Below are positions 1-64,000 of a stretch of 64,000 bases of DNA, piece after piece. Numbering within the stretch: the first letter of the stretch is position 1; the number at the start of each line of letters is the position of its first letter. The stretch is taken from contig NZ_BJDO01000007.1 in assembly GCF_005405185.1 (NCBI RefSeq), positions 8,871 through 72,870 of the forward strand, in the 5' to 3' direction. The position numbers and the translations under genes were made by a program. This stretch comes from Secundilactobacillus hailunensis (lineage in GTDB: Bacteria; Bacillota; Bacilli; Lactobacillales; Lactobacillaceae). A model generated the notes under the pieces. The model was given only the letters and a program-made list of their open reading frames with translations, was not told the origin of the DNA and searched no databases.

Positions 1-1125
1 AGCTACACGCGGACAGGAACCGTTGATGCAGTTACTGGTAAGATTATCAGTTATGGTGCTTGGACACCAACGACTGGGACTGGTGAAGGTCTTAGTGAAA
101 TTGATTCATCGGCTCTCAGTGGCTATACACCAACCAAGACTAAAGTTACCGGATTTGATACAGCTACATTGAAGGGAACTGATGCAGCGGGAACGGTAAC
201 TGTAACCTACAATCCTGATGCTCAAACAGTTCAGATTCACTATATTGATTTGACAGGTACAGATAAGACATCGGGCTGGACTGCAACAGATGGCACTGAA
301 GTGACATCGGCGGAGCAGACGTTGAATGGGACTACGGACGGCGTTTATACCAAGGGCATCGTTCTACCAATGAATTACGTGAAAGTCGGTCAGGATACCG
401 GTGCAGTTAGTGGGTTCTACGATAATACTGATAATAATAAGGACAATAAGGATAAAGCAATTCAGAATTATAACGTTTACGTCAAGCACGCCACGAAGAC
501 GATTACTCCAACTAGTGATCCGACTGATACTAATTTGAAAGCAACAATCACCCGGACCATCAACTACGTTTACGGCAATGATACTGTTGATCACCGTAAG
601 GGCGATCAAGCATTTGATACCGTTACTCAGCATCAAGATTACACGCGGACAGGAACCGTTGATGCAGTTACTGGTAAGATTATCAGTTATGGTGCTTGGA
701 CACCAACGACTGGGACTGGTGAAGGTCTTAGTGAAATTGATTCATCGGCTCTCAGTGGCTATACACCAACCAAGACTAAAGTTACCGGATTTGATACAGC
801 TACATTAAAGGGAACTGATGCAGCGGGAACGGTAACTGTAACCTACAATCCTGATGCTCAAACAGTTCAAATTCACTATATTGATTTGACAGGTACAGAT
901 AAGACATCGGGCTGGACTGCAACAGATGGCACTGAAGTGACATCGGCGGAGCAGACGTTGAATGGGACTACGGACGGCGTTTATACCAATGGCATTCTCC
1001 CACCAATGAATTACGTGAAAGTCGGTCAGGATACCGGTGCAGCTAGTGGGTTCTACGATAATACTGATAATAATGACAATCAGGATAAAGTGATTCAGAA
1101 TTATAATGTGTACGTTACACATGAA
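1..1125 (+). repeat. Tandem long repeat inside the MucBP protein
   Basis: Bases from 5 onward recur at 641 onward (offset 636 bases, 212 codons) with only scattered substitutions for more than 400 bases. The second copy is 12 codons shorter at its 3' end, after the NYNVYV segment. Near identity at synonymous positions indicates recent duplication or gene conversion. Confidence 0.9.
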
Positions 1126-1986
1126 ATTAGTCATACTCAAACCATAACGACACGGACGATTAACTACTTTATCCAAGGAACAACGACGCCAGTATATGCA
1201 TCCGTAGTGCAGCCATTGACTTGGAATATTGAAACGGATAAAGTCACTGGCGTTAGCGTTGCAACACCTCAGGGTGGTTACGATAAAGTGAACTCACCAC
1301 TTGTTTCTGGTTACACATTTGATACAGCTACTGTTGACGGTCAGTATCCAGCACCCGTAACTGGTAAGAGTGGTGGTAACGCCGAGGAGACGGTTTACTA
1401 CACGGCTAACCCAGTAATACATCCAGGTGGTGGCGATCCTATCCTAAGTCACCCAAACGATGGCGGTCCGACGCCTAATTCTCCAGTAACACCAAACCAG
1501 CCAGAAGCTGGCGAACCGATACCCGGTTCTCCAGTAACACCAAGCCAGCCAGGCAATAAAGGCACCACGCCAACAACTTCAACTGGTACGGCAACGGGTA
1601 AGAACCGGACGCCAAATCAGCCAGAAGCGAAACCAAAGACGGATGGCAGCTCAACCACGAACCAGTCAAGCGGTGGTATGGCAACCGGTAGTGTTGGAAA
1701 CGGTCGGGCAGATGCTACCGGTCAAATGAGCCAGATGACTTCCGCTCAGACCAGCGCAGGTCAAGCCTCATCCGCCCAGACTAACGTAACGACATCATCA
1801 TTAGCTGATCAGCAGACTGGTAATGGCACGGCTGCTTCTGATGGTACCGCTACTGGTAAGGCAACCACCAAGCTGCCACAGACTAGTGAACAAAGCACCA
1901 GCGTTTGGTCAGCCTTAGGACTTGGTATGATGAGTATCTTGAGTCTATTTGGTTTAGCAAAACGTAAGAAACACGATAATGACTAA
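1..1986 (+). CDS. MucBP-type mucus-binding LPXTG surface protein, 3' part
   Basis: The frame is open from the first base, so the N-terminus lies outside the window. The visible 661 residues hold long beta-rich repeats of the MucBP kind (TRTINY openings, INYVYGND, VQIHYIDLTGTDKTSGW), a diverged last unit around 1141-1420, a Pro/Thr/Ser/Gly-rich wall-spanning linker (about 1420-1870), the sortase signal LPQTS at 1873-1887, a hydrophobic helix and a basic tail (KRKKHDND). This is the layout of a sortase-A anchored adhesin of gut or plant lactobacilli; MucBP proteins bind mucin glycans. A strong terminator follows. The two large repeats are nearly identical, so repeat number may vary. Function as adhesin is inferred from the family; ligand unknown. 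Confidence 0.9.
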   Translation, partial: SYTRTGTVDAVTGKIISYGAWTPTTGTGEGLSEIDSSALSGYTPTKTKVTGFDTATLKGTDAAGTVTVTYNPDAQTVQIHYIDLTGTDKTSGWTATDGTEVTSAEQTLNGTTDGVYTKGIVLPMNYVKVGQDTGAVSGFYDNTDNNKDNKDKAIQNYNVYVKHATKTITPTSDPTDTNLKATITRTINYVYGNDTVDHRKGDQAFDTVTQHQDYTRTGTVDAVTGKIISYGAWTPTTGTGEGLSEIDSSALSGYTPTKTKVTGFDTATLKGTDAAGTVTVTYNPDAQTVQIHYIDLTGTDKTSGWTATDGTEVTSAEQTLNGTTDGVYTNGILPPMNYVKVGQDTGAASGFYDNTDNNDNQDKVIQNYNVYVTHEISHTQTITTRTINYFIQGTTTPVYASVVQPLTWNIETDKVTGVSVATPQGGYDKVNSPLVSGYTFDTATVDGQYPAPVTGKSGGNAEETVYYTANPVIHPGGGDPILSHPNDGGPTPNSPVTPNQPEAGEPIPGSPVTPSQPGNKGTTPTTSTGTATGKNRTPNQPEAKPKTDGSSTTNQSSGGMATGSVGNGRADATGQMSQMTSAQTSAGQASSAQTNVTTSSLADQQTGNGTAASDGTATGKATTKLPQTSEQSTSVWSALGLGMMSILSLFGLAKRKKHDND

Positions 1987-2008
1987 CGGCTTTTAAAGCT
2001 AGCTAGTG

Positions 2009-2041
2009 AAAAGCGCACTTCAATTTTGAAGTGCGCTTTTT
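2009..2041 (+). terminator. Rho-independent terminator after the surface protein
   Basis: A 15-bp perfect stem (AAAAGCGCACTTCAA against its complement) with a tiny loop, ending in T residues, starts 22 bases after the stop codon. Confidence 0.9.
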
Positions 2042-2094
2042 GCAACCTTATTTTCAGATAATTACCCGGCTAAATTCTAAAGGTTTTCTACGGA

Positions 2095-2125
2095 TTTACA
2101 TCAAATCTGGGCGATATGCTATAAT
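2095..2125 (+). promoter_or_regulatory. Promoter of the ftsW operon
   Basis: TATAAT at 2120-2125 is preceded by TGC, giving an extended -10. TTTACA at 2095-2100 is 19 bases upstream, a long spacing that the extended -10 would compensate for. Confidence 0.6.
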
Positions 2126-2174
2126 TAAGAAAGTTTATTTAAGAAAATTAGCGGAGTAGTTTGGGGATTTTCAA

Positions 2175-3380
2175 ATGCGAAGATGGCAGAGATTTAAGGC
2201 AGCAATCAAGAGAAATTTTAGCTTCAGAAAATTAAAAGATTTAGACTATTGGCTCATTGTGCCGTATCTGATTTTATGTGCGATCGGGGTCGTAATGGTC
2301 TATTCAGCCAGCTCTAACGTTGCCGTTCAAATGGGTTCAACACCAATCAGCTATTTGTTTAAGCAACTGCTGTTTGTGATACTAGGCTTTTGTATTGTGC
2401 TGGTTGTGTTCATGGTTCCGCGTCATGTTTGGTCTGACGGCTATCTGACTATGATCGCTTATGGTCTCTTATTTTTTGCATTGATTGGGTTGCTAGCCGT
2501 GGGTCAAACGGTTAATGGTGCGGCTGGCTGGTTTAGGGTGGGTTCCTTTAGTATTCAACCTGCTGAACTGGTCAAAGTGGTACTGATTTTATTAATGGCG
2601 AGAGCCTTGAGCGTGCCAGACTGGAATGACGATGTCGTTGGTGGCCACTGGTGGCGTGGTGTACGAGTTCCAGTGCTTATGTGTGCGATCATGGTCGGGC
2701 TGGTCTTTATTCAGCCGGACATGGGGAGTGCCGTGATCATTGCCACCATCATTTTCATTATGTGTCTGAGCAGCGGGTATTCGTTTAAAACCAGCTATAG
2801 GATCTTGGGTGGTGTGACCGCAATTATCGGGCTGGTGGTTTTCCCGATTGCTTTGATGCTGTCAGAATCAGGAACGGTCAAGTCTTATAAATTAGCGCGG
2901 TTAGTGGCCTTTATTGATCCCTTTGGCCATGCCAATGGGTCTGGTCAGCAACTGGTCAATTCATACTATGCCTTGAGTAACGGCGGGGTGTTTGGCGTTG
3001 GACTGGGCAATTCGATTCAAAAGCGCGGTTATTTGCCGGAACCCAACACCGACTTTATCATGGCGATTACCGGCGAAGAGCTTGGGCTGATCGGGGTGGT
3101 CATCATTATGCTGCTGCTGGGAATCATCGTTTGGCGAATCATCCGGATCGGTATTCGATCCGCTGATTCGTTCAATACCTTAGTCTGCTATGGCGTGGCG
3201 ACTTACTTTGCCGTTCAGGCTTTTATCAATGTCGGTGGGGTGATCGGCTGGCTGCCAATCACCGGGGTAACTTTTCCCTTTATCAGTTATGGCGGGTCAA
3301 GTATGTTTTCACTGACACTTTCTTTAGGAATTGTGTTAAATATTAGCGCGGATGAACGCAGAAGGCGGGGGTTAGCATAA
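2175..3380 (+). CDS. ftsW: SEDS family peptidoglycan polymerase FtsW
   Basis: The 401-residue protein has about ten membrane helices and the SEDS signature PEPNTDFIMAITGEELGLIG-like segment near residues 294-312, and a late ITGVTFPFISYGGSSM motif. SEDS proteins polymerise glycan strands from lipid II together with a class B PBP; FtsW acts at the septum and RodA in elongation. Its place directly upstream of the ylbG-rsmD-coaD cluster, as in other lactobacilli, favours FtsW over RodA. The stop overlaps the next start (TAATG). The ribosome binding site is weak (GGGGA). The call SEDS is certain; FtsW rather than RodA is inferred from context. Confidence 0.88.
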   Translation: MRRWQRFKAAIKRNFSFRKLKDLDYWLIVPYLILCAIGVVMVYSASSNVAVQMGSTPISYLFKQLLFVILGFCIVLVVFMVPRHVWSDGYLTMIAYGLLFFALIGLLAVGQTVNGAAGWFRVGSFSIQPAELVKVVLILLMARALSVPDWNDDVVGGHWWRGVRVPVLMCAIMVGLVFIQPDMGSAVIIATIIFIMCLSSGYSFKTSYRILGGVTAIIGLVVFPIALMLSESGTVKSYKLARLVAFIDPFGHANGSGQQLVNSYYALSNGGVFGVGLGNSIQKRGYLPEPNTDFIMAITGEELGLIGVVIIMLLLGIIVWRIIRIGIRSADSFNTLVCYGVATYFAVQAFINVGGVIGWLPITGVTFPFISYGGSSMFSLTLSLGIVLNISADERRRRGLA

Positions 3381-3667
3381 TGGATATTCAATCACGGACG
3401 AATCTGGTCGTATACGTGGCCAGTTTGCGTCAAGTGCGACAGCTGAAGCGGTATGGTCATTTGGAATACGTTTCAAAACGGATGCGCTATGCCATTATCT
3501 ATGTCAATGAGGAAGATGCTAAAGAGACGATTGGCCGTTTAAAGCAGCTGCACTTTGTTAAACGGATCATTGAGTCTCCTCGAAATGAACTGATGGATCT
3601 GCTGGGGTTATCCGGCAAGCCGGATGCCAAGGAAGATCAAATTAACTTTGAAGAGGATGAAGAATAA
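3380..3667 (+). CDS. ylbG: YlbG family protein (DUF2129/UPF0298)
   Basis: This 95-residue cytoplasmic protein matches the YlbG family in length, in its RTNLVVYVASLRQVRQLKRYGHLEYVSKRMRYAIIYV-type core and in position before rsmD. The family has no settled biochemical function. The C-terminus is acidic (NFEEDEE). Start overlaps the ftsW stop by one base, and its own stop overlaps the rsmD start in the same way, so the genes are probably translationally coupled. Confidence 0.85.
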   Translation: MDIQSRTNLVVYVASLRQVRQLKRYGHLEYVSKRMRYAIIYVNEEDAKETIGRLKQLHFVKRIIESPRNELMDLLGLSGKPDAKEDQINFEEDEE

Positions 3668-4233
3668 TGCGCGTTGTTGCAGGAGAGTATGGTGGCCGAC
3701 ATTTGAGAGCGGTCCCTGGAATGAAGACGCGGCCCACGACCGATAAGGTGAAGGAAGCCATGTTTAATATTCTGGGACCGTACTTCGATGGTGGGAGGAG
3801 TCTGGACTTGTTTGCGGGTTCGGGCGGTCTGAGCATCGAAGGGGTGTCGCGGGGCATCGACCACGCGGTATTGATCGATCGCCAAGGAGCGGCCATTAAA
3901 ACCATCAATCAAAATATCGCGGTGACCAAGGAACCCGACAAGTTCACGGTGATCAAACGGGATGCGGAAATTGCGCTCAAACAGCTGCAGGCTCAGCATC
4001 AAAGTTTTGATCTGATTTACTTTGATCCGCCGTATCGGGAACAAAAGATCGTCAAAGAAATTCAAGAATTGATAACCAATCAGTTTTTAAATCCAGAATG
4101 TCGAATCCTGTGTGAGACCAATCAAGAGGCTGTCTTACCGGCCGAAATTGGGGCCTGCACACGGATCGTTGAAAAGTCGTATGGAATTACTAAGGTGACG
4201 ATTTATCGCTATCAGGGAGGCGTCAGTGAATGA
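3667..4233 (+). CDS. rsmD: 16S rRNA (guanine-966-N2)-methyltransferase RsmD
   Basis: A 188-residue Rossmann-fold methyltransferase of normal family length. It shows the N-terminal RVVAGEYGGRHL and TRPTTDKVKEAMFNIL segments typical of RsmD, the SAM-binding DLFAGSGGLSIE motif (about residues 47-58) and the catalytic DPPY motif (about 119-122). It methylates G966 of 16S rRNA in the assembled small subunit. It overlaps coaD by four bases (ATGA). Confidence 0.95.
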   Translation: MRVVAGEYGGRHLRAVPGMKTRPTTDKVKEAMFNILGPYFDGGRSLDLFAGSGGLSIEGVSRGIDHAVLIDRQGAAIKTINQNIAVTKEPDKFTVIKRDAEIALKQLQAQHQSFDLIYFDPPYREQKIVKEIQELITNQFLNPECRILCETNQEAVLPAEIGACTRIVEKSYGITKVTIYRYQGGVSE

Positions 4234-4712
4234 CAAAAGCAGTCTATCCGGGCAGTTTTGACCCGCTTACCCTTGGACATTTAAACATTATTGAACGGGC
4301 CAGTCGCTTATTTGACCAGCTCATTGTGACCGTGGGTATCAATATCAGCAAAAATATGCTGTTTACACCTGAAGAACGGGTTGCCCTGATTCAAAAAAGC
4401 GTGTCCCATTTACCCAACGTCACGGTGCAGGCAGAAGACGGCTTAACGGTGCAATTTGTTAAGGAAGTCGGTGCTACGGTGATTGTTCGTGGTCTGCGTG
4501 ATTCAAGGGATCTTGCCTTTGAGTCGGATATTGCTAACATTAATCGCTATTTGGATCACTCCATTGAATCCGTCTTTTTGATGACTGATCCCAAGTATTC
4601 GTTCATCTCGTCCTCGATTCTAAAAGAGGTCCTGCACTTTAACGGGGACGTTTCCAAATTAGTTCCGCCGGCGGTTGCCGAAGCTTTAAATCAAAAGCAA
4701 AGGTTCGAATAA
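4230..4712 (+). CDS. coaD: Phosphopantetheine adenylyltransferase CoaD
   Basis: The 160-residue protein carries the nucleotidyltransferase motif GSFDPLTLGHLNII at residues 8-21 and the C-terminal ISSSILKEV motif (the family's ISSTxVRE). It transfers AMP from ATP to 4'-phosphopantetheine, the penultimate step of coenzyme A synthesis. Gene order rsmD-coaD-ylbL is the standard Firmicutes arrangement. Confidence 0.97.
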   Translation: MTKAVYPGSFDPLTLGHLNIIERASRLFDQLIVTVGINISKNMLFTPEERVALIQKSVSHLPNVTVQAEDGLTVQFVKEVGATVIVRGLRDSRDLAFESDIANINRYLDHSIESVFLMTDPKYSFISSSILKEVLHFNGDVSKLVPPAVAEALNQKQRFE

Positions 4713-4716
4713 TAAT

Positions 4717-5763
4717 ATGAAAAAACAAACGCGTAATAAGGTTCTTCAGTATGGCATCAGTATCGTCTTAGCGATTTTGATCCTGATTGGCTTTTTTTGG
4801 CCAATGCCGCAGTACATTGAATCGCCGGGTTCCGCTGACAATTTGAAATCATTTGTCAGCATTAAGGGCCATCCCGATAAACGTGCCGGTAAGTTCATGA
4901 TCACGTCAGTTAAGCTGGCGCAAGCCCGGCCAGTGACGTACTTGCTGGCTAAGGTGACACCGTACAGTTCAATTGAAAGCGAACAAAGCGTTACGGGCGG
5001 GCAAAACAATGATACATACGTAAAAATGCAGGATTTTTATATGCAAAGTGCCATTAACGAAGCCAAAGCGGTGGCGGTTAAAGCAGCGCACAAAAAAGTG
5101 ACGAAAAATTATTTAGGCATCTACGTCATGGACGTGCAGAAGAATTCTCGGTTCAAACACCTTAAAGTGGGCGATACCATTACTAAAGTTGATGGTCACC
5201 ACTTTGAAAACGCCTTTGGCTTTCAAAAATTTATTGCTAAAAAGTCAGTTGGGGAGCGACTGCGGGTTCAGTATCAGCACAATGGTAAGCTGAAAACAAC
5301 CACTGCACCCCTGATCAAACTGTCCAATGGTCGAACTGGTATTGGCATTCTTTTGACTGATAATGTGAAGATTAAAACTCAGCCAAACGTCAAGGTCAAT
5401 CCGGGACAGATTGGCGGGCCATCTGGCGGGCTGATGTTTAGTCTGCAGATCTATGGTCAATTAACTAACAAGAACATTCGTCATGGTCAAAACATTGCCG
5501 GTACTGGGACCATCAATCCGGATGGCACAGTGGGTGAAATTGGTGGGATCGATAAAAAGATCGTGGCGGCTCATAAGGCTGGCGCAACCATTTTCTTTGC
5601 GCCGTACCTAAAGCCGACTAAGGCCGTTTTGCAGCTGGAACCCGGCCACGTGACGAATTATCAATTAGCTAAAAGAACGGCTCAAAAAGTGGCACCGCAC
5701 ATGAAAGTCGTGCCGGTTTCTAACTTTAACCAAGCTGTTCGTTACTTGAATACGCACCACTAA
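4717..5763 (+). CDS. YlbL/SepM-like membrane PDZ-Lon-type serine protease
   Basis: The 348-residue protein has one N-terminal membrane helix (about 11-29), a PDZ domain (about 130-205) and a C-terminal Lon-type S16 domain. Ser236 in the GGPSGG motif and Lys281 in GGIDKK form the expected Ser-Lys dyad, so it looks catalytically intact. The active domain would face outside. In streptococci the homologue SepM trims competence peptide; in Bacillus YlbL is linked to recovery from DNA damage. Substrate here is unknown. It starts five bases after coaD and ends the operon. Confidence 0.88.
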   Translation: MKKQTRNKVLQYGISIVLAILILIGFFWPMPQYIESPGSADNLKSFVSIKGHPDKRAGKFMITSVKLAQARPVTYLLAKVTPYSSIESEQSVTGGQNNDTYVKMQDFYMQSAINEAKAVAVKAAHKKVTKNYLGIYVMDVQKNSRFKHLKVGDTITKVDGHHFENAFGFQKFIAKKSVGERLRVQYQHNGKLKTTTAPLIKLSNGRTGIGILLTDNVKIKTQPNVKVNPGQIGGPSGGLMFSLQIYGQLTNKNIRHGQNIAGTGTINPDGTVGEIGGIDKKIVAAHKAGATIFFAPYLKPTKAVLQLEPGHVTNYQLAKRTAQKVAPHMKVVPVSNFNQAVRYLNTHH

Positions 5764-5775
5764 GATACGCACTAC

Positions 5776-5819
5776 AAAAAACGTTTCGAGAAGTCAGACT
5801 GATTTCTCGGAACGTTTTT
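5776..5819 (+). terminator. Terminator after the ylbL-like gene
   Basis: A stem of AAAAACGTTTCGAGAA against TTCTCGGAACGTTTTT (one mismatch or wobble) around a roughly ten-base loop, ending in a T run. Confidence 0.9.
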
Positions 5820-5866
5820 AGCTATCCTTCCGTAGTTAGTGTTACAGAGAGGGGGAAGCAGAAGAA

Positions 5867-6532
5867 GTGGATAGGTTAAGAGAACTATTGGAAAACAGTA
5901 GTCGGCAAACTTGGATCATTATCGGGCTGAGTTTAACGACCATTATTGCGGTGGGTATTTTACTGCTAGGTAGTCGACCGGCAGCCAGTACCCAGCCCGA
6001 ATTGGCGTCATCGGCCTTGATCTCTGGATCGGAGTCGCTGGCGTCAACCAGTTCTGCTGGCACGACCAGTCAGACCAGCGTGACGACCACGATGTACGTG
6101 GATGTCAAAGGCGCCGTTAAACAGCCTGGCATGAAAAAGGTGGAGTCTACTATGCGGGTCATTGATGCGGTTCAGTTAGCCGGCGGATTTACGAGTAGCG
6201 CGGATGAAAAGCAGGTTAATCTCGCTCAGAAACTGACCGATTCGCAGGTCGTTTATATTCCGAAGCACGGTGAAAAGGTGCCGGCTTCAGCGGCTGGAAC
6301 GCCAGCTACGGGTGGTGGTGCCGGTACCGAAAGTCAGGCACCTCAAGTGAATCTGAATACGGCGGATGCGACCGAATTACAGCAATTGGACGGTGTGGGT
6401 GAGAAGAAGGCCGAAAAGATTCTTGCTTATCGGCAAGAACACGGTGGTTTTAAATCGGCGGATGACCTGAAAAACGTTAATGGCTTTGGCGACAAGACGT
6501 TAGAACGGCTGCGACCGCAAATCGTGGTCTAA
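5867..6532 (+). CDS. comEA: Competence DNA-binding protein ComEA
   Basis: A 221-residue protein with a single membrane helix (about 18-36), a Ser/Thr-rich spacer, a SLBB-type domain (about 74-131, YVDVKGAVKQPG) and a C-terminal helix-hairpin-helix pair (LNTADATELQQLDGVGEKKA onward, about 162-221). ComEA binds incoming double-stranded DNA at the outer face of the membrane and passes it to ComEC. The start is GTG, preceded by a GAGGGGG ribosome binding site 11 bases upstream. First of the comE genes; all three read intact here. Confidence 0.95.
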   Translation: MDRLRELLENSSRQTWIIIGLSLTTIIAVGILLLGSRPAASTQPELASSALISGSESLASTSSAGTTSQTSVTTTMYVDVKGAVKQPGMKKVESTMRVIDAVQLAGGFTSSADEKQVNLAQKLTDSQVVYIPKHGEKVPASAAGTPATGGGAGTESQAPQVNLNTADATELQQLDGVGEKKAEKILAYRQEHGGFKSADDLKNVNGFGDKTLERLRPQIVV

Positions 6533-6534
6533 AA

Positions 6535-6564
6535 TTATCATGTTCGAATGAAATTTGGTATACT
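6535..6564 (+). promoter_or_regulatory. Possible promoter upstream of comEB
   Basis: TTATCA (6535-6540) and TATACT (6559-6564) are separated by 18 bases. It lies right at the comEA stop codon, so comEB may be transcribed independently of competence. Moderate match only. Confidence 0.4.
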
Positions 6565-6597
6565 AAACCAGACAATTAGATGATGGAGGCAGAGCTT

Positions 6598-7086
6598 TTG
6601 GCGAATAAAAGAATTCCTTGGGATCAATATTTTATGATGCAATCGGTCTTGCTGGCCAGCCGAAGTACTTGTAACCGACTCTCAGTGGGTGCCACGATCG
6701 TGCGTGATCGCCGGATCATTGCGGGTGGCTATAACGGCTCCGTATCCGGTGACGTTCACTGTACCGATGAGGGCTGTTACCTCGTTGACGGCCACTGTTT
6801 ACGGACGATTCATGCGGAAATGAATGCCATTTTACAGTGTGCGAAGTTCGGTGAAGCCACGGATGGCGCCGAAATCTACGTGACCGATTTTCCTTGTCTG
6901 CAGTGTACTAAGATGCTGCTGCAGGCTGGTATTCGGAAAATTTCGTACCTGCACAACTATCACAATGATCCGTACGCGATGTCGTTGATCAAGTTAAAGC
7001 AGGTCGATCTGCATCAAGTGACCCTTGATTCCGAAGCAATCGAACGGGCGTCAGTGGACGCTTATTTACAAGATCATCAATCATAA
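6598..7086 (+). CDS. comEB: ComE operon protein 2, dCMP deaminase family
   Basis: A zinc-dependent cytidine/deoxycytidylate deaminase of 162 residues: the HAEMNAI motif supplies the His ligand and catalytic Glu, and PCLQC the two Cys ligands. I place the start at the TTG at 6598 because a GGAGG site (6585-6589) sits eight bases before it; an in-frame ATG at 6580 would put that site inside the gene. It probably makes dUMP from dCMP; in Bacillus the gene is dispensable for transformation. Confidence 0.92.
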   Translation: MANKRIPWDQYFMMQSVLLASRSTCNRLSVGATIVRDRRIIAGGYNGSVSGDVHCTDEGCYLVDGHCLRTIHAEMNAILQCAKFGEATDGAEIYVTDFPCLQCTKMLLQAGIRKISYLHNYHNDPYAMSLIKLKQVDLHQVTLDSEAIERASVDAYLQDHQS

Positions 7087-9319
7087 CGTCATTTGGTTAG
7101 CCATTTTAGCGGGCTGTTTAAGCGGTTGCTTTTTTGGCTTAACCTGGCTATCAGTGATCTTAACGGCGCTTTGGTTGGTACGGCTGATTTGTTTACGTGA
7201 TCGAACAGTCTTAATGTGGTCAGCACTTGTGCTGATCATTTTTAGTGGCTTATTTTGGCGCACGCAGCAACTGGCGCAGACACGAACAATGCCTGATCAG
7301 ACGGGGGCATCCCTGCAGTTAACGGTGCAGCCGGATGAACTGCGGGTGGAAAACGGCCGCGTTCAGTTAAGTGGCAAAACTAGCGCTGGCCAAACGATTC
7401 AGGGGCAATACTTTGCTGATGATCAAGCGCTGCTGCAAAGCTTACAGATTAAGCAAACCACTAAAATGTTGGTTCACGGCGATATTAGCCGGTTCCAGCC
7501 AGCAACTAATGATAATGAGTTTGATTTTCGGCAGTATCAAAGTCATCAGGGCATTTATAACACCATTAAAATTGACCGATTGACGCCAATTACGACGTTG
7601 CGGGCAACTGATCCGTTCACTTGGTGGGTCAACGCGTGCCATGCGCTGCGAGCACGATTAGTTCAAGCGACTAAAACGTTACCCAGTACGCTGCAACTAT
7701 ACGTTCAGGGCCTGTTTTTAGGGTGGCGGGCAACGGACTTTTATGAGTCATTGACCGCGGTGACCGATCTTGGTCTGATCCACCTGTTCAGTATTTCTGG
7801 GTTTCACATTGTCTGGATCGTTGCTGCAGTCAGCTGGTGTCTGCGCCGATTAGGGTTCACGCAGACGCCCATTGCAGTGCTGTTACTGTTGTTGCTGCCG
7901 ACCTATTACATTTTAGCCGGTGCGCAAGTCGGACTGCTGCGTGCTGTTGCAGTGGTAGTCTTAGGTTTAGTGGCTCACTTGTGTGGCTGGCGCTTAACGG
8001 GTTTAACCGTCTGGGGGCTGAGCTTATTGCTGGGGCTGATTGTTCAGCCAGCGTTACTGATGCATTTAGGTGGTCAATTAAGCTATGGTTTAGCGTTTGG
8101 TCTGTTATTCACCAAGCAGTTTGGTGTGCTGAAAACCACGGTGATGTTAAATCTGTTGAGTCTACCGCTGATCCTCTATCACGTTTATCAGTGGCACGTG
8201 CTGGCGATGTTTGTTAATTTGCTGATTTTACCGCTCTTTAGTGTTTGCATTTTCCCCCTCGTTTTAGTGGCCGGCATTGGCGGTCACTGGCTACCTTGGC
8301 TGACTGACTTCACAGAATGGCTGTTAAAGGGCTTTACTGGCGGTTTGAACTGGTTGGATAGCTTGCCGGGGATGATCGTGTTTGGCAAACCAGCTGCGTG
8401 GGTAGTGGGCGTTTTGACGATTTTGACATTGGCTCTCATGACCCAGAAATTCAAGAAATGGTTGCCAGTTATCTTAGGAACCGTTTATCTGGCCAGCTTT
8501 TTAATCATTCATTTACCAGCTACTGGCGAAGTGACATTTTTCGATATTGGCCAGGGGGATAGCTTTTTAGTTCGTTCACCGTATAATCGGCAGATCACCA
8601 TGATCGACACTGGTGGCCGCGTGAACTTTGGCGGCCAAAAAATCAGTGGGCGCTCACGGGCGCAACGCATTAGCATCAACTATTTAAAAAGTCAGGGGAT
8701 TGCCCACATTGATAACCTCTGCCTGTCGCATCAGGACGCCGATCATGTCGGCGACGTTGGTGATGTGTTGAAGGGAATGCACGTTAAACGGCTATACATT
8801 CCGCTGGGGATGAATCAAAATCCGCAGTTCATGCAGCGAATTCGGCCTTACATTAAAAACACCCAACTGATTCCGGTGCAAGCGGGTCAAAAAATTAGCG
8901 ATACGCCTTTGACGGTGGTTCATCCGTTCAAACCGGGCCTCGGGACTAACGAAGACTCAATGGTGTTAGCGGGGCAGGTTGCTGGTTTACGCTGGTTATT
9001 TACGGGTGATCTAGATCGCGCAGGCGAACGGGAAATCTTAAACCGCTACCCGGCATTGCAAGTAGACGTGTTAAAATTAGGACATCACGGCAGCAAGACG
9101 GCCACTGATCCGGAAGTGGTCAAACAGCTGCAACCTAAAATTGGCATCATTTCTGCTGGCCGAAATAATCGTTATGGCCATCCTAATCAGGAGACTTTAG
9201 CAATACTGGCAGAAAATCAGATACCGGTGTTTAACACCCAGACGAACGGGATGATTTGTTACCGGTATACTAACGGTGGCGGTCGTTGGCAGACCTTTTT
9301 AAAGGAGAATTTATCGTGA
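7025..9319 (+). CDS. comEC: Competence DNA uptake channel ComEC
   Basis: About 764 residues: N-terminal membrane segments and DUF4131-like region, a central polytopic competence domain, and a C-terminal metallo-beta-lactamase domain with LSHQDADHVGD and LGHHGSKTATDPE metal motifs. ComEC forms the membrane channel for single-stranded DNA; the MBL domain is thought to degrade the other strand. The start is uncertain: the only in-frame common codon upstream is TTG at 7025, inside comEB and with no visible ribosome binding site, so coupling to comEB or a rare start is possible. The stop overlaps holA (GTGA). Confidence 0.92.
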   Translation: MIPKQSNGRQWTLIYKIINHNVIWLAILAGCLSGCFFGLTWLSVILTALWLVRLICLRDRTVLMWSALVLIIFSGLFWRTQQLAQTRTMPDQTGASLQLTVQPDELRVENGRVQLSGKTSAGQTIQGQYFADDQALLQSLQIKQTTKMLVHGDISRFQPATNDNEFDFRQYQSHQGIYNTIKIDRLTPITTLRATDPFTWWVNACHALRARLVQATKTLPSTLQLYVQGLFLGWRATDFYESLTAVTDLGLIHLFSISGFHIVWIVAAVSWCLRRLGFTQTPIAVLLLLLLPTYYILAGAQVGLLRAVAVVVLGLVAHLCGWRLTGLTVWGLSLLLGLIVQPALLMHLGGQLSYGLAFGLLFTKQFGVLKTTVMLNLLSLPLILYHVYQWHVLAMFVNLLILPLFSVCIFPLVLVAGIGGHWLPWLTDFTEWLLKGFTGGLNWLDSLPGMIVFGKPAAWVVGVLTILTLALMTQKFKKWLPVILGTVYLASFLIIHLPATGEVTFFDIGQGDSFLVRSPYNRQITMIDTGGRVNFGGQKISGRSRAQRISINYLKSQGIAHIDNLCLSHQDADHVGDVGDVLKGMHVKRLYIPLGMNQNPQFMQRIRPYIKNTQLIPVQAGQKISDTPLTVVHPFKPGLGTNEDSMVLAGQVAGLRWLFTGDLDRAGEREILNRYPALQVDVLKLGHHGSKTATDPEVVKQLQPKIGIISAGRNNRYGHPNQETLAILAENQIPVFNTQTNGMICYRYTNGGGRWQTFLKENLS

Positions 9320-10344
9320 CTTATGAAGCAACTTTAACGCAACTAAAAAAGGGTAATGCTAAGCCGGTTTATTTGATTACCGGCGATCAGCCTTACTTGA
9401 TTCAGCAGCTCAAGGCCGCGTTTTTAAACGTGATTCCAGAGGCTGAGCAAACCATGAACTATGCCAGCTACGATATGGAAACCACGCCGCTTGCGCAGGC
9501 CTTAAATGATGCCATGTCAGCACCGTTCTTTGGTGAAAAACGACTGGTGTTTATTGACCGCGCGTATTTTTTAACCACCGAAAATCACCGTGGCAGTAAG
9601 ATTGACCATGACATTGACGGTTTGATCAAGTATTTAGATCACCCGGAGCCAACGTCTATCGTAGTTTTCTTTGCCACAACTGGTAAATTAGATAGTCGTA
9701 AAAAAGTGGTTAAGACCATAAAAAAGGCGGCCGAGGTGATTAGCTTAGAAGCGGTGGGCGAGCGCCAAATCCGCTCACTGGTTCAGCAAAACTTAAAGCA
9801 GGCACAGTTTGGAATCGACCCGGAAGCATTGAATTTACTGCTTCAGCGAACGGGGACGGATTTCTCTTTGATCATGAATGAGCTGCCAAAGTTAAAATTA
9901 GCTTCGGCAGAATCTAAACAGATCAATAAAACGGTGGTTGCTGAGTTGGTTTCAAAGTCACTGGACCAAAACGTTTTTGATCTGGTCAATGACGTGATGG
10001 GTAAGCGAATTGAAGCGGCTTTAAACCTGTATCGGCAATTAATTTTAACCAAGGAAGAACCGCTGCGAATCAACGCGGTGCTGGTCAGTCAGTTTAGACT
10101 GCTGATTCAAACTAAAATTTTAATGCATAACGGTTATAGCCAGGGGAGCATTGCGTCATCCCTGAAAGTCCATCCATACCGAGTAAAGTTAGCGATGCAA
10201 AGTGTCCGTCACTTGGAGTTAGCCCATCTGCGGCAAGCTTATCTGGGATTGATTCAAATTGAACGGTCATTGAAATCAACCAGCCAAGATCCAGAACTGC
10301 TGTTTGAACTGTTTATGCTGAAATATTTAAATGAAGTTGCCTAA
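9316..10344 (+). CDS. holA: DNA polymerase III subunit delta HolA
   Basis: The 342-residue clamp-loader subunit has the family's opening (KPVYLITGDQPYLIQQL), a central AAA+-like region and a helical C-terminus ending in a conserved SLKSTSQDPELLFELFMLKYL-like block. It opens the beta sliding clamp as part of the clamp loader. I use GTG at 9316: an AAAGGAG site lies nine bases upstream and the start overlaps the comEC stop by four bases. A shared bidirectional terminator separates it from convergent rpsT. Confidence 0.95.
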   Translation: MTYEATLTQLKKGNAKPVYLITGDQPYLIQQLKAAFLNVIPEAEQTMNYASYDMETTPLAQALNDAMSAPFFGEKRLVFIDRAYFLTTENHRGSKIDHDIDGLIKYLDHPEPTSIVVFFATTGKLDSRKKVVKTIKKAAEVISLEAVGERQIRSLVQQNLKQAQFGIDPEALNLLLQRTGTDFSLIMNELPKLKLASAESKQINKTVVAELVSKSLDQNVFDLVNDVMGKRIEAALNLYRQLILTKEEPLRINAVLVSQFRLLIQTKILMHNGYSQGSIASSLKVHPYRVKLAMQSVRHLELAHLRQAYLGLIQIERSLKSTSQDPELLFELFMLKYLNEVA

Positions 10345-10352
10345 AGACACAA

Positions 10353-10385
10353 AAAAAGACCAGTTCGTTTTCGAACTGGTCTTTT
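10353..10385. terminator. Bidirectional terminator between holA and rpsT
   Basis: AAAAGACCAGTTCG pairs with its complement around a four-base loop; there are A and T runs on the two sides, so it serves both convergent genes. Confidence 0.92.
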
Positions 10386-10400
10386 AAGAGTTAATTTAAG

Positions 10401-10664
10401 TTAGGCGTTTGCTTTAGCTAAACGAGCAGCCATACGTGACTTATCGCGGGAAGCTTTGTTGGTTTTGATTAAACCTTTTGAAGCAGCACGGTCAACGGCA
10501 CTAGATGCAGCTTTGTATAACTCAGCGGCGTTGTCGTCATGATCGGTAACAGCTTTTTCAAACTTCTTAACGGTTGTTCGCATACTGCTAAGCTGTGCAG
10601 AATTACGTTCGTTAGCTTTAACGTTCGTTTTTGCACGTTCAATCGCAGATTTGATAATTGGCAA
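10401..10664 (-). CDS. rpsT: 30S ribosomal protein S20
   Basis: An 87-residue Lys/Arg/Ala-rich protein with the S20 opening ([13 protein letters not shown]) and [16 protein letters not shown] block; it binds 16S rRNA early in 30S assembly. The start is TTG at 10664, eight bases after a GGAGGTG site; in-frame codons further upstream would extend the protein beyond the normal S20 N-terminus. A TTG start is common for rpsT and may be part of its feedback control. Confidence 0.95.
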
Positions 10665-10720
10665 TGAATTCACCTCCACACTCATAAGCCAGACGGCTCT
10701 GTTATTATTCAACGAATGCC

Positions 10721-10749
10721 ATTATACAGAATAAAATTAGTGATTGCAA
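10721..10749 (-). promoter_or_regulatory. rpsT promoter
   Basis: On the minus strand TTGCAA (10744-10749) and a perfect TATAAT (10721-10726) are exactly 17 bases apart, about 60 bases upstream of the rpsT start. Confidence 0.8.
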
Positions 10750-10806
10750 CAGTTCTCCACTAATTGTAAAGTAAAAGTACTTGATAAGCGGTTAAATATA
10801 AAGTCC

Positions 10807-10835
10807 TTGTTATTATGAACGATAACAGATATAAT
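10807..10835 (+). promoter_or_regulatory. rpsO promoter
   Basis: TTGTTA (10807-10812) and TATAAT (10830-10835) with 17-base spacing. The transcript would carry a leader of about 95 bases before rpsO. Confidence 0.8.
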
Positions 10836-10841
10836 AGCAAA

Positions 10842-10934
10842 GGTTCTTAAATTTCCCTTACTTAGTGGACTGCGATCTCACTCACGGCTACTCAGTAACG
10901 GGAGGACAAATAATATTAAAGGTGGGAATTATCC
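10842..10934 (+). promoter_or_regulatory. rpsO 5' leader, possible S15 autoregulatory RNA
   Basis: The leader between the predicted transcription start and rpsO contains short complementary segments (AGTG with CACT at 10864-10883; TACT with AGTA near 10889-10898) and an extra GGGAGG upstream of the true AGGTGGG site. S15 represses its own translation through leader structures in several bacteria; whether this leader does so is inference. Confidence 0.3.
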
Positions 10935-11204
10935 ATGGCAATTACACAAGCAAAGAAGACCGAAATTATGAAGCAGTATGCTCGTCACGATGGCGACACT
11001 GGTTCAGCAGAAGTTCAAATCGCTGTTTTAACAGCAGACATCAACGAATTGAACGATCACATGAAGTCTCATAAAAAAGACTATCATTCACAACGTGGTT
11101 TGATGAAGAAGATCGGTCACCGTCGTAACTTGTTAGCTTACTTACGTAACACTGACATTACCCGTTACCGTGATCTGATCAAGTCATTGGGTCTACGTCG
11201 TTAA
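10935..11204 (+). CDS. rpsO: 30S ribosomal protein S15
   Basis: Full-length S15 of 89 residues, with the [11 protein letters not shown] and [11 protein letters not shown] rRNA-binding blocks and the LGLRR end. It binds the 16S rRNA central-domain three-way junction. Single gene with its own promoter and terminator. The AGGTGGG ribosome binding site is strong. Confidence 0.98.
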
Positions 11205-11218
11205 TTTTGATAATTTGG

Positions 11219-11247
11219 AAGCTCTCCGGTATGGAGGGCTTTTTTTG
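11219..11247 (+). terminator. rpsO terminator
   Basis: AAGCTCTCC pairs with GGAGGGCTT around GGTAT, followed by seven T residues. Confidence 0.88.
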
Positions 11248-11443
11248 TTATCTTCAGCAAGAATTTTTTACCGGGCCCAGTTTGGGTTGTTACATAGTTG
11301 AATTAAGTGTGATAAACTGTAAACAGTTTGTAGTCGTGCCTAAATTTTTAGAGTTTAGGAAAAAAGTAAGGATTCATAGTTGGCAGCTGAATCTTATCAG
11401 CTGGTGATTTGTGAGGTAAGAACAGTATATTTTGAGGTGAATT

Positions 11444-13276
11444 ATGGACAAAGCAAAAGTAAAGATCATGCCGTTGGGCGGTGTCCGCGAAAATGGCAAA
11501 AACATGTATATTGTAGATGTTAATGATAGTATCTACGTTTTAGATTGCGGGTTGAAGTACCCGGAAAACGAATTACTGGGAATCGATATCGTGATTCCCG
11601 ATTTCAGTTATTTACGGGAAAATAAGGATCGCATCGTGGGGGTCTTTCTCACTCACGGGCATGCGGATGCCATTGGTGCATTACCTTATTTTCTGAATGA
11701 ATTCAAGGTACCGGTATTTGGCTCTGAAATGACGATCGAATTAGCTAAGATCAGCTGTCAGTCGGATCCTAACGTGAAGGACTTTGATGATTTTCACGTG
11801 GTGGACGCGCGGACTGAGATCGATTTTGGTGACGTAACGGTTTCCTTCTTTAAAACGACGCACTCAATTCCAGAATCAATGGGCATTGTGTTAAATACCA
11901 GTGCTGGTAGCGTGGTTTATACGGGTGACTTTAAGTTTGATCAGACGGCTGCACCAGGCTACCAAACCGATTATGCCCGGTTAGCTCAGATTGGGACTAA
12001 CGGTGTTTTGGCATTATTAAGTGATTCAGCCAACGCTGAGAACCCTAATGAAACGGCGAGTGAACGTGATATTGCGGAAAACGTGATCGAGACGTTTAAC
12101 TATGCTAAGAGCCGAATCGTAGTGGCCAGTGTCGGCTCCAACATTTCACGGCTCCAACAAGTTTTTGACGCAGCCGCGAAGACCGGTCGAAAAGTTTATT
12201 TGACTGGTCGCGACATCGAAAAAATTGTCGATACAGCAATGCGTTTGAACAAGCTGGTACTGCCACAAGATGATCTGCTGGTTACGGAAGAGCAACTCGC
12301 CAAGTTACCAGCAGAGCAAGTTGTGATCATTCAAACCGGTAAAATGGGTGAGCCGATTAAAGCCCTGCAGCGGATGGCCAATAAACAGGAAAAGGGTCTT
12401 AATATAGAAGAGGGCGACCTCGTCTTTATTACCACTACTCCTTCCCACGCCATGGAAACCACGGTTGCTAAGACCCGGGATATGATCTATCGGGCCGGTG
12501 GCGAGGTTAAGGCGATCTCGGATGATCTTAACTCGTCAGGTCACGCCAGCAAGCACGATCTGCAACTGATGATCAACATCTTGCACCCACGTTACCTATT
12601 GCCAATTCAAGGCGAATACCGGTTGATGTCAGCTCATCAGCGCGCCGCTGAAGAAGTGGGTATGCCTAAAGACCGGATCTTCATGACCGCCAAGGGTGAT
12701 CAATTGGTCTACGATGGCAAGGACATGGTTCTAAGCGGCAGTGTTGAAGTCGGCAATACGATGATCGACGGTATCGGTGTCGGTGATATTGGCAACATTG
12801 TGCTGCGTGATCGTAAGGTGCTTTCTGAAGACGGTATCTTCGTAGCGGTCATTACCATTGACCATAAAAAGAAGCAGATCATTGGTGAACCCAAGATTAC
12901 TTCACGTGGTTTCGTGTACGTTAAAGCCAATAAAAACTTGATGCATGAAAGTGCTGAAATTATTAAAAAGGCGGTTCAGACCAACCTTGATAATAAGGAG
13001 TTTGACTGGACGCATCTGAAACAGGATGTACGAGAAAAGCTCAATCATTATCTGTTTGATCAGACCCGTCGTCATCCAGTGATCTTACCGGTCATCATGG
13101 AAGTTGACCCGCGTCGGCATAAGCCGAAGAGTAAGCACAAGAAACAGGCTGCTCAAAAAAACCAGGAAGCACCAAAAAGCCAAGAAACACCAAAGAAGCA
13201 GATAACGGGCAAGAACCAAGCAACGCCAAATGATCATCAGACTGATAAAAAAACTGACGATCAAGCTGAAAAGTAA
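11444..13276 (+). CDS. rnjB: Ribonuclease J, RNase J2-like
   Basis: A 610-residue beta-CASP metallo-beta-lactamase ribonuclease. The first metal motif is HGHADAIGA (residues 71-79), where the canonical HxHxDH of RNase J1 would have His at residue 76; RNase J2 proteins show this change. Later motifs present are TGDFKFD, NSSGHAS and LPIQGEYR. RNase J enzymes are 5'-3' exonucleases and endonucleases in mRNA decay and rRNA maturation. The last 50 residues are a Lys/Gln-rich low-complexity tail absent from many homologues. Position behind rpsO also fits rnjB. The J2 assignment is inference; the RNase J family is certain. Confidence 0.85.
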   Translation: MDKAKVKIMPLGGVRENGKNMYIVDVNDSIYVLDCGLKYPENELLGIDIVIPDFSYLRENKDRIVGVFLTHGHADAIGALPYFLNEFKVPVFGSEMTIELAKISCQSDPNVKDFDDFHVVDARTEIDFGDVTVSFFKTTHSIPESMGIVLNTSAGSVVYTGDFKFDQTAAPGYQTDYARLAQIGTNGVLALLSDSANAENPNETASERDIAENVIETFNYAKSRIVVASVGSNISRLQQVFDAAAKTGRKVYLTGRDIEKIVDTAMRLNKLVLPQDDLLVTEEQLAKLPAEQVVIIQTGKMGEPIKALQRMANKQEKGLNIEEGDLVFITTTPSHAMETTVAKTRDMIYRAGGEVKAISDDLNSSGHASKHDLQLMINILHPRYLLPIQGEYRLMSAHQRAAEEVGMPKDRIFMTAKGDQLVYDGKDMVLSGSVEVGNTMIDGIGVGDIGNIVLRDRKVLSEDGIFVAVITIDHKKKQIIGEPKITSRGFVYVKANKNLMHESAEIIKKAVQTNLDNKEFDWTHLKQDVREKLNHYLFDQTRRHPVILPVIMEVDPRRHKPKSKHKKQAAQKNQEAPKSQETPKKQITGKNQATPNDHQTDKKTDDQAEK

Positions 13277-13282
13277 AACTCT

Positions 13283-13320
13283 AAATCTCGTATGTTGAAT
13301 CAAAGACGTACGGGATTTTC
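13283..13320 (+). terminator. Probable terminator after RNase J
   Basis: AAATCTCGTA pairs with TACGGGATTT (one wobble) across a 16-base loop and ends in TTTT. Confidence 0.6.
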
Positions 13321-13343
13321 ATTTATTGGGGGTGGCTACTAGA

Positions 13344-14234
13344 ATGGATCGAAACTTACAGCGGGCAAACGACGCGTTTAAGCAGCAGCAGTGGGGACAG
13401 GCAGCCCAGTACTATGAACAGGAGTACCAAACAGCGCCCAGTGCTAAAATCAATCATTTGCTGGTCAAAAGTCTGTTTGAAGATCATCAAAACAAACTAG
13501 CCTATACGATCATGATGGATAATCTAAACAGTTATTTAATGGATAGTGAGCACGTGATCTTAATGGTACAGGTGCTGCTGGCTAACCGGCAGTTGCTGAT
13601 GGCCCATATTTTAACCGCTACGGTCACGCAGCTGCCCCAAGAAGTTAGCGGACTGATTCAGCAAGCTGAAGCGACTGCCCGGCTGCAGCCGGATTTTAAG
13701 AAGGATTATCAGACCTTCTATCAGTTGAGTGCCTTAACGTTAACGCAGCAGCGACGAACCTTTGAAGCCGGTAAACAGCTGCCTTTAAAAGAGTGGGTAA
13801 CGGCAACCAAAGCGTTACTGGTCGATCCATTTGTTAAGCCAATCATCCGCGTCAGTTTGTTGGAGATGGTCCAAAAGCTCAAACTATCAGACCGCATGAC
13901 ATTTCGCTGGCTGGACAATAAAAACTACGAGATTGTGGGCAGTGAGTTAAAATCACTGGCAGAGTTTGAAAAAGTTGGTATACTGGAAGGTATACTGCAA
14001 AAGGCGATTGGGGATTATGATCCGGTTACCCAACAATTATTCCAAAATGAACTGGGCTTGCAAGTTACCCTGCTATATCCGTTTATTGACCGTGCCATTC
14101 CAGACCCGCAAGCCTGGGTGGAACGATTGATTCAAGGTGATCAGGTGCAATCAGCAGCTTTACCGACGCCCTATAGTGTGGAATGGTGGCAGCGAAAACT
14201 GTCTCAAATCATGTCAGAGATGACGGGTGCTTAA
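13344..14234 (+). CDS. TPR-repeat protein upstream of tuf
   Basis: A soluble, mostly helical protein of 296 residues. The N-terminal 40 residues (NDAFKQQQWGQAAQYYEQEYQTAPS) read as a tetratricopeptide repeat, and the rest as further helical repeats; a conserved Trp-rich end (VEWWQRKLSQIM) follows. The start ATG at 13344 is eight bases after GGGGGTGG. Genes of this kind sit beside tuf or rnj in many lactobacilli. TPR domains mediate protein binding; the partner is not known and no enzymatic motif is visible. Confidence 0.75.
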   Translation: MDRNLQRANDAFKQQQWGQAAQYYEQEYQTAPSAKINHLLVKSLFEDHQNKLAYTIMMDNLNSYLMDSEHVILMVQVLLANRQLLMAHILTATVTQLPQEVSGLIQQAEATARLQPDFKKDYQTFYQLSALTLTQQRRTFEAGKQLPLKEWVTATKALLVDPFVKPIIRVSLLEMVQKLKLSDRMTFRWLDNKNYEIVGSELKSLAEFEKVGILEGILQKAIGDYDPVTQQLFQNELGLQVTLLYPFIDRAIPDPQAWVERLIQGDQVQSAALPTPYSVEWWQRKLSQIMSEMTGA

Positions 14235-14263
14235 AAAAGTTCTAGCGAATTTGGAGTTTATTG

Positions 14264-14292
14264 TTTACAAACGATAGCCTAATCTATATAAT
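14264..14292 (+). promoter_or_regulatory. tuf promoter P1
   Basis: TTTACA (14264-14269) and TATAAT (14287-14292) at 17 bases. Confidence 0.8.
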
Positions 14293-14322
14293 ATTTAAGG
14301 ATTCTTCTTGAGGGATTCTCGA

Positions 14323-14351
14323 TTTACCTTTTCGAGAAGAAGTAGTATAAT
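14323..14351 (+). promoter_or_regulatory. tuf promoter P2
   Basis: TTTACC (14323-14328) and TATAAT (14346-14351) at 17 bases, 59 bases downstream of P1. The -35 lies in the loop of an inverted repeat (TTCTCGA...TCGAGAA). Confidence 0.75.
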
Positions 14352-14365
14352 TTACTGCAAAGGGT

Positions 14366-14388
14366 TGCCAACAACTCGTTTGTTGGCA
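14366..14388 (+). promoter_or_regulatory. Hairpin in the tuf leader
   Basis: TGCCAACAA pairs perfectly with TTGTTGGCA around a five-base loop, 22 bases before the GGAGG site. No T run follows, so it is more likely an mRNA stability or translation element than a terminator. Confidence 0.5.
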
Positions 14389-14421
14389 CTATCTTTGTGA
14401 AAAATACAGGAGGTTTCATTA

Positions 14422-15609
<1,188 letters not shown>

Positions 15610-15626
15610 TACCTACCTAAATGAAC

Positions 15627-15664
15627 ATAAAAAGTCCGAGAAGGTTATCTTTTCGGACTTTTTT
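15627..15664 (+). terminator. tuf terminator
   Basis: AAAAAGTCCGAGAAG pairs with CTTTTCGGACTTTTT apart from one small mismatch, followed by more T residues. Confidence 0.9.
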
Positions 15665-15778
15665 ATTTGAACGTTTTATTTGAATGATGGACGACGTGAG
15701 CATACTCAGAGTCGTCGTGTAACTGAATCGATTCATGCGAAAAAGAACGGCTTCTAGACGTTGCAGTGCAGTCTAATG

Positions 15779-15807
15779 TTTACATTTAGGCTTCCTTACG
15801 TTAAACT
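15779..15807 (+). promoter_or_regulatory. Candidate tig promoter
   Basis: TTTACA (15779-15784) and TAAACT (15802-15807) at 17 bases. A second pair, TTGAGT (15824-15829) and TATATT (15847-15852), also at 17 bases, would start transcription only about ten bases before the coding region. I cannot tell which is used. Confidence 0.45.
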
Positions 15808-15871
15808 AAAAGCTGTACGCAATTTGAGTATGATCGTATTCGAAGATATATTTAATTTCGGAGGGAATATA

Positions 15872-17194
15872 ATGGCTGCAAAATGGGAAAAAAAGGACAC
15901 CAACAAAGGCGAATTAACCTTTGAAATTGGTGCCGACCAAATTAAGAAGGGCTTAGACCAAGCCTTCGCAAAGACCAAGAAGAACTTAGCTGTTCCTGGC
16001 TTCCGTAAAGGAAAGGTTCCACGTCAGATCTTTAACAAGATGTATGGCGAAGAAGCACTTTATCAAGATGCTTTGAACATTGTTTTGCCTGATGCATATG
16101 AGGCAGCAACTAAAGAAGCAGGTATCGAACCAGTTGATCAACCACAAGTTAGTGTTGATTCAATGGAAAAGGGCAAGCCATGGGTCTTAAAAGCGGTCGT
16201 TACAGTTAAGCCAGAAGTTAAGCTTGGCGACTACAAAGACTTGAGCGTGACAAAGCAAAACACCCGTGTCTACCAAAAAGACATTGATGCTGAACTAGAA
16301 TCTCGTCGTCAATCACAAGCTGAATTGGTTTTGAAAGAAGACGAACCAGCTGCTAAGGGCGATACGGTTGTAATCGACTTTGATGGTTCCGTTGACGGCA
16401 AGCCATTTGATGGTGGTAAAGCTGATAACTATTCACTCGAATTAGGTTCTAACTCATTCATCCCCGGTTTCGAAGACCAATTAGTTGGTCACAAGGCTGG
16501 CGAAGATGTTGACGTTAAGGTCACCTTCCCAGACGACTACCAAGCTGAGAACTTACAAGGCAAGGAAGCCACTTTCAAGACGACTATTCATGAAGTTAAG
16601 TCGAAGCAATTACCTGATCTTGACGATGAATTTGCTAAGGATGTTGACGAAGAAGTTGACAGCTTAGATGAATTAAAGGCTAAGATCAAGGATGAATTGA
16701 AGGAAAAGAAAGTTACAGCTGCCCACAATGCTATCGAAGACGAAGCCATTGGTGAAGCTGTCGACAACTCTGAAATCCAAGAAGTTCCCGAAGCAATGAA
16801 GGAAGAGGATATTCACCGTCAGATGGATCAATACTTAGCTAATATGCAACAACAAGGTATCGACCCTAAGACTTACTTCAAGTTAACTGGCACTAGCGAA
16901 GATGATTTACACAAGCAATTTGCTGCAGATGCAGAACGCCGTGTAAAGACCAACTTAGTTCTGGAAGCCGTTGTTGAAGCCGAAAAGATCGAACCTTCTG
17001 AAGATGATTTGAAGGCTGAAGTTAAGGATCTTGCCGGTCAATATGGCATGGAAGAAAGCGCTGTTCGTTCAGCCCTTTCAGATGACATGTTGAAGCATGA
17101 TATTGCCATCAAGAAGGCAGTTGATATGATTACCGACTCAGCTAAGCAAGACAAGTCTAAAAAAGACGAAGAAAACGAAAAAGACGAAAAGTAG
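15872..17194 (+). CDS. tig: Trigger factor, ribosome-associated chaperone
   Basis: A 440-residue chaperone that binds ribosomal protein L23 at the exit tunnel. The ribosome-docking loop GFRKGKVP is present (about 43-50), then an FKBP-type prolyl isomerase domain ([11 protein letters not shown]... about 160-245) and a long helical C-terminal domain with a charged tail. The ATG at 15872 is eight bases after GGAGGG; earlier in-frame codons lack a ribosome binding site and would add a non-family extension. It precedes clpX, the usual order. Confidence 0.97.
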
Positions 17195-17213
17195 TTTTCA
17201 ACATCAACATTGC

Positions 17214-17265
17214 TAACAAAGGCCCTGAAGCGAGAATATTTGATTCTTGTAGGGGCCTTTGTTTG
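17214..17265 (+). terminator. tig terminator
   Basis: ACAAAGGCCC pairs with GGGCCTTTGT around a large loop, with a T-rich end. Confidence 0.8.
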
Positions 17266-17383
17266 TGTTTATAGCCGCATTTGCAAAGTCACTGGTGGAA
17301 ATCAGAATAGATTGTCAGGGATAATAGTCGCTAATTAACGGTTATTTCACATGAGCTTTTCCTTTCCCAGTCCCGGCTTTGTA

Positions 17384-17392
17384 TGGTATAGT
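17384..17392 (+). promoter_or_regulatory. Extended -10 upstream of clpX
   Basis: TGGTATAGT is an extended -10 box 56 bases before the clpX start; the -35 region is weak. I see no CtsR or CIRCE heat-shock operator in front of clpX. Confidence 0.4.
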
Positions 17393-17447
17393 AGCAGGTG
17401 CGTTAAAGAAAATATAACTGTAGAAATTAAAGAGGGGTGACTCTTAA

Positions 17448-18698
17448 TTGTTTGAAAATACTGATACAACTGGCCCCGTAAATTGTTCTTTTTGTGGTAA
17501 GTCACAGGATCAAGTTAAAAAAATTGTTGCTGGTCCTGGGGTTTATATCTGCAATGAATGTATCGATTTATGCAAAGAAATCATCGATGAAGAATTTAGT
17601 GAAGAAAGCTCAGAAACTGTTTTTGATGTGCCGACACCACAACAAATCGTTGATTCTTTGAACCAGTACGTTATTGGTCAAACTGAAGCTAAAAAGACGC
17701 TTTCAGTTGCCGTTTATAATCACTACAAACGTGTGAACGAAATGGCCACTAACAAAAATGATGGTCCTGAATTGCAAAAGAGTAATATTACGATGATTGG
17801 GCCGACTGGTTCAGGTAAAACTTATCTGGCACAGACACTGGCTAAAATTTTAAACGTACCGTTTGCAATTGCTGATGCCACGACCTTGACTGAAGCCGGG
17901 TACGTTGGTGAAGACGTTGAAAACATCCTTTTGAAGCTATTGCAAAACGCCGATTATGACGTTGAGAAAGCTGAGAAGGGTATCATCTATATTGATGAAA
18001 TTGATAAGATTGCTAAAAAGGCTGAAAATGTGTCGATTACCCGTGATGTTTCCGGTGAAGGTGTCCAGCAGGCACTGTTAAAGATCCTGGAAGGTACCAT
18101 TGCTAACGTTCCGCCGCAGGGTGGCCGTAAACATCCGCAACAAGAGTTTATTCAGATCGATACCACGAATATTCTCTTTATTGTGGGTGGCGCGTTTGAT
18201 GGCATTGAAACGATCGTTAAAAACCGTCTTGGTGATAAGACCATCGGCTTCGGTACGGATTCAGTCCATCAACCAATTGATACATCGGAGAGTCTAATGC
18301 AGCGCGTGGCACCTGAAGATATGCTGGAATTTGGTTTAATTCCTGAATTCATCGGTCGGTTACCAATTCTAACCGCGCTGGAGAAGTTATCTGAAGATGA
18401 CCTAGTTCGCATTTTAACGGAGCCAAAGAATGCTTTAGTTAAACAGTATCAGCGGTTGATCTCACTTGACGGTGCTGAGCTTGATTTTAACGATAGCGCC
18501 TTACGTGAAATGGCGAAGTTGGCCTTGAAACGCAATACCGGTGCTCGTGGTCTGCGGTCAATCATTGAAGACGTGATGCGCGATATTATGTTTGAATTGC
18601 CAAGTCGTAATGATGTTGCCAAAGTCATCGTTACGGGTGATACCGTGAAGGATCATCAAGAACCTGAGTTAATTTTAAAGGATCAAAAAGCGTCATAA
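17448..18698 (+). CDS. clpX: ATP-dependent Clp protease ATP-binding subunit ClpX
   Basis: A 416-residue AAA+ unfoldase. The N-terminal zinc-binding domain has Cys13, Cys16, Cys35 and Cys38. Walker A is GPTGSGKT (118-125), Walker B is IIYIDEID, and the ClpP-binding loop and [11 protein letters not shown] sensor-2 block are present. It recognises tagged or folded substrates and feeds them into ClpP. The start is TTG, with a strong AGAGGGGTGA site ahead. Confidence 0.98.
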
Positions 18699-18738
18699 CG
18701 AGCTTGTGGTCCGCAACTAATGTCGAATGACATTTCAT

Positions 18739-18777
18739 GCCGTATGTTCCGCGTTATGGAGCATGCGGCTTTTATTT
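18739..18777 (+). terminator. clpX terminator
   Basis: GCCGTATGTTCC pairs along all 12 positions, with two wobbles, to GGAGCATGCGGC, and TTTTATTTT follows. Confidence 0.85.
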
Positions 18778-18800
18778 TGGTCAAGTAAACGGAGGCTATA

Positions 18801-19397
18801 ATGGAAGTACACAATGTTGAACTGGTGATGAGTGCAGTTGATCCCAAACAATATCCCAAGACTGGTCAGCCAGAAATTGCGTTAGTTGGTCGCTCAAACG
18901 TCGGTAAGTCATCTTTGACGAACGTGTTGATCAACCGAAATAGTTATGCCAGAACATCGAGTCAGCCGGGAAAGACGCAGACGTTGAACTTTTACCACGT
19001 GGAAGATGCACTGTACTTTGTGGACGTGCCTGGATACGGCTACGCTAAAGTGTCGAGGTCAGAGCGCGAAAAATGGGGCCAAATGATTGAGACTTACCTG
19101 ATTGCTAGAGAGACACTAAAGGGCGTGGTCTCGTTAGTGGATGGCCGCCATGCGCCAACAGCGGATGATCAGACGATGTATACTTGGTTGAGCTATTATG
19201 ATATTCCAACGTTGATCGTTGCGACTAAAATGGATAAGATTCCGGGTGCTAAGTGGAATAAGCAGCTTAGTCTGGTGAAAAAAACGTTGCAGATCCAGTC
19301 ACAAGATGATCTGTTGCCATTTTCGGCGCAAACTAAAGCTGGCAAGCAGGAAGTCTGGCAGTGGATCGAACAACATGCATTTGGGGGTAAATCATAA
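18801..19397 (+). CDS. engB: Ribosome biogenesis GTPase EngB/YsxC
   Basis: A 198-residue TrmE-Era-EngA-type small GTPase with G1 GRSNVGKSS, the SSQPGKTQT switch, G3 DVPGYGYA and G4 ATKMDK. It is required for late 50S subunit assembly in Bacillus. It follows clpX, and overlaps the following MazG-like gene by one base (TAATG). The GGAGG site is strong. Confidence 0.97.
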
Positions 19398-19693
19398 TGG
19401 AATTTAACGACTATCAAAAAGCTGCTAACCGAACGCTATTTGGCAGTGAACAGGTTTTAACTAACTGTGCTCTAGGCCTTTCTAGCGAAACTGGGCAGGT
19501 CGTAGATTTAGTTAAACAGTATACGTTTCAAGGAGAGAAGCTGGACAAGCAAAAATTATCCAAGGAAATGGGCGATGTCCTGTGGTATTTGTCTCAGGTT
19601 GCTGAGTGGGCTGATATTCCCTTTGAAGATGTAGCCAGTGGCAATATTGACCGCTTGAATAAGCGTTACCCTAATTTACCAAACAATCATTAA
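19397..19693 (+). CDS. MazG-like nucleotide pyrophosphohydrolase family protein
   Basis: The 98-residue all-alpha protein has the MazG-like motif pair, but the first acidic motif reads E31-T-G-Q34 instead of ExxE, while the second (E57-M-G-D60, followed by VLWYL) is intact. The family hydrolyses non-canonical or excess NTPs using Mg2+ bound by these acids. With Gln34 the metal site may be altered, so activity is uncertain. It is translationally coupled to engB. Confidence 0.82.
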   Translation: MEFNDYQKAANRTLFGSEQVLTNCALGLSSETGQVVDLVKQYTFQGEKLDKQKLSKEMGDVLWYLSQVAEWADIPFEDVASGNIDRLNKRYPNLPNNH

Positions 19694-19710
19694 TGGTTTA
19701 TTTTTAAATC

Positions 19711-19759
19711 CAAAAGCTCGTCGATTAGTCAATTCGTTGATTAATCGGCGGGCTTTTTT
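19711..19759 (+). terminator. Terminator after engB-mazG
   Basis: A long stem (AAAAGCTCGTCGATTAGTCAA against TTGATTAATCGGCGGGCTTTT with wobbles) around TTCG, followed by six T residues. Confidence 0.9.
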
Positions 19760-19834
19760 GGTTGGTTAAGCCAGTCTAATAGCATTACGAGCAGGATTCT
19801 GAAACCATAAATTATTTAAAAATATGTATATAAG

Positions 19835-19863
19835 TTGTAATAATGGCACTTTTTATGTATAAA
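19835..19863 (+). promoter_or_regulatory. argGH promoter
   Basis: TTGTAA (19835-19840) and TATAAA (19858-19863) at 17 bases. An alternative pair is TTGCAT (19877) and TAATCT (19900). Confidence 0.6.
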
Positions 19864-19877
19864 AAACAAAAAACACT

Positions 19878-19894
19878 TGCATTTACTGAATACA
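19878..19894 (+). promoter_or_regulatory. ARG-box-like operator before argG
   Basis: The 17-base segment TGCATTTACTGAATACA is an imperfect palindrome resembling ArgR boxes (TGnATT...AATnCA). TGTATA-like half-sites lie upstream at 19825 and 19856. ArgR binding is inferred. Confidence 0.45.
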
Positions 19895-19948
19895 GGTGTT
19901 AATCTCGTACCATTAAGTAAAAAAGTTGAATTGAGAGGGCGTAAAAAC

Positions 19949-21253
19949 ATGACAAAAAATAGAAAAGTTGTATTAGCATATTCTGGCGGACTTGACACTT
20001 CAGTAGCGATTCCTTGGTTAAAGGATAAGGGCTATGACGTGATTGCCTGCTGCATTAACGTTGGTGAAGGTAAAGACTTGGATTTTATCAAGCAAAAGGC
20101 ACTGAACGTCGGTGCGGTTAAAGTTTATGTGATCGATGCTCTGGAAGAATTCGCAGAGGATTACGCGATGGTTGCTTTACAAGGCCACACGTATTATGAA
20201 GGCGAATATCCATTGATCTCAGCCCTGTCTCGGCCGCTGATCAGTAAGAAGCTAGTTGAAGTTGCTCAGGAAGAAAATGCGCAAGCCGTTGCCCATGGCT
20301 GTACTGGAAAAGGTAACGACCAAGTACGGTTTGAAGTTGCCATTCACGCCTTGAACCCAGCACTGGAAGTTTTGAGTCCAGTTCGGGACTGGCACTGGTC
20401 ACGGGAAGAAGAAATTGATTACGCTAAGAAGCACAACATTCCGATTCCAATTGATTTAGACTCACCATATTCCATCGATGCCAACATCTGGGGCCGGGCT
20501 AACGAAGCCGGGGTTCTCGAAGATCCTTGGGTCAGCGCACCAGAAGATGCTTATGCGTTAACGAATCCCATCGATAAAACACCGGATACCCCAACGGACC
20601 TTGAGATTACCTTTGTTAAAGGGGTACCAACCAAGATCAACGGGAAGTCAATGCAGCTGGCGGATCTCATTCAAAAGTTAAACAAGATTGCTGGCGAAAA
20701 CGGGGTCGGCCGGATCGACCACATTGAAAACCGGTTAGTCGGAATCAAGTCGCGGGAAGTCTACGAAGCACCCGCTGCCACCGTTTTGATGAAGGCTCAT
20801 AAACAGCTGGAAGATCTCACCTTTGAACGGGATCTGGCCCACTTCAAGCCAGTAATTGAAAAACAGTTAACGGAAATGATCTATAACGCGCTTTGGTTCT
20901 CACCATTGATGGATGCTTTACTGGCCTTCTTGAAGAAAACTCAAGAAGTTGTTACCGGCGTAATCAAGCTGGAACTCTTTAAGGGCAACGTGATTACGTT
21001 AGGCCGGAAGTCAGAAAGCTCACTGTATGATAAGAATTTGGCAACGTATACCTCTGCTGATTCATTCGACCAAGAAGCTGCGAAGGGCTTCATCAAGTTA
21101 TGGGGCCTGCCAACGACCGTTTATTCACAGGTCAAGATGAGAAACCAGCAATCCGCCTTTGTGAATGCCGTGACACAAAACAACAAGTCGAAGGTCAAGG
21201 TTGCGGTCAAGTCAGAAGAAAAGCAGGATCAAACGGAGGGGGCAACCAAGTAA
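19949..21253 (+). CDS. argG: Argininosuccinate synthase
   Basis: A 434-residue enzyme joining citrulline and aspartate with ATP. The PP-loop [15 protein letters not shown] is at residues 9-23; KSRE and the argininosuccinate-binding [23 protein letters not shown] block are present. It is somewhat longer than many bacterial ArgG through a polar C-terminal tail. I use the ATG at 19949 (GAGAGGG nine bases upstream). Forms an operon with argH (TAATG overlap). With no argBCDJ nearby, it likely converts imported citrulline to arginine. Confidence 0.96.
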
Positions 21254-22635
21254 TGGCAACCAAAAAACTCTGGGGTGGCCGGTTCCAAGAACAGGCGGCT
21301 GAATGGGTCGATGAATTTGGAGCGTCCATTTCCTTTGATCAGCTCATGGCTGAAGAAGATATTGAAGGTTCTTTGGCTCACGTTAAAATGCTTCAAAAAA
21401 CCGGCATCATGCCTTCTGATGACTGTGATCAGATCATTGCGGGATTGGAAGGCATTCAGACCGATCTGGAAGCCGGTAAGCTCAAGTTTACCGTTGAAAA
21501 CGAAGATATTCATATGAATATTGAGGCGATTTTAACGGATCGCATCGGCCCCGTAGCGGGTAAGCTGCATACTGCGCGATCACGTAACGATCAAGTGGCT
21601 ACAGACTTCCACCTTTATTTAAAGAAACGGTTACCCAAAGTGATCGATGAAATTACCACGGTTCAAAAAACCTTGGTGAGCTTGGCTGAAAAAAACGTTG
21701 AAACCATTATGCCGGGCTACACCCATTTACAGCACGCTCAGCCCATTTCCTATGGCCATTACTTAATGGCTTATTACCAAATGTTTAAGCGTGACAAGGA
21801 ACGATTTGCGTTTAATGAAGTGCACACTGATATCTCACCGCTGGGCGCAGCAGCCTTAGCCGGAACCACCTTTCCAATCGATCGGCAAATGACGGCGAAA
21901 ACACTGGGCTTTAGTAAAGTTTATGCGAATTCACTGGACGCAGTTTCCGACCGTGACTTCGCACTGGAATTTCTTAGTAACAGCTCGATTCTAATGATGC
22001 ACCTGTCGCGATTCTGTGAAGAGCTCAGTATGTGGGTCAGCCATGAATTTCAGTACTTGGAATTATCAGATGCATATACGACTGGTAGTTCGATCATGCC
22101 ACAGAAGAAGAATCCCGACATGGCAGAGTTGATTCGGGGCAAGAGTGGCCGGGTCTATGGCCATCTGATGGGTTTGTTAGCCACTATGAAATCATTACCG
22201 CTAGCCTATAACAAGGACCTGCAAGAAGACAAAGAGGGTGTCTTTGATACCGTTAAGACGTTATTGCCAGCCCTCAAGGTCTTCAATGGGATGCTGTCCA
22301 CGGTGACGGTTAAGACTGATAACATGAAGGCAGCCACGGAAAATGATTTTTCAAACGCGACTGAGTTAGCTGATTATCTGGCAACGAAGGGTGTTCCCTT
22401 TAGAGAAGCGCACGGCATTGTGGGACAGTTAGTTTTGAAGGGAATTCAGACCCATCAGAATTTACAGGATATGTCATTGAGTGATCTCAAAAAGGCTTCA
22501 CCGTTAATTGAAAAAGATGTTTACCACGATTTGAAATCAGAAGTAGCGGTTGAACGCCGTCATTCTGAAGGCGGTACTGGTTTTGATCAGGTCCGCAAAC
22601 AAATTGAACAGGCGAAAAAAGAAATTGATGCATAA
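21253..22635 (+). CDS. argH: Argininosuccinate lyase
   Basis: A 460-residue member of the fumarase/aspartase superfamily cleaving argininosuccinate into arginine and fumarate. The signature [12 protein letters not shown] begins near residue 278; LWGGRF opens the protein and [13 protein letters not shown] is intact. The ATG at 21253 overlaps the argG stop and follows a GGAGGGGGC site. A longer in-frame extension inside argG has no support. Confidence 0.97.
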
Positions 22636-22665
22636 AAAAACGGTACCCGCGGGGGTGTCGTTTTT
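22633..22665. terminator. Terminator between argH and a minus-strand small gene
   Basis: AAAACGGTACCC and GGGGTGTCGTTTT pair with wobbles around GCG; T runs exist on both strands, so it may serve both convergent genes. Confidence 0.75.
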
Positions 22666-22669
22666 GTGG

Positions 22670-22840
22670 TTATTTATGATAGTTGCGATGTTCTTTAATT
22701 AAAGCCTTAGCCTTTTTAGTGGCGTCTTTTTGTTCATCGTGTTTTAAAAACTTATCACGTTTTTCATCCTTCAGATCCATTTCGGCAAACTTGCCAAACA
22801 TGGCGTCGAGGTTATCTTGACGCTTTACTTTTAATCCCAT
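22670..22840 (-). CDS. Small highly charged protein, 56 residues
   Basis: Reads MGLKVKRQDNLDAMFGKF and continues as a Lys/Asp/Glu/His-rich, probably helical chain ending NYHK. No signal peptide or membrane segment. An AAAGGAG site lies 11 bases before the ATG, and the stop is next to a terminator, which supports a real gene. I do not recognise the family. The charge pattern (KDEKRDKFLKHDEQKDATKK) suggests an extended helix or nucleic-acid contact, but this is guesswork. Confidence 0.65.
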   Translation of the reverse strand: MGLKVKRQDNLDAMFGKFAEMDLKDEKRDKFLKHDEQKDATKKAKALIKEHRNYHK

Positions 22841-22917
22841 GATGTAGTCAACTCCTTTACTGCGCTTAGTTTATCATGAGTGGGGGTGGGAAGCAAGCAA
22901 GGTGCAAGGTGCGAGGA

Positions 22918-22998
22918 CAGGCGTTTAGGGAGTGGAGTGAGGTGTGCCGGTGGGTTTGCGGCATGCCTTACTGCCCCTTACATGCAACTCCCTGCCTG
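22918..22998 (+). repeat. 81-base nested imperfect hairpin
   Basis: Three nested helices: CAGGC/GCCTG outside, AGGGAGT/ACTCCCT in the middle, and a 14-bp inner stem (AGTGAGGTGTGCCG with CGGCATGCCTTACT) around a nine-base loop. Three inner pairs are G-T wobbles, which would be G-U in a plus-strand RNA but A-C mismatches in a minus-strand RNA. It could be a small RNA, a leader element or a REP-like mobile repeat. Confidence 0.6.
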
Positions 22999-23052
22999 AC
23001 CGAGCCCGATTAGGCAATGAAGGAGTGAACAGGCTCTCTTTTATGTATCTCA

Positions 23053-23116
23053 AATGCATAATGTATTTAAGAGTGTATACCAATCAAAAAAGCAACTAAT
23101 CTTGTATAAATGATAC
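23053..23116 (+). promoter_or_regulatory. ARG-box-like cluster before the amino-acid ABC transporter
   Basis: AATGCATAATGTATT (23053-23067), GTGTATAC (23073-23080) and TTGTATAAATGATAC (23102-23116) resemble the half-sites before argG. This suggests ArgR control and an arginine-related substrate; inference only. Confidence 0.4.
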
Positions 23117-23132
23117 TTTTTCCCGTTTTTTA

Positions 23133-23161
23133 TTGCATAAAGAATGATTTTGGTGTAATGT
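23133..23161 (+). promoter_or_regulatory. Candidate promoter of the ABC transporter
   Basis: TTGCAT (23133-23138) and TAATGT (23156-23161) at 17 bases. Confidence 0.45.
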
Positions 23162-23195
23162 AGAAGTTACTTAATTAGAGAGGGAGTTACCGCGA

Positions 23196-24686
23196 ATGAA
23201 AGTCAAGGGGAGAAACGTATTACTCACCGTTATGACATTGTGTTTGTCATTATTATTCTTATTTACAATTCAGCCATCACATTCCATTACCACTACCACT
23301 GCATATGCAGCGGATAATTCACTGCAGAGGGTTAAGGCTCGGGGCAAAATCGTTATGGCGACTTCACCAGATTACCCGCCTTATGAATTCCAGGTCAGCA
23401 AGAACGGTAAATCCGAAGTTGTTGGGATGGATGTTGATATTATGAAGCAAGTTGCTAAGGACTTGGGCGTTAAGCTAGTTGTTAAGTCCATGTCATTTAG
23501 TAACGTGCTGGTTGCCGTTGAAACTGGGAAAGCCGACGTTGCCATGAGTGGGATCAACCCAACTCCTGAACGGCGTCAAAGTGTTGATTTCTCAGAGATC
23601 TACTATAATGGTGGTCAATCATTTCTGATCAACAAGACGGATGCCGGTAAGTATACCAGCAAGGCATCACTGGCACATAAAATTATTGGTGCTCAAACAG
23701 GGACGTTACAATATAATTTAGCTAAGTCTAAGATTCCCGGTGCTCAGGTCAAAGGGATGGATAAGAACACCGATTTGGTATTAGCTTTAAAGACGCATAA
23801 AATCGATGCACTGGGTATTGAAACCCCATCGGCTGAAGCTTATGTGAAGAATGATCCTGATTTAAAGATGATCAAGTCTGGTTACAGTTTGAACAAGAAC
23901 GACACTGGTTCAGCTATGGCGCTCAAAAAGGGTTCTGGTACCTTAGTTGCTGCTATCAACAAGAGTATTACTAAGATCAAAGCTAAAGGCTTGCCTAACC
24001 AATACTTGGCACAAGCCGGTAAGTACATGAAAGTTAACACGCATAATACCTCAATGTTCCATTACTGGACCTACTTCGCTAAAGGGATTGAATACACACT
24101 GCTGATCTCAGCAATTTCAGTTATCTTTGGGGTTTTGCTAGGAACCATTTTAGCCTTGATGCGGTTCAGTAAGAGCAAGATCTTCCATGCTATTTCAATT
24201 GCCTACGTTGAATTCGTTCGTGGGACACCATTGATGGTTCAAGTCATGTTCGTTTACTTTGGGATTGGGATCGTGGTTAACCTGCCAGCGTTATTATCAG
24301 GTATCATTGCCGTTTCACTGAACAGTGGTGCTTACGTTGAGGAAATTATTCGTGGTGGGATTAATTCAGTTGATAAAGGTCAAACGGAAGCCTCTGCTAG
24401 TCTGGGGTTAGCTAAGACTGATACCATGCGGTTTGTTGTGTTACCTCAAGCGTTAAAGAACATTTGGCCAGCACTTGGTAACGAATTTGTCTCACTGGTC
24501 AAGGAAAGTTCAATTGTTTCCATCATCGGTGTCACTGATCTGATCTACCAATTAAACATTGTGCGTGCCGACACGTATCGTGGGGTTATGCCAGTGTTCG
24601 TTGCCATGATCATTTACTTCGTGATGACGTTTATCTTAACAAGAGTTCTGAACTACTTTGAGGGGAGAATGAAGCATGCCAAATAA
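23196..24686 (+). CDS. Fused substrate-binding/permease protein of a polar amino-acid ABC transporter
   Basis: The 496-residue protein joins a signal peptide (1-38), a family 3 solute-binding domain (about 44-275; [36 protein letters not shown]) and a HisM/GlnP-type permease domain (about 285-490; [42 protein letters not shown]). Such GlnP-type fusions take up glutamine, glutamate, asparagine or basic amino acids. The Asp in the binding-site motif and nearby ARG-like operators would fit arginine, but substrate cannot be read reliably. It overlaps the ATPase gene by 11 bases. Confidence 0.92.
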
Positions 24687-25425
24687 ACCATTAGTTGAAG
24701 TTAAAAAGTTAAAAAAGAACTATGGTGATACCGAAGTCCTAAAAGAAATCGACGGTACGGTTATGCCTGGTCAAGTGATCTGTGTGATTGGTCCTTCAGG
24801 TTCAGGTAAAAGTACGTTTCTACGTTGCCTGAACATGTTGGAAAAACCAACGTCAGGTCAGGTGTTGTTTGAAGGAAAAGATACGCAGAAGTTCTCTGAG
24901 GAAGAATTAACGACTTTACGTGAACGGATGGGTATGGTTTTCCAAAGCTTTAACTTGTTTCCTAATTTGACGGTGCTGGAAAACCTTAAGTTAGCACCGA
25001 TCCGGGTTAAAAAGATGTCTGATAAAGACGCTGAAGAAAAAGCGTTGGGTCTGCTTAAACGAGTCGGTCTGGACGAAAAAGCAAACGTTTATCCCGACAG
25101 CCTATCTGGTGGTCAGGCACAACGGGTGGCCATTGCCAGAGCCTTAGCGATGGATCCGGAAATGCTGCTGTTTGATGAACCTACCAGTGCGTTGGATCCT
25201 GAAATGGTTGGTGAAGTACTGGCCGTTATGAAGGAATTAGCCGAAGATGGCATGACCATGGTCGTTGTCACTCATGAAATGGGCTTTGCCAAAGAAGTTG
25301 CCAACGATGTCTGGTTCATGGCGGATGGCTATATTCTGGAGAAGAACACGCCCAACGAGATGTTCGATCATCCGAAGAACCCACGTACCAAAGACTTTAT
25401 CAGTAAGATTATTGGTAATGTATAG
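24676..25425 (+). CDS. Amino-acid ABC transporter ATP-binding protein
   Basis: A 249-residue GlnQ/HisP-type ATPase energising the fused permease encoded just upstream. It shows Walker [11 protein letters not shown]-loop [15 protein letters not shown], signature LSGGQAQR, Walker B MLLFDEP and the His switch VVVTHE. The genes overlap by 11 bases, so translation is coupled, and a terminator follows. Confidence 0.96.
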
Positions 25426-25438
25426 ACTGTTCAATAAA

Positions 25439-25480
25439 ACAAAAACACCCTGGTTTGATTGTCGAATCAGGGTGTTTTTG
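25439..25480 (+). terminator. Terminator after the ABC transporter
   Basis: AAAAACACCCTG and CAGGGTGTTTTT pair perfectly; the loop contains a small inner pairing. Confidence 0.92.
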
Positions 25481-25507
25481 TGCGGTGATTTGACGTGGGC
25501 ATCTAGC

Positions 25508-25537
25508 TTGCCCCAAACATGTATTCGGCGTTATAAT
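25508..25537 (+). promoter_or_regulatory. uvrC promoter
   Basis: TTGCCC (25508-25513) and a perfect TATAAT (25532-25537) at 18 bases. It is bracketed by GCCCCA at 25510 and TGGGGC at 25552-25557. No LexA box is visible here. Confidence 0.55.
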
Positions 25538-25607
25538 GAAACGTCGAAACTGGGGCAGTATGACGCCACGGTGAATCTAGATCATGAAGTGAAAGAAGGT
25601 CGTTGAT

Positions 25608-27398
25608 TTGGCCACCGAATATCTTGAACATAAATTAGCGCTTTTACCCGATATGCCGGGAATTTACATGATGAAAAACATCAATGGGCACATCATTTAC
25701 GTTGGCAAAGCGAAAAACTTAAAAAACCGGGTGCGGTCCTACTTTAAAAGTAGTCATGAAGGAAAGACCGCCCGTTTAGTCTCTGAAATTGCTGATTTTG
25801 AAACCATTGTGACTTCGACTGACAAGGAAGCCTTTTTGCTTGAAATCACCATGATTCAAAAACATCAGCCACACTATAATATTAAGCTAAAGCAGGGGAC
25901 GGGCTATCCCTACATTAAAATCACGAATGAACGCGATCCCACCATGCTGATCGTCAGTTCGATTCGTAAGGATGGCGCGTACTACTTTGGCCCATATCCC
26001 AACGTTTACGCCGCTGAAGAGACCCTGCATTTTTTGCAGAAAGTGTATCCTTTGCGACGCTGCAACGGGTTCCAGAACCGGCCTTGTCTGTATTATCACA
26101 TGGGGCAATGCCTGGGAGCTTGCTTTAAAGAAGTTCCCAAGGAAGAGTATGATCAGCAGATCGAACGCATTAAATCCTTTCTGAACGGTAACGTTGCCAC
26201 GGTAAAGCGGCACTTAAATGCCCGGATGAAAAAGGCGTCTGATAACCTTGAATTTGAGCGGGCTGCTGAGATTCGTGATCAAATGCACTACATTGAAGTG
26301 ACGGTGGAAAAACAGAAGATCATTTCTAATGATCAAACACCGCGGGATATCTTTAATTTCTACCTGGACAAGGGCTGGTTATCGGTTCAGGTCTTCTTTA
26401 TTCGCCAAGCACGGTTAATGAAACGCGAAAAGCGGTTGTTCCCCATCGTTAACGATGAGATCGAGGAAATGACCAGTTTTATCATTCAGTTCTATCACCG
26501 TAAGAACAGTATCTTTCCAAAGGAGATTCTAGTGCCGGAAAGCTTGCCTAAAGAGATCCTCGAAGAGATGCTGCCGATGCCGGTAAGAACGCCGCAGCGG
26601 GGTGAAAAACGGGCCTTATTGGAGATGGCTGGCAAAAACGCACGGTTAGTCTTGGAAGAAAAGTTTCGGTTACTGGAACTAGATGAAAAGAAGACCACTG
26701 GTGCCATGAAAGAGATCACTGATGCGCTAGGAATTGCGCCGGGACATAAGATCGAAGCGTTTGACCACTCGCACATTCAAGGTGCTGATCTGGTTTCAGC
26801 GATGGTCGTGTTTGTTGACGGGCAGCCGAATAAGAACCTATATCGGAAATATAAGCTGCGAACCGTGGATCATGCGGATGAAGCGGCTAGTACCCGCGAG
26901 GTCATTCGCCGGCGCTACACGCGTCTGCTGAAGGAACACGCTGCCATGCCGGATCTAATCTTAATGGATGGCGGCACGATTCAGCTAGACGCCGTCAAAG
27001 ACGTTTTAATCAATGAATTAGGACTGAATATTCCGGTGGCTGCCATGGTGAAAAACGATAAGCATAAAACGGCTGATCTCCTGTCTGAAGTGCAGGATAC
27101 GCCGCTTCACCTGGATCCTAAATCACAGGGCTTTTATCTCCTGCAGCGGATTCAAGACGAAGTTCACCGGTTTGCCATTACCTTTCATCGCAAAGTTCAC
27201 GCGAAAAACTCGCTGAGTTCACGCTTGGATGATATTGAAGGGGTAGGACCAAAGACCAGAAATAAGTTACTGCGGAAGTTTGGTTCAATGAAGAAAATTG
27301 CGGCTGCAACTCCCGAAGAACTGCATGAACTAGGGATTTCGAAGTCGGTTGCCGATACGATTCACCTGACCTTAGCCAACACGACTTTAACCAGTTGA
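25608..27398 (+). CDS. uvrC: Excinuclease ABC subunit C
   Basis: A 596-residue nucleotide-excision-repair nuclease that cuts on both sides of a lesion in the UvrB complex. Domains in order: GIY-YIG nuclease (PGIYMMKN...IIYVGKAKNLKNRVRSYF, about 17-46), a Cys-rich segment (CNGFQNRPCLYYHMGQCLGAC, 151-171), UVR/UvrB-binding helix (about 200-235), RNase H-like endonuclease (FDHSHIQGADLVSAMVVF) and tandem helix-hairpin-helix (DDIEGVGPKTRNKLL). Start is TTG with AAAGAAGG nine bases upstream. Confidence 0.97.
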   Translation: MATEYLEHKLALLPDMPGIYMMKNINGHIIYVGKAKNLKNRVRSYFKSSHEGKTARLVSEIADFETIVTSTDKEAFLLEITMIQKHQPHYNIKLKQGTGYPYIKITNERDPTMLIVSSIRKDGAYYFGPYPNVYAAEETLHFLQKVYPLRRCNGFQNRPCLYYHMGQCLGACFKEVPKEEYDQQIERIKSFLNGNVATVKRHLNARMKKASDNLEFERAAEIRDQMHYIEVTVEKQKIISNDQTPRDIFNFYLDKGWLSVQVFFIRQARLMKREKRLFPIVNDEIEEMTSFIIQFYHRKNSIFPKEILVPESLPKEILEEMLPMPVRTPQRGEKRALLEMAGKNARLVLEEKFRLLELDEKKTTGAMKEITDALGIAPGHKIEAFDHSHIQGADLVSAMVVFVDGQPNKNLYRKYKLRTVDHADEAASTREVIRRRYTRLLKEHAAMPDLILMDGGTIQLDAVKDVLINELGLNIPVAAMVKNDKHKTADLLSEVQDTPLHLDPKSQGFYLLQRIQDEVHRFAITFHRKVHAKNSLSSRLDDIEGVGPKTRNKLLRKFGSMKKIAAATPEELHELGISKSVADTIHLTLANTTLTS

Positions 27399-27503
27399 TA
27401 ATAAACTTAAAAAAATGCAATAAACGGTGGTAATTTGGCGGTATTCATTGGATAATAACAAGGTTAGGAATGTTCGAATGAAATGGAATAATGGAGAAAT
27501 GCT

Positions 27504-28808
27504 ATGTTTGTAGATCACGTAACAATAAATGTTAAAGCCGGAAATGGTGGTAACGGAATGGTTGCCTTCCGGCGAGAGAAGTATGAACCAAATGGTGGGC
27601 CAGCCGGTGGCGACGGTGGTCGCGGCGGCAGTGTTATCTTTAAAGTTAACTCGGGCCTGCGAACACTGATGGACTTTCGGTTTAATCAAAAATTCAAGGC
27701 TGACCATGGTCAAAACGGCGGCATTAAAGGGATGACGGGTCGCAGTGCTGAGGATCGCGTTATTTTAGTTCCTTTAGGGACCACCGTCATTGACGATGAG
27801 ACCAATACGGTGATTGCGGACCTCGTGCACACGGATGATCAAGTCGTGATTGCGCAAGGTGGTCGTGGCGGCCGTGGCAACGTCCACTTCGCCACACCGA
27901 AGAATCCCGCACCAGAATTAGCTGAAAACGGCGCCCCTGGAGAAGAGCGCCGCGTTCGTTTGGAATTGAAGCTATTAGCTGATGTTGGGTTGATTGGGTT
28001 TCCATCGGTTGGAAAATCCACGTTACTGGCAGCTATTACTAGTGCCAGACCCAAGATTGGTGAATATCATTTTACAACGATCACCCCTAATCTTGGGATG
28101 GTTAAGTTAAGTGACGGCCGTGATTTCGCAGTGGCTGATCTGCCCGGCTTAATCGAAGGGGCAGCTAGTGGCGTCGGTCTTGGAATCGAATTTTTGAAGC
28201 ATATCGAACGGACCCGGGTACTGCTGCATTTGATCGATGTCAGTGGATTTGAAGGACGTGATCCCTACGATGATTTTCTGAAGATCAACGCGGAATTGAA
28301 GAAGTATGATCCAGACTTACTGAAACGACCGCAAATCGTTGTGGCAACGAAGATGGATCTGCCGGACTCAGCTGAAAATTTGGCAACTTTGAAACAGAAG
28401 CTGGCAAAGGATACTACGCTTGATACGCCACCAATTGTGATGGCCATTTCCAGTGTGACTCATGACGGGTTAACACCGCTGATTCGAAAGACGGTTGAAA
28501 TTCTTGATCAGACCCCAGCCTTCCCAGTTAAGGGTGTTGATGACCTTGAACAGATGCTCAATCCTGAGGATCAAGCAGCGCAGGCTGACGACTTTGCAAT
28601 TAATCGCGATGAAGACGGCACATGGGTTCTAACCGGTGCTAAATTAGAGCGGTTGTTCCAGATGACGAACATGGATCATGAGGAAAGTACGTTGCGCTTT
28701 GCACGGCAAATGCGGGGTATGGGCGTCGATGATGCGTTACGAGAAAAGGGTGCTCATAACGGTGATTTAGTTCAGATCGATGACTTTACCTTTGAATTTG
28801 TAGAATAG
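27504..28808 (+). CDS. obgE: GTPase ObgE/CgtA
   Basis: The 434-residue protein has the glycine-rich Obg fold at the N-terminus (residues 1-158, [17 protein letters not shown]), a GTPase domain with [17 protein letters not shown] and ATKMD, and a C-terminal OCT domain (about 355-434). Obg links 50S maturation with stress and the stringent response. Monocistronic-looking; the ribosome binding site GGAG is modest. Confidence 0.97.
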
Positions 28809-28852
28809 TATTATTGGCATAATAAGAGATAAGAGGAAACGAGGGAGAATTG

Positions 28853-30790
28853 ATGCAACACGCAGGGAGCAGACGGCTTAAGCATAGCCGTTATATTTCT
28901 GGATTTGACGGAATCCGAACTGTTGCGGTAATTGGTGTGATCGTCTATCATCTATTGCCCTATAGTTTGCAGGGGGGCTATCTAGGTGTCCCCATATTCT
29001 TTGTGGTTTCGGGATATTTAATCACTGACTTGCTCTTACAGGAATACGAACAGAATTCGCGGATCGACATTATCGGGTTTTATATCCGCCGAATGAAGCG
29101 ACTGTATCCAGCATTAGTGACGATGGTCTTGACGACGGCAGCGTACATTACTTTATTTCAGCGTTCACTGTTTGCCAGTTTAAAAGCCATCATCAGCACT
29201 AATTTACTTTACGTGTACAACTGGTGGGAAATCGGTCATGGTCAATCTTACTTTGACCGGTTTAACGGAGAGTCACCATTCACACACCTTTGGTCACTAT
29301 CGATCGAAGGGCAGTTTTACTTAATTTGGCCACTGGTTTTAGTGGTTTTGCTGTTTATTTTTAAAGAACGGAAATCGATTTTTTACCTGATTTCGGCGTT
29401 AGCAGTTGCCTCAGCAGTCTGGATGAGTTACCTCTATACCGGTACTGCGATGACTAACCGGGTTTATTACGGGACTGATACTCGGATGTTTGCGATTTTA
29501 CTGGGTGTCGCGCTAGCCTTTGTTTGGCCTGCGACTAAGTTAAGGTCGGAGCTGAACAGCCGAGCAAAGTGGTTATTGAACGGTGCTGGGCTCATTAGCT
29601 TTGCACTCCTAATCATCATGTTCTTTACCATGTCTGGTCAGTCAAGCTTCACTTATCATGGTGGAATGTTCCTGTTTACGCTGCTATCAGCTATTTTGGT
29701 CGCAACCGTGGCGCATCCAGCCGGGTTTATGAACCAGCTATTTACTAACCGGATCTTTGATTGGGTCGGTAAACGCAGCTATGGAATCTACCTGTATCAA
29801 TTTCCCATTATGATTTTCTATGAAGCCAAAGTAACTAACATCGCTGCTCACCCTGTGCTGAACGCTTTAGTAGAAGCCATCCTGATATTGATCGTGAGTG
29901 ATCTCTCTTACCGTTATTTGGAGAACCCAACGCGGCATTACACTTATAGTCAACTGCCAAGTCTGATCAAGGAATTTTTCCAAAACCCGAGAAAGTTTGG
30001 CTGGCGTAAGTACGTCATTATTCCAGCGGCCTTGGTTACCGGCGTTGCACTGTTTGGTGCAGCTACCAGTCCGGCCCATTCGGAAGCTAATGACTCAGCG
30101 CTCCAGACGAACATCAAACATAATCAAAAGCAGGATGCTTCTTCTAATCGAGAAGCTTTAAAGAAGCAGCGAGAAGCGAATAAAAAAGCGGCTGCGGAAA
30201 AACAGCGTGAAGAAGCCTGGAAGAAAGTCAAATTATCAGCCCATCAAAAGGAATTGATGAAGACGTATGGCCTCTCCAAGCGTCAATACGTTCAGGTGAA
30301 GGACCTTTCGGTAACGGCCATTGGCGATTCTGTCATGGTGGATGTCTCTAAGGATATTCGTCAGGTGATCCCGAACACTTACGTTTCAGCTGGTGTTGGC
30401 CGACAGATCTGGCAGGCACCTAAAGAGATCGAATCGCTGAAGTCGCAAGGGGCCTTGGCCAATACGGTAGTAATCAATTTAGGGACTAACAGTCCAATGA
30501 CTGATAGTCAAATTGACAAGGTGATTCAGATGGTTGGTCCTAAGCGCCACATCTTCTGGGTCAACACCCATGTGCCGACCCGTAACTGGGAAGCCTCTGT
30601 GAACGCCACGATCGCTAAAGCGGCTAAACGTTATCCCAACGTTGAAATGGTCGATTGGCACGGCTTGAGTAAGGATCATCAAAGCTGGTTCTACTCGGAT
30701 AATGTGCACCCTAATCCAACTGGAAACCAGAACTTTACCCGCTTATTAATTCAGCAACTAACGGCTCCTAATTCACCACTAGAAAAATAA
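28853..30790 (+). CDS. oatA: OatA-like membrane acyltransferase (peptidoglycan O-acetylation)
   Basis: A 645-residue protein with an acyltransferase-3 membrane domain of about ten helices (ISGFDGIRTVAVIGVIVYHL opening), a Lys/Arg-rich linker and an extracellular SGNH esterase-type domain. The SGNH blocks are AIGDSVMVD (Ser493), NLGTNSP and SDNVHPNPTGN. OatA moves acetyl groups to C6-OH of N-acetylmuramic acid and gives lysozyme resistance. I choose the ATG at 28853 rather than the TTG just before it because of spacing to GAGGGAG. A close SGNH acyltransferase acting on another wall glycan is possible. Confidence 0.85.
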   Translation: MQHAGSRRLKHSRYISGFDGIRTVAVIGVIVYHLLPYSLQGGYLGVPIFFVVSGYLITDLLLQEYEQNSRIDIIGFYIRRMKRLYPALVTMVLTTAAYITLFQRSLFASLKAIISTNLLYVYNWWEIGHGQSYFDRFNGESPFTHLWSLSIEGQFYLIWPLVLVVLLFIFKERKSIFYLISALAVASAVWMSYLYTGTAMTNRVYYGTDTRMFAILLGVALAFVWPATKLRSELNSRAKWLLNGAGLISFALLIIMFFTMSGQSSFTYHGGMFLFTLLSAILVATVAHPAGFMNQLFTNRIFDWVGKRSYGIYLYQFPIMIFYEAKVTNIAAHPVLNALVEAILILIVSDLSYRYLENPTRHYTYSQLPSLIKEFFQNPRKFGWRKYVIIPAALVTGVALFGAATSPAHSEANDSALQTNIKHNQKQDASSNREALKKQREANKKAAAEKQREEAWKKVKLSAHQKELMKTYGLSKRQYVQVKDLSVTAIGDSVMVDVSKDIRQVIPNTYVSAGVGRQIWQAPKEIESLKSQGALANTVVINLGTNSPMTDSQIDKVIQMVGPKRHIFWVNTHVPTRNWEASVNATIAKAAKRYPNVEMVDWHGLSKDHQSWFYSDNVHPNPTGNQNFTRLLIQQLTAPNSPLEK

Positions 30791-30834
30791 AAAAACACCG
30801 TGTGCGAACGTTTAACGTCAGCATACGGTGTTTT
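30791..30834. terminator. Bidirectional terminator between oatA and the lipoprotein gene
   Basis: AAAACACCGT...GC and its complement pair across a central loop; A and T runs on both ends serve the two convergent genes. Confidence 0.88.
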
Positions 30835-30848
30835 AGTGGTTATAAAAG

Positions 30849-31577
30849 TTAAAGCACGATCTGAATGGCGGCAGGTGTTTTTGACACTTGCTGGCCCGAT
30901 TGATTGAAGCTGCCTGAGAATTGAATGCTCAGTCGGTTGACTTTAAAGCTGGTGGGACCAACTAGGATCATGGCCGAAAATGTGCGGGTCTGGTTTTTAT
31001 GAATGACCTGTCCGGCACTGGGATCACTGATGCCAGTTGAAGTAATCGGCTTTGAACCATTTAAACTAATCTTTTGGACCCCATCGATTTTAACGGCATT
31101 TTCAGAGCTGTTGTTAACGGTGAACTTAATCTGTAAAGTTTGATAGGGGTTAGGCAGCTGACCCACATTGAAGGCCTGCTGTGCCATTTGGATGGCCCGT
31201 TTGGTTTTGGCATTATTGTTGAATCGCTTGGTAGTAATGATGTGATATGCGATGCCCCGGCTAGCTGTTTGCTGGTTTTGATGTTTGTTTTGTGCCAAAG
31301 TAAGTTTGGTGCCAGCTTGATCATAGGCAAATTGTCCCGGAATGGAAAGCAGTCCTGATTTTTGATAATTTTGATTGTCTTTTTCCGAGCTTGGCACTTT
31401 ATAAGGCTTCATGGTTGCTTGATCAGACGCAGACCGTTCAGGCGTTTTAGTTGATTGACTAGATGAAGACGCTGAACTGGATTGTGTATGCTGGTTGGTT
31501 TTTGCCTGGCTCCCGCAGCCAGTTAAGATGAGACCAGCTGCCAAAATGACAGTTAGCATGAAATGTTTATCTGACAT
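30849..31577 (-). CDS. Predicted lipoprotein of unknown function
   Basis: 242 residues, with a lipoprotein signal (hydrophobic 7-19, lipobox LTGC, Cys21), then a Ser/Thr/Gln-rich spacer to about 75 and a C-terminal beta-rich domain of the immunoglobulin-like DUF4352 style (LQIKFTVNNSSENAVKIDGVQKISLNG). Such domains sit on the outer membrane face and are often stress-linked. The ATG at 31577 follows GGAGGG by seven bases. It lies in an apparent two-gene operon with the 88-residue gene upstream. Confidence 0.8.
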   Translation of the reverse strand: MSDKHFMLTVILAAGLILTGCGSQAKTNQHTQSSSASSSSQSTKTPERSASDQATMKPYKVPSSEKDNQNYQKSGLLSIPGQFAYDQAGTKLTLAQNKHQNQQTASRGIAYHIITTKRFNNNAKTKRAIQMAQQAFNVGQLPNPYQTLQIKFTVNNSSENAVKIDGVQKISLNGSKPITSTGISDPSAGQVIHKNQTRTFSAMILVGPTSFKVNRLSIQFSGSFNQSGQQVSKTPAAIQIVL

Positions 31578-31591
31578 ATTAAATCCCTCCA

Positions 31592-31858
31592 TTATTTAAA
31601 TAACAGCCAGTGCCCTGATTGGCGAAAACCATATAGACGGTCACCATGAGACCTAAATACGGTTAAGTTCTGGTCAAAGTGGATTGAATGCTGTCGCAAG
31701 CTTTCAACGGTTAAAGGCGTCTGGGTAACGGTGTGCAATAGGAGCTGATCACCAACAGCTGACAGGCCGCTGATCGGTTTTATCGGGTTCGTATCAAGCC
31801 CCAATTTTAAGCTGGGATCCAGCAAGTGGACTAATGTGATAAGTTCTCCTAAGCGCAA
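31592..31858 (-). CDS. Hypothetical protein, 88 residues
   Basis: A small soluble protein starting at TTG, ten bases after an AGAGGA site. There is no signal peptide or recognisable motif; the C-terminus is FRQSGHWLLFK. Its stop is 14 bases before the lipoprotein start, so they are likely one transcript. A TATAAT-like box occurs on the minus strand at 31882-31887. I do not recognise the family. Confidence 0.6.
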   Translation of the reverse strand: MRLGELITLVHLLDPSLKLGLDTNPIKPISGLSAVGDQLLLHTVTQTPLTVESLRQHSIHFDQNLTVFRSHGDRLYGFRQSGHWLLFK

Positions 31859-32079
31859 TTATTTCACTTCCTCTAAGGGTTATTATACATTATCTGAGGG
31901 AACAATCATTGAACCGAGTTATTTTAGTTTCCTTAAGGATAATCGTCATTATTTCAGCCAAATAATCAAACAATCCTGCGTTGAATCTGATACAATTGTA
32001 GGGTTGAGATTCATTTTAAAAGGACCAGATGACACCGGGTAAATGTGCGGTGCAAGATAGATAGAAAAGGACGACAGAT

Positions 32080-33018
32080 ATGCAAATTGAATTTTTAGGT
32101 ACCGGTGCCGGTTCCCCAGGAAAGTTTCGTAACGTTAGCAGCCTGGCATTACGGTTACTGGAAGAACGCAATTCTATCTGGCTGTTTGATGCCGGTGAAG
32201 GCACCCAGCACCAGATTTTAAGAACCACGATCAAACCACGTAAAATTGATAAAATCTTTATTACCCACTTGCATGGCGACCATATTTTTGGGCTGCCAGG
32301 CTTACTTAGCAGTCGCTCGTTTCAGGGCGGTAATGATAAGTTGACGATTTATGGGCCTAAAGGGATTCGGAACTTTGTGTTGACCAGTTTAAAGGTTTCC
32401 GAAACGAAATTATCCTATTTCATTGAATTTGTGGAATTAACTGGTGGCGGTAAGATCTTTGAAGATGATAAATTCACGGTGTACGCCGAGCATTTAGATC
32501 ACAAGATCGAAGCCTTTGGTTACCGGGTGGTGGAACATGATCATCCAGGTGAATTGATGGTGGATAAACTGCAGGCCGATCAGGTGCCGTCTGGGCCAAT
32601 TTACGGGCAGCTTAAAGCTGGTAAAACAGTGACTTTACCTGATGGCAGAGTAATCAATGGCCAAGATTATATTGGCCATGCCCAAAGGGGGCGGATCGTG
32701 GCTATTTTAGGCGATACGCGCAAGACGGCTAATAGCTATAAACTGGCGGAAAACGCCGATGTCTTAGTCCATGAAAGTACCTTTGCGAAGGATGAAGCAG
32801 CCATGGCACACAGTTATTATCATTCAACTAACGTGCAGGCAGCTAACATTGCTAAGACCGCCCACGTGGGTAAGTTATTACTGAATCATATTTCGGCTCG
32901 TTACAACGGAAAACTGGCTCATGATTTAGAAAAGCAAGCTCAGAAAGTCTTTAGTAACACGAAGGTCGTCAAAGACTTTGATGTGATTGATGTACCGTTT
33001 GATAAAGAACGGGAATAG
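32080..33018 (+). CDS. rnz: Ribonuclease Z
   Basis: A 312-residue metallo-beta-lactamase tRNA 3'-endonuclease. Metal motif THLHGDH gives His63, His65, Asp67 and His68; the exosite arm region and the HEST segment are present. It removes 3' trailers from tRNA precursors lacking encoded CCA, in keeping with the tRNA-Ser in this window. An extended -10 (TGATACAAT, 31988-31996) lies upstream. It is followed closely by lapA and recJ. Confidence 0.96.
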
Positions 33019-33029
33019 GGGGCTGTTTA

Positions 33030-33386
33030 ATGAAACGTCAAGGAAAAGTGATCATTGCGATTCTAATCGTGATCCTAATTGCCGTTTTTGCAGTGATGAA
33101 TACTGAATCAATACCGATTCATTTTGGCTTCGCGACCGTTTCGTGGCCATTAGTCCTAGTGCTATTAGTAGCCATTTTTCTGGGAGCTATTTTAATGTTC
33201 TTGTTTGCGACTATTTCAAATTACCAAAATAAAAAAACCATCAAACAACAGACTAGCCGCATTCAGACCTTAGAGACCCGGTTAGATGAAACGCGGTCTG
33301 CTGAAACTAATTCCAAGACGGATGCAGCAAAAACTGGTAAATCCAAATCAAGTCAACCAGAAGTAAAGGGTGATAAGCGTGATTGA
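33030..33386 (+). CDS. lapA: LapA family membrane protein (DUF1049)
   Basis: 118 residues with two membrane helices (about 7-24 and 38-62; the MNTESIPIHF turn between them is typical) and a cytoplasmic, coiled-coil-prone, Lys/Gln-rich tail. In Proteobacteria the homologue helps control lipopolysaccharide synthesis; its role in Gram-positives is not established. An AGGGGG site lies seven bases before the ATG. It overlaps the recJ start. Confidence 0.82.
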   Translation: MKRQGKVIIAILIVILIAVFAVMNTESIPIHFGFATVSWPLVLVLLVAIFLGAILMFLFATISNYQNKKTIKQQTSRIQTLETRLDETRSAETNSKTDAAKTGKSKSSQPEVKGDKRD

Positions 33387-35709
33387 ACCACATTATGATT
33401 GGCAAGTAAAAAACGTCGATCAACCAAGTGACGAGGCTACTAAATTGGCAGATACATTGTCGATTCAACCAATGGTAGCTCAGATCTTACTCAACCGCGG
33501 ATACGATACCAAGGAAAAAGCGGAACAATTTTTACAGCCCGATTTATCGCAGCTGCACGATCCAATGAGTATGCACGACATGCAAAAGGGTGTTGAGCGG
33601 ATTCAAAATGCCGTTGCTAACGGTGATCACATTACAATCTATGGTGACTACGACGCGGATGGTGTGACCAGTACCTCGATTCTTTATGAAACCTTGGATC
33701 AAATCGGGGCTAACGTGGACTACTTTATCCCTAACCGGTTTGTTGATGGTTATGGGCCCAACGTGGCTGCTTTTGAGCGTTTAATCGAGGGCGGTACGCA
33801 GCTGATCGTGACGGTGGATAATGGGGTGGCGGGTAACGATGCCATTGCCCGTGCCAATGAATTAGGCTGTGATGTAGTGGTGACTGATCATCATGAACTG
33901 CCGGGTAAATTACCGGACGCTTACGCTATCATTCACCCGCGTCATCCTGAGGGCCAGTATCCCTTTGGCGGACTGTCCGGTGCTGGGGTGGCCTTTAAAG
34001 TGGCAACGGCACTGTTAGATGAAGTTCCGCAAGAAATGCTGGATCTGGCAGCGATTGGGACAGTGGCTGACCTTGTACCACTAGTTGACGAAAACCGTGT
34101 GTTAGTGACCGCTGGCTTACAGCTGCTGTCACAAACTGACCGTTTGGGATTAGTGGCGTTGATCAAAGAAGCGGGCATTGTACCAGAACGACTCGATGAA
34201 CAGTCGATTGGGTTTGGTATCGCGCCCCGGCTAAACGCGTTAGGTCGGTTAGACGATGCGGCACCAGCCGTTGAATTACTGACCACCCTGGACGAAGACC
34301 GGGCTGAAAAATTGGCTGATCTGACAGAGAAGCAAAATAAGTATCGGCAAAAGCTAGTTGCTGATATCAGTGAAGTTGCCTTGGCACAAGCCCAAGACGC
34401 CGATCACCGTGACCATCCCACCATGCTGATCACGGGTCAGGGCTGGCACGAAGGGGTTCTGGGTATCGTGGCCAGTAAGGTCGTTGAAGCGACTGGTAAA
34501 CCAGCCGTAGTTCTCAACGTCAATACGGAAAACGGTACCGCTAAAGGGTCCGGCCGTAGTGTTGAGGGTTTTAACCTGTTTGAAGCTTTTGACGGTCAGC
34601 GTGACCTGTTAGTTAACTTTGGTGGGCACGCGGCTGCGGTAGGGATGACGGCAAAAGCGAATCAGCTCACACAACTGCAAACGGGGTTTGACCAGGCAGC
34701 TGCTGATCAAAACTTAGCCGATCAGCCTAAATCACAGTTAACGGTGGCGTCTGAGATGCCAGTGAGTGAGGTTACTAAAGACCTTTATCAGCAGTTACGC
34801 AGATTAGCACCATTTGGGACTGATAATCCAGTACCAATGTTTCTATTCAAGCCGTCAGCGGTTCAAAATGTGAAAGCTATTGGCGCTGACGGGAAACACT
34901 TGAAGTTTCAATTGACTGATCAAAATCAACAGTTAAATGCAATTGATTTTGGTGCCGGTGAGCTGGCACCAGTGCTTCAAAGCGCACCGCAACAGGTTAA
35001 GATCGTCGGCCAGATCAATGTTAATGTCTGGCAGGGGCGGATTTCCATGCAGGTGATGGTGAAAGATTTAGCTGTCGATGGACTGGTGATCAGTGATCAG
35101 CGGACCCAAAAATTGCGTGCGGAAATGTTTCAAGATACAAATGCCACCTATGTCTTTTTTAACCAGAAAATTTATGAGCAGTTGCAGTCACAGATTCCAG
35201 CAACTGCTAATTCTTGGCTGCTGGCGGATGCTAAACGATTAGGTGAGGTTCAGACACCCACGATGTATTTGGTGGACTGTCCGGCTCAAATCAGTGATTT
35301 AAAGACAGCGTTAAAAGCGGTTAAAGCCGACCAAATCGTAAGTTATTTTTATTTAAAGGAATCTCATTACCTTTTGGGGATGCCAGATCGCGCACAATAT
35401 GCTAAACTGTTTAGGTTCGTTCAAACGCATCATGATGTGGATGTCACTCATCGACTGAATGAGCTGGCTAAATATTTACAGATCGTACCTACTCAATTAG
35501 TTCTGATGTTGCAGATCTTTCGTGAGTTGGAATTTGTGACCATTACCAATGGCAAGTTAAATGAAGTGAAAAAGCCGGCTCATCGTCAGATCACTGACGC
35601 ACCAAGTTACCAAAAACGACAGCAGCAGATTGAAACTGAAAAACAACTATTGTATAGCGAAACGGCTGACTTGCAGTCTTTGTTGACCTCGCTAATTACA
35701 CAAGATTAA
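33379..35709 (+). CDS. recJ: Single-stranded-DNA exonuclease RecJ
   Basis: A 776-residue DHH-family 5'-3' exonuclease of recombination and repair. It has [11 protein letters not shown], the VTDHHE motif, the DHHA1 motif GGHAAAVGM, an OB-like segment, and the extra C-terminal domain common in Firmicutes RecJ. I choose GTG at 33379, eight bases after AAAGGG and overlapping the lapA stop; a GTG at 33370 is too close to the site. Confidence 0.95.
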
Positions 35710-35726
35710 AGGAGTTGCTCATTAAA

Positions 35727-36245
35727 ATGACGATGGATTTAAAGAAGTACGTTGCTACGGTACCGGATTATCCCGAGCCTGGTGTGATGTTTCGTGATAT
35801 CTCACCTTTGATGTCGGATGGTAAAGCTTACCGTTACGCCACGGATCAGTTAGTTGATTACGCTCGTAGTAAAAATGTAGACATGATCGTGGGTCCCGAA
35901 GCCCGGGGCTTTATTGTGGGTTGTCCAGTTGCCTATGAATTAGGCATTGGTTTTGCACCTGCACGTAAGGAAGGTAAGTTGCCACGAGAAACGGTTAAGG
36001 CAACCTATGACCTGGAATACGGGAAGTCTGCGCTCTATATGCATAAGGATGCTGTTAAGCCTGGCCAACGGGTACTTGTAACTGATGATTTATTGGCGAC
36101 TGGTGGTACGATTGGCGCAACAATCAAATTAGTCGAAGATTTAGGCGGTATCGTTGTTGGTACTGCATTTATCATTGAACTCAAAGACCTTCACGGCCGC
36201 GATAAAATTAATGGTTATGACATCTTTAGTTTGATGGAATTCTAG
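35727..36245 (+). CDS. apt: Adenine phosphoribosyltransferase
   Basis: The 172-residue purine-salvage enzyme converts adenine and PRPP to AMP. The family opening [23 protein letters not shown] and the PRPP loop [13 protein letters not shown] are intact. The ATG at 35727 is 12 bases after GGAG; the earlier TTG at 35715 would touch the ribosome binding site. The pairing recJ-apt is conserved in Firmicutes. Confidence 0.97.
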
Positions 36246-36283
36246 AAAAACTGATCAGCATACTAAATATTGACTGAGAATGG

Positions 36284-36312
36284 TTGCAAGTTTGGCTAGT
36301 TTTGTTTATAAT
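36284..36312 (+). promoter_or_regulatory. tRNA-Ser promoter
   Basis: TTGCAA (36284-36289) and TATAAT (36307-36312) at 17 bases, about 20 bases before the tRNA. Confidence 0.8.
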
Positions 36313-36333
36313 TATTTAGTGTGTTGTTGTTAT

Positions 36334-36422
36334 GGAGAGTTGGCAGAGTGGTAATGCACCGGACTCGAAATCCGGCGAACCGGTTTATAGCCGGCGCGCA
36401 GGTTCAAATCCTGTACTCTCCT
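36334..36422 (+). tRNA. tRNA-Ser (anticodon CGA)
   Basis: The acceptor stem GGAGAGT/ACTCTCC pairs fully. The anticodon arm CCGGA-CTCGAAA-TCCGG gives CGA, reading UCG. There is a long class II variable arm and a normal TTCAAAT T-loop. No CCA is encoded. The base at position 73 reads T where tRNA-Ser usually has G. Confidence 0.95.
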
Positions 36423-36448
36423 TATAGATACTATAAGATAAACAATAA

Positions 36449-36486
36449 GAAGCCTTCTAAATGTTGATTTAGAGGGCTTTTTATTT
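36449..36486 (+). terminator. tRNA-Ser terminator
   Basis: AAGCCTTCTAAATG... pairs with ATTTAGAGGGCTT and ends in TTTTTATTTT. Confidence 0.85.
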
Positions 36487-36778
36487 TGGTTCAGCATCAA
36501 TTCATATCGGTGAGGTTCACGGGCACAACCACGACTTTGTAGCGGTATTGTCTATTTCTAAATTAGCAAAATGTAATTAAAAAATTAGTTAGATTATAAA
36601 AGCCAAAACAGTTACGCTTTAAACATTCTCCAAGGGACTGTTAGAGTTGCTATAACAGCAATAATTTATGATCGCCTGACTATTTTTAAGGTACCCATGT
36701 TGGTTTGATTCATTTTAATGAAATCAGCGAACTGGGTTTAAAGACATAATAAAAACACTCAATAGAGTACTTAAAGAA
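36487..36778. other. AT-rich intergenic region
   Basis: I see no coding frame with a ribosome binding site. At 36748-36772 a small hairpin (AACACTC with GAGTACTT, wobbles) with A residues on the plus strand would act as a minus-strand terminator for the secreted-protein genes. Confidence 0.5.
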
Positions 36779-37207
36779 TTACCTAACTGCCTTACCATGC
36801 CAAGTGGGATACTTGCTGAATTTAACCATTTTTTGACCATTAACTTTTATATGTTTAGAAGACAATCGTGTAATTTTATAACTATGATACTTGTGGTTAC
36901 CTGACCAGTCTATTGCACGATAACGTACCGTATACGTTTTACCATTGTACTGATAACCAGTGTGAGTGCCACCATAGCCGTCTGACTGTGAATAAACATA
37001 ATCAATGCTGTGTTTTGTAGCCGTTAGATGCTGATAAGTTGGTATTCCCTGGTATCCATGATGAATGCTACTACGATATTTATGCCCAACTAAAAAACTG
37101 GGTGTTCCACTGTGCCAAGTTGCTGCACTGGCAGTCGTGGATGTAACGCCAATGCTAGCAATTAATCCTGCAGATAGTGTTAGTGTTACTAAGATAGATT
37201 TCTTCAT
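36779..37207 (-). CDS. Small secreted protein, paralogue A
   Basis: 142 residues with a Sec signal (MKKSILVTLTLSAGLIAS, cleavage expected after ASA near residue 28). The mature part is basic and Tyr/His-rich, probably beta-stranded (YRAIDWSGNHKYHSYKI). GGAGG lies nine bases before the ATG. The next gene upstream has the same leader and ribosome-binding region, so the pair arose by duplication. I do not recognise a family or function; a wall-associated or bacteriocin-like role cannot be told apart. Confidence 0.75.
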   Translation of the reverse strand: MKKSILVTLTLSAGLIASIGVTSTTASAATWHSGTPSFLVGHKYRSSIHHGYQGIPTYQHLTATKHSIDYVYSQSDGYGGTHTGYQYNGKTYTVRYRAIDWSGNHKYHSYKITRLSSKHIKVNGQKMVKFSKYPTWHGKAVR

Positions 37208-37247
37208 AGGTGTTGCCTCCATATTTATTATATTTCGCTACTGCTGA

Positions 37248-37670
37248 TTAACGTTGATAAATAGTATTAGTGTATTTCCACGTTGTCGAGTAATCTTTAA
37301 AGTAAATTTTATGTGAATTATAAATTTTAACCTTTCCACGCCAAGCGTAACCATTAATAGGAGCGTTGCCATACTCGCGTGCATAGAGTTTATAAGTATG
37401 ATGGCCGGTATATTTGTATCTTACTTTAGAAACACCAAATGGATCAACTCCACCGGCCCATTCACCGCTAATAGTTGTTTTATGGAAATGAAGCTTGGAT
37501 GTTTCACGACCTCTAGCGGTGTAAACCGTTTTTGCGTGCCATTTTGTATTAATTAATGAATGTGGTAGTCCTTTGTGAGTTGTTGCTGCACTGGCCGATG
37601 TGTTTGTTGAGACTAGCCCCCCTAATAGGCCAAAACTTAAAGCAGCTGTGACTAAAATAGTTTTTTTCAT
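37248..37670 (-). CDS. Small secreted protein, paralogue B
   Basis: 140 residues with a Sec signal (MKKTILVTAALSFGLLGG, cleavage after ASA) and a basic, aromatic mature part (KVRYKYTGHHTYKLYAREYG). The ribosome-binding segment GGAGGCAACATCTATGAA matches that of paralogue A except one base. The promoter TTAACT-17-TATATT lies at 37695-37723, and its -35 falls inside the target duplication of the neighbouring IS element. Function unknown. Confidence 0.75.
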   Translation of the reverse strand: MKKTILVTAALSFGLLGGLVSTNTSASAATTHKGLPHSLINTKWHAKTVYTARGRETSKLHFHKTTISGEWAGGVDPFGVSKVRYKYTGHHTYKLYAREYGNAPINGYAWRGKVKIYNSHKIYFKDYSTTWKYTNTIYQR

Positions 37671-37694
37671 AGATGTTGCCTCCCTGTATTTTTA

Positions 37695-37723
37695 AATATA
37701 GCGCTAATTCGTATATTAGTTAA
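37695..37723 (-). promoter_or_regulatory. Promoter of the secreted-protein genes
   Basis: On the minus strand TTAACT (37718-37723) and TATATT (37695-37700) are 17 bases apart. The IS left end begins three bases beyond the -35. Confidence 0.5.
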
Positions 37724-38691
37724 TACGCTTGGTGCTAGTTGATTAAATTTGAACAAAAATAGCCCGACAAGGCTACACTATAGTTACTCTACTAACTAAG
37801 AAGTGAATGCCATGTTGGACCAATTACAGTATAAGCAATCAGTCGTTCGAATTCAATCACCACTAGCTAAATGGATAAGGCTATTATCGCCGTTATACCA
37901 GCGATTTGTACCTGCATCAATACGATTCAGAAAGAATTATAAACTAGCCAAATTAAGCGATGTTAACTTATTGGCCTTACTTTGTTGGCAGGTTGAATTG
38001 GGCATTACTGTCCAACGTCGATTCTACCGACAACTTTTAAACCTAGGATTCTCCAGTCTTCCTGAGCGCTCAAGATTTTGCCGACTTAGTGTGCGTGCTG
38101 GTCAGATACTCCAATCGATACGTAATGGCTTAGTCAAAACGGTAATGTCTAAGCCAAGGTATACCATTATTGACAGTTTTCCAATGCCGGTGTGCCATCC
38201 CATACGCAATTATCGAGCTAAGCGCTTCAAACCAATCGCCAATATCGGATTTAATGCGACGAAAAAGCAATGGTATTGCGGCTTCAAGGGCAGTTTTGAG
38301 GTGACCGATCAAGGCATTCCAGTTGCCTATACGATTACCCCAACTTCAGTCCACGACATTAAGATGGTGAAAACATTGGTAGACCAGTATCCATGCTCGT
38401 ATATTCTAGCGGACGTGGGTTATCTGAGCCGAAAACTAAAATCTGGACTGGCCGACGACGGTATTGATTTTTGGACGCCCAAGCGCCGTAACATGCTTCA
38501 CAATGGCGTTAACAATCAATTATTAATGCGTGATCGCAGGTATATTGAAACTGTATTTTCTCAATGGGGAGATAGCTTTAGTCTTGAAAGCAATCGAGCA
38601 CATTCATTAGATGGTTTTCAAACGAGAATCGAACAATGCCTGTTAGTAGCTACTCTTAAAAAAATCAACTAGCACCAAGCGTTAGTTAATA
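37716..38691 (+). mobile_element. Intact IS982-type insertion sequence with target duplication
   Basis: The element spans 37726-38681 (956 bases). Its 19-base terminal inverted repeats are perfect: CGCTTGGTGCTAGTTGATT at 37726-37744 and the complement at 38663-38681. Direct repeats TTAGTTAATA flank it at 37716-37725 and 38682-38691, so it moved in by transposition and the copy looks complete. Confidence 0.92.
37812..38672 (+). CDS. IS982 family transposase
   Basis: 286 residues from the ATG at 37812 (a GTG nine bases earlier is also in frame). The DDE core is visible: D in IDSFPMPVCHPIRNYRAKRF, D in ILADVGYLSRKL, and E in RRYIETVFSQWG. The N-terminal region (FVPASIRFRKNYKLAKLSDVNLLALLCWQVELGI) also matches IS982 transposases. 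The frame is intact. It fills nearly all of the element, ending nine bases inside the right end within the inverted repeat. Confidence 0.92.
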   Translation: MLDQLQYKQSVVRIQSPLAKWIRLLSPLYQRFVPASIRFRKNYKLAKLSDVNLLALLCWQVELGITVQRRFYRQLLNLGFSSLPERSRFCRLSVRAGQILQSIRNGLVKTVMSKPRYTIIDSFPMPVCHPIRNYRAKRFKPIANIGFNATKKQWYCGFKGSFEVTDQGIPVAYTITPTSVHDIKMVKTLVDQYPCSYILADVGYLSRKLKSGLADDGIDFWTPKRRNMLHNGVNNQLLMRDRRYIETVFSQWGDSFSLESNRAHSLDGFQTRIEQCLLVATLKKIN

Positions 38692-39172
38692 TTTAAATTA
38701 AAGATTAATTGAATGAAGGGAATAGGTATGCGATTAAATTTGCACAGTAGTCAACGCTAGGGGAGCGAGAGACATTACCGAATGAGGAAACAAACCAATA
38801 AGAGAAAAGGCGAGTAATATCAGTTGTGAAGATCTTACTTTAAATTTAAATAGCTTTTAAACATAGTCGAATTTATAATATATTTCAACTATGCTTAAAA
38901 ATGGTATAGATAAATCACTTAAGAACAATCTCTTCACAAAGTCAGTAATTATTTTAAAAGATACCATAGTTAATCCATAAAAATTATGTTCATCGTATCA
39001 CAGTAACACTAACAATCCCTTTTTATATTTAAAAAATTAGTTTTTCTCTAAAAAAATTTACAAAAAGGGTTGATTATACAAACCAATTTTAGTAAACTCT
39101 TAATTGTACTTTCTTTCGAGCTACATTTCTCAACTACAACTACAGATGTCGGTCCACTACACCCGGCATCAC
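38692..39172. other. Long AT-rich region with no recognisable gene
   Basis: No frame above about 30 codons with a ribosome binding site is visible on either strand. A ten-codon frame at 38728 after AAGGGAATAGG is too short to support. Before the IS jumped in, this DNA was the upstream region of the secreted-protein pair. Confidence 0.55.
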
Positions 39173-39223
39173 AAAAGAGCGATGAACAGCCTCTTCCATA
39201 ACGGAGGTGTTCATCGCTCTTTT
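39173..39223 (-). terminator. Terminator of the SDR gene
   Basis: A 16-bp perfect stem (AAAAGAGCGATGAACA with its complement) with a further inner pairing (CCTC/GAGG), ending in T residues on the minus strand. Confidence 0.85.
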
Positions 39224-39238
39224 ATTGGCTGAAAAAGG

Positions 39239-39973
39239 TTAAATGATCTGCGTAGATGGGCGCAGCAATACTTCATTAACGGCAACATTTGCGGGTTGGT
39301 CAATGGCGTAAGCCACCGCATTGGCGATATCTGCAGCGTTTAGACCGGTTTCCTTTTCTGACTTTTCGGTTTGAGCACGTTGCTTAGGATCGCTAATGGT
39401 GCTAAATAGTTCAGTATTGACAACTCCAGGTGAAATCATAGTTGTTTTGATGTGGTTAGCGACTTGTTCTTGACGCAGACCATCCATGATTGCTTGAATG
39501 GCATATTTAGTACCAGCATAGACGGCTGTTCCGGGATGGACGACGTGGCCAGCCACTGAATCGGTTGTGATGATTTGGCCGCTCTGCTGTTTGATCATTA
39601 CGGGCAGGACCGCTGCAATGCCATACAGCACACCCTTAATGTTAACGTCGATCATCCGATCCCATTTATCTACCTTGAGGTCGGCCATTTTTGAAATCGG
39701 CATTAAACCGGCGTTGTTATATAAAACATCAACACGTTGGAAATTATCGGTTGCTAATTTAATGAGGCTATTAACACTTTCGCGGTCAGTGACGTCTGTT
39801 TCCTGAAACAAAACATGGCCTGCAGGAAATTCATTTGCAATTTTCTTTAAGCGTTCGACACGACGCGCACCAATGACTACTTTAGCACCGGATTGCGCTA
39901 ATTTTTCGGCGGTGGCTCGGCCAATGCCACTAGAGGCACCAGTAATCACAACGACTTTATTTTTGATTGTCAA
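39239..39973 (-). CDS. Short-chain dehydrogenase/reductase
   Basis: A 244-residue classical SDR with cofactor loop TGASSGIG (about 11-18), NNAG (about 87-90), catalytic Ser (DSVAGH), Tyr and Lys in YAGTK. Arg residues after the second strand (GARRVERLK) suggest NADP(H). Closest in style to YdfG/clavaldehyde-type oxidoreductases; substrate unknown. The start is TTG with AAAGGAAG upstream. Faces the alcohol dehydrogenase gene divergently. Confidence 0.88.
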   Translation of the reverse strand: MTIKNKVVVITGASSGIGRATAEKLAQSGAKVVIGARRVERLKKIANEFPAGHVLFQETDVTDRESVNSLIKLATDNFQRVDVLYNNAGLMPISKMADLKVDKWDRMIDVNIKGVLYGIAAVLPVMIKQQSGQIITTDSVAGHVVHPGTAVYAGTKYAIQAIMDGLRQEQVANHIKTTMISPGVVNTELFSTISDPKQRAQTEKSEKETGLNAADIANAVAYAIDQPANVAVNEVLLRPSTQII

Positions 39974-40140
39974 GATCTCAGCTTCCTTTCAATTTTCAGG
40001 ATTATTTTACCACTTTTTCAGCTTAGAAATTTAGGGGCAAATAGTGCCTTGACTTCGTCTATACTCTAACTGCTATACTGAATTTGTATTTTCAATGGTT
40101 CGCTATATGAACCAAGTATGTTTTGAAAGGGGCAATTTTT

Positions 40141-40971
40141 ATGAAAACAACAATCTTTGAAAAGGCTGGTCAAGTCGCTATTGAAGAGGTGGCTAAGCCG
40201 ACAATTCAAGCCGACGATGACGCGATTATTAAAGTCGTTAGAACCTGTGTCTGCGGTTCTGATCTATGGGCTTATCGCGGATTAGAAGATAAGGATGACT
40301 ATTCAGCTAATTCTGGGCATGAAGCGATTGGTATCGTGGATTCAGTCGGCAGTGCCATTACTACGGTTAAGCCGGGTGATTTTGTGATTGCACCGTTTAC
40401 TCACGGCTGCGGCCACTGTGCGGCCTGTTTAGCCGGCTTTGATGGTGATTGCCAGAGCCATGACGATAACTTTAGTTCGGCCGTTCAATCGGAATACGTT
40501 CGGTTTCAGCACGCTGACTGGGCGTTAGTTAAGGTACCGGGTCAGCCAGCTGATTATAGTGATAAAATGTTGAATTCCCTATTAAGCCTGGCTGATGTGA
40601 TGGCAACTGGTTACCATGCCACTCGCGTTGCCAACGTGACGACTGGTGACACGGTGGTCGTTGTGGGTGACGGTGCGGTTGGTCTGTGCGGTGTGATTGC
40701 AGCTAAGATGCGTGGGGCTAAGCGCATTATCGCCATGAGTCGCCATGAGGATCGCCAAAAATTAGCGCGTGAATTTGGAGCTACCGATATCATTGCTGGC
40801 GGTCCAGCTTCAGTAACCACGTATGACAAGCAGGTCTTATTGAAGGCGGTATTAGATGGTGATATTCATCCGGGTAAAGTCTTTACGAAGGCGTTTAAGC
40901 TAGATGATATCAATGCTGCCTATCAGGCAATGGCTAAGCGAGAAGCAATCAAATCGCTGATCATTGTTTAA
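40141..40971 (+). CDS. Zinc-dependent alcohol dehydrogenase with internal deletion
   Basis: 276 residues, where this family is about 345-350. Catalytic-zinc residues (CVCGSDLW, GHEAIG), the four structural-zinc cysteines (CGHCAACLAGFDGDC) and the Rossmann GDGAVGL start are present. After GATDII the chain jumps straight to GGPASVTTYDKQVLLKAVLDG, so roughly 70 residues of the cofactor domain are missing in frame. The C-terminus is normal (AMAKREAIKSLII). The product is unlikely to bind NAD(P) properly, so this is probably a non-functional gene. Start ATG 40141 follows GAAAGGGG. Confidence 0.82.
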   Translation: MKTTIFEKAGQVAIEEVAKPTIQADDDAIIKVVRTCVCGSDLWAYRGLEDKDDYSANSGHEAIGIVDSVGSAITTVKPGDFVIAPFTHGCGHCAACLAGFDGDCQSHDDNFSSAVQSEYVRFQHADWALVKVPGQPADYSDKMLNSLLSLADVMATGYHATRVANVTTGDTVVVVGDGAVGLCGVIAAKMRGAKRIIAMSRHEDRQKLAREFGATDIIAGGPASVTTYDKQVLLKAVLDGDIHPGKVFTKAFKLDDINAAYQAMAKREAIKSLIIV

Positions 40972-40984
40972 TTGAATGATTGAC

Positions 40985-41021
40985 TAAGTCCACGAGCAAA
41001 TCAATTCCCGTGGACTTTTTG
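40985..41021 (+). terminator. Terminator after the alcohol dehydrogenase
   Basis: AAGTCCACG pairs perfectly with CGTGGACTT, followed by TTTGTTTT. Confidence 0.85.
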
Positions 41022-41688
41022 TTTTGATTTTGCGAATAAAAAGTTATGTATACTTAAAAACTATTTTAATAATTAAAATATTAATGTATAATAATTAAGT
41101 ACTAAAAAATTAAGGAGGTCGGTTTATACTTTGAGGAATGGTAAAACGAACAAGTAGTACCATTCGCTGTAATCTGCTGATGGGGGTAAGTTATCGGCAG
41201 AAATTGATATTACTGTTTTAAAGAGGGGACGATGCTGAATCTGGTGGACCAATAATGGTTGAGTACACGTGTCAGGTGATTGATCAGTTTTAACCATTGT
41301 TGAGCTTTCCATTACTTATTGATGTCTGTCATCTTAATGTCAAGTTTGATTGCGATGTGATTGCAAGTCATGGCAGCTAAACTTGGCATCGTGAGTCAGA
41401 GGGATCTGGTCCAAGCCATTCGAACACGGACGCGTGAATCATGAGCGGATCGTGCTTTATTACAAAGGTGGTTTGCCTTATCCTGACTGGGCGGACATTC
41501 TTATTTGAACGGTCTATGATTTGTACCATGGTAACAACGTTTTGAAAGTAAACTAAAGTTAAAGGCATGAGACTAAGAGAGACTTATGTTTTCACGTATT
41601 TTAATCGCTGGTCATGTATCTGAATTGATATTCGATGCAGACTAGCGAGCATGAAGATTATTAGTTTATCAAGAAGGAAACTGATTAG
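41022..41688. pseudogene. Degenerate region, probable gene remnant
   Basis: An AT-rich promoter-like stretch (TATAAT near 41087) and a strong AAGGAGG at 41113 lead into frames that break quickly: TTG at 41132 stops after eight codons, and ATG GTA at 41138 after 27. Base composition from 41130 to 41580 looks coding-like with frame shifts. I cannot name the ancestor. It may be a decayed gene linked to the TetR regulator next to it. Confidence 0.35.
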
Positions 41689-42294
41689 ATGACTAAGGAA
41701 AATACATTTTCAAAAAGTCAATTTATCACTGTTTCTAAGACATTATTTGCGACTCAAGGGTATACTGGCACCACTACCAGAGAGATCATTCAAGGGGTGG
41801 GCGGTGCTGCTAAAGGATTACTGTATTATTATTTTCCTAAGGGCAAACGGGAAATTTTAGGCTGTATCTTAAAGCGAAATGGTCTTGAAAGATTAGGTAA
41901 CCTTGAAGTTGATTTCAGCCAGAGTTCAACACCGGCTGAACTGGAAACAGCATTAATGACAACTTTTAAGCAAATTGAAGTTATTTTTCAGAATCAGGCG
42001 ATTTATCAATTATTTGTAATTACTGTCAGGGAGCGGTTATTACTGACGGCTCAAGAAGCAAGCCTAGTTACTCAGGCGTGGCAGCAGCTCAGTGAGAATT
42101 TAGGTGTTGCCCTGAGCAACTGTCCAGTGAGTTCAAACTTGAAAACGGAGACTTGTGACGTATTGGGGCAAATTATCGTTTCCATTTTTCAAAAAGCGAT
42201 TAATGATGCGCTGTTGATCAGCAATAAGCAGCAACTAAGTGATCAACTGTATGGTCAGATTCAAACGGAAATTCACTATTTACTTAGTGCCTGA
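41689..42294 (+). CDS. TetR family transcriptional regulator
   Basis: 201 residues. The N-terminal helix-turn-helix is typical (SKTLFATQGYTGTTTREIIQGVGGAAKGLLYYYFPKGKREIL, about 14-56); the rest is a helical ligand-binding domain. Such repressors usually control adjacent oxidoreductases or efflux pumps; the truncated dehydrogenase, the remnant to its left, or the MFS pump to its right are possible targets. AGAAGGAAA precedes the ATG. Confidence 0.88.
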   Translation: MTKENTFSKSQFITVSKTLFATQGYTGTTTREIIQGVGGAAKGLLYYYFPKGKREILGCILKRNGLERLGNLEVDFSQSSTPAELETALMTTFKQIEVIFQNQAIYQLFVITVRERLLLTAQEASLVTQAWQQLSENLGVALSNCPVSSNLKTETCDVLGQIIVSIFQKAINDALLISNKQQLSDQLYGQIQTEIHYLLSA

Positions 42295-42301
42295 TTAAAT
42301 G

Positions 42302-42346
42302 AAGCGGCCGACTAATGCCGATGTTTCGGTGTTAGTCGGCCGCTTT
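42302..42346. terminator. Strong bidirectional terminator
   Basis: AAGCGGCCGACTAA and TTAGTCGGCCGCTT pair perfectly with an inner GCCGA/TCGGT stem. It lies between tetR and the convergent aldo/keto reductase remnant. Confidence 0.88.
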
Positions 42347-42368
42347 ACTTTTAATGGAATCAATCAAA

Positions 42369-42610
42369 TTACTTCTTCACGTTTTGTTCCCAACTGGCAC
42401 GAGTATCAACGTGTGCTTGATCAGCTAACGATTCAAGGGCGTGCATTTCATCGTCAGTTAGCGTCAGTGAAATAGCGCGCTTCGTGCCCGCAATATAGTG
42501 CTGTTTAGTGACGCCGATAATTGGCGTTGTGTGTTTTTGAATCGCCCAAGCAGTGGCAATGTCGGCGACAGTATGGTGAAAACCTGTTGGAAATGCAAAT
42601 GACTGGTTTA
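42369..42610 (-). pseudogene. 3' remnant of an aldo/keto reductase gene
   Basis: The minus strand reads FHHTVADIATAWAIQKHT, then TPIIGVTKQHYIAGTKRA and LTDDEMHALESLADQAHVDT to a stop at 42369. This is the C-terminal third of an aldo/keto reductase of the YqkF/IolS type (NADP-binding end). Upstream the frame stays open but is no longer recognisable, lacks a start and runs into the MFS gene region, so the catalytic Asp-Tyr-Lys-His part is gone. Confidence 0.8.
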
Positions 42611-42744
42611 AGCCATCCCAGTTCGGAAGCTTATTTGAGTAAAAAAATAGGGGTTGAGTTATACTGCCATTAACTAGATTGACGTCTAAATGGGGTTTAG
42701 GCTGCTGGTGATGGTGTGAAATGGAAGAGACGGGGGAATTGACG

Positions 42745-43944
42745 ATGAAGAAGAATCAGTTGCGGGCCATCGTCTTTACGATGGTGACCTTTCTATTAGG
42801 CTGCAATGAGTTCATGGTAGTGGGGATATTATCGGAAATTGCGCATCAGTTGAACGTTTCGCTAACGGCAGTCGGTTCCCTGATCACAGTGTTTGCGATT
42901 GTCTACGCGGTGAGTACGCCCGTTATTACCATTCTCACCAGCAAATATAGCCGGTATAAAACGTTGCTGGTGCTGATGGGTATCTGGTGGATCGGTAATA
43001 CCTTAAGCGCCTTAGCACCGAATTATGGCTGGATGCTGATTTCACGGATGCTGGCCGCTAGTGTGGCTGGTGCCATTATTTCCTTACTGATGGCGCTGAC
43101 GTCCGCAATAGCAGCCAAGGAAAAACGGGCTGGTCTGGTAGCCTGGATCTTTGCCGGCTACAGTATTGCATCAGTTTTTGGGGTCCCCATTGGTACGATG
43201 ATCAGTTTCCAATCCACATGGCGGGCAGCTTTTCTGCTGATTTCAGGACTCACGCTTTTGCCATATGGTCTATTAGTCTGGTTACTGCCAAGACACGTCC
43301 GGCAAGTCACCGGAACGGTTTTTGAACAGTTAACCTTGTTTCGTGATCGTCGCGTTCAGATTGGAATTTTGCTAGCGCTCTTTACCGCTGCGACCATGTA
43401 CGGTTACTACACTTATCTGCGACCGTTATTAACCAGTGGGTTGGGGTTTCATCGTAGTAATTTGAACGTGCTTTTATTTGCTATTGGGCTGATGAGCATC
43501 GTCTCGAATCGGTGGTCGGGTCATTTAGCCAAACACGGCGGACTAGCGCAATTGCCCAAATACTACGTGGCGGATCTGGTGATTTTAATGCTGCTGCCAG
43601 AGACACTGAATCATGAAGCAGTGGGCTTTGGTGCACTCCTGATCTTAACCATGATCGTCACGTTGCTCAGTGCGCCCTTACAAGTCTATCTTTTGGAGAT
43701 TGCGGAAAATGATTATCCGCAAGCGCTGGTACTAGCCTCCTCGTTAAGCTCCATTTTCTTTAATTTTGGGATCTCCTTGGGCTCGGCAACGGCTTCCGTG
43801 ATGTTTGATGTGATGGGGTTAAAGGATCTTAGTTTAGGTTCGGCCATCTATGCCGTGATTTCATTGACCCTGATTATTACATTAAACCGGCTGATTAAAA
43901 AGCGGCCTGATCAAGTTAAAGTTAAGCAGATAGACAAAAAGTGA
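42745..43944 (+). CDS. MFS transporter, DHA1/AraJ-like drug or sugar efflux
   Basis: About 399 residues and 12 predicted membrane helices. The opening TFLLGCNEFMVVGILSEIA matches the GxxEFxxxGxLPxIA motif of the AraJ/SotB efflux branch. The ATG at 42745 follows GGGGGAATT; an upstream ATG at 42721 has no site. Substrate cannot be read. It is followed by a terminator that overlaps its stop codon. It may be a TetR target, inference only. Confidence 0.85.
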   Translation: MKKNQLRAIVFTMVTFLLGCNEFMVVGILSEIAHQLNVSLTAVGSLITVFAIVYAVSTPVITILTSKYSRYKTLLVLMGIWWIGNTLSALAPNYGWMLISRMLAASVAGAIISLLMALTSAIAAKEKRAGLVAWIFAGYSIASVFGVPIGTMISFQSTWRAAFLLISGLTLLPYGLLVWLLPRHVRQVTGTVFEQLTLFRDRRVQIGILLALFTAATMYGYYTYLRPLLTSGLGFHRSNLNVLLFAIGLMSIVSNRWSGHLAKHGGLAQLPKYYVADLVILMLLPETLNHEAVGFGALLILTMIVTLLSAPLQVYLLEIAENDYPQALVLASSLSSIFFNFGISLGSATASVMFDVMGLKDLSLGSAIYAVISLTLIITLNRLIKKRPDQVKVKQIDKK

Positions 43945-43982
43945 TTCATCAGTAGGTTAATACTGGTGAAATCACTTTTTTA
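43936..43982. terminator. Bidirectional terminator between MFS and GH25 genes
   Basis: AAAAAGTGATTCATCAGTA pairs with TACTGGTGAAATCACTTTTT around a short loop with small mismatches. Confidence 0.85.
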
Positions 43983-43991
43983 ATGTGTATT

Positions 43992-44690
43992 TTAATTGTT
44001 GACGCTAGCGTTTGAGGTACCGCCGATCCACCAATCCAATGGTTTCTTGGAATTGAGAATGCTGCTGGCATCAACGTGCTTTTTTAGTGCTGGGAAATAC
44101 TTGTGATTTGAAAACTGCCAGAGGTCAGTTTGAATCGTTGGTTTCTTACTGTAGTTAGCGATCCATTGCGCATCGAACTTTTTACGAGCTTGGTTAGCGT
44201 AGCTGGTGGCAAATGATTGGTAAGAATAAAAGACGAGTTTCTTATTAGTTAAATGGTTCATTTCGTTATACCAAGCTTCAACGGCAGCGTTTGATTGGCT
44301 CTTGCTGGTGTGCAGTGCCTCGTAGTCCAGCACAAAGAACTGAGCGTTAGGGTTAGCTCTTTGGTAGAAAGCCTTGGCTTCTGCTTTAGCCCGAGCCGGA
44401 CTGCTGAAAGTGGCAAAATCATATTCACCAAACGGAATGCCATACTTTGTGTAAAGGGCAGTGTTGTGTGATGCATAACGGTCAACGTGGCCAATACCAT
44501 ACTGTCGCCGGTTAATGACAAAGGCGACCTGAGATTTTAAGCTAGCCACCTGTTTATCGGTCAATTTACCTTGCCATTCGGAAATGTCAGGAATAGCGGT
44601 TGCTTTGGCGTGTGCGGCTGTGCCACCTAAAGTCACCAAAGTCATTAAAGGTAATATGAGGAGAAGCAGATATTTAGTCCATTTTTTCAA
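43992..44690 (-). CDS. Secreted GH25 family lysozyme/muramidase
   Basis: 232 residues with a signal peptide (8-28, AHA cleavage) and a single GH25 barrel. PDISEWQG supplies Asp35, and FVLDYEA the Asp122/Glu124 catalytic pair. GH25 enzymes cut the MurNAc-GlcNAc bond. There is no wall-binding repeat. Start is TTG at 44690 with TAGGAG upstream. Some substitutions (FVINRRQYG where many have VK.TEG) indicate a divergent branch, so activity is likely but not certain. Confidence 0.85.
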   Translation of the reverse strand: MKKWTKYLLLLILPLMTLVTLGGTAAHAKATAIPDISEWQGKLTDKQVASLKSQVAFVINRRQYGIGHVDRYASHNTALYTKYGIPFGEYDFATFSSPARAKAEAKAFYQRANPNAQFFVLDYEALHTSKSQSNAAVEAWYNEMNHLTNKKLVFYSYQSFATSYANQARKKFDAQWIANYSKKPTIQTDLWQFSNHKYFPALKKHVDASSILNSKKPLDWWIGGTSNASVNN

Positions 44691-44905
44691 AGTTAGCACT
44701 CCTAATCGTAAGCGATGAGTAAAAGTAATTTTTTCAACGAGTTCTAACATACGTGCTTTCAAGGGTAATAGCAAGGGCACTAAATTGATGGTATCGTGCT
44801 GAGAGTGGCTGTATCAGTATTTATAGCTGTTATTTCATTTATGTTATCGTTTGATGTCAAAATACAACTTTTAGAAATAAAAGTCATCATTCCTTTTTAA
44901 TATGC

Positions 44906-44920
44906 TATATGTGACATATA
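44906..44920 (+). promoter_or_regulatory. Perfect 7-1-7 inverted repeat overlapping the cadD -10
   Basis: TATATGTGACATATA overlaps TATAAT (44917-44922), the likely -10 of the cadD transcript. Position suits an operator for the downstream ArsR-type sensor. Confidence 0.55.
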
Positions 44921-44952
44921 ATATATTTGCAGTAAAAGAGGAGGAGCAATTT

Positions 44953-45516
44953 TTGAATTATTGGGTATTAGCGTTAACGTTTTTAAGTGTGAACCTGGAT
45001 TTCTTCTTCATGCTGATTTTCCTATTAAAAAAGTATCAGGTCGTTAAAGTGATGATTGGCTACTTGTTAGGGAACATGATCTTACTTATTTTAAGTTATA
45101 TTGTGGGTAAGGCGCTGCTGGTGTTTTTACCAGAATGGTTATTAGGAGTATTAGGGTTTCTGCCGATCTACTTGGCGTTCCATGATGATGACGATGAAGA
45201 TGGTGACAAGCACCATCGCTCACAGATTCTCAGTGTGACGCTGACGTACTTATCAGTCTGTGCCGGCTGTAACTTGTCGATTTTCTTACCAGTCCTCGTT
45301 GGGGAAAGCCTGACTCATTTTTTGATGACATTAGTGTTTATTGGTGCATTGACCATCTTGGTGGTCTTTGTGATCAAGCTGATTGCGGATGTACCAGTGA
45401 TCACCACTATTATGGGAAAATACGGCGAAAAATTGATGAAGGTCTGCTATATTCTAATCGGTCTGTGGGTGTTCTGGGACAGCGGCTTGATCAGTCACAT
45501 CATAGCTTTCTTCTAA
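44953..45516 (+). CDS. cadD: CadD family cation/cadmium resistance transporter
   Basis: 187 residues with five to six membrane helices; the family is related to LysE exporters. Motifs include the CAGCNLSIFLPVLV segment, with two Cys in the membrane region, and a cytoplasmic acidic/His loop (HDDDDEDGDKHH). CadD gives cadmium resistance in staphylococci, and some members move other cations. Start is TTG 44953 after AGGAGGAG. It is co-transcribed with an ArsR-type sensor 52 bases downstream. Confidence 0.85.
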   Translation: MNYWVLALTFLSVNLDFFFMLIFLLKKYQVVKVMIGYLLGNMILLILSYIVGKALLVFLPEWLLGVLGFLPIYLAFHDDDDEDGDKHHRSQILSVTLTYLSVCAGCNLSIFLPVLVGESLTHFLMTLVFIGALTILVVFVIKLIADVPVITTIMGKYGEKLMKVCYILIGLWVFWDSGLISHIIAFF

Positions 45517-45568
45517 CAGTTGTACCATAATAGAGGTACTGAATAGAAGTAAAGTTGAGGTGATCGGT

Positions 45569-45910
45569 TTGAAAGTGAGCAATGCACTTTTAGAAGAAGC
45601 CGTTAAAATCTATAAAGTTTTGAGTAATATTAACCGGATTAAGATCCTTTATTTTTTGGAAAACAACGAGGCGGATGTGTCCAGTATTGTGGCTCAAGTT
45701 GATCTGCCACAGCCCATGGTGTCCCATCAACTGGCAATCTTATACCGCTACCAGCTGGTGACGAAGAATAAGAAGAGCACCCACGTCTATTATTGTCTGG
45801 ATGATCCCCACATTTTAGAAATGGTGGACGCCATGCTGGGACACGTTGCTCATGAAATAAAGGGCGAACCGCATCCTTATGGGCATACGGAGCGACATTC
45901 TAAAAATTAA
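45569..45910 (+). CDS. ArsR/SmtB-type metal sensor with an alpha-5 site
   Basis: A 113-residue winged-helix repressor. DNA-binding helices are around VSSIVAQVDLPQPMVSHQLAIL (37-58). It lacks the CxC of CadC/ArsR-type Cys sensors but has Asp79-x-His81-x10-His92-x-x-His95, exactly the alpha-5 zinc/cobalt site of SmtB, CzrA and NmtR-type sensors, plus a His-rich tail (HPYGHTERH). It should sense Zn2+ or a similar borderline ion and de-repress cadD. Start TTG 45569, ten bases after GAGG. Confidence 0.88.
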   Translation: MKVSNALLEEAVKIYKVLSNINRIKILYFLENNEADVSSIVAQVDLPQPMVSHQLAILYRYQLVTKNKKSTHVYYCLDDPHILEMVDAMLGHVAHEIKGEPHPYGHTERHSKN

Positions 45911-45918
45911 GATCAATA

Positions 45919-45964
45919 AAAAACACAGGTTAATCAAATTTATCTGATCAACCTGTGTTTGTGT
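45919..45964. terminator. Bidirectional terminator after the metal-resistance operon
   Basis: AAACACAGGTTAATCA pairs with TGATCAACCTGTGTTT with one mismatch; runs of A and T on both sides. Confidence 0.9.
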
Positions 45965-46004
45965 TAACTTGAAATTTTGTTTTTAAGGAATATTAAAAGC
46001 AAAT

Positions 46005-47456
46005 TTATGAAGCATCACCAGTAGCTTTTGTGGCCTCTGTTTGTAGTCCAGTAGGGGTTACGGATGAAGTATTAGTGCCAGCACTTTCAGCTTCGAGCTT
46101 GGTTGCACGTTTATCCAAAATTTTACGACAATTTTTAAATTCATCTTCGGTATAATCGTAACCCTTCAGAACCCATAACCGAAGGAGTGAACCTAGAGCT
46201 GGCAAAATAGAAATAATAATAAATAGACCAGTCATGGTGCCAGAGGATTGAGCAGTGTTTGGTTGATAGCCGATAAACGATAGGATCAAACCGGTGGTTG
46301 CACCAGCGAAGGCAATGGCTAATTTGCTGGCAAAGGTTTGGCCGCCAAAGACAATGGCTTCACAACGTTTGCCAGTTTTAACTTCCGTATATTCAACGGT
46401 TTCAGCCAGCATTGCGGATGAAATAGGTCCCGTCATGCCATACAGACATTGAGTGATTGCTAATAGGATAAAGACTAGGGTGACATTCTTGTAACCAACA
46501 GCAAAGAAAATGACCCGGAAAATGATATCAGTAACCAATAAGAATCTGAGGATTTTAATTTTCTTGAAGTACTTTGTCAGGAAGGGAATCAGGAGATAAG
46601 TGATTGCACTGAGCGTTCCGATAACTCCGAAAACACTCATTAACTTAGAATTGGACATATCATACGTGAAGAAGTAAATGATGATGACATTGACCATTTC
46701 CATGAAAATTTTCAGTAGCATGGTAACCAGTAGTTTAAGCATATACTTGTTGGTCTTGACGGCTGTAATAATATCGTGGGTCGTAACTTTTTCGGCAGAT
46801 GCAGATGGCTTTACCCGTTCTTTGGTAAACCGGTAGCCAATTTGCATAAATACAAAACCGATGAGCATTAAAATTGTAATACTGATGAGGTAACTGGTTG
46901 CAGGAGTCGCGTTATTTTTAAAGTAGGCCAGCATAAATGGCAGAATAATTGCAATCATCCCGCCACCAGCAGAGACACCTAAACTAGCAGTGGTGACCAG
47001 GTTAGTCCGCTTACGACTGTCTTTTGTCATGACAGTTGACATTGACCAGAATGGAATATCAGAAAAGGCATAAGTTGTCCCCCATAAAATATATGAAGCG
47101 GCAGCATAGGCAATTTTCCCAGTCATGCTAACAGTCGGTGTAAAGAAGCACGCAATTGTTGAAACCACAATAAAGATGGGAGCAATCCGCATATATTTTC
47201 TAAATTTACCGTGGGTATTACGTCCTTTATCCATGAAACCAGAGACGATTGGATCGAAGACCGCATCCCATACACGTGCTAGTAAGAAGATTGCACTGGC
47301 AATAATGGAAGAGATCCCGACGACATCTGTGTAGTAAATTAAAATAAAACTACCAACAATACCGTAACTAAAACATTGACCAAAGCCGTATAGAAAGTAA
47401 GCCACAAACTCACTTGGTGCGACTTTTTCAGCGATTGAATTGACTTTATCTTTCAT
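46005..47456 (-). CDS. GPH/MelB family sugar:cation symporter
   Basis: 483 residues, 12 membrane helices. The SEFVAYFLYGFGQCFSYGIV opening, DAVFDPIVSGFMDKGRNTHGKFRKY loop and DIPFWSMSTVMTKD motif are typical of the GPH family (MelB, UidB, XynP). It imports glycosides or oligosaccharides with Na+ or H+. It begins 14 bases after the GH2 gene with a GGGGAG site, so both are one operon; the transported sugar is presumably the GH2 substrate. Confidence 0.93.
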   Translation of the reverse strand: MKDKVNSIAEKVAPSEFVAYFLYGFGQCFSYGIVGSFILIYYTDVVGISSIIASAIFLLARVWDAVFDPIVSGFMDKGRNTHGKFRKYMRIAPIFIVVSTIACFFTPTVSMTGKIAYAAASYILWGTTYAFSDIPFWSMSTVMTKDSRKRTNLVTTASLGVSAGGGMIAIILPFMLAYFKNNATPATSYLISITILMLIGFVFMQIGYRFTKERVKPSASAEKVTTHDIITAVKTNKYMLKLLVTMLLKIFMEMVNVIIIYFFTYDMSNSKLMSVFGVIGTLSAITYLLIPFLTKYFKKIKILRFLLVTDIIFRVIFFAVGYKNVTLVFILLAITQCLYGMTGPISSAMLAETVEYTEVKTGKRCEAIVFGGQTFASKLAIAFAGATTGLILSFIGYQPNTAQSSGTMTGLFIIISILPALGSLLRLWVLKGYDYTEDEFKNCRKILDKRATKLEAESAGTNTSSVTPTGLQTEATKATGDAS

Positions 47457-47470
47457 CTCAAACTCTCCCC

Positions 47471-49228
47471 TTAATTTACCTGTAAACCGTATTGTCTATT
47501 TGATGTGACAATGGCACGAATCTTTTTTGGATCAAATTTATAGTTGTGATTATGGTCGAGCAGACCATTAACTTCTTGTTCAACATCACTGACTTGGGTG
47601 TAACAGAAACCACTGCAAGAATCGATGGCCATCACTTGTTTGATGAGACCCGACATGGTATTTAAAACGTCTTCCTTTGAGGCTAAGCGATCACCGTAGC
47701 CCCAAGAGTCAGCGCGGTGTTGTTCCTCATAAGCAATGCCACCAAATTCACTAAGTACAAAAGGAACTTCCTGATTCTCATAACCTTTGCAGAACAAACG
47801 TCGGCCGTTTGAAAGGGAAGGGCTGCCTTGTGTAACCGCTTCCAAACTGTTATAACGAGATTTAATGATTTCGGTATCAGTATCGTAGTCATGTGCCGTA
47901 CAGATATCGGTTTTAACCTGCTCCCAGCCGTCATTACTGCTGATCAAGCGGGTATTGTCCATGGCTTTAATGCGGTAGTACAAACCATTAACATAGGTTT
48001 GCTCGTCTTGATTATTCGAAATCTCGTTAACACCCCAAGACTCGTTCATGATGACATAGGCCAAGACCGCTGGATGATTGATATGTTTTTGAACAAATGC
48101 GTTTACCTCAGTGTCAATACTGTTCATAGACTTTTGACTGAATTCAAAAGTGCTTGGCAACTCGGCTGAGCAAACAAAGCCCATTTTGTCGCAGAGATAA
48201 AGCATTTTATTGGATTCAACTTTTTCATGAATTCGGTTGCCGTTAAAGCCCATGGCCTGCATTTTTTCAATATCACCCTTAAAGTCGGCTACTGTTCCAG
48301 TGAGACCAGCGTTCGGGTAATAACCTTGGTTGAGTACCAATTTCAGATATAATTCTTCACGGTTTAAGTAGAGTTTTCGATTAGCAGCCTCAATGTTGCG
48401 CATCCCAAAATAACTGGAAACGGTATCGCTCACGGTATCATCATGAGTGACCTTGAGATCAACATCATAAAGCTGCGGATCACCAATCGTCCAGTAGTGC
48501 AAGCGAAAGGCAGCTTGTTCATCACTGACGTCTACAGAGATACGTGCCCGACCATTTTTGAAACTGGCGCTTCCTTCAACGATTTCGCGACCCTGATAAC
48601 TAATGGTAGCGGTGAGCTTAGCTACATCGTGGTTATTGACGTAAGCATCGATATTCAATGATGCGTTATCTGTGTCTGGTTTTAAAATGAAGTTAGTGAG
48701 GTAAGTTGTCCCCGTTTCTTCTAGCCAAGTGCTTTGCCAAATACCAATTGTTCTGGTGTACCAACACAGAAAGTTATCATCGTGCCAAGATTGTTTGCCA
48801 ATGGGTTGAGTAGGATCATTATGGTCAACGACCTTTAATGTTAAATCGTTGTTAGTCTTAACCCACTTGGTGATGTCAATTTCAAATGGCGTATGGCCAC
48901 CTTCATGATGGAAGACTAATCGATCATTTAACCAAATATCACATTGGTAATCAACGGCTTCAAAATGCAGCAAATAACGTTTACCAGCTTGCTTATCCAG
49001 CTTAAAATTACGATGGTACCAAACAACTGGATAGTAGTCGTCAATAGTTAATCCAGATTTGCCAAAGGTATAACTATACGGAACAGTTATTTTTTGATCA
49101 AATGTTTTAAGAGACAGCGGTTCTTTTGAAGCGCTTTCATTTTTATCTAAAAAAAAGTCCCATTCACCATTTAAATCAAACCAGTTCGTTCTAATCTTTT
49201 GTGGATTAGGATAATCAAGACGATTCAT
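47471..49228 (-). CDS. Cytoplasmic GH2 glycoside hydrolase
   Basis: 585 residues with the usual GH2 order: sugar-binding jelly roll (20-175), immunoglobulin-like domain (176-280) and TIM barrel (about 281-585). Glu396 in MNESWG is the acid/base and Glu494 in SEFGG the nucleophile. No signal peptide, so it acts on imported substrate. The Asn-x-Lys pair that marks beta-glucuronidases is not evident; the end reads QVSDVEQEVNGLLDHNHNYKFD. Beta-galactosidase, glucuronidase or another exo-glycosidase are all possible. Confidence 0.88.
   Translation of the reverse strand: MNRLDYPNPQKIRTNWFDLNGEWDFFLDKNESASKEPLSLKTFDQKITVPYSYTFGKSGLTIDDYYPVVWYHRNFKLDKQAGKRYLLHFEAVDYQCDIWLNDRLVFHHEGGHTPFEIDITKWVKTNNDLTLKVVDHNDPTQPIGKQSWHDDNFLCWYTRTIGIWQSTWLEETGTTYLTNFILKPDTDNASLNIDAYVNNHDVAKLTATISYQGREIVEGSASFKNGRARISVDVSDEQAAFRLHYWTIGDPQLYDVDLKVTHDDTVSDTVSSYFGMRNIEAANRKLYLNREELYLKLVLNQGYYPNAGLTGTVADFKGDIEKMQAMGFNGNRIHEKVESNKMLYLCDKMGFVCSAELPSTFEFSQKSMNSIDTEVNAFVQKHINHPAVLAYVIMNESWGVNEISNNQDEQTYVNGLYYRIKAMDNTRLISSNDGWEQVKTDICTAHDYDTDTEIIKSRYNSLEAVTQGSPSLSNGRRLFCKGYENQEVPFVLSEFGGIAYEEQHRADSWGYGDRLASKEDVLNTMSGLIKQVMAIDSCSGFCYTQVSDVEQEVNGLLDHNHNYKFDPKKIRAIVTSNRQYGLQVN
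49126..49139 (-). promoter_or_regulatory. cre-like site inside the GH2 coding start
   Basis: Read on the minus strand, TGAAAGCGCTTCAA at about 90 bases into the gene matches most of the catabolite-responsive element consensus TGWAANCGNTNWCA. It would let CcpA block elongation when glucose is present. Confidence 0.4.
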
Positions 49229-49261
49229 ATGCTTTACTCCTTTAATTAACTTTATAGTTGT

Positions 49262-49277
49262 TCAATTCATGAATTGA
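49262..49277. promoter_or_regulatory. 16-bp perfect palindrome between GH2 and its regulator
   Basis: TCAATTCATGAATTGA lies right at the expected start of the GH2 transcript, eight bases past its -10 box. It is a good candidate operator for the divergent ArsR-type protein. Confidence 0.6.
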
Positions 49278-49285
49278 TTAACTAA

Positions 49286-49313
49286 ATAGTAACATGGATT
49301 ATTTTGATGTCAA
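49286..49313 (-). promoter_or_regulatory. GH2-GPH operon promoter
   Basis: On the minus strand a consensus TTGACA (49308-49313) and TACTAT (49286-49291) are 16 bases apart. Confidence 0.7.
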
Positions 49314-49362
49314 GGTGGCTTACTAATTTGATTTTTCAGTCAATGAGTGATAAGTAGGGCTA

Positions 49363-49371
49363 TGCTATAAT
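49363..49371 (+). promoter_or_regulatory. Extended -10 of the divergent regulator
   Basis: TGCTATAAT, an extended -10 with a perfect TATAAT hexamer, 45 bases before the regulator start. No clear -35. Confidence 0.5.
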
Positions 49372-49416
49372 TCAATTAATACAGTGTGATGCTAGAAAAA
49401 AAGGATGTTGTTGATT

Positions 49417-50349
49417 ATGTACCCAGAAAGAAAATATCGAAGTGTTAACACAGATTCGTTAGCTTATTTTCAGGCATTATCTTCTAAAACTCGAATCGGT
49501 ATCATTGAATTGCTGCAAAGGGATGATTTATCCATTCAAGAGCTCAGTCATCGGTTGGGCATTTCTTCAGCAATGATTACGAAACATATCTCAATTCTAG
49601 AAAAAGTAGGTATTGTGGAATCAAAAATGGCGAAGGGAATTCACGGCCAGTTAAAAATTTGTATGTTAAAGAAAAACGACGTGGTCTTGATTTTTAATCC
49701 ATTTAAGGATGGTTTTATCCGTGATTCCATCACAAAGTCATTACCGATTGGTGCTTTTTATGATTTTGACGTGACGTCACCATGTGGATTGACAACTGCT
49801 GATAAAATAATTGGTTTCGTAGATGATCCTGGGACGTTTTATTACGAAAAGAAGGATGATATTGAACTTATCTGGTTTACAACTGGTTATTTAGCCTACC
49901 ATATTCCACTTTATGATATTGAAATTAAACGGTTAGCTAGTATTGAGATTTCCCTAGAATTATGTGCTGAATATCCTGGTTACAAGATGCATTTTCCTTC
50001 GGATATCAGTTTTGAATTAAGTGGCCACTCGTTGGGGCAGACCACTTTATTAGGTGACTATGGGGATCGTAAAGGGTTATTGACGCCTTTATGGTGGAAC
50101 CTAGGTACTGAATATGGCCATCAGATGACAATCACTATTAATGAGCAGGGAACATCTATCAATGGTAACGTGACTAGCACCACCACTTTAACGGATGTTT
50201 TAGAGCAGCCGGCAAAGGTGCTTGATTTTAAACTAAGTACGGCTAATGCCCGTAACCAGGGTGGCCTTAACTTATTTGGTCGAAAGTTTGGTGATTACCC
50301 ACAAGATATTAATGTGCGGTTTTCATACAATAAATCAAAAGCTGAGTAA
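49417..50349 (+). CDS. ArsR-type regulator with a large C-terminal sensor domain
   Basis: 310 residues, three times the usual ArsR length. The N-terminal winged helix (about 14-85; SSKTRIGIIELLQRDDLSIQELSHRLGISSAMITKHISILEKVGIVES) is clear. Residues 95-310 form a beta-rich domain I do not recognise (FDVTSPCGLTTADKIIGFVDD, TGYLAYHIPLYDIEIKRL). No Cys/His metal site. Divergent from the GH2-GPH operon, it is probably its sugar-responsive regulator. Start ATG 49417 is 11 bases after AAGGA; an ATG at 49405 touches that site. Confidence 0.85.
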   Translation: MYPERKYRSVNTDSLAYFQALSSKTRIGIIELLQRDDLSIQELSHRLGISSAMITKHISILEKVGIVESKMAKGIHGQLKICMLKKNDVVLIFNPFKDGFIRDSITKSLPIGAFYDFDVTSPCGLTTADKIIGFVDDPGTFYYEKKDDIELIWFTTGYLAYHIPLYDIEIKRLASIEISLELCAEYPGYKMHFPSDISFELSGHSLGQTTLLGDYGDRKGLLTPLWWNLGTEYGHQMTITINEQGTSINGNVTSTTTLTDVLEQPAKVLDFKLSTANARNQGGLNLFGRKFGDYPQDINVRFSYNKSKAE

Positions 50350-50368
50350 GTTAATGCAATCAGTTTTA

Positions 50369-50434
50369 TTAAAAAGGAGATCGGATATTTTACTCAAAAA
50401 CTGTTTCCTGAGTAAAATATCTGATTCCTTTTTG
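50369..50434 (+). terminator. Terminator after the ArsR-type regulator
   Basis: A very long stem (AAAAAGGAGATCGGATATTTTACTCA against its complement, with one small asymmetry) ending in TTTTT. About 120 bases of featureless DNA follow. Confidence 0.85.
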
Positions 50435-50554
50435 CACAGTGAGAAAGTATTAGTATGCTTAATAACAGTAGTTCCACGATTAGTTAGTTTCAGAACGGGT
50501 ACTAGCTTAGACAGATTAAGTAGAGTTAACTTTTGCAGCTAAACATGATCATAC

Positions 50555-50586
50555 AAAAAAAGTTCCATTTCAAAAGAAATGGAACC
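50555..50586 (-). terminator. Terminator of the GNAT gene
   Basis: GTTCCATTTC/GAAATGGAAC around AAAA, with seven T residues on the minus strand. Confidence 0.88.
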
Positions 50587-50609
50587 TAATATCGCTTTAA
50601 TATCAAGAA

Positions 50610-51164
50610 TTAACTTGCTTGGTGTTTTGAAGCAGCGTCTTCATGAGGCAGCTTTTCGTAAACGTAGCTCAGATCGGCAGGGTGGTAAACACCTTTGATC
50701 TCGCCGACTTTAGTGAAGCCCATTTTAGCGATTAGATGCTGCATTGGCTTGTTGTCAGCATGAGTATCGATCCGAATCGATTTAATTTCTGGATGATCAG
50801 AAACAACGTGGTCGATCACTGCGTTGAACAGGCGAGTAGCGTAGCCGTGACCAGCGTGCTGTGAGTGGATGGCCACACGGTGAATCACAATGTAGTCGTC
50901 GCCGTTGTTTAGCCAAGTGCCATTCATGGTGTCATACGATGGGTCAGGTGGGGTAACGACGGCAATGGCGCCGACCGTTTCGTTGTCATCGGACTGTGCC
51001 AGATAGGCAAAGCCGTTGTTGATGTCAGAAGTGATCTGGTCACGAGAAGGATAATCACCTTGCCATTGATCAACACCACTTTCTGCCAGTTGGTTACTGC
51101 CGTCCTTTAAAATATCAATAATCGTATCTAAGTCTGCTAACGTTGCTTTTTTTAATTTCATCAT
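50610..51164 (-). CDS. GNAT family N-acetyltransferase
   Basis: 184 residues with the GNAT fold. The acetyl-CoA loop is RVAIHSQHAGHGYATRLF (the Q/RxxGxG/A motif as QHAGHG), and the C-terminal strand FTKVGEIKGVY is typical. The acceptor substrate cannot be predicted. ATG at 51164 follows AAGGGA by six bases. A monocistronic gene with its own terminator. Confidence 0.88.
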   Translation of the reverse strand: MMKLKKATLADLDTIIDILKDGSNQLAESGVDQWQGDYPSRDQITSDINNGFAYLAQSDDNETVGAIAVVTPPDPSYDTMNGTWLNNGDDYIVIHRVAIHSQHAGHGYATRLFNAVIDHVVSDHPEIKSIRIDTHADNKPMQHLIAKMGFTKVGEIKGVYHPADLSYVYEKLPHEDAASKHQAS

Positions 51165-51262
51165 ATCGACTCCCTTACTTAAAATCACTTTTACCAGATT
51201 AACCTAAGTTATTGCTAATTACCAGCAAAAGATTTCAATTAACTCAATTTTTGAAATATTTC

Positions 51263-51278
51263 GTCACAAAAACGTGAC
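51263..51278 (+). promoter_or_regulatory. Inverted repeat upstream of a secreted protein gene
   Basis: GTCAC and GTGAC six bases apart. A second short palindrome, CTTGTAACAAG, is at 51315-51325, 13 bases before the GGAGG site. Either could be an operator; neither is assigned. Confidence 0.3.
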
Positions 51279-51350
51279 ATTCTCGTTATCGTGTATTAAT
51301 CCACTTCCTTTATCCTTGTAACAAGTTATTAGAACTTGGAGGAGGCAAAC

Positions 51351-51761
51351 ATGAATAAACCGTTTAAATTATCAATGGGACTCGTCGTTTTGGCCTGTAT
51401 CGTCACCGTATTACTATTTGGTCAAAATCAGGCAAGCGCTGCATTGAATCGTAAAACTTCCGCATTAAAGCAGGCAGACCGTACTTCAGCATCAACACGG
51501 CGAGTCGCTTTAACACCCACTCATCAATTACACGTAGTCGTTACGGCTTACGATAAAAATCAAAACATCAGCCATCACAAGTATTCTTACCAACTTTTCC
51601 GGAATGGTAAAAGCGTTCGCACAATTTCATTTACCAACGGTCATACAACCCGTGCGATTAAAGCTAAACCAGGAAATTACTCAGTTCATGTTTATAGTCA
51701 CCATAAGAATGTTACTTTCAGTGGCGGTGTTTCGACCTCTGATCAGCCGCACTTTGTATAA
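51351..51761 (+). CDS. Small secreted protein, unknown function
   Basis: 136 residues. N-terminal signal (about 8-25, ASA-A cleavage near 31), then a Lys/Ser/Thr-rich stretch and a beta-rich domain (HQLHVVVTAYDKNQN, KYSYQLFRNGKSVRTI, GNYSVHVYSHHKN) that resembles a transthyretin-like or Cna-B-like sandwich in strand pattern; this likeness is weak. The ATG 51351 lies nine bases after GGAGGA. No clear partner genes. Confidence 0.7.
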   Translation: MNKPFKLSMGLVVLACIVTVLLFGQNQASAALNRKTSALKQADRTSASTRRVALTPTHQLHVVVTAYDKNQNISHHKYSYQLFRNGKSVRTISFTNGHTTRAIKAKPGNYSVHVYSHHKNVTFSGGVSTSDQPHFV

Positions 51762-51880
51762 GCTGTAACAAGCAGGGCATATTAATTGATTTGATCAAAA
51801 TTAGCGTTCATAATTGAATTAGTTGGAAGTTAACTTTGTCGATGCGGCTCATTTTTGAGCTCGCCAAAGGAGTGATGACC

Positions 51881-52321
51881 ATGTTTTCACATATTTTAGT
51901 GCCGCTTGATGGTAGTGAAAATTCGCAGTCTGCACTAAAAGTTGCCATCAAGATTAGTCGCTATTTTGGTTCCAAGATTACGTTGATGGCCGTTATTGAT
52001 CAGAGTCGGGTGACCTTAGCTGCCGGTAACATCCCGATGGATATTCAGGATGATTTAAGGAAGCGTGCAATCAGCGTCCTTAAAGCAGGCCAAAGCCTGA
52101 CCGACGCAGCTGGTATCGACGCCAAAACGAAGATTGAATCCGGTCCGCCCAAGAGTGTGATCACTGAAACGGCTAACAAGCAGGACTTTGATCTGATCGT
52201 CATGGGTAAGTCCGGTGCGGATGCGTTCGACCGGTTACTGATCGGTTCAACCACTGCGTACGTGGTTCGTCGCGCCAACGTTCAAGTATTAGTAGTTAAC
52301 GCTGAAGAAAAAGTTGAATAA
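51881..52321 (+). CDS. Universal stress protein UspA family
   Basis: 146 residues with the family opening HILVPLDGSENSQSALKVAI and the ATP-binding G-x2-G-x9-G-S motif (GKSGADAFDRLLIGS), so it belongs to the nucleotide-binding branch. The role is general stress survival; no specific pathway can be named. ATG 51881 is eight bases after AAAGGAG. A terminator follows. Confidence 0.93.
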   Translation: MFSHILVPLDGSENSQSALKVAIKISRYFGSKITLMAVIDQSRVTLAAGNIPMDIQDDLRKRAISVLKAGQSLTDAAGIDAKTKIESGPPKSVITETANKQDFDLIVMGKSGADAFDRLLIGSTTAYVVRRANVQVLVVNAEEKVE

Positions 52322-52329
52322 ATCACAAG

Positions 52330-52380
52330 AAAACATCAGTCAGTCTCTCTGGATAGGGGAGAAATGGCTGATGTTTTTTT
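52330..52380 (+). terminator. UspA terminator
   Basis: AAAACATCAGTCA pairs with TGGCTGATGTTTT and has an inner CTCTC/GGGAG stem, ending in seven T residues. Confidence 0.88.
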
Positions 52381-52391
52381 GATAACAGTCC

Positions 52392-52775
52392 TTACTGAAT
52401 TTGCGACTGGTTTAACGGCCACCGTTGATTGTCGACGGTTGGCATTAATAATAAAACAAACAGCCAAATCGTACCGATCACTGGAATGACAGAAATGACT
52501 AGCCACCAATTACTGTGGTTAGAGTCGTGCAGGCGACGGGCACGAATGGTGAAGTTAGCCAGCCATACTAAGGCTAAAATCAGACCAAAAATGACCGAAT
52601 TCGTATTGGCGGCGATTTCGTAATGACCATTGACCATGTACTGTGATTGATGAGTCAGTACGCCGTAAAGCCAAATTACGATAGCGTTAATGATATAAGC
52701 AGTCCAATACTGCTTACGAGTTGCGGTGGCGTTGAAAACCGTTAATTTTGACCAATATTCAATATAGTTCTGCAA
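52392..52775 (-). CDS. DUF805 membrane protein
   Basis: 127 residues, about four membrane helices. The DUF805 hallmark RARRLHDSNHSNWWLV and the closing NQRWPL are present. The family is of unknown function. Start TTG at 52775, eight bases after AAGGAGGG. It is 21 bases downstream of a zinc-ribbon gene, so the two probably share a transcript. Confidence 0.88.
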   Translation of the reverse strand: MQNYIEYWSKLTVFNATATRKQYWTAYIINAIVIWLYGVLTHQSQYMVNGHYEIAANTNSVIFGLILALVWLANFTIRARRLHDSNHSNWWLVISVIPVIGTIWLFVLLLMPTVDNQRWPLNQSQIQ

Positions 52776-52796
52776 TATCGCATCCCTCCTTGAGGA

Positions 52797-52958
52797 TTAT
52801 TTAACGATAAAGTTGGATTTAAATAAGTACCCACAAGCGGGGCAATGGTTCATTCCATAGTAAATAGTCATTTCGTGGTGACATTGTGGACAGCTGCCAA
52901 GCATCCCACGACGGATCTTTTTAAAAGTGGTCGCGGGTTTTTCAGGTTTATCAGGCAT
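52797..52958 (-). CDS. Small zinc-ribbon protein, 53 residues
   Basis: Sequence has two CxxC knuckles: CPQC (with HH following) and CPAC in the segment YYGMNHCPACGYLF, after a basic N-terminus (TFKKIRRGML). It probably binds one Zn2+ and could contact nucleic acid or a protein partner. AAAGGAG precedes the ATG by eight bases. It is the first gene of the pair with DUF805. Confidence 0.75.
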   Translation of the reverse strand: MPDKPEKPATTFKKIRRGMLGSCPQCHHEMTIYYGMNHCPACGYLFKSNFIVK

Positions 52959-53037
52959 ATTAATCGCTCCTTTTTTACAGTTTCAGTATAGCATTATTGA
53001 TGTTAAATGACGTCAATGACGCTGGTGAATCCAATGC

Positions 53038-53078
53038 AAAATGGCTGTTAAAACCAACATTGGTTTTAGCAGCCATTT
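53038..53078 (-). terminator. Terminator of the second GH25 gene
   Basis: AAATGGCTG...AAAACCAA and its complement form a long stem; the minus-strand end is only weakly T-rich. Confidence 0.65.
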
Positions 53079-53097
53079 CATTAAATATTTAGTTTAA

Positions 53098-54222
53098 TTA
53101 ACGGTTAGGGTTCAGACCAGCGTGCAGATAGCCACGCCAGATCCAACCGGAATGCTGACCGTTACCGCTTCTGACGTGATAGTAGATCGCGTAGCTATGG
53201 GATGACTTCCGGTATAATTTTTCATGACCGTCAGTGTACCAAGTTGTGTGCGGTAAGTTCTTCATATTGGCGTATTTAATTCCCAGATGTTTAGAATAAC
53301 GGGCACCGGAAAGGGTCCAGTAAGCGTGGCGTTTCATTGATGCGCGCCAGATAAGCTTCACTGAATTTGAACGGGCAGCCGAGTAGCTAGATGATGAACT
53401 CGAAGGTGTCGGTGTTGGCGTCGTTGTTGATGACTTCGGTGCTGGTGCTGGAACCTTGACCAGAGTGGTCTTCGGCGTTGAACTGCTAGGACTCGTGTGA
53501 ACCGCAGTGCTGGCGTCACCGTTGACGTAGAAATCGTTATTCAACTGACTAACATCGAGATTCTGTGACTCGCCATTAAAGCGGTAATCAGAGGCCCATT
53601 GCCAGGCGTTAGCTGACGGATATTCTGTCCCGGTTGGGTTAGATGGCCACTGGGCGATCCAGCCTTTGTTGCTGGCATTGGTATCGATCCGGCTACCTAG
53701 CCAGCTGGCCATGGTGTATAAGTCGGTCTTATTGTAGCCAGCGGCGTTTAAAGTACTGTCAAACGCTGCTAGATCAGCATCGTTAGTTGCTTTTGATTGC
53801 CGGCCTAATTCACTGGCTTCAAAATCAACGACCAGGACCATGTTCTTGGAGCTGGTTACTGATTGAACGGCATTAATAAAGTTCTGGGCTTCTGCTTGTG
53901 CGCTCGCTACTGAAGTAAAGTGGGCGAAGTGGTAGTAGTTAACAGCCAAACCAGCATTTTGCGCGGCTTGTACCTGTTGCTGCAGGACGGGACTCGTATA
54001 AGAAGTTCCTTCAGAAGCTTTGATGGCAACGGCTTTAACACCGGCATCGTGAAGCTTTTGATAATCACTGGATCCTAGAGTGGACTGCCAGCTAGACAGG
54101 TCGACCATGTCCGTTCGCGGCTGTGAACTATTCGGGCTCAGCGCGTGGGCGGAATGACCGCCAACCAAGAGAACACTTCCCGCAACGGCGAGAGTGGTTA
54201 ATAATTGTTTAGATAATTGCAT
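53098..54222 (-). CDS. Secreted GH25 lysozyme with C-terminal surface-binding domain
   Basis: 374 residues: signal peptide (1-28, AHA), GH25 barrel (about 38-230; Asp41 in VDLSSWQ, Asp133 and Glu135 in VVDFEA), a Pro/Ser/Thr linker (about 240-285) and a basic aromatic C-terminal module (about 288-374, YWTLSGARYSKHLGIKY, GWIWRGYL) like repeats that bind lactobacillar walls. It is a peptidoglycan muramidase for wall turnover or competitor lysis. ATG 54222 is ten bases after GAGGGG. Confidence 0.9.
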   Translation of the reverse strand: MQLSKQLLTTLAVAGSVLLVGGHSAHALSPNSSQPRTDMVDLSSWQSTLGSSDYQKLHDAGVKAVAIKASEGTSYTSPVLQQQVQAAQNAGLAVNYYHFAHFTSVASAQAEAQNFINAVQSVTSSKNMVLVVDFEASELGRQSKATNDADLAAFDSTLNAAGYNKTDLYTMASWLGSRIDTNASNKGWIAQWPSNPTGTEYPSANAWQWASDYRFNGESQNLDVSQLNNDFYVNGDASTAVHTSPSSSTPKTTLVKVPAPAPKSSTTTPTPTPSSSSSSYSAARSNSVKLIWRASMKRHAYWTLSGARYSKHLGIKYANMKNLPHTTWYTDGHEKLYRKSSHSYAIYYHVRSGNGQHSGWIWRGYLHAGLNPNR

Positions 54223-54290
54223 GAAATTGATTCCCCTCAATCATTTTTGTTATAGTTGCTAGGTAATCCTGATCGGTTTAATAACCGTCA

Positions 54291-54324
54291 AATTAACCGA
54301 CTGCCATAATAGTAGTCGGTTAAT
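54291..54324 (-). terminator. Possible terminator of the HPr-like gene
   Basis: AATTAACCGACT and AGTCGGTTAATT form a perfect 12-bp stem just after the stop; the following minus-strand tract has only a short T run. Confidence 0.6.
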
Positions 54325-54333
54325 TGACAAGTA

Positions 54334-54600
54334 TTAAATTCTGGTTACTAGTTGCTGATCAACTAGGCTCGAAACAACTGACTTCAACTGCTCCGTGGTG
54401 CCATCAACACTTAGGTCAATTTTGGCGCCGCTGGGAACACCCAGGCTCATAACGCCCAGCGAACTGTTAGCAGTTGTTTTGGTCCCATTATAAGCCAGTG
54501 TAATATCAAAATCGTATTTGGCTAATTCGTTGGTTAACTGGTTAACAACGTCGCCTGTTAATCCTTCTGATGAAATGACTTTAACAGTAGTACTTACCAA
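54334..54600 (-). CDS. HPr-like protein lacking His15 but with Ser46 (Crh-like)
   Basis: 88 residues with the HPr fold pattern, including LGVMSLGVPSGAKIDLSVDG, which matches HPr and Crh in the Ser46 region. Position 15 is Thr (GLTGDVV in place of GIHARPA), so it cannot accept phosphate from Enzyme I; Ser46 is conserved, although the residue before it is Asn, not Lys. Bacillus Crh has the same logic and acts as a CcpA corepressor when HPr kinase phosphorylates Ser46. TTG 54600 follows GAGGTG by seven bases. Also possible: a decayed HPr with another role. Confidence 0.75.
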   Translation of the reverse strand: MVSTTVKVISSEGLTGDVVNQLTNELAKYDFDITLAYNGTKTTANSSLGVMSLGVPSGAKIDLSVDGTTEQLKSVVSSLVDQQLVTRI

Positions 54601-54780
54601 TCTCAACACCTCATTTTAGATAAAATTATGATCTGTTTCGAATAATCCTGTGGTTCAGTGTAAAAGATGAATGCACTCGAAGAACACCGCTTGGTCAGCG
54701 GTTATTACTATGATAGCATGGTATGTGAATAAAGCAAAAGCAGATGCAACTATTAATGGAATTTAATTAAAGAGGGGGTT

Positions 54781-55173
54781 ATGATGCGTTTTCAGGATTT
54801 AGTACCAATTGAATTGAACACGATTGAAGCTTCAACCGTCTATCGAGCTGATAAACCCCGACCGAAACAGCATGATTGGCAGCTGGACTGGGAACGGTTA
54901 CGGCAGCTGATCTTAGATAATAGTGAACGGCTGGATGAAGTTAAAGCCGGTATCGCGGAGGACTGGGTGCGCACTCACGGGACCATCTGGGATCGCACCC
55001 GCGGTTTTTACCGCCGGCCCAATGATCACTATGACTACGATGATACGGTCTTTTGGGGCTATTCATCATGGGGTACGCCGGCCATTTCGTTCATCTTCGC
55101 GGATGAAACGGAAGCTTCTTATCAGCTATACAGGGACGGTATGGATTATAATTACCATTATTTAGGGCAATGA
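54781..55173 (+). CDS. Hypothetical soluble protein, 130 residues
   Basis: An acidic, aromatic-rich protein (WELDWERLR-like helical start; later YDYDDTVFWGYSSWGTPAISFIF; end YNYHYLGQ). No signal peptide or membrane helix. I do not recognise the family. It starts after a strong GAGGGGG and lies divergent from the HPr-like gene and 25 bases before mvaS, so it is probably co-transcribed with mvaS. ATG at 54784 is an equally possible start. Confidence 0.65.
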   Translation: MMRFQDLVPIELNTIEASTVYRADKPRPKQHDWQLDWERLRQLILDNSERLDEVKAGIAEDWVRTHGTIWDRTRGFYRRPNDHYDYDDTVFWGYSSWGTPAISFIFADETEASYQLYRDGMDYNYHYLGQ

Positions 55174-55198
55174 ATTTTAAAATGAATGAGGTACAGTT

Positions 55199-56362
55199 AT
55201 GCAAATTGGAATCGATCAACTGGCGTTTTACACGCCGAAAACTTATTTAGATCTGGTTGATCTGGCACATACTCGTAATCAGGAGCCGGATAAATATCGA
55301 ATCGGTATCGGTCAGTCTCAACAGGCCGTTATTCCGGTCACCCAAGACGCGGTGACTTTGGCGGCCAACGCAGCCGTTAAAATTGTGAATACAACTAACC
55401 GTGACCAAATTGCCATGGTGCTATTTGGCACCGAATCTGGTATTGATAATTCTAAGTCAGCGGCGGTTTATCTGCAGCGACTGTTGCACTTGCCAGGCAA
55501 TATTCGGACCATTGAACTCAAGCAGGCCTGTTATGGCGCAACGGCGGGGGTGCAGTTTGCTCACGATTACGTGCGCCTGCATCCCGATAAGCAAGTGCTA
55601 GTCATTGGGGCGGATATTGCCCGTTATGGGTTAAACACTCCCGGTGAAGTGACTCAAGGCGGCGGGGCAGTTGCCATGACCATTAGTGCTGAACCGCGGT
55701 TACTGAATCTAGATAACGAGACTGCCTTTAAGTCTGAAGACATTATGGATTTTTGGCGGCCCCTTTATCGAACGGAGGCACTGGTGGACGGCCGGTTTTC
55801 AGAGAACGTCTACATTGACTTCTTTAAGGCCGTTTGGCAGGATTATCAGCAGCAGACGGGCCGCGCTATTGCAGATTTTACCGCCTTTGCTTTTCACTTA
55901 CCGTTTACTAAAATGGGTCTCAAAGCCTTGCGGGCGATTTTACCAGAAGCTGATGAGACGCAGCAAAAACAGTTAATGGCTAACTTTGAAGCCAGTCGTG
56001 TTTACAATCGCCAAGTGGGGAACCTGTATACCGGGTCACTGTACTTAAGCCTCCGTTCACTATTTGACAACGCCACGTTAAAGCCAGGGCAACGCATCGG
56101 CTTGTTCAGCTATGGGTCTGGTGCAGAGGGCGAGTTCTTCAGTGGCACGATCGGCGACCAATTTGACACTCAGGCTTCACGGCAGTGGTTTACGGACTTC
56201 TTCGGTAGTCGCCAGCAATTGACTATGGCGCAGTACGAACGCGTCTTCTCGCAAAAACTGCCTGATCATGATGTCTTGCTTGACCTGAGTCATGATGACG
56301 CCCGGTTTGTTTTAAGCGGAATCAAGCATGATCAGCGGCAGTACGTCGACCGGGGTAACTGA
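55199..56362 (+). CDS. mvaS: Hydroxymethylglutaryl-CoA synthase
   Basis: 387 residues, second enzyme of the mevalonate pathway that supplies isoprenoids for lipid II carrier synthesis in lactic acid bacteria. Catalytic residues fall at the classical positions: Glu79 (GTESGID), Cys111 (KQACYG) and His233 (AFHLPF). Full length. GAGG site before the ATG. It ends at a terminator shared with convergent lexA. Confidence 0.97.
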   Translation: MQIGIDQLAFYTPKTYLDLVDLAHTRNQEPDKYRIGIGQSQQAVIPVTQDAVTLAANAAVKIVNTTNRDQIAMVLFGTESGIDNSKSAAVYLQRLLHLPGNIRTIELKQACYGATAGVQFAHDYVRLHPDKQVLVIGADIARYGLNTPGEVTQGGGAVAMTISAEPRLLNLDNETAFKSEDIMDFWRPLYRTEALVDGRFSENVYIDFFKAVWQDYQQQTGRAIADFTAFAFHLPFTKMGLKALRAILPEADETQQKQLMANFEASRVYNRQVGNLYTGSLYLSLRSLFDNATLKPGQRIGLFSYGSGAEGEFFSGTIGDQFDTQASRQWFTDFFGSRQQLTMAQYERVFSQKLPDHDVLLDLSHDDARFVLSGIKHDQRQYVDRGN

Positions 56363-56376
56363 TTAGAATAGGGATA

Positions 56377-56423
56377 AAAAATGAGGTTGATTCTCCTAGT
56401 TTAGGGAATCAACCTCATTATTA
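56377..56423. terminator. Bidirectional terminator between mvaS and lexA
   Basis: AATGAGGTTGATTC pairs perfectly with GAATCAACCTCATT, with A and T runs outside. Confidence 0.92.
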
Positions 56424-56436
56424 TTCATCATTTGAT

Positions 56437-57066
56437 TTAGAAAATTTCATCACGATAGAGACCGACGACCTTACCCAAAATGGTTACTTGATTGAGGATA
56501 ATGGGGGCCATCGTATCGTTTTCCGGCTGCAGGCGGTAGTAGTGGTCTTCCTTATAGAACCGCTTGCAAGTGGCTTCGTTTTCTTCAGTCATGGCAATCA
56601 CAATTTCACCGTTTTCGGCTGAATGCTGTTTCTTGACGATGACCTTATCACCATTCAAGATACCGGCGTTGATCATACTTTCACCACGAATCTGCAGCAT
56701 GAAGAGCTCACTGGCTTCGTCTTCTAAGTTGTCTGGCACTGGGAAGTAATCCGTGGCTTCCTGGACGGCTAAAATGGGTTCGCCAGCCGCTACAGTGCCT
56801 AAGACTGGGATCTTGGTTGGCTTAGTGACGATGCCTAGCGCTTCGATGCCTTGATCAGTGACTTCCAGTGCCCGTGGCTTAGTGGCATCCTTAATTAAAA
56901 GGCCTTTTTTAGAAAGCCTGGCAATGTGGCCATGCACAGTGGAAGTTGAACTGAGACCTACTTTTTCACCGATTTCACGAACGGTCGGCGGATAACCGTG
57001 GGACTGGGTCTGTTCATAAATAAATCGCAAAATTGCGAGTTGTTTTGAATCTGAAGATTTTGTCAT
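56437..57066 (-). CDS. lexA: SOS repressor LexA
   Basis: 209 residues. Winged helix-turn-helix (about 28-50, [21 protein letters not shown]) and an S24 peptidase domain. Cleavage site Ala94-Gly95 (VAAGEP), nucleophile Ser130 (GESM) and general base Lys168 are all present, so RecA-stimulated self-cleavage should work. An SOS box overlaps its own promoter, giving autorepression. Divergent from DUF896/yneF, as in Bacillus, though yneA is not there. Confidence 0.97.
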
Positions 57067-57101
57067 GGTTTCACCTCTAACATTCGGTTTGAATTACCGT
57101 T

Positions 57102-57130
57102 ATAATAGCATAGTTAGCCCTTTATTTCAA
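57102..57130 (-). promoter_or_regulatory. lexA promoter
   Basis: Minus strand TTGAAA (57125-57130) and TGC-TATTAT (57102-57107) at 17 bases with an extended -10. Confidence 0.7.
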
Positions 57131-57141
57131 ACAAGTGTTCG
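57128..57141 (-). promoter_or_regulatory. SOS (LexA) box
   Basis: CGAACACTTGTTTG differs in one core base from the Gram-positive consensus GAACnnnnGTTC. It overlaps the lexA -35. Confidence 0.75.
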
Positions 57142-57286
57142 CATTTGGTCTGGATTTGGAATTATGGAAATTCCTGAATTGTATTTACGCGGTAATTTTC
57201 TCACCAGATATAAGCTTTCTTCCTTGAACCAGTAAGGGTTTCGATGTATTATATCAAAGTGTGTTTGTACAAGGGAGTGAAATATA

Positions 57287-57529
57287 ATGGCAGAAACTGA
57301 AATGAAAGATTTAATCGCCCGTATTAATGAATTAGCCAAAAAAGCTAAGTCAGAAGGTTTAACTGAGCTTGAAAAGGTTGAACGCAAAGACCTTCGGCAA
57401 AAGTACTTGAAGAAGTTTCGTGCGGGTTTTAAAAACGATATTGAAATGTTACGGGTCTTTGATAAGTCTGGCAAGGAAGTTACACCTAAAAAGGTTCAGG
57501 AGATTCAAAAAAAGAAGGGGTTACGGTAA
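57287..57529 (+). CDS. DUF896 family protein (YnzC-like)
   Basis: 80 residues of strongly charged helix (MKDLIARINELAKKAKSEGLTELEKVERKDLRQKYLKKFRAGFKN), the hallmark of DUF896. In Bacillus ynzC is in the SOS-induced yneA-yneB-ynzC operon next to lexA; here only this gene remains. The single LexA box is about 145 bases away and closer to lexA, so SOS control here is uncertain. Function unknown. Confidence 0.9.
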   Translation: MAETEMKDLIARINELAKKAKSEGLTELEKVERKDLRQKYLKKFRAGFKNDIEMLRVFDKSGKEVTPKKVQEIQKKKGLR

Positions 57530-57623
57530 ATCGGTTGACCCTTTCCTGCAGAAGCCCTTTTAAATTAACCCAAACTTGTGTAATATGGTTAATTGGAAGT
57601 TACTGTAAAGGAGGCACAGCCAC

Positions 57624-57851
57624 TTGAGCACTGGAATTTGGATTCTAATTGTGATCGTTGCTTTATTAGCCGGTCTGGCACTTGGTTTCTTCGGAGCTCG
57701 TCGGTACATGGAGAAGTACATTCGTGAAAATCCGCCGATCAGCGAAGATCAAATGCGTACAATGATGATGCAGATGGGCCAACGTCCATCCGAAAAGAAG
57801 TTGCATCAGATGATGAACAGCATGAAACAGCAGCAATCAGAAAAGCGTTAA
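57624..57851 (+). CDS. yneF: YneF family membrane protein (UPF0154)
   Basis: 75 residues: one N-terminal membrane helix (about 5-24) followed by the family's [41 protein letters not shown] region. Essential or quasi-essential in several Firmicutes, role not settled. The start is TTG with AAAGGAGG upstream. A terminator follows. Confidence 0.93.
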
Positions 57852-57866
57852 ATCGCATTCGTGAAT

Positions 57867-57897
57867 GAAGGCTTGGGGAATCCCGAGTCTTTTTTAA
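57867..57897 (+). terminator. yneF terminator
   Basis: AGGCTTGGG pairs with CCCGAGTCT (wobbles) and is followed by six T residues. Confidence 0.75.
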
Positions 57898-57962
57898 TTT
57901 TGTCAGTAAAAAAATACTTATGCAAGACTATTCAAGACTATTAATGAAGGAGGCGACCACTT

Positions 57963-60900
57963 ATGAGTATCTTTAAAAAACTGGGCTGGTATTTTAAGGC
58001 TGAATGGAGGACTTATCTGTTCGGTCTATTAGGGCTGTTGATCACAGCTTTATTAGCCATTATTCCCCCGCGGATGATCGGGGTGATTGTCGATTCAATT
58101 CATAGCCATCAGTTGACCGGACGACTGTTAGCCATTGATCTGCTGATCTTGTTAGCAGCTGCCATTGGTCAGTATGGGTCACGCTATATGTGGCGAACGG
58201 CGATTTGGGGTGCAGCTGCGAAGTTGGAAAAAACGTTGCGGCAGCGTTTATTTGGCCATTATATGACGATGGATCAAAGCTTTTATCAGAAATACCGAAC
58301 CGGTGATCTCATGGCCCGGGCCACGAACGACCTGCAAGCGATTCAACGGGTGGCCGGTGGCGGTATCCTTCAATTCGCGGATTCCATTATCACTGGTGGA
58401 ACCACGTTGATTGCTATGATGACGCTGATCAACTGGCGGCTGACCTTGATTGCAGTCTTACCGTTTCCGCTGTTAGCGGTGATGGCATTTTATCTCGGAC
58501 AAAAGATCAACATTGCCTTTCGTGATTCCCAAGCAGCGTTTTCACGGCTGAATAATAAAGCCCAGGAAAGTATCAGTGGCGTTAAGGTGATCAAGAGCCT
58601 CGGTCAGGAACAAGAAGACATCACGGATTTTGATCAGCAGGTTGACCAGACTATTAAAGTCAATCGGCGGGTCAATCGCCTCGATGCGTTATTTGATCCC
58701 ATTACCACTTTGATCATTGGGTTAGCCTACGTGGCGACGATCGTCATGGGCGGCTCCTTAGTTGTCAGCCACGTGATCACGATCGGTAATTTGGTTTCAT
58801 TTATTACCTATCTTTCCATGATGATCTGGCCAATTTTCGCGGTAGGAATGCTGTTTAACACCATGGAACGTGGGAATGCCAGTTATGATCGGGTCATGAA
58901 CCTGATCAATGAACGCTCACAAGTGATTGACCAAACGAATGGTAAAAGCGAGCGCCCAGCCGGTGATCTCACCTTTAACGTGGCCAAATTCAATTATCCA
59001 GACGATCCGCAAACGGCACTAAGCAAGGTGTCATTCACGATTTCAGCCGGTAAAACGCTGGGTATCGTGGGCCGGGTCGGTGCAGGGAAGACCACGATCA
59101 TGCGACTTTTGCTGCGTCAATTTGAGCAGTATCAGGGTCACATCAGCTATGGCGACACTGATATTTTGGACTATCAGTTAGATAGTTATCTGCCAGCGCT
59201 GGGTTACGTGCCACAGGATAGCTTTTTATTTTCGGAATCGGTACGCGACAATATTGCGTTTGCTAAACCGGAAGCGACCGATGCTGAAATCGATGCGGTG
59301 GTCAAAGAGGCCGATTTCGCTGACCAAATTGACCAGTTTGAAAACGGCTTTGATACCTTAGTTGGTGAAGAAGGTGTCTCACTATCAGGAGGACAGCGGC
59401 AGCGTTTGGCAATTGCCAGAGCCCTGCTCATTAAACCGGAACTGCTGATCTTAGACGATGCCTTATCAGCGGTGGACGCGGAAACTGAAAGTAAGATCTT
59501 AACCAATCTGCACGACGAACGGGCCGGTAAAACGACCATTATCGCTGCGCACCGCCTGAGTTCAGTCATGCAGGCGGACGAAATTATTGTGATGGATCAT
59601 GGTACGGTGACTGAACGCGGTAATCATGATCAGTTGATGGCACAGGACGGCTGGTATCACCAGATGTTTGAGCGCCAAGAACTGGAAATGCGAGTAAGGG
59701 GGGGGCTAATGGTGAAGAATAATAAACAGCAATCTGCTTGGGCCAAGAGTATCCCAATCAAAGAACAAATGGGGATCGTCGCACGATTGATCGGTTACGC
59801 TAAGCCTTACTGGCGCCACTTTATTGTTGCCATTGTGTTAGCCGCTCTAATTAGCGTGGTTAACATTATGCTGCCTATGATTTTAAAGGATTACATGGAT
59901 AACTACCTCAAAGTGGGCCGTGCCGATCTCAAGGTCATGTGGCTGTTTGCCGGCCTGTATTTCTTTGCCATGGTCGTGCGGGCGTTCATGCAATTTGGTC
60001 AGGCTTACCTCTACAGCATGGGGGCCGAATATATGCTGGAAAGTGTGCGGCGGCAGTTGTTCGATAAACTCCACCATCTGGGGATGCGCTTTTTTGATCA
60101 GGTCCCCAGTGGCTCGATCCTATCGCGGCTAACCAATGATACCATGTCGTTTAGCACCTTTTGGCAGCTGTTTAGCAGTCTCATTGTGGCGCTATTTTCG
60201 GTGATTTCTTCAGTCATCGCGATGTTTCTGTTAAACGCGAAGGTGGCTGTCTGGTTACTGATCCTGCTGCCACTATTAGGCGTCACAATTTGGTATTACC
60301 AGCGTTACAGTTCTAAAGTTTACCGGCGGATGCGTGAACGGCTTAGTGAATTAAATTCACGGTTGTCAGAAGCAATTACTGGGATCAGCATTATTCAGCA
60401 GTTTCGGCAGGAACGACGGATGAACCATGAGTTCGATGATGTCAACAGTGCTTATTTTAAATCACGGCAAGCCATGATCCGCATCAACTCACTCTTGCTC
60501 AGTCCGCTGATCGACCTCTTTTATGCTTTAGGTGTCGTATTCGTGCTGACTTTACTGGGTGTTCGTGGTCTGAACGGTATCGTCCCAGCTGGGATGATTT
60601 ACGCGTTTGTCACTTATTTGGATAACCTTTTTAACCCCATGACCAGCATGATGGATAATCTGAGTGATTTCCAAGAGGGGATCGTTTCGGGTTCGCGGGT
60701 GATGAAGCTAATGGCGGATAAAACCGCTGTGCCAACTCAAAAGCCAGTTGCCGGCAGAGACATTACGCAGGGGAAGATTGAATTTAAACACGTGAGCTTT
60801 TCCTATGATGGCGAAAAACCGATTTTGGATGATATTTCATTCGTTGCTAACCCCGGTCAAACGGTGGCGTTAGTTGGTGAAACAGGGAGTGGCAAGTCGT

Positions 60901-61505
60901 CGATCATCAACGTACTGATGCGCTTTTACGAATTTCAGTCTGGCCAGGTATTGATCGATGGGCACGATATTCGGGAGTATGATTACGCCACATTGCGCGC
61001 TAAGATGGGTCTCGTTTTACAGGAACCATTCCTGTTTTACGGTACGGTGGCGTCCAATATCAGAATGTTTAACCAGTCAATTTCTGATCGGCAGGTGCGA
61101 GCAGCCGCGCAGTTTGTCAACGCGGATGACATGATTGAATCCTTGCCCCGAGGGTATGACTCCCGGGTGATCGAGCGTGGTAACGGTTATTCCAGCGGTC
61201 AAAAACAGCTGATTTCGTTTGCACGAACGGTGGTTACTGATCCGAAAGTCTTAATTTTAGATGAAGCGACCGCTAACGTGGATACGGAAACCGAAGAAGA
61301 GATTCAAAAGAGTTTGGCCAAGTTACAGTCTGGTCGAACGACGATTGCGATTGCTCACCGGCTGTCGACCATTCAAAACGCCGATTTGATCTTAGTGCTG
61401 CATCAAGGACAGATTATTGAGCGCGGTACTAACGATGAATTAATGGCGAAAAGGGGTGCCTACTACGACATGATCCAGCTGCAGAATACGGCTCATTTGG
61501 ATTAA
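57963..61505 (+). CDS. Heterodimeric-type ABC exporter read as one fused protein
   Basis: 1180 residues comprising two complete ABC half-exporters. Half 1 (1-582): six helices and an ATPase with GRVGAGKT, LSGGQRQR and ILDDALS, where the catalytic Glu is Asp. Half 2 (583-1180): six helices and an ATPase with GETGSGKS, variant signature YSSGQKQ and ILDEATA with Glu. This asymmetry is that of BmrC/BmrD and LmrC/LmrD multidrug exporters, normally two genes. An 8-G run at 59698-59705 keeps them in frame; with 7 Gs half 1 would stop at TAA overlapping the ATG at 59709. Fusion, phase switch or sequence error are all possible. Confidence 0.85.
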   Translation: MSIFKKLGWYFKAEWRTYLFGLLGLLITALLAIIPPRMIGVIVDSIHSHQLTGRLLAIDLLILLAAAIGQYGSRYMWRTAIWGAAAKLEKTLRQRLFGHYMTMDQSFYQKYRTGDLMARATNDLQAIQRVAGGGILQFADSIITGGTTLIAMMTLINWRLTLIAVLPFPLLAVMAFYLGQKINIAFRDSQAAFSRLNNKAQESISGVKVIKSLGQEQEDITDFDQQVDQTIKVNRRVNRLDALFDPITTLIIGLAYVATIVMGGSLVVSHVITIGNLVSFITYLSMMIWPIFAVGMLFNTMERGNASYDRVMNLINERSQVIDQTNGKSERPAGDLTFNVAKFNYPDDPQTALSKVSFTISAGKTLGIVGRVGAGKTTIMRLLLRQFEQYQGHISYGDTDILDYQLDSYLPALGYVPQDSFLFSESVRDNIAFAKPEATDAEIDAVVKEADFADQIDQFENGFDTLVGEEGVSLSGGQRQRLAIARALLIKPELLILDDALSAVDAETESKILTNLHDERAGKTTIIAAHRLSSVMQADEIIVMDHGTVTERGNHDQLMAQDGWYHQMFERQELEMRVRGGLMVKNNKQQSAWAKSIPIKEQMGIVARLIGYAKPYWRHFIVAIVLAALISVVNIMLPMILKDYMDNYLKVGRADLKVMWLFAGLYFFAMVVRAFMQFGQAYLYSMGAEYMLESVRRQLFDKLHHLGMRFFDQVPSGSILSRLTNDTMSFSTFWQLFSSLIVALFSVISSVIAMFLLNAKVAVWLLILLPLLGVTIWYYQRYSSKVYRRMRERLSELNSRLSEAITGISIIQQFRQERRMNHEFDDVNSAYFKSRQAMIRINSLLLSPLIDLFYALGVVFVLTLLGVRGLNGIVPAGMIYAFVTYLDNLFNPMTSMMDNLSDFQEGIVSGSRVMKLMADKTAVPTQKPVAGRDITQGKIEFKHVSFSYDGEKPILDDISFVANPGQTVALVGETGSGKSSIINVLMRFYEFQSGQVLIDGHDIREYDYATLRAKMGLVLQEPFLFYGTVASNIRMFNQSISDRQVRAAAQFVNADDMIESLPRGYDSRVIERGNGYSSGQKQLISFARTVVTDPKVLILDEATANVDTETEEEIQKSLAKLQSGRTTIAIAHRLSTIQNADLILVLHQGQIIERGTNDELMAKRGAYYDMIQLQNTAHLD
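59698..59705 (+). repeat. Eight-G homopolymer at the exporter junction
   Basis: AAGGGGGGGGCTAATG: the tract doubles as a ribosome binding site for the ATG at 59709 and decides whether half 1 ends in GGC TAA or runs on. Confidence 0.85.
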
Positions 61506-61506
61506 A

Positions 61507-61556
61507 CAAAAAAGCAATCCAACTTCGATTAACTGCTGAAGTTGGATTGCTTTTTG
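61507..61556. terminator. Bidirectional terminator after the exporter
   Basis: AAAAAAGCAATCCAACTTC and GAAGTTGGATTGCTTTTT pair perfectly. Confidence 0.92.
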
Positions 61557-61561
61557 ATAGT

Positions 61562-62194
61562 CTATGCTTTTGACTTAGCCTTCGGATCCACATAGTGAAA
61601 ATTCGGATCGATATCGTGATCAAGCTGATCAAAGCCAGCCTGCATCTTAGTTTCAATGACTTTAAAGCCGTCAGCGTTTAATTTCATTTTCGGATCAACG
61701 CTAAAGGGTTCGCCAAATGAAACGGTGATTTTCTGGCGACTGAAGAGCTGCTTGAAAGTGAGTGGTCCTTGATAAACGGTGGGGACGATGGGTACCTTAG
61801 AAAGCTTGGCGATCACGGCCACGCCACCCTTTAAATCTTGGGAATGCCGAGTACCGGAAGGAAACATGATCAGCGATAAATTGCTGTTTTTTAACAGCCG
61901 TACCGGAGTCTTAATAGCTGATGGACCGGGATTTTTCCGGTCAACTGGAAACGCGTTGGCATGATTTAAGATCCAACGCAGGATCGGGTTTTTAAATAAC
62001 TCGATTTTTGCCATAAAGCTAAATTTTTTCGGACTGCCGGCCAGTGCGTAGTAGATGGGATCAAACCAGGTCCGGTGCGGGCCAACCAGAATATAGTTGC
62101 CTTTGGGTAATCTTTCAGTGTGTTCAAACCGCGGTTTACCGTTAATGATGTAAACGATGATGCGCACGATCACGCGAATAAAAGAATAAAACAT
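61562..62194 (-). CDS. plsC: 1-acyl-glycerol-3-phosphate acyltransferase family (PlsC-like)
   Basis: 210 residues with an N-terminal membrane-associated helix. The HX4D motif is HRTWFD, and the second motif is FPSGTRH, where many PlsC enzymes have EGTR. The family adds the second acyl chain to lysophosphatidic acid. The Ser for Glu change is common in Firmicutes members. Phosphate acyl acceptor assumed, not proven. The gene is alone. Confidence 0.88.
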   Translation of the reverse strand: MFYSFIRVIVRIIVYIINGKPRFEHTERLPKGNYILVGPHRTWFDPIYYALAGSPKKFSFMAKIELFKNPILRWILNHANAFPVDRKNPGPSAIKTPVRLLKNSNLSLIMFPSGTRHSQDLKGGVAVIAKLSKVPIVPTVYQGPLTFKQLFSRQKITVSFGEPFSVDPKMKLNADGFKVIETKMQAGFDQLDHDIDPNFHYVDPKAKSKA

Positions 62195-62419
62195 GATGTA
62201 ACCTCTCCTATGTCAGATTGTCTAATAATTTATTATAAACCAGTTAGCGCTAAAAGTCTTGGATGGCAATGACAACGGCATTTAACTGTCTTTTAGGGGC
62301 TTGATATGTTCGTAAAAAATAGTAAGATAGTAAGGCATTGACCTAACGACTTATACACAGATGTGGCTTAACTTACAATAATGGCTATTATAAGGATAAA
62401 TAGCTGAAACATCAACGAA

Positions 62420-63184
62420 ATGGGTGATTATTTGACAACTCCAGAATTACTGCCTGGTGAACGTATTGACCAGCTTTATAGTGAAGACATTCAAATTATT
62501 CAAAGTCCGCAAGTCTTTTCCTTTTCATTAGATGCGGTTCTCTTGGCTAATTTTGCGAAACCGCCAATGAAACAAGCGAGCACTTTAGTGGACCTGTGTG
62601 CAGGAAACGGGGCTGTGAGCTTATTTATGGCCCCGCGGGTAAAGGGTAAGATTGCTATGGTGGAGATTCAGCCGCGGTTAGCGGACATGGCACGCCGCTC
62701 AGTGGCGCTAAATCAGCTTGAACAGCAGATTACGGTGTACCAGCAAGACCTCGCAACGATCTTTGACCAGATTCATAAGGACTCGGTCGATGCCGTGGTC
62801 TGCAATCCACCGTATTTTGCCGATTTGCCGGATAGCAAGAAGAATCCGAATCAGTACCTGGCCATTGCCCGCCATGAAATTGCTACGACCTTGGAAACCG
62901 TTATTTCAGTTACTAGCGGGTTATTGAAAACCAATGGTAAAGCTTACTTTGTCCACCGGCCGGACCGGTTACCTGAGCTGATATCAATGATGCAAAAATA
63001 CCGGTTAGCCGTTAAACGCCTGCAGTTCGTTTACCCGAAAGTAGGTAAAGACGCTAATATCATGCTAGTTGAGGCCATTAAGGATGGGGGTACTAGTGGC
63101 TTAAAGGTCCTGCCATCACTCATGACTTATGATGAATCTGGCGAGTATTCGGCACCAGTAAAGAAGATGCTTTACGGTGACTAA
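62420..63184 (+). CDS. tRNA1(Val) (adenine-37-N6)-methyltransferase family (YfiC/TrmN6-like)
   Basis: 254 residues with a SAM-binding core ([18 protein letters not shown]) and the N6-adenine motif CNPPYF. The opening NERID-like block ([33 protein letters not shown]) is characteristic of this branch. It usually precedes a GIY-YIG gene, as it does here, overlapping by eight bases. Start uncertain: TTG at 62432 is an alternative after GGGTGA. Confidence 0.9.
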
Positions 63185-63455
63185 ACAACCTGATCAGTAT
63201 TATTTTTACGTGCTGCTCTGTGCTGATAACAGTCTGTACGGTGGTTACTCCACCGACGTCTACGCACGGTTAGCTGCCCACCAGGCGGGTAAGGGTGCCA
63301 AGTATACGCGAGTGAAGAGCCGCCATCCGTTAAAACTGATTTATTTTGAGACCTTTGCAACTAAATCAGCTGCCTTGAAAGCGGAATACGCGTTTAAACA
63401 TCAGCCGAGAGCTGCCAAAGTGGCTTATTTGCTGGCCCATGGGGTTCACGTTTGA
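63177..63455 (+). CDS. GIY-YIG domain protein (UPF0213/YazA type)
   Basis: 92 residues, a single GIY-YIG nuclease-like domain ([38 protein letters not shown]). The GTG start overlaps the TGA of the methyltransferase gene. Free-standing members of this group have no proven cellular role; it is conserved next to the tRNA methyltransferase and rsmI in Bacillus. Confidence 0.92.
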
Positions 63456-63592
63456 AAGCTAGCACTTATTTTCAATTCAATTTATAAAATGAAACAATTA
63501 ATTGCCTTTTCTTTCATAATTCGCTGAAGTCCTTATCAAGCTGATTAAAAAATGATAAAATAAAGCTATATCAGTGAATGGAGGAAACAATT

Positions 63593-64000
63593 GTGAAAAT
63601 TATTGCATATGGTATTCGTGACGATGAAATGCCTTATCTTAAAGAATGGTCAAAGGAAAAGGGCATCGAAGTTAAAGCCGTTGCCGCTTTATTAGATGAT
63701 TCAACTGTCGATCAAGCTAAGGGGTATGATGGTGCTGTTGTTTACCAACAAAAGCCATACACCGCTTCTGTTTTGGACAAATTGGCTAGCTTCGGTATCA
63801 AGTCACTTTCACTACGTAACGTTGGTGTTGATAACGTTGATGCAGACGCTATCAAGCGTAATGACATCAAAGTTACTAACGTACCCGCATATTCACCAAG
63901 CGCAATCGCCGAATTGGCTGTTACCCAATTAATGCGTTTGCTTCGCCAGACGAACACTTTTGACCGTAAAATCGCTCATGGTGATCTTCGTTGGGCGCCA
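63593..64000 (+). CDS. ldhD: D-lactate dehydrogenase, 5' part
   Basis: The first 136 codons are visible and the frame runs off the window. The sequence MKIIAYGIRDDEMPYLKEWS, YDGAVVYQQKPYTASVLDKLASFGIKSLSLRNVGVDN and YSPSAIAELAVTQLMRLLR is that of lactobacillar D-LDH of the D-2-hydroxyacid dehydrogenase family, which reduces pyruvate to D-lactate with NADH. Codon use is strongly biased, as in tuf, so it should be highly expressed. GTG start eight bases after GGAGG. Confidence 0.95.
   Translation, partial: MKIIAYGIRDDEMPYLKEWSKEKGIEVKAVAALLDDSTVDQAKGYDGAVVYQQKPYTASVLDKLASFGIKSLSLRNVGVDNVDADAIKRNDIKVTNVPAYSPSAIAELAVTQLMRLLRQTNTFDRKIAHGDLRWAP

Follow-up and report, generated by a model that had tools for sequence, protein, structure and literature searches.

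The 88-aa protein encoded at positions 54334..54600 (minus strand) of the window, the whole 64,000 nt stretch of Secundilactobacillus hailunensis DNA that was analysed, is a new variant within the HPr family, a non-phosphotransfer paralogue with a re-specified docking face that beyond this may act as a docking regulator. This assignment is supported by a predicted HPr fold, the loss of His15 and Arg17, an invariant new face, dN/dS values that are low among closely related copies and a kept gene place.

Gene structure and assignment to the HPr family

The original prediction recognized an HPr-family protein at these coordinates without giving the strand, and the reading frame turned out to be real. 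It starts with TTG (54600-54598) and ends with a stop codon at 54336-54334, with TTG or GTG as the start codon in all 13 copies of the gene found in the genus. The start is preceded by a ribosome-binding region (GAGGTGTT plus spacer, window 54601..54612, minus strand); GAGGTGTT or GGGGTGTT occupies this place in all rows of the 13-genome alignment, and G(A/G)GGTGTT is found in 13/13 genomes. The protein scored 45.5 bits against PF00381 (cut-off 23) and 47.6 against TIGR01003, narrowly below the cut-off of 47.9, and its residues 2-71 aligned without a gap to HPr chains of solved structure (E 6.9e-10), so HPr numbering is valid for it. The Pfam score, the ungapped alignment and the conservation together rule out a chance ORF, and a pseudogene is ruled out by conservation, the frame being open and carrying invariant residues in 13/13 genomes.

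In HPr numbering the window paralogue has Thr15, Gly16, Asp17, Asn45, Ser46, Ser47 and Leu48. Thr in place of the phosphorylatable His15, a Ser at position 46 and an Asn before it had all been read correctly. The string SLGVMSLG, proposed as the context of Ser46, is present too, but it starts at Ser47, one residue after Ser46 (Asn45-Ser46-Ser47-Leu48), which means that Ile47 and Met48 of HPr have also been changed; the absence of Arg17 and Pro18 had been missed. Where PTS phosphocarrier HPr has His15 followed by Ala-Arg-Pro, all 13 copies have Thr15-Gly16-Asp/Glu17, and with Thr in place of His15 (and an acidic residue in place of Arg17) the paralogue cannot take PTS phosphate on residue 15. 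A separate, genuine ptsH exists in the same genome (L001:1495-1761, encoding GIHARPAT...LKSIMGVMSLG), as do ptsI, hprK, ccpA and whiA. By eye, a glycosyltransferase-like ORF follows downstream of this ptsH.

An AlphaFold2 model of the paralogue, built from 11 sequences, reached a pLDDT of 82.9 and a pTM of 0.71 and consists of strand 2-8, helix 17-26, strands 33-37 and 40-43, helix 47-51, strand 60-65, helix 69-81 and a short extra strand at 85-87; model confidence was lowest for residues 41-50 (mean 66), which contain the Ser46 loop. In Foldseek comparisons the model matched HPr from the HprK/P complex (1kkl_I) with a TM score of 0.83 and an rmsd of 1.8, and Crh from the CcpA complex (1zvv_J) with a TM score of 0.78. 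The paralogue is thus predicted to keep the open-faced beta-alpha-beta-beta-alpha-beta-alpha fold of HPr.

The docking face of the paralogue differs from that of HPr

The paralogue resembles the HPr (PtsH) of Lactobacillaceae in length, ungapped alignment, fold, Gly13, Leu22, Ser46 and the GVMSLG core, but it lacks His15, Ala16, Arg17, Pro18, Lys45, Ile47 and Met48 and its helix A has been rewritten. We counted residues in the 13 Secundilactobacillus paralogues and the 15 ptsH products of the genus. In the replaced active-site loop and helix A (codons 14-26, L-T15-G16-D17-V-V-N-Q-L-T-N-E-L in the window, 54523..54561, minus strand), all paralogues have Thr15 and Gly16 where all ptsH products have His and Ala; position 17 is Asp in ten and Glu in three paralogues versus Arg in all 15 ptsH products, position 18 is variable and never Pro versus an invariant Pro, and positions 19-26 read VNQLTNEL in 13/13 paralogues versus ATLLVQ(A/S)A in HPr. 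In the Ser46 loop and helix B (codons 45-56, N45-S46-S47-L48-G49-V50-M51-S52-L53-G54-V55-P56, window 54433..54468, minus strand), position 45 is Asn in nine and Thr in four paralogues versus 15 Lys, Ser47 and Leu48 (13 each) stand against Ile and Met (15 each), and Pro56 in all 13 stands against Gly in all 15, whereas Ser46 and the following GVMSLGV (49-55) are common to both proteins. From S46 to P56 the paralogues are invariant in 13/13.

Invariant positions of the paralogue gather in this face (22/27 in residues 13-27 plus 45-56 versus 11/60 elsewhere), with a Fisher p of 2.8e-8 that serves as a guide only, as related sequences are treated as independent and the limits of the face were drawn from general knowledge of HPr anatomy after the alignment had been seen. 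The face is therefore constrained, largely to residues other than those of HPr. The ptsH products show the same concentration (26/27 in the face versus 29/59 elsewhere), so the counts speak for constraint on the face and not for the identity of a partner. Judged from the alignments, one face constrained to different residues in the two proteins fits a change of specificity and not decay.

Comparison with Crh

Bacillus Crh lacks His15 but retains the other residues of the HPr docking face, namely Arg17, Pro18, Lys45, Ile47 and Met48, and its gene adjoins whiA in Bacillus. In published complexes, residue 17, Lys45, Ile47, Met48 and helix A are used by HPr and Crh at the interfaces with CcpA and HPrK. 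The paralogue was originally described as Crh-like, and part of that description stands: it has the HPr fold, no His15 and Ser46 in 13/13 copies, and it occurs in a genome that also has a separate ptsH, hprK and ccpA. The rest of the docking face does not fit. What was taken for the defining Crh pattern is broken by the loss of Arg17, Pro18, Lys45 and Ile47-Met48 and by a mostly changed helix A, with Asp/Glu17, a non-Pro residue 18, Asn/Thr45, Ser47 and Leu48 in 13/13 copies. Neither do sequence score or gene place point to Crh, since the best HPr chain scored 42.3 bits and the best Crh chain 25.2 bits, and whiA is located on contig C2 while the paralogue is on C7, more than 27 kb from either end. 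Residue 15 of Crh is Gln (PMC9631020). The accompanying view that Crh is confined to bacilli does not fully hold, as a BLAST match to Crh has been reported for Thermoanaerobacterium saccharolyticum (PMC3526391).

These data bear on the possibility that the paralogue works as a Crh, with HPrK/P phosphorylating Ser46 at high levels of glycolytic intermediates and the Ser46-P form co-repressing through CcpA. Such a function would agree with the missing His15, Ser46 in 13/13 copies, the kept helix B core GVMSLG and the gene content of the genus, in which hprK was found in 15/15 genomes (in two pieces in G013) and ccpA in 14/15 at E 1e-100, with none at that limit in G009; ptsI is likewise present in 15/15. 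The hprK search was of limited sensitivity, missing Bacillus subtilis, which has HPrK, as did the whiA search, but the 15 positive genomes are unaffected, and the carrier G013 is a rough assembly with 7% contamination in which both hprK and ptsI are in pieces. However, an invariably acidic residue 17, the changes of Lys45, Ile47 and Met48, the rewritten helix A and the lower score to Crh than to HPr all argue against it, and an I47T change in streptococcal HPr reportedly weakened the action of HPrK. Furthermore, because E. coli HPr has Ser46 although E. coli has no HPrK, conservation of Ser46 is weak evidence for control by this kinase. We therefore consider a functional Crh improbable.

Equally improbable in our judgement is an antagonist, which would bind HPrK/P or another HPr partner as a poor substrate and so tune the phosphorylation of the real HPr. 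The combination of a kept helix B surface (GVMSLG) with altered substrate surroundings (Lys45, Ile47, Met48) and the changes at His15 and Arg17 is what such a protein might show, and hprK is available in 15/15 genomes. Yet hprK is also present in the two genomes without the paralogue, and helix A, which shares this face with helix B, is now unlike HPr, so that affinity for HPr partners should drop. Still far less probable is a new phospho-switch at the old active site with Thr15 as acceptor for a Ser/Thr kinase; Thr15 is invariant in 13/13 copies, but so is Gly16, and residue 17 is always acidic; Thr15 may therefore simply shape the loop.

Distribution and gene neighbourhood

The paralogue was found in 13/15 Secundilactobacillus genomes examined, including that of the window, and Ser46 is conserved in all 13 orthologues, as the original prediction needed it to be. 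A whole-genome search did not find it in the remaining two (G005 and G008), and the genus can therefore live without it. In G008 the contig continues for 1.6 kb beyond mvaS with no copy of the gene; in G005 only 539 bp separate mvaS from the contig end, so the absence from this genome rests on the whole-genome search. All 10 named relatives returned for the paralogue locus belong to Secundilactobacillus, with identities of 86% in S. silagei and 58% in S. kimchicus; S. collinoides DSM 20515 is a carrier as well.

Outside the genus, we surveyed a sample of 397 Lactobacillaceae genomes and one of 249 genomes from the phylum, neither of which is the whole group. No window-type copy was found in the 382 Lactobacillaceae outside the genus, where the best match, L041 at E 1.1e-9, proved to be a canonical His15-bearing HPr. 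A second gene of the HPr family (PF00381) occurs in only 23 of these genomes (13 of genus g14, nine of g16 and one of g17), none of them window-type. In the phylum sample, which was searched with the alignment, no window-type copy was found in the 248 other genomes, and the three hits passing E 1e-12 are the window's own genome and two canonical HPrs. A mobile or phage-borne gene was also considered and rejected, as plasmids and phages yielded only distant HPr-type matches (one plasmid record at 38.6% and one phage record at 39.7%, the latter not annotated).

The neighbours named in the original prediction, a protein of no known family and mvaS, are indeed there, and both are divergent from the paralogue. 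In all 13 carriers the paralogue lies within about 2.2 kb of mvaS and runs against it. Between the two in the window is the gene for a 130-aa protein (54781-55173) without a Pfam or NCBIfam match; this neighbour is present in 10/13 carriers and was not matched near mvaS in L087, L091 and L092. A GH25 match stands beside the paralogue in 9/13 carriers (in pieces in L091) and was not found there in L087, L089, L090 and L092. The place near mvaS is thus kept in 13/13 genomes while the GH25 and 130-aa neighbours vary. Beyond mvaS, lexA and two small genes were named by eye. Elsewhere in the genomes, ptsH and ptsI are on separate contigs in seven of the 15 genomes of the genus, including that of the window, and side by side in eight.

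An operon with mvaS was rejected, as the 130-aa gene and mvaS are divergent from the paralogue in the window and have the same orientation in each of the 12 other carriers that possesses them, and so was an operon with GH25, which adjoins the paralogue in 9/13 genomes only. From this gene order the paralogue appears to be transcribed alone. Just 3′ of its stop codon is an inverted repeat (window 54285..54330, minus strand) within a strong predicted hairpin (stretch 54276-54340, z -7.2), and several relatives have similar palindromes at the corresponding position. That the repeat is a terminator is only a guess; a terminator scan called none at the hairpin, and the promoter and terminator scan established neither element for the paralogue. 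Between the paralogue and the divergent gene there is a block TACCATGCTATCATAGTA(A/T)TAACC (window 54700-54723, minus strand) that is kept in 7/13 genomes and not recognizable in the other six. Expression under the control of CcpA was considered and rejected, as a scan of the 200 bp 5′ of the paralogue gave no cre-like site common to the 13 genomes; the best matches, in a scan without a chance control, had 1 to 4 mismatches at places that differ among genomes.

Selection and phylogeny

Between the three paralogue pairs with the lowest dS, dN/dS (NG86) was 0.036, 0.065 and 0.124, and in the fourth-lowest pair (L013/L015) it was 0.42. The median pN/pS was 0.30 for the paralogue (78 pairs) versus 0.13 for ptsH (105 pairs), which, together with the single pair at 0.42, indicates that the paralogue evolves faster than HPr. 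A decaying duplicate without function might leave such values and might be missing from 2/15 genomes, but the frame is open in 13/13 genomes, the three closest pairs have a low dN/dS and the invariant surface residues nearly refute this reading, which we regard as the least credible.

The paralogues form one clade (support 100/100) on a long branch, the deeper position of which is unsure because there are few columns and long branches. Grouping this clade with the ptsH genes of Secundilactobacillus lowers the fit, though not enough for rejection at the 0.05 level (AU test, p 0.082).

Other HPr-like paralogues in Lactobacillaceae

In genus g14, two HPr-family genes occur in 13/24 sampled genomes, the carriers of the second copy being L049, L051, L052, L058-L063, L070, L073, L077 and L080. 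None of these second copies has His15, which is replaced by Met in 11, Arg in one and Thr in one, and all 13 keep Arg17, Pro18, Lys45, Ser46 and Met48; position 47 is Ile in 12 and Val in one. Like the window paralogue, the g14 copy coexists with a canonical ptsH, lacks His15, keeps Ser46 and has Pro56 (in 12/13); unlike it, the g14 copy keeps Arg17, Pro18, Lys45, Met48 and Ile/Val47. By these residues the g14 paralogue is a much better Crh analogue than that of the window. Its neighbours differ among the five loci examined. In the tree, the g14 paralogues and those of the window type did not come together in a single clade, but a joint clade was not rejected by the AU test (p 0.474); the two may or may not share an origin.

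In nine genomes of genus g16 (L121-L129) we noticed a very divergent HPr-like protein (MKTIGFPL...) with neither His15 nor Ser46, scoring 21-24 bits against PF00381, with two below the cut-off. The second HPr in the single g17 genome (L120, G169) keeps His15, Arg17 and Ser46.

Discussion

The explanation that we favour, and to which we give a little better than an even chance, is a genus-level, neofunctionalised non-phosphotransfer HPr that acts as a stand-alone docking regulator through a re-cut face. Under this model the HPr fold would be kept while no PTS phosphate is accepted on residue 15, and the partner-binding face of HPr would have been re-cut and then frozen for a different partner in Secundilactobacillus. 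As the phosphate site is lost and most of the docking surface has been swapped for a conserved new one, the paralogue probably regulates rather than carries phosphate. The new face presumably binds a protein, and the binding would be regulatory; the partner would not be enzyme I and is probably not CcpA. Ser46 may serve as an HPrK-operated switch on this partner binding, a role that we consider conceivable but rather doubtful. A wider scenario, which we put forward tentatively and think somewhat unlikely, is that lactobacilli evolved a class of non-phosphotransfer HPrs, consisting of a Crh analogue in g14 that keeps the CcpA/HPrK face and, in Secundilactobacillus, a dedicated docking regulator whose partner would be new to both HPr and Crh, maybe from one His15-less ancestor.

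HPr is a classic small protein that is both phosphate carrier and regulator. We found no paper on the Secundilactobacillus or g14 paralogue in the open-licence part of PubMed Central. Current models give some His15-less proteins the name "phosphocarrier protein HPr", which is a warning for annotation: of the 13 g14 paralogues, four were tested against the HPr equivalog model PRK13780, and two passed its cut-off. Should HPrK act on Ser46 of the g14 paralogues, the range of Crh-type regulators would come to include lactobacilli. In Secundilactobacillus, the loss of the carrier role and the fixation of a different face in 13 genomes constitute a natural experiment on which surface residues of HPr specify which partner.
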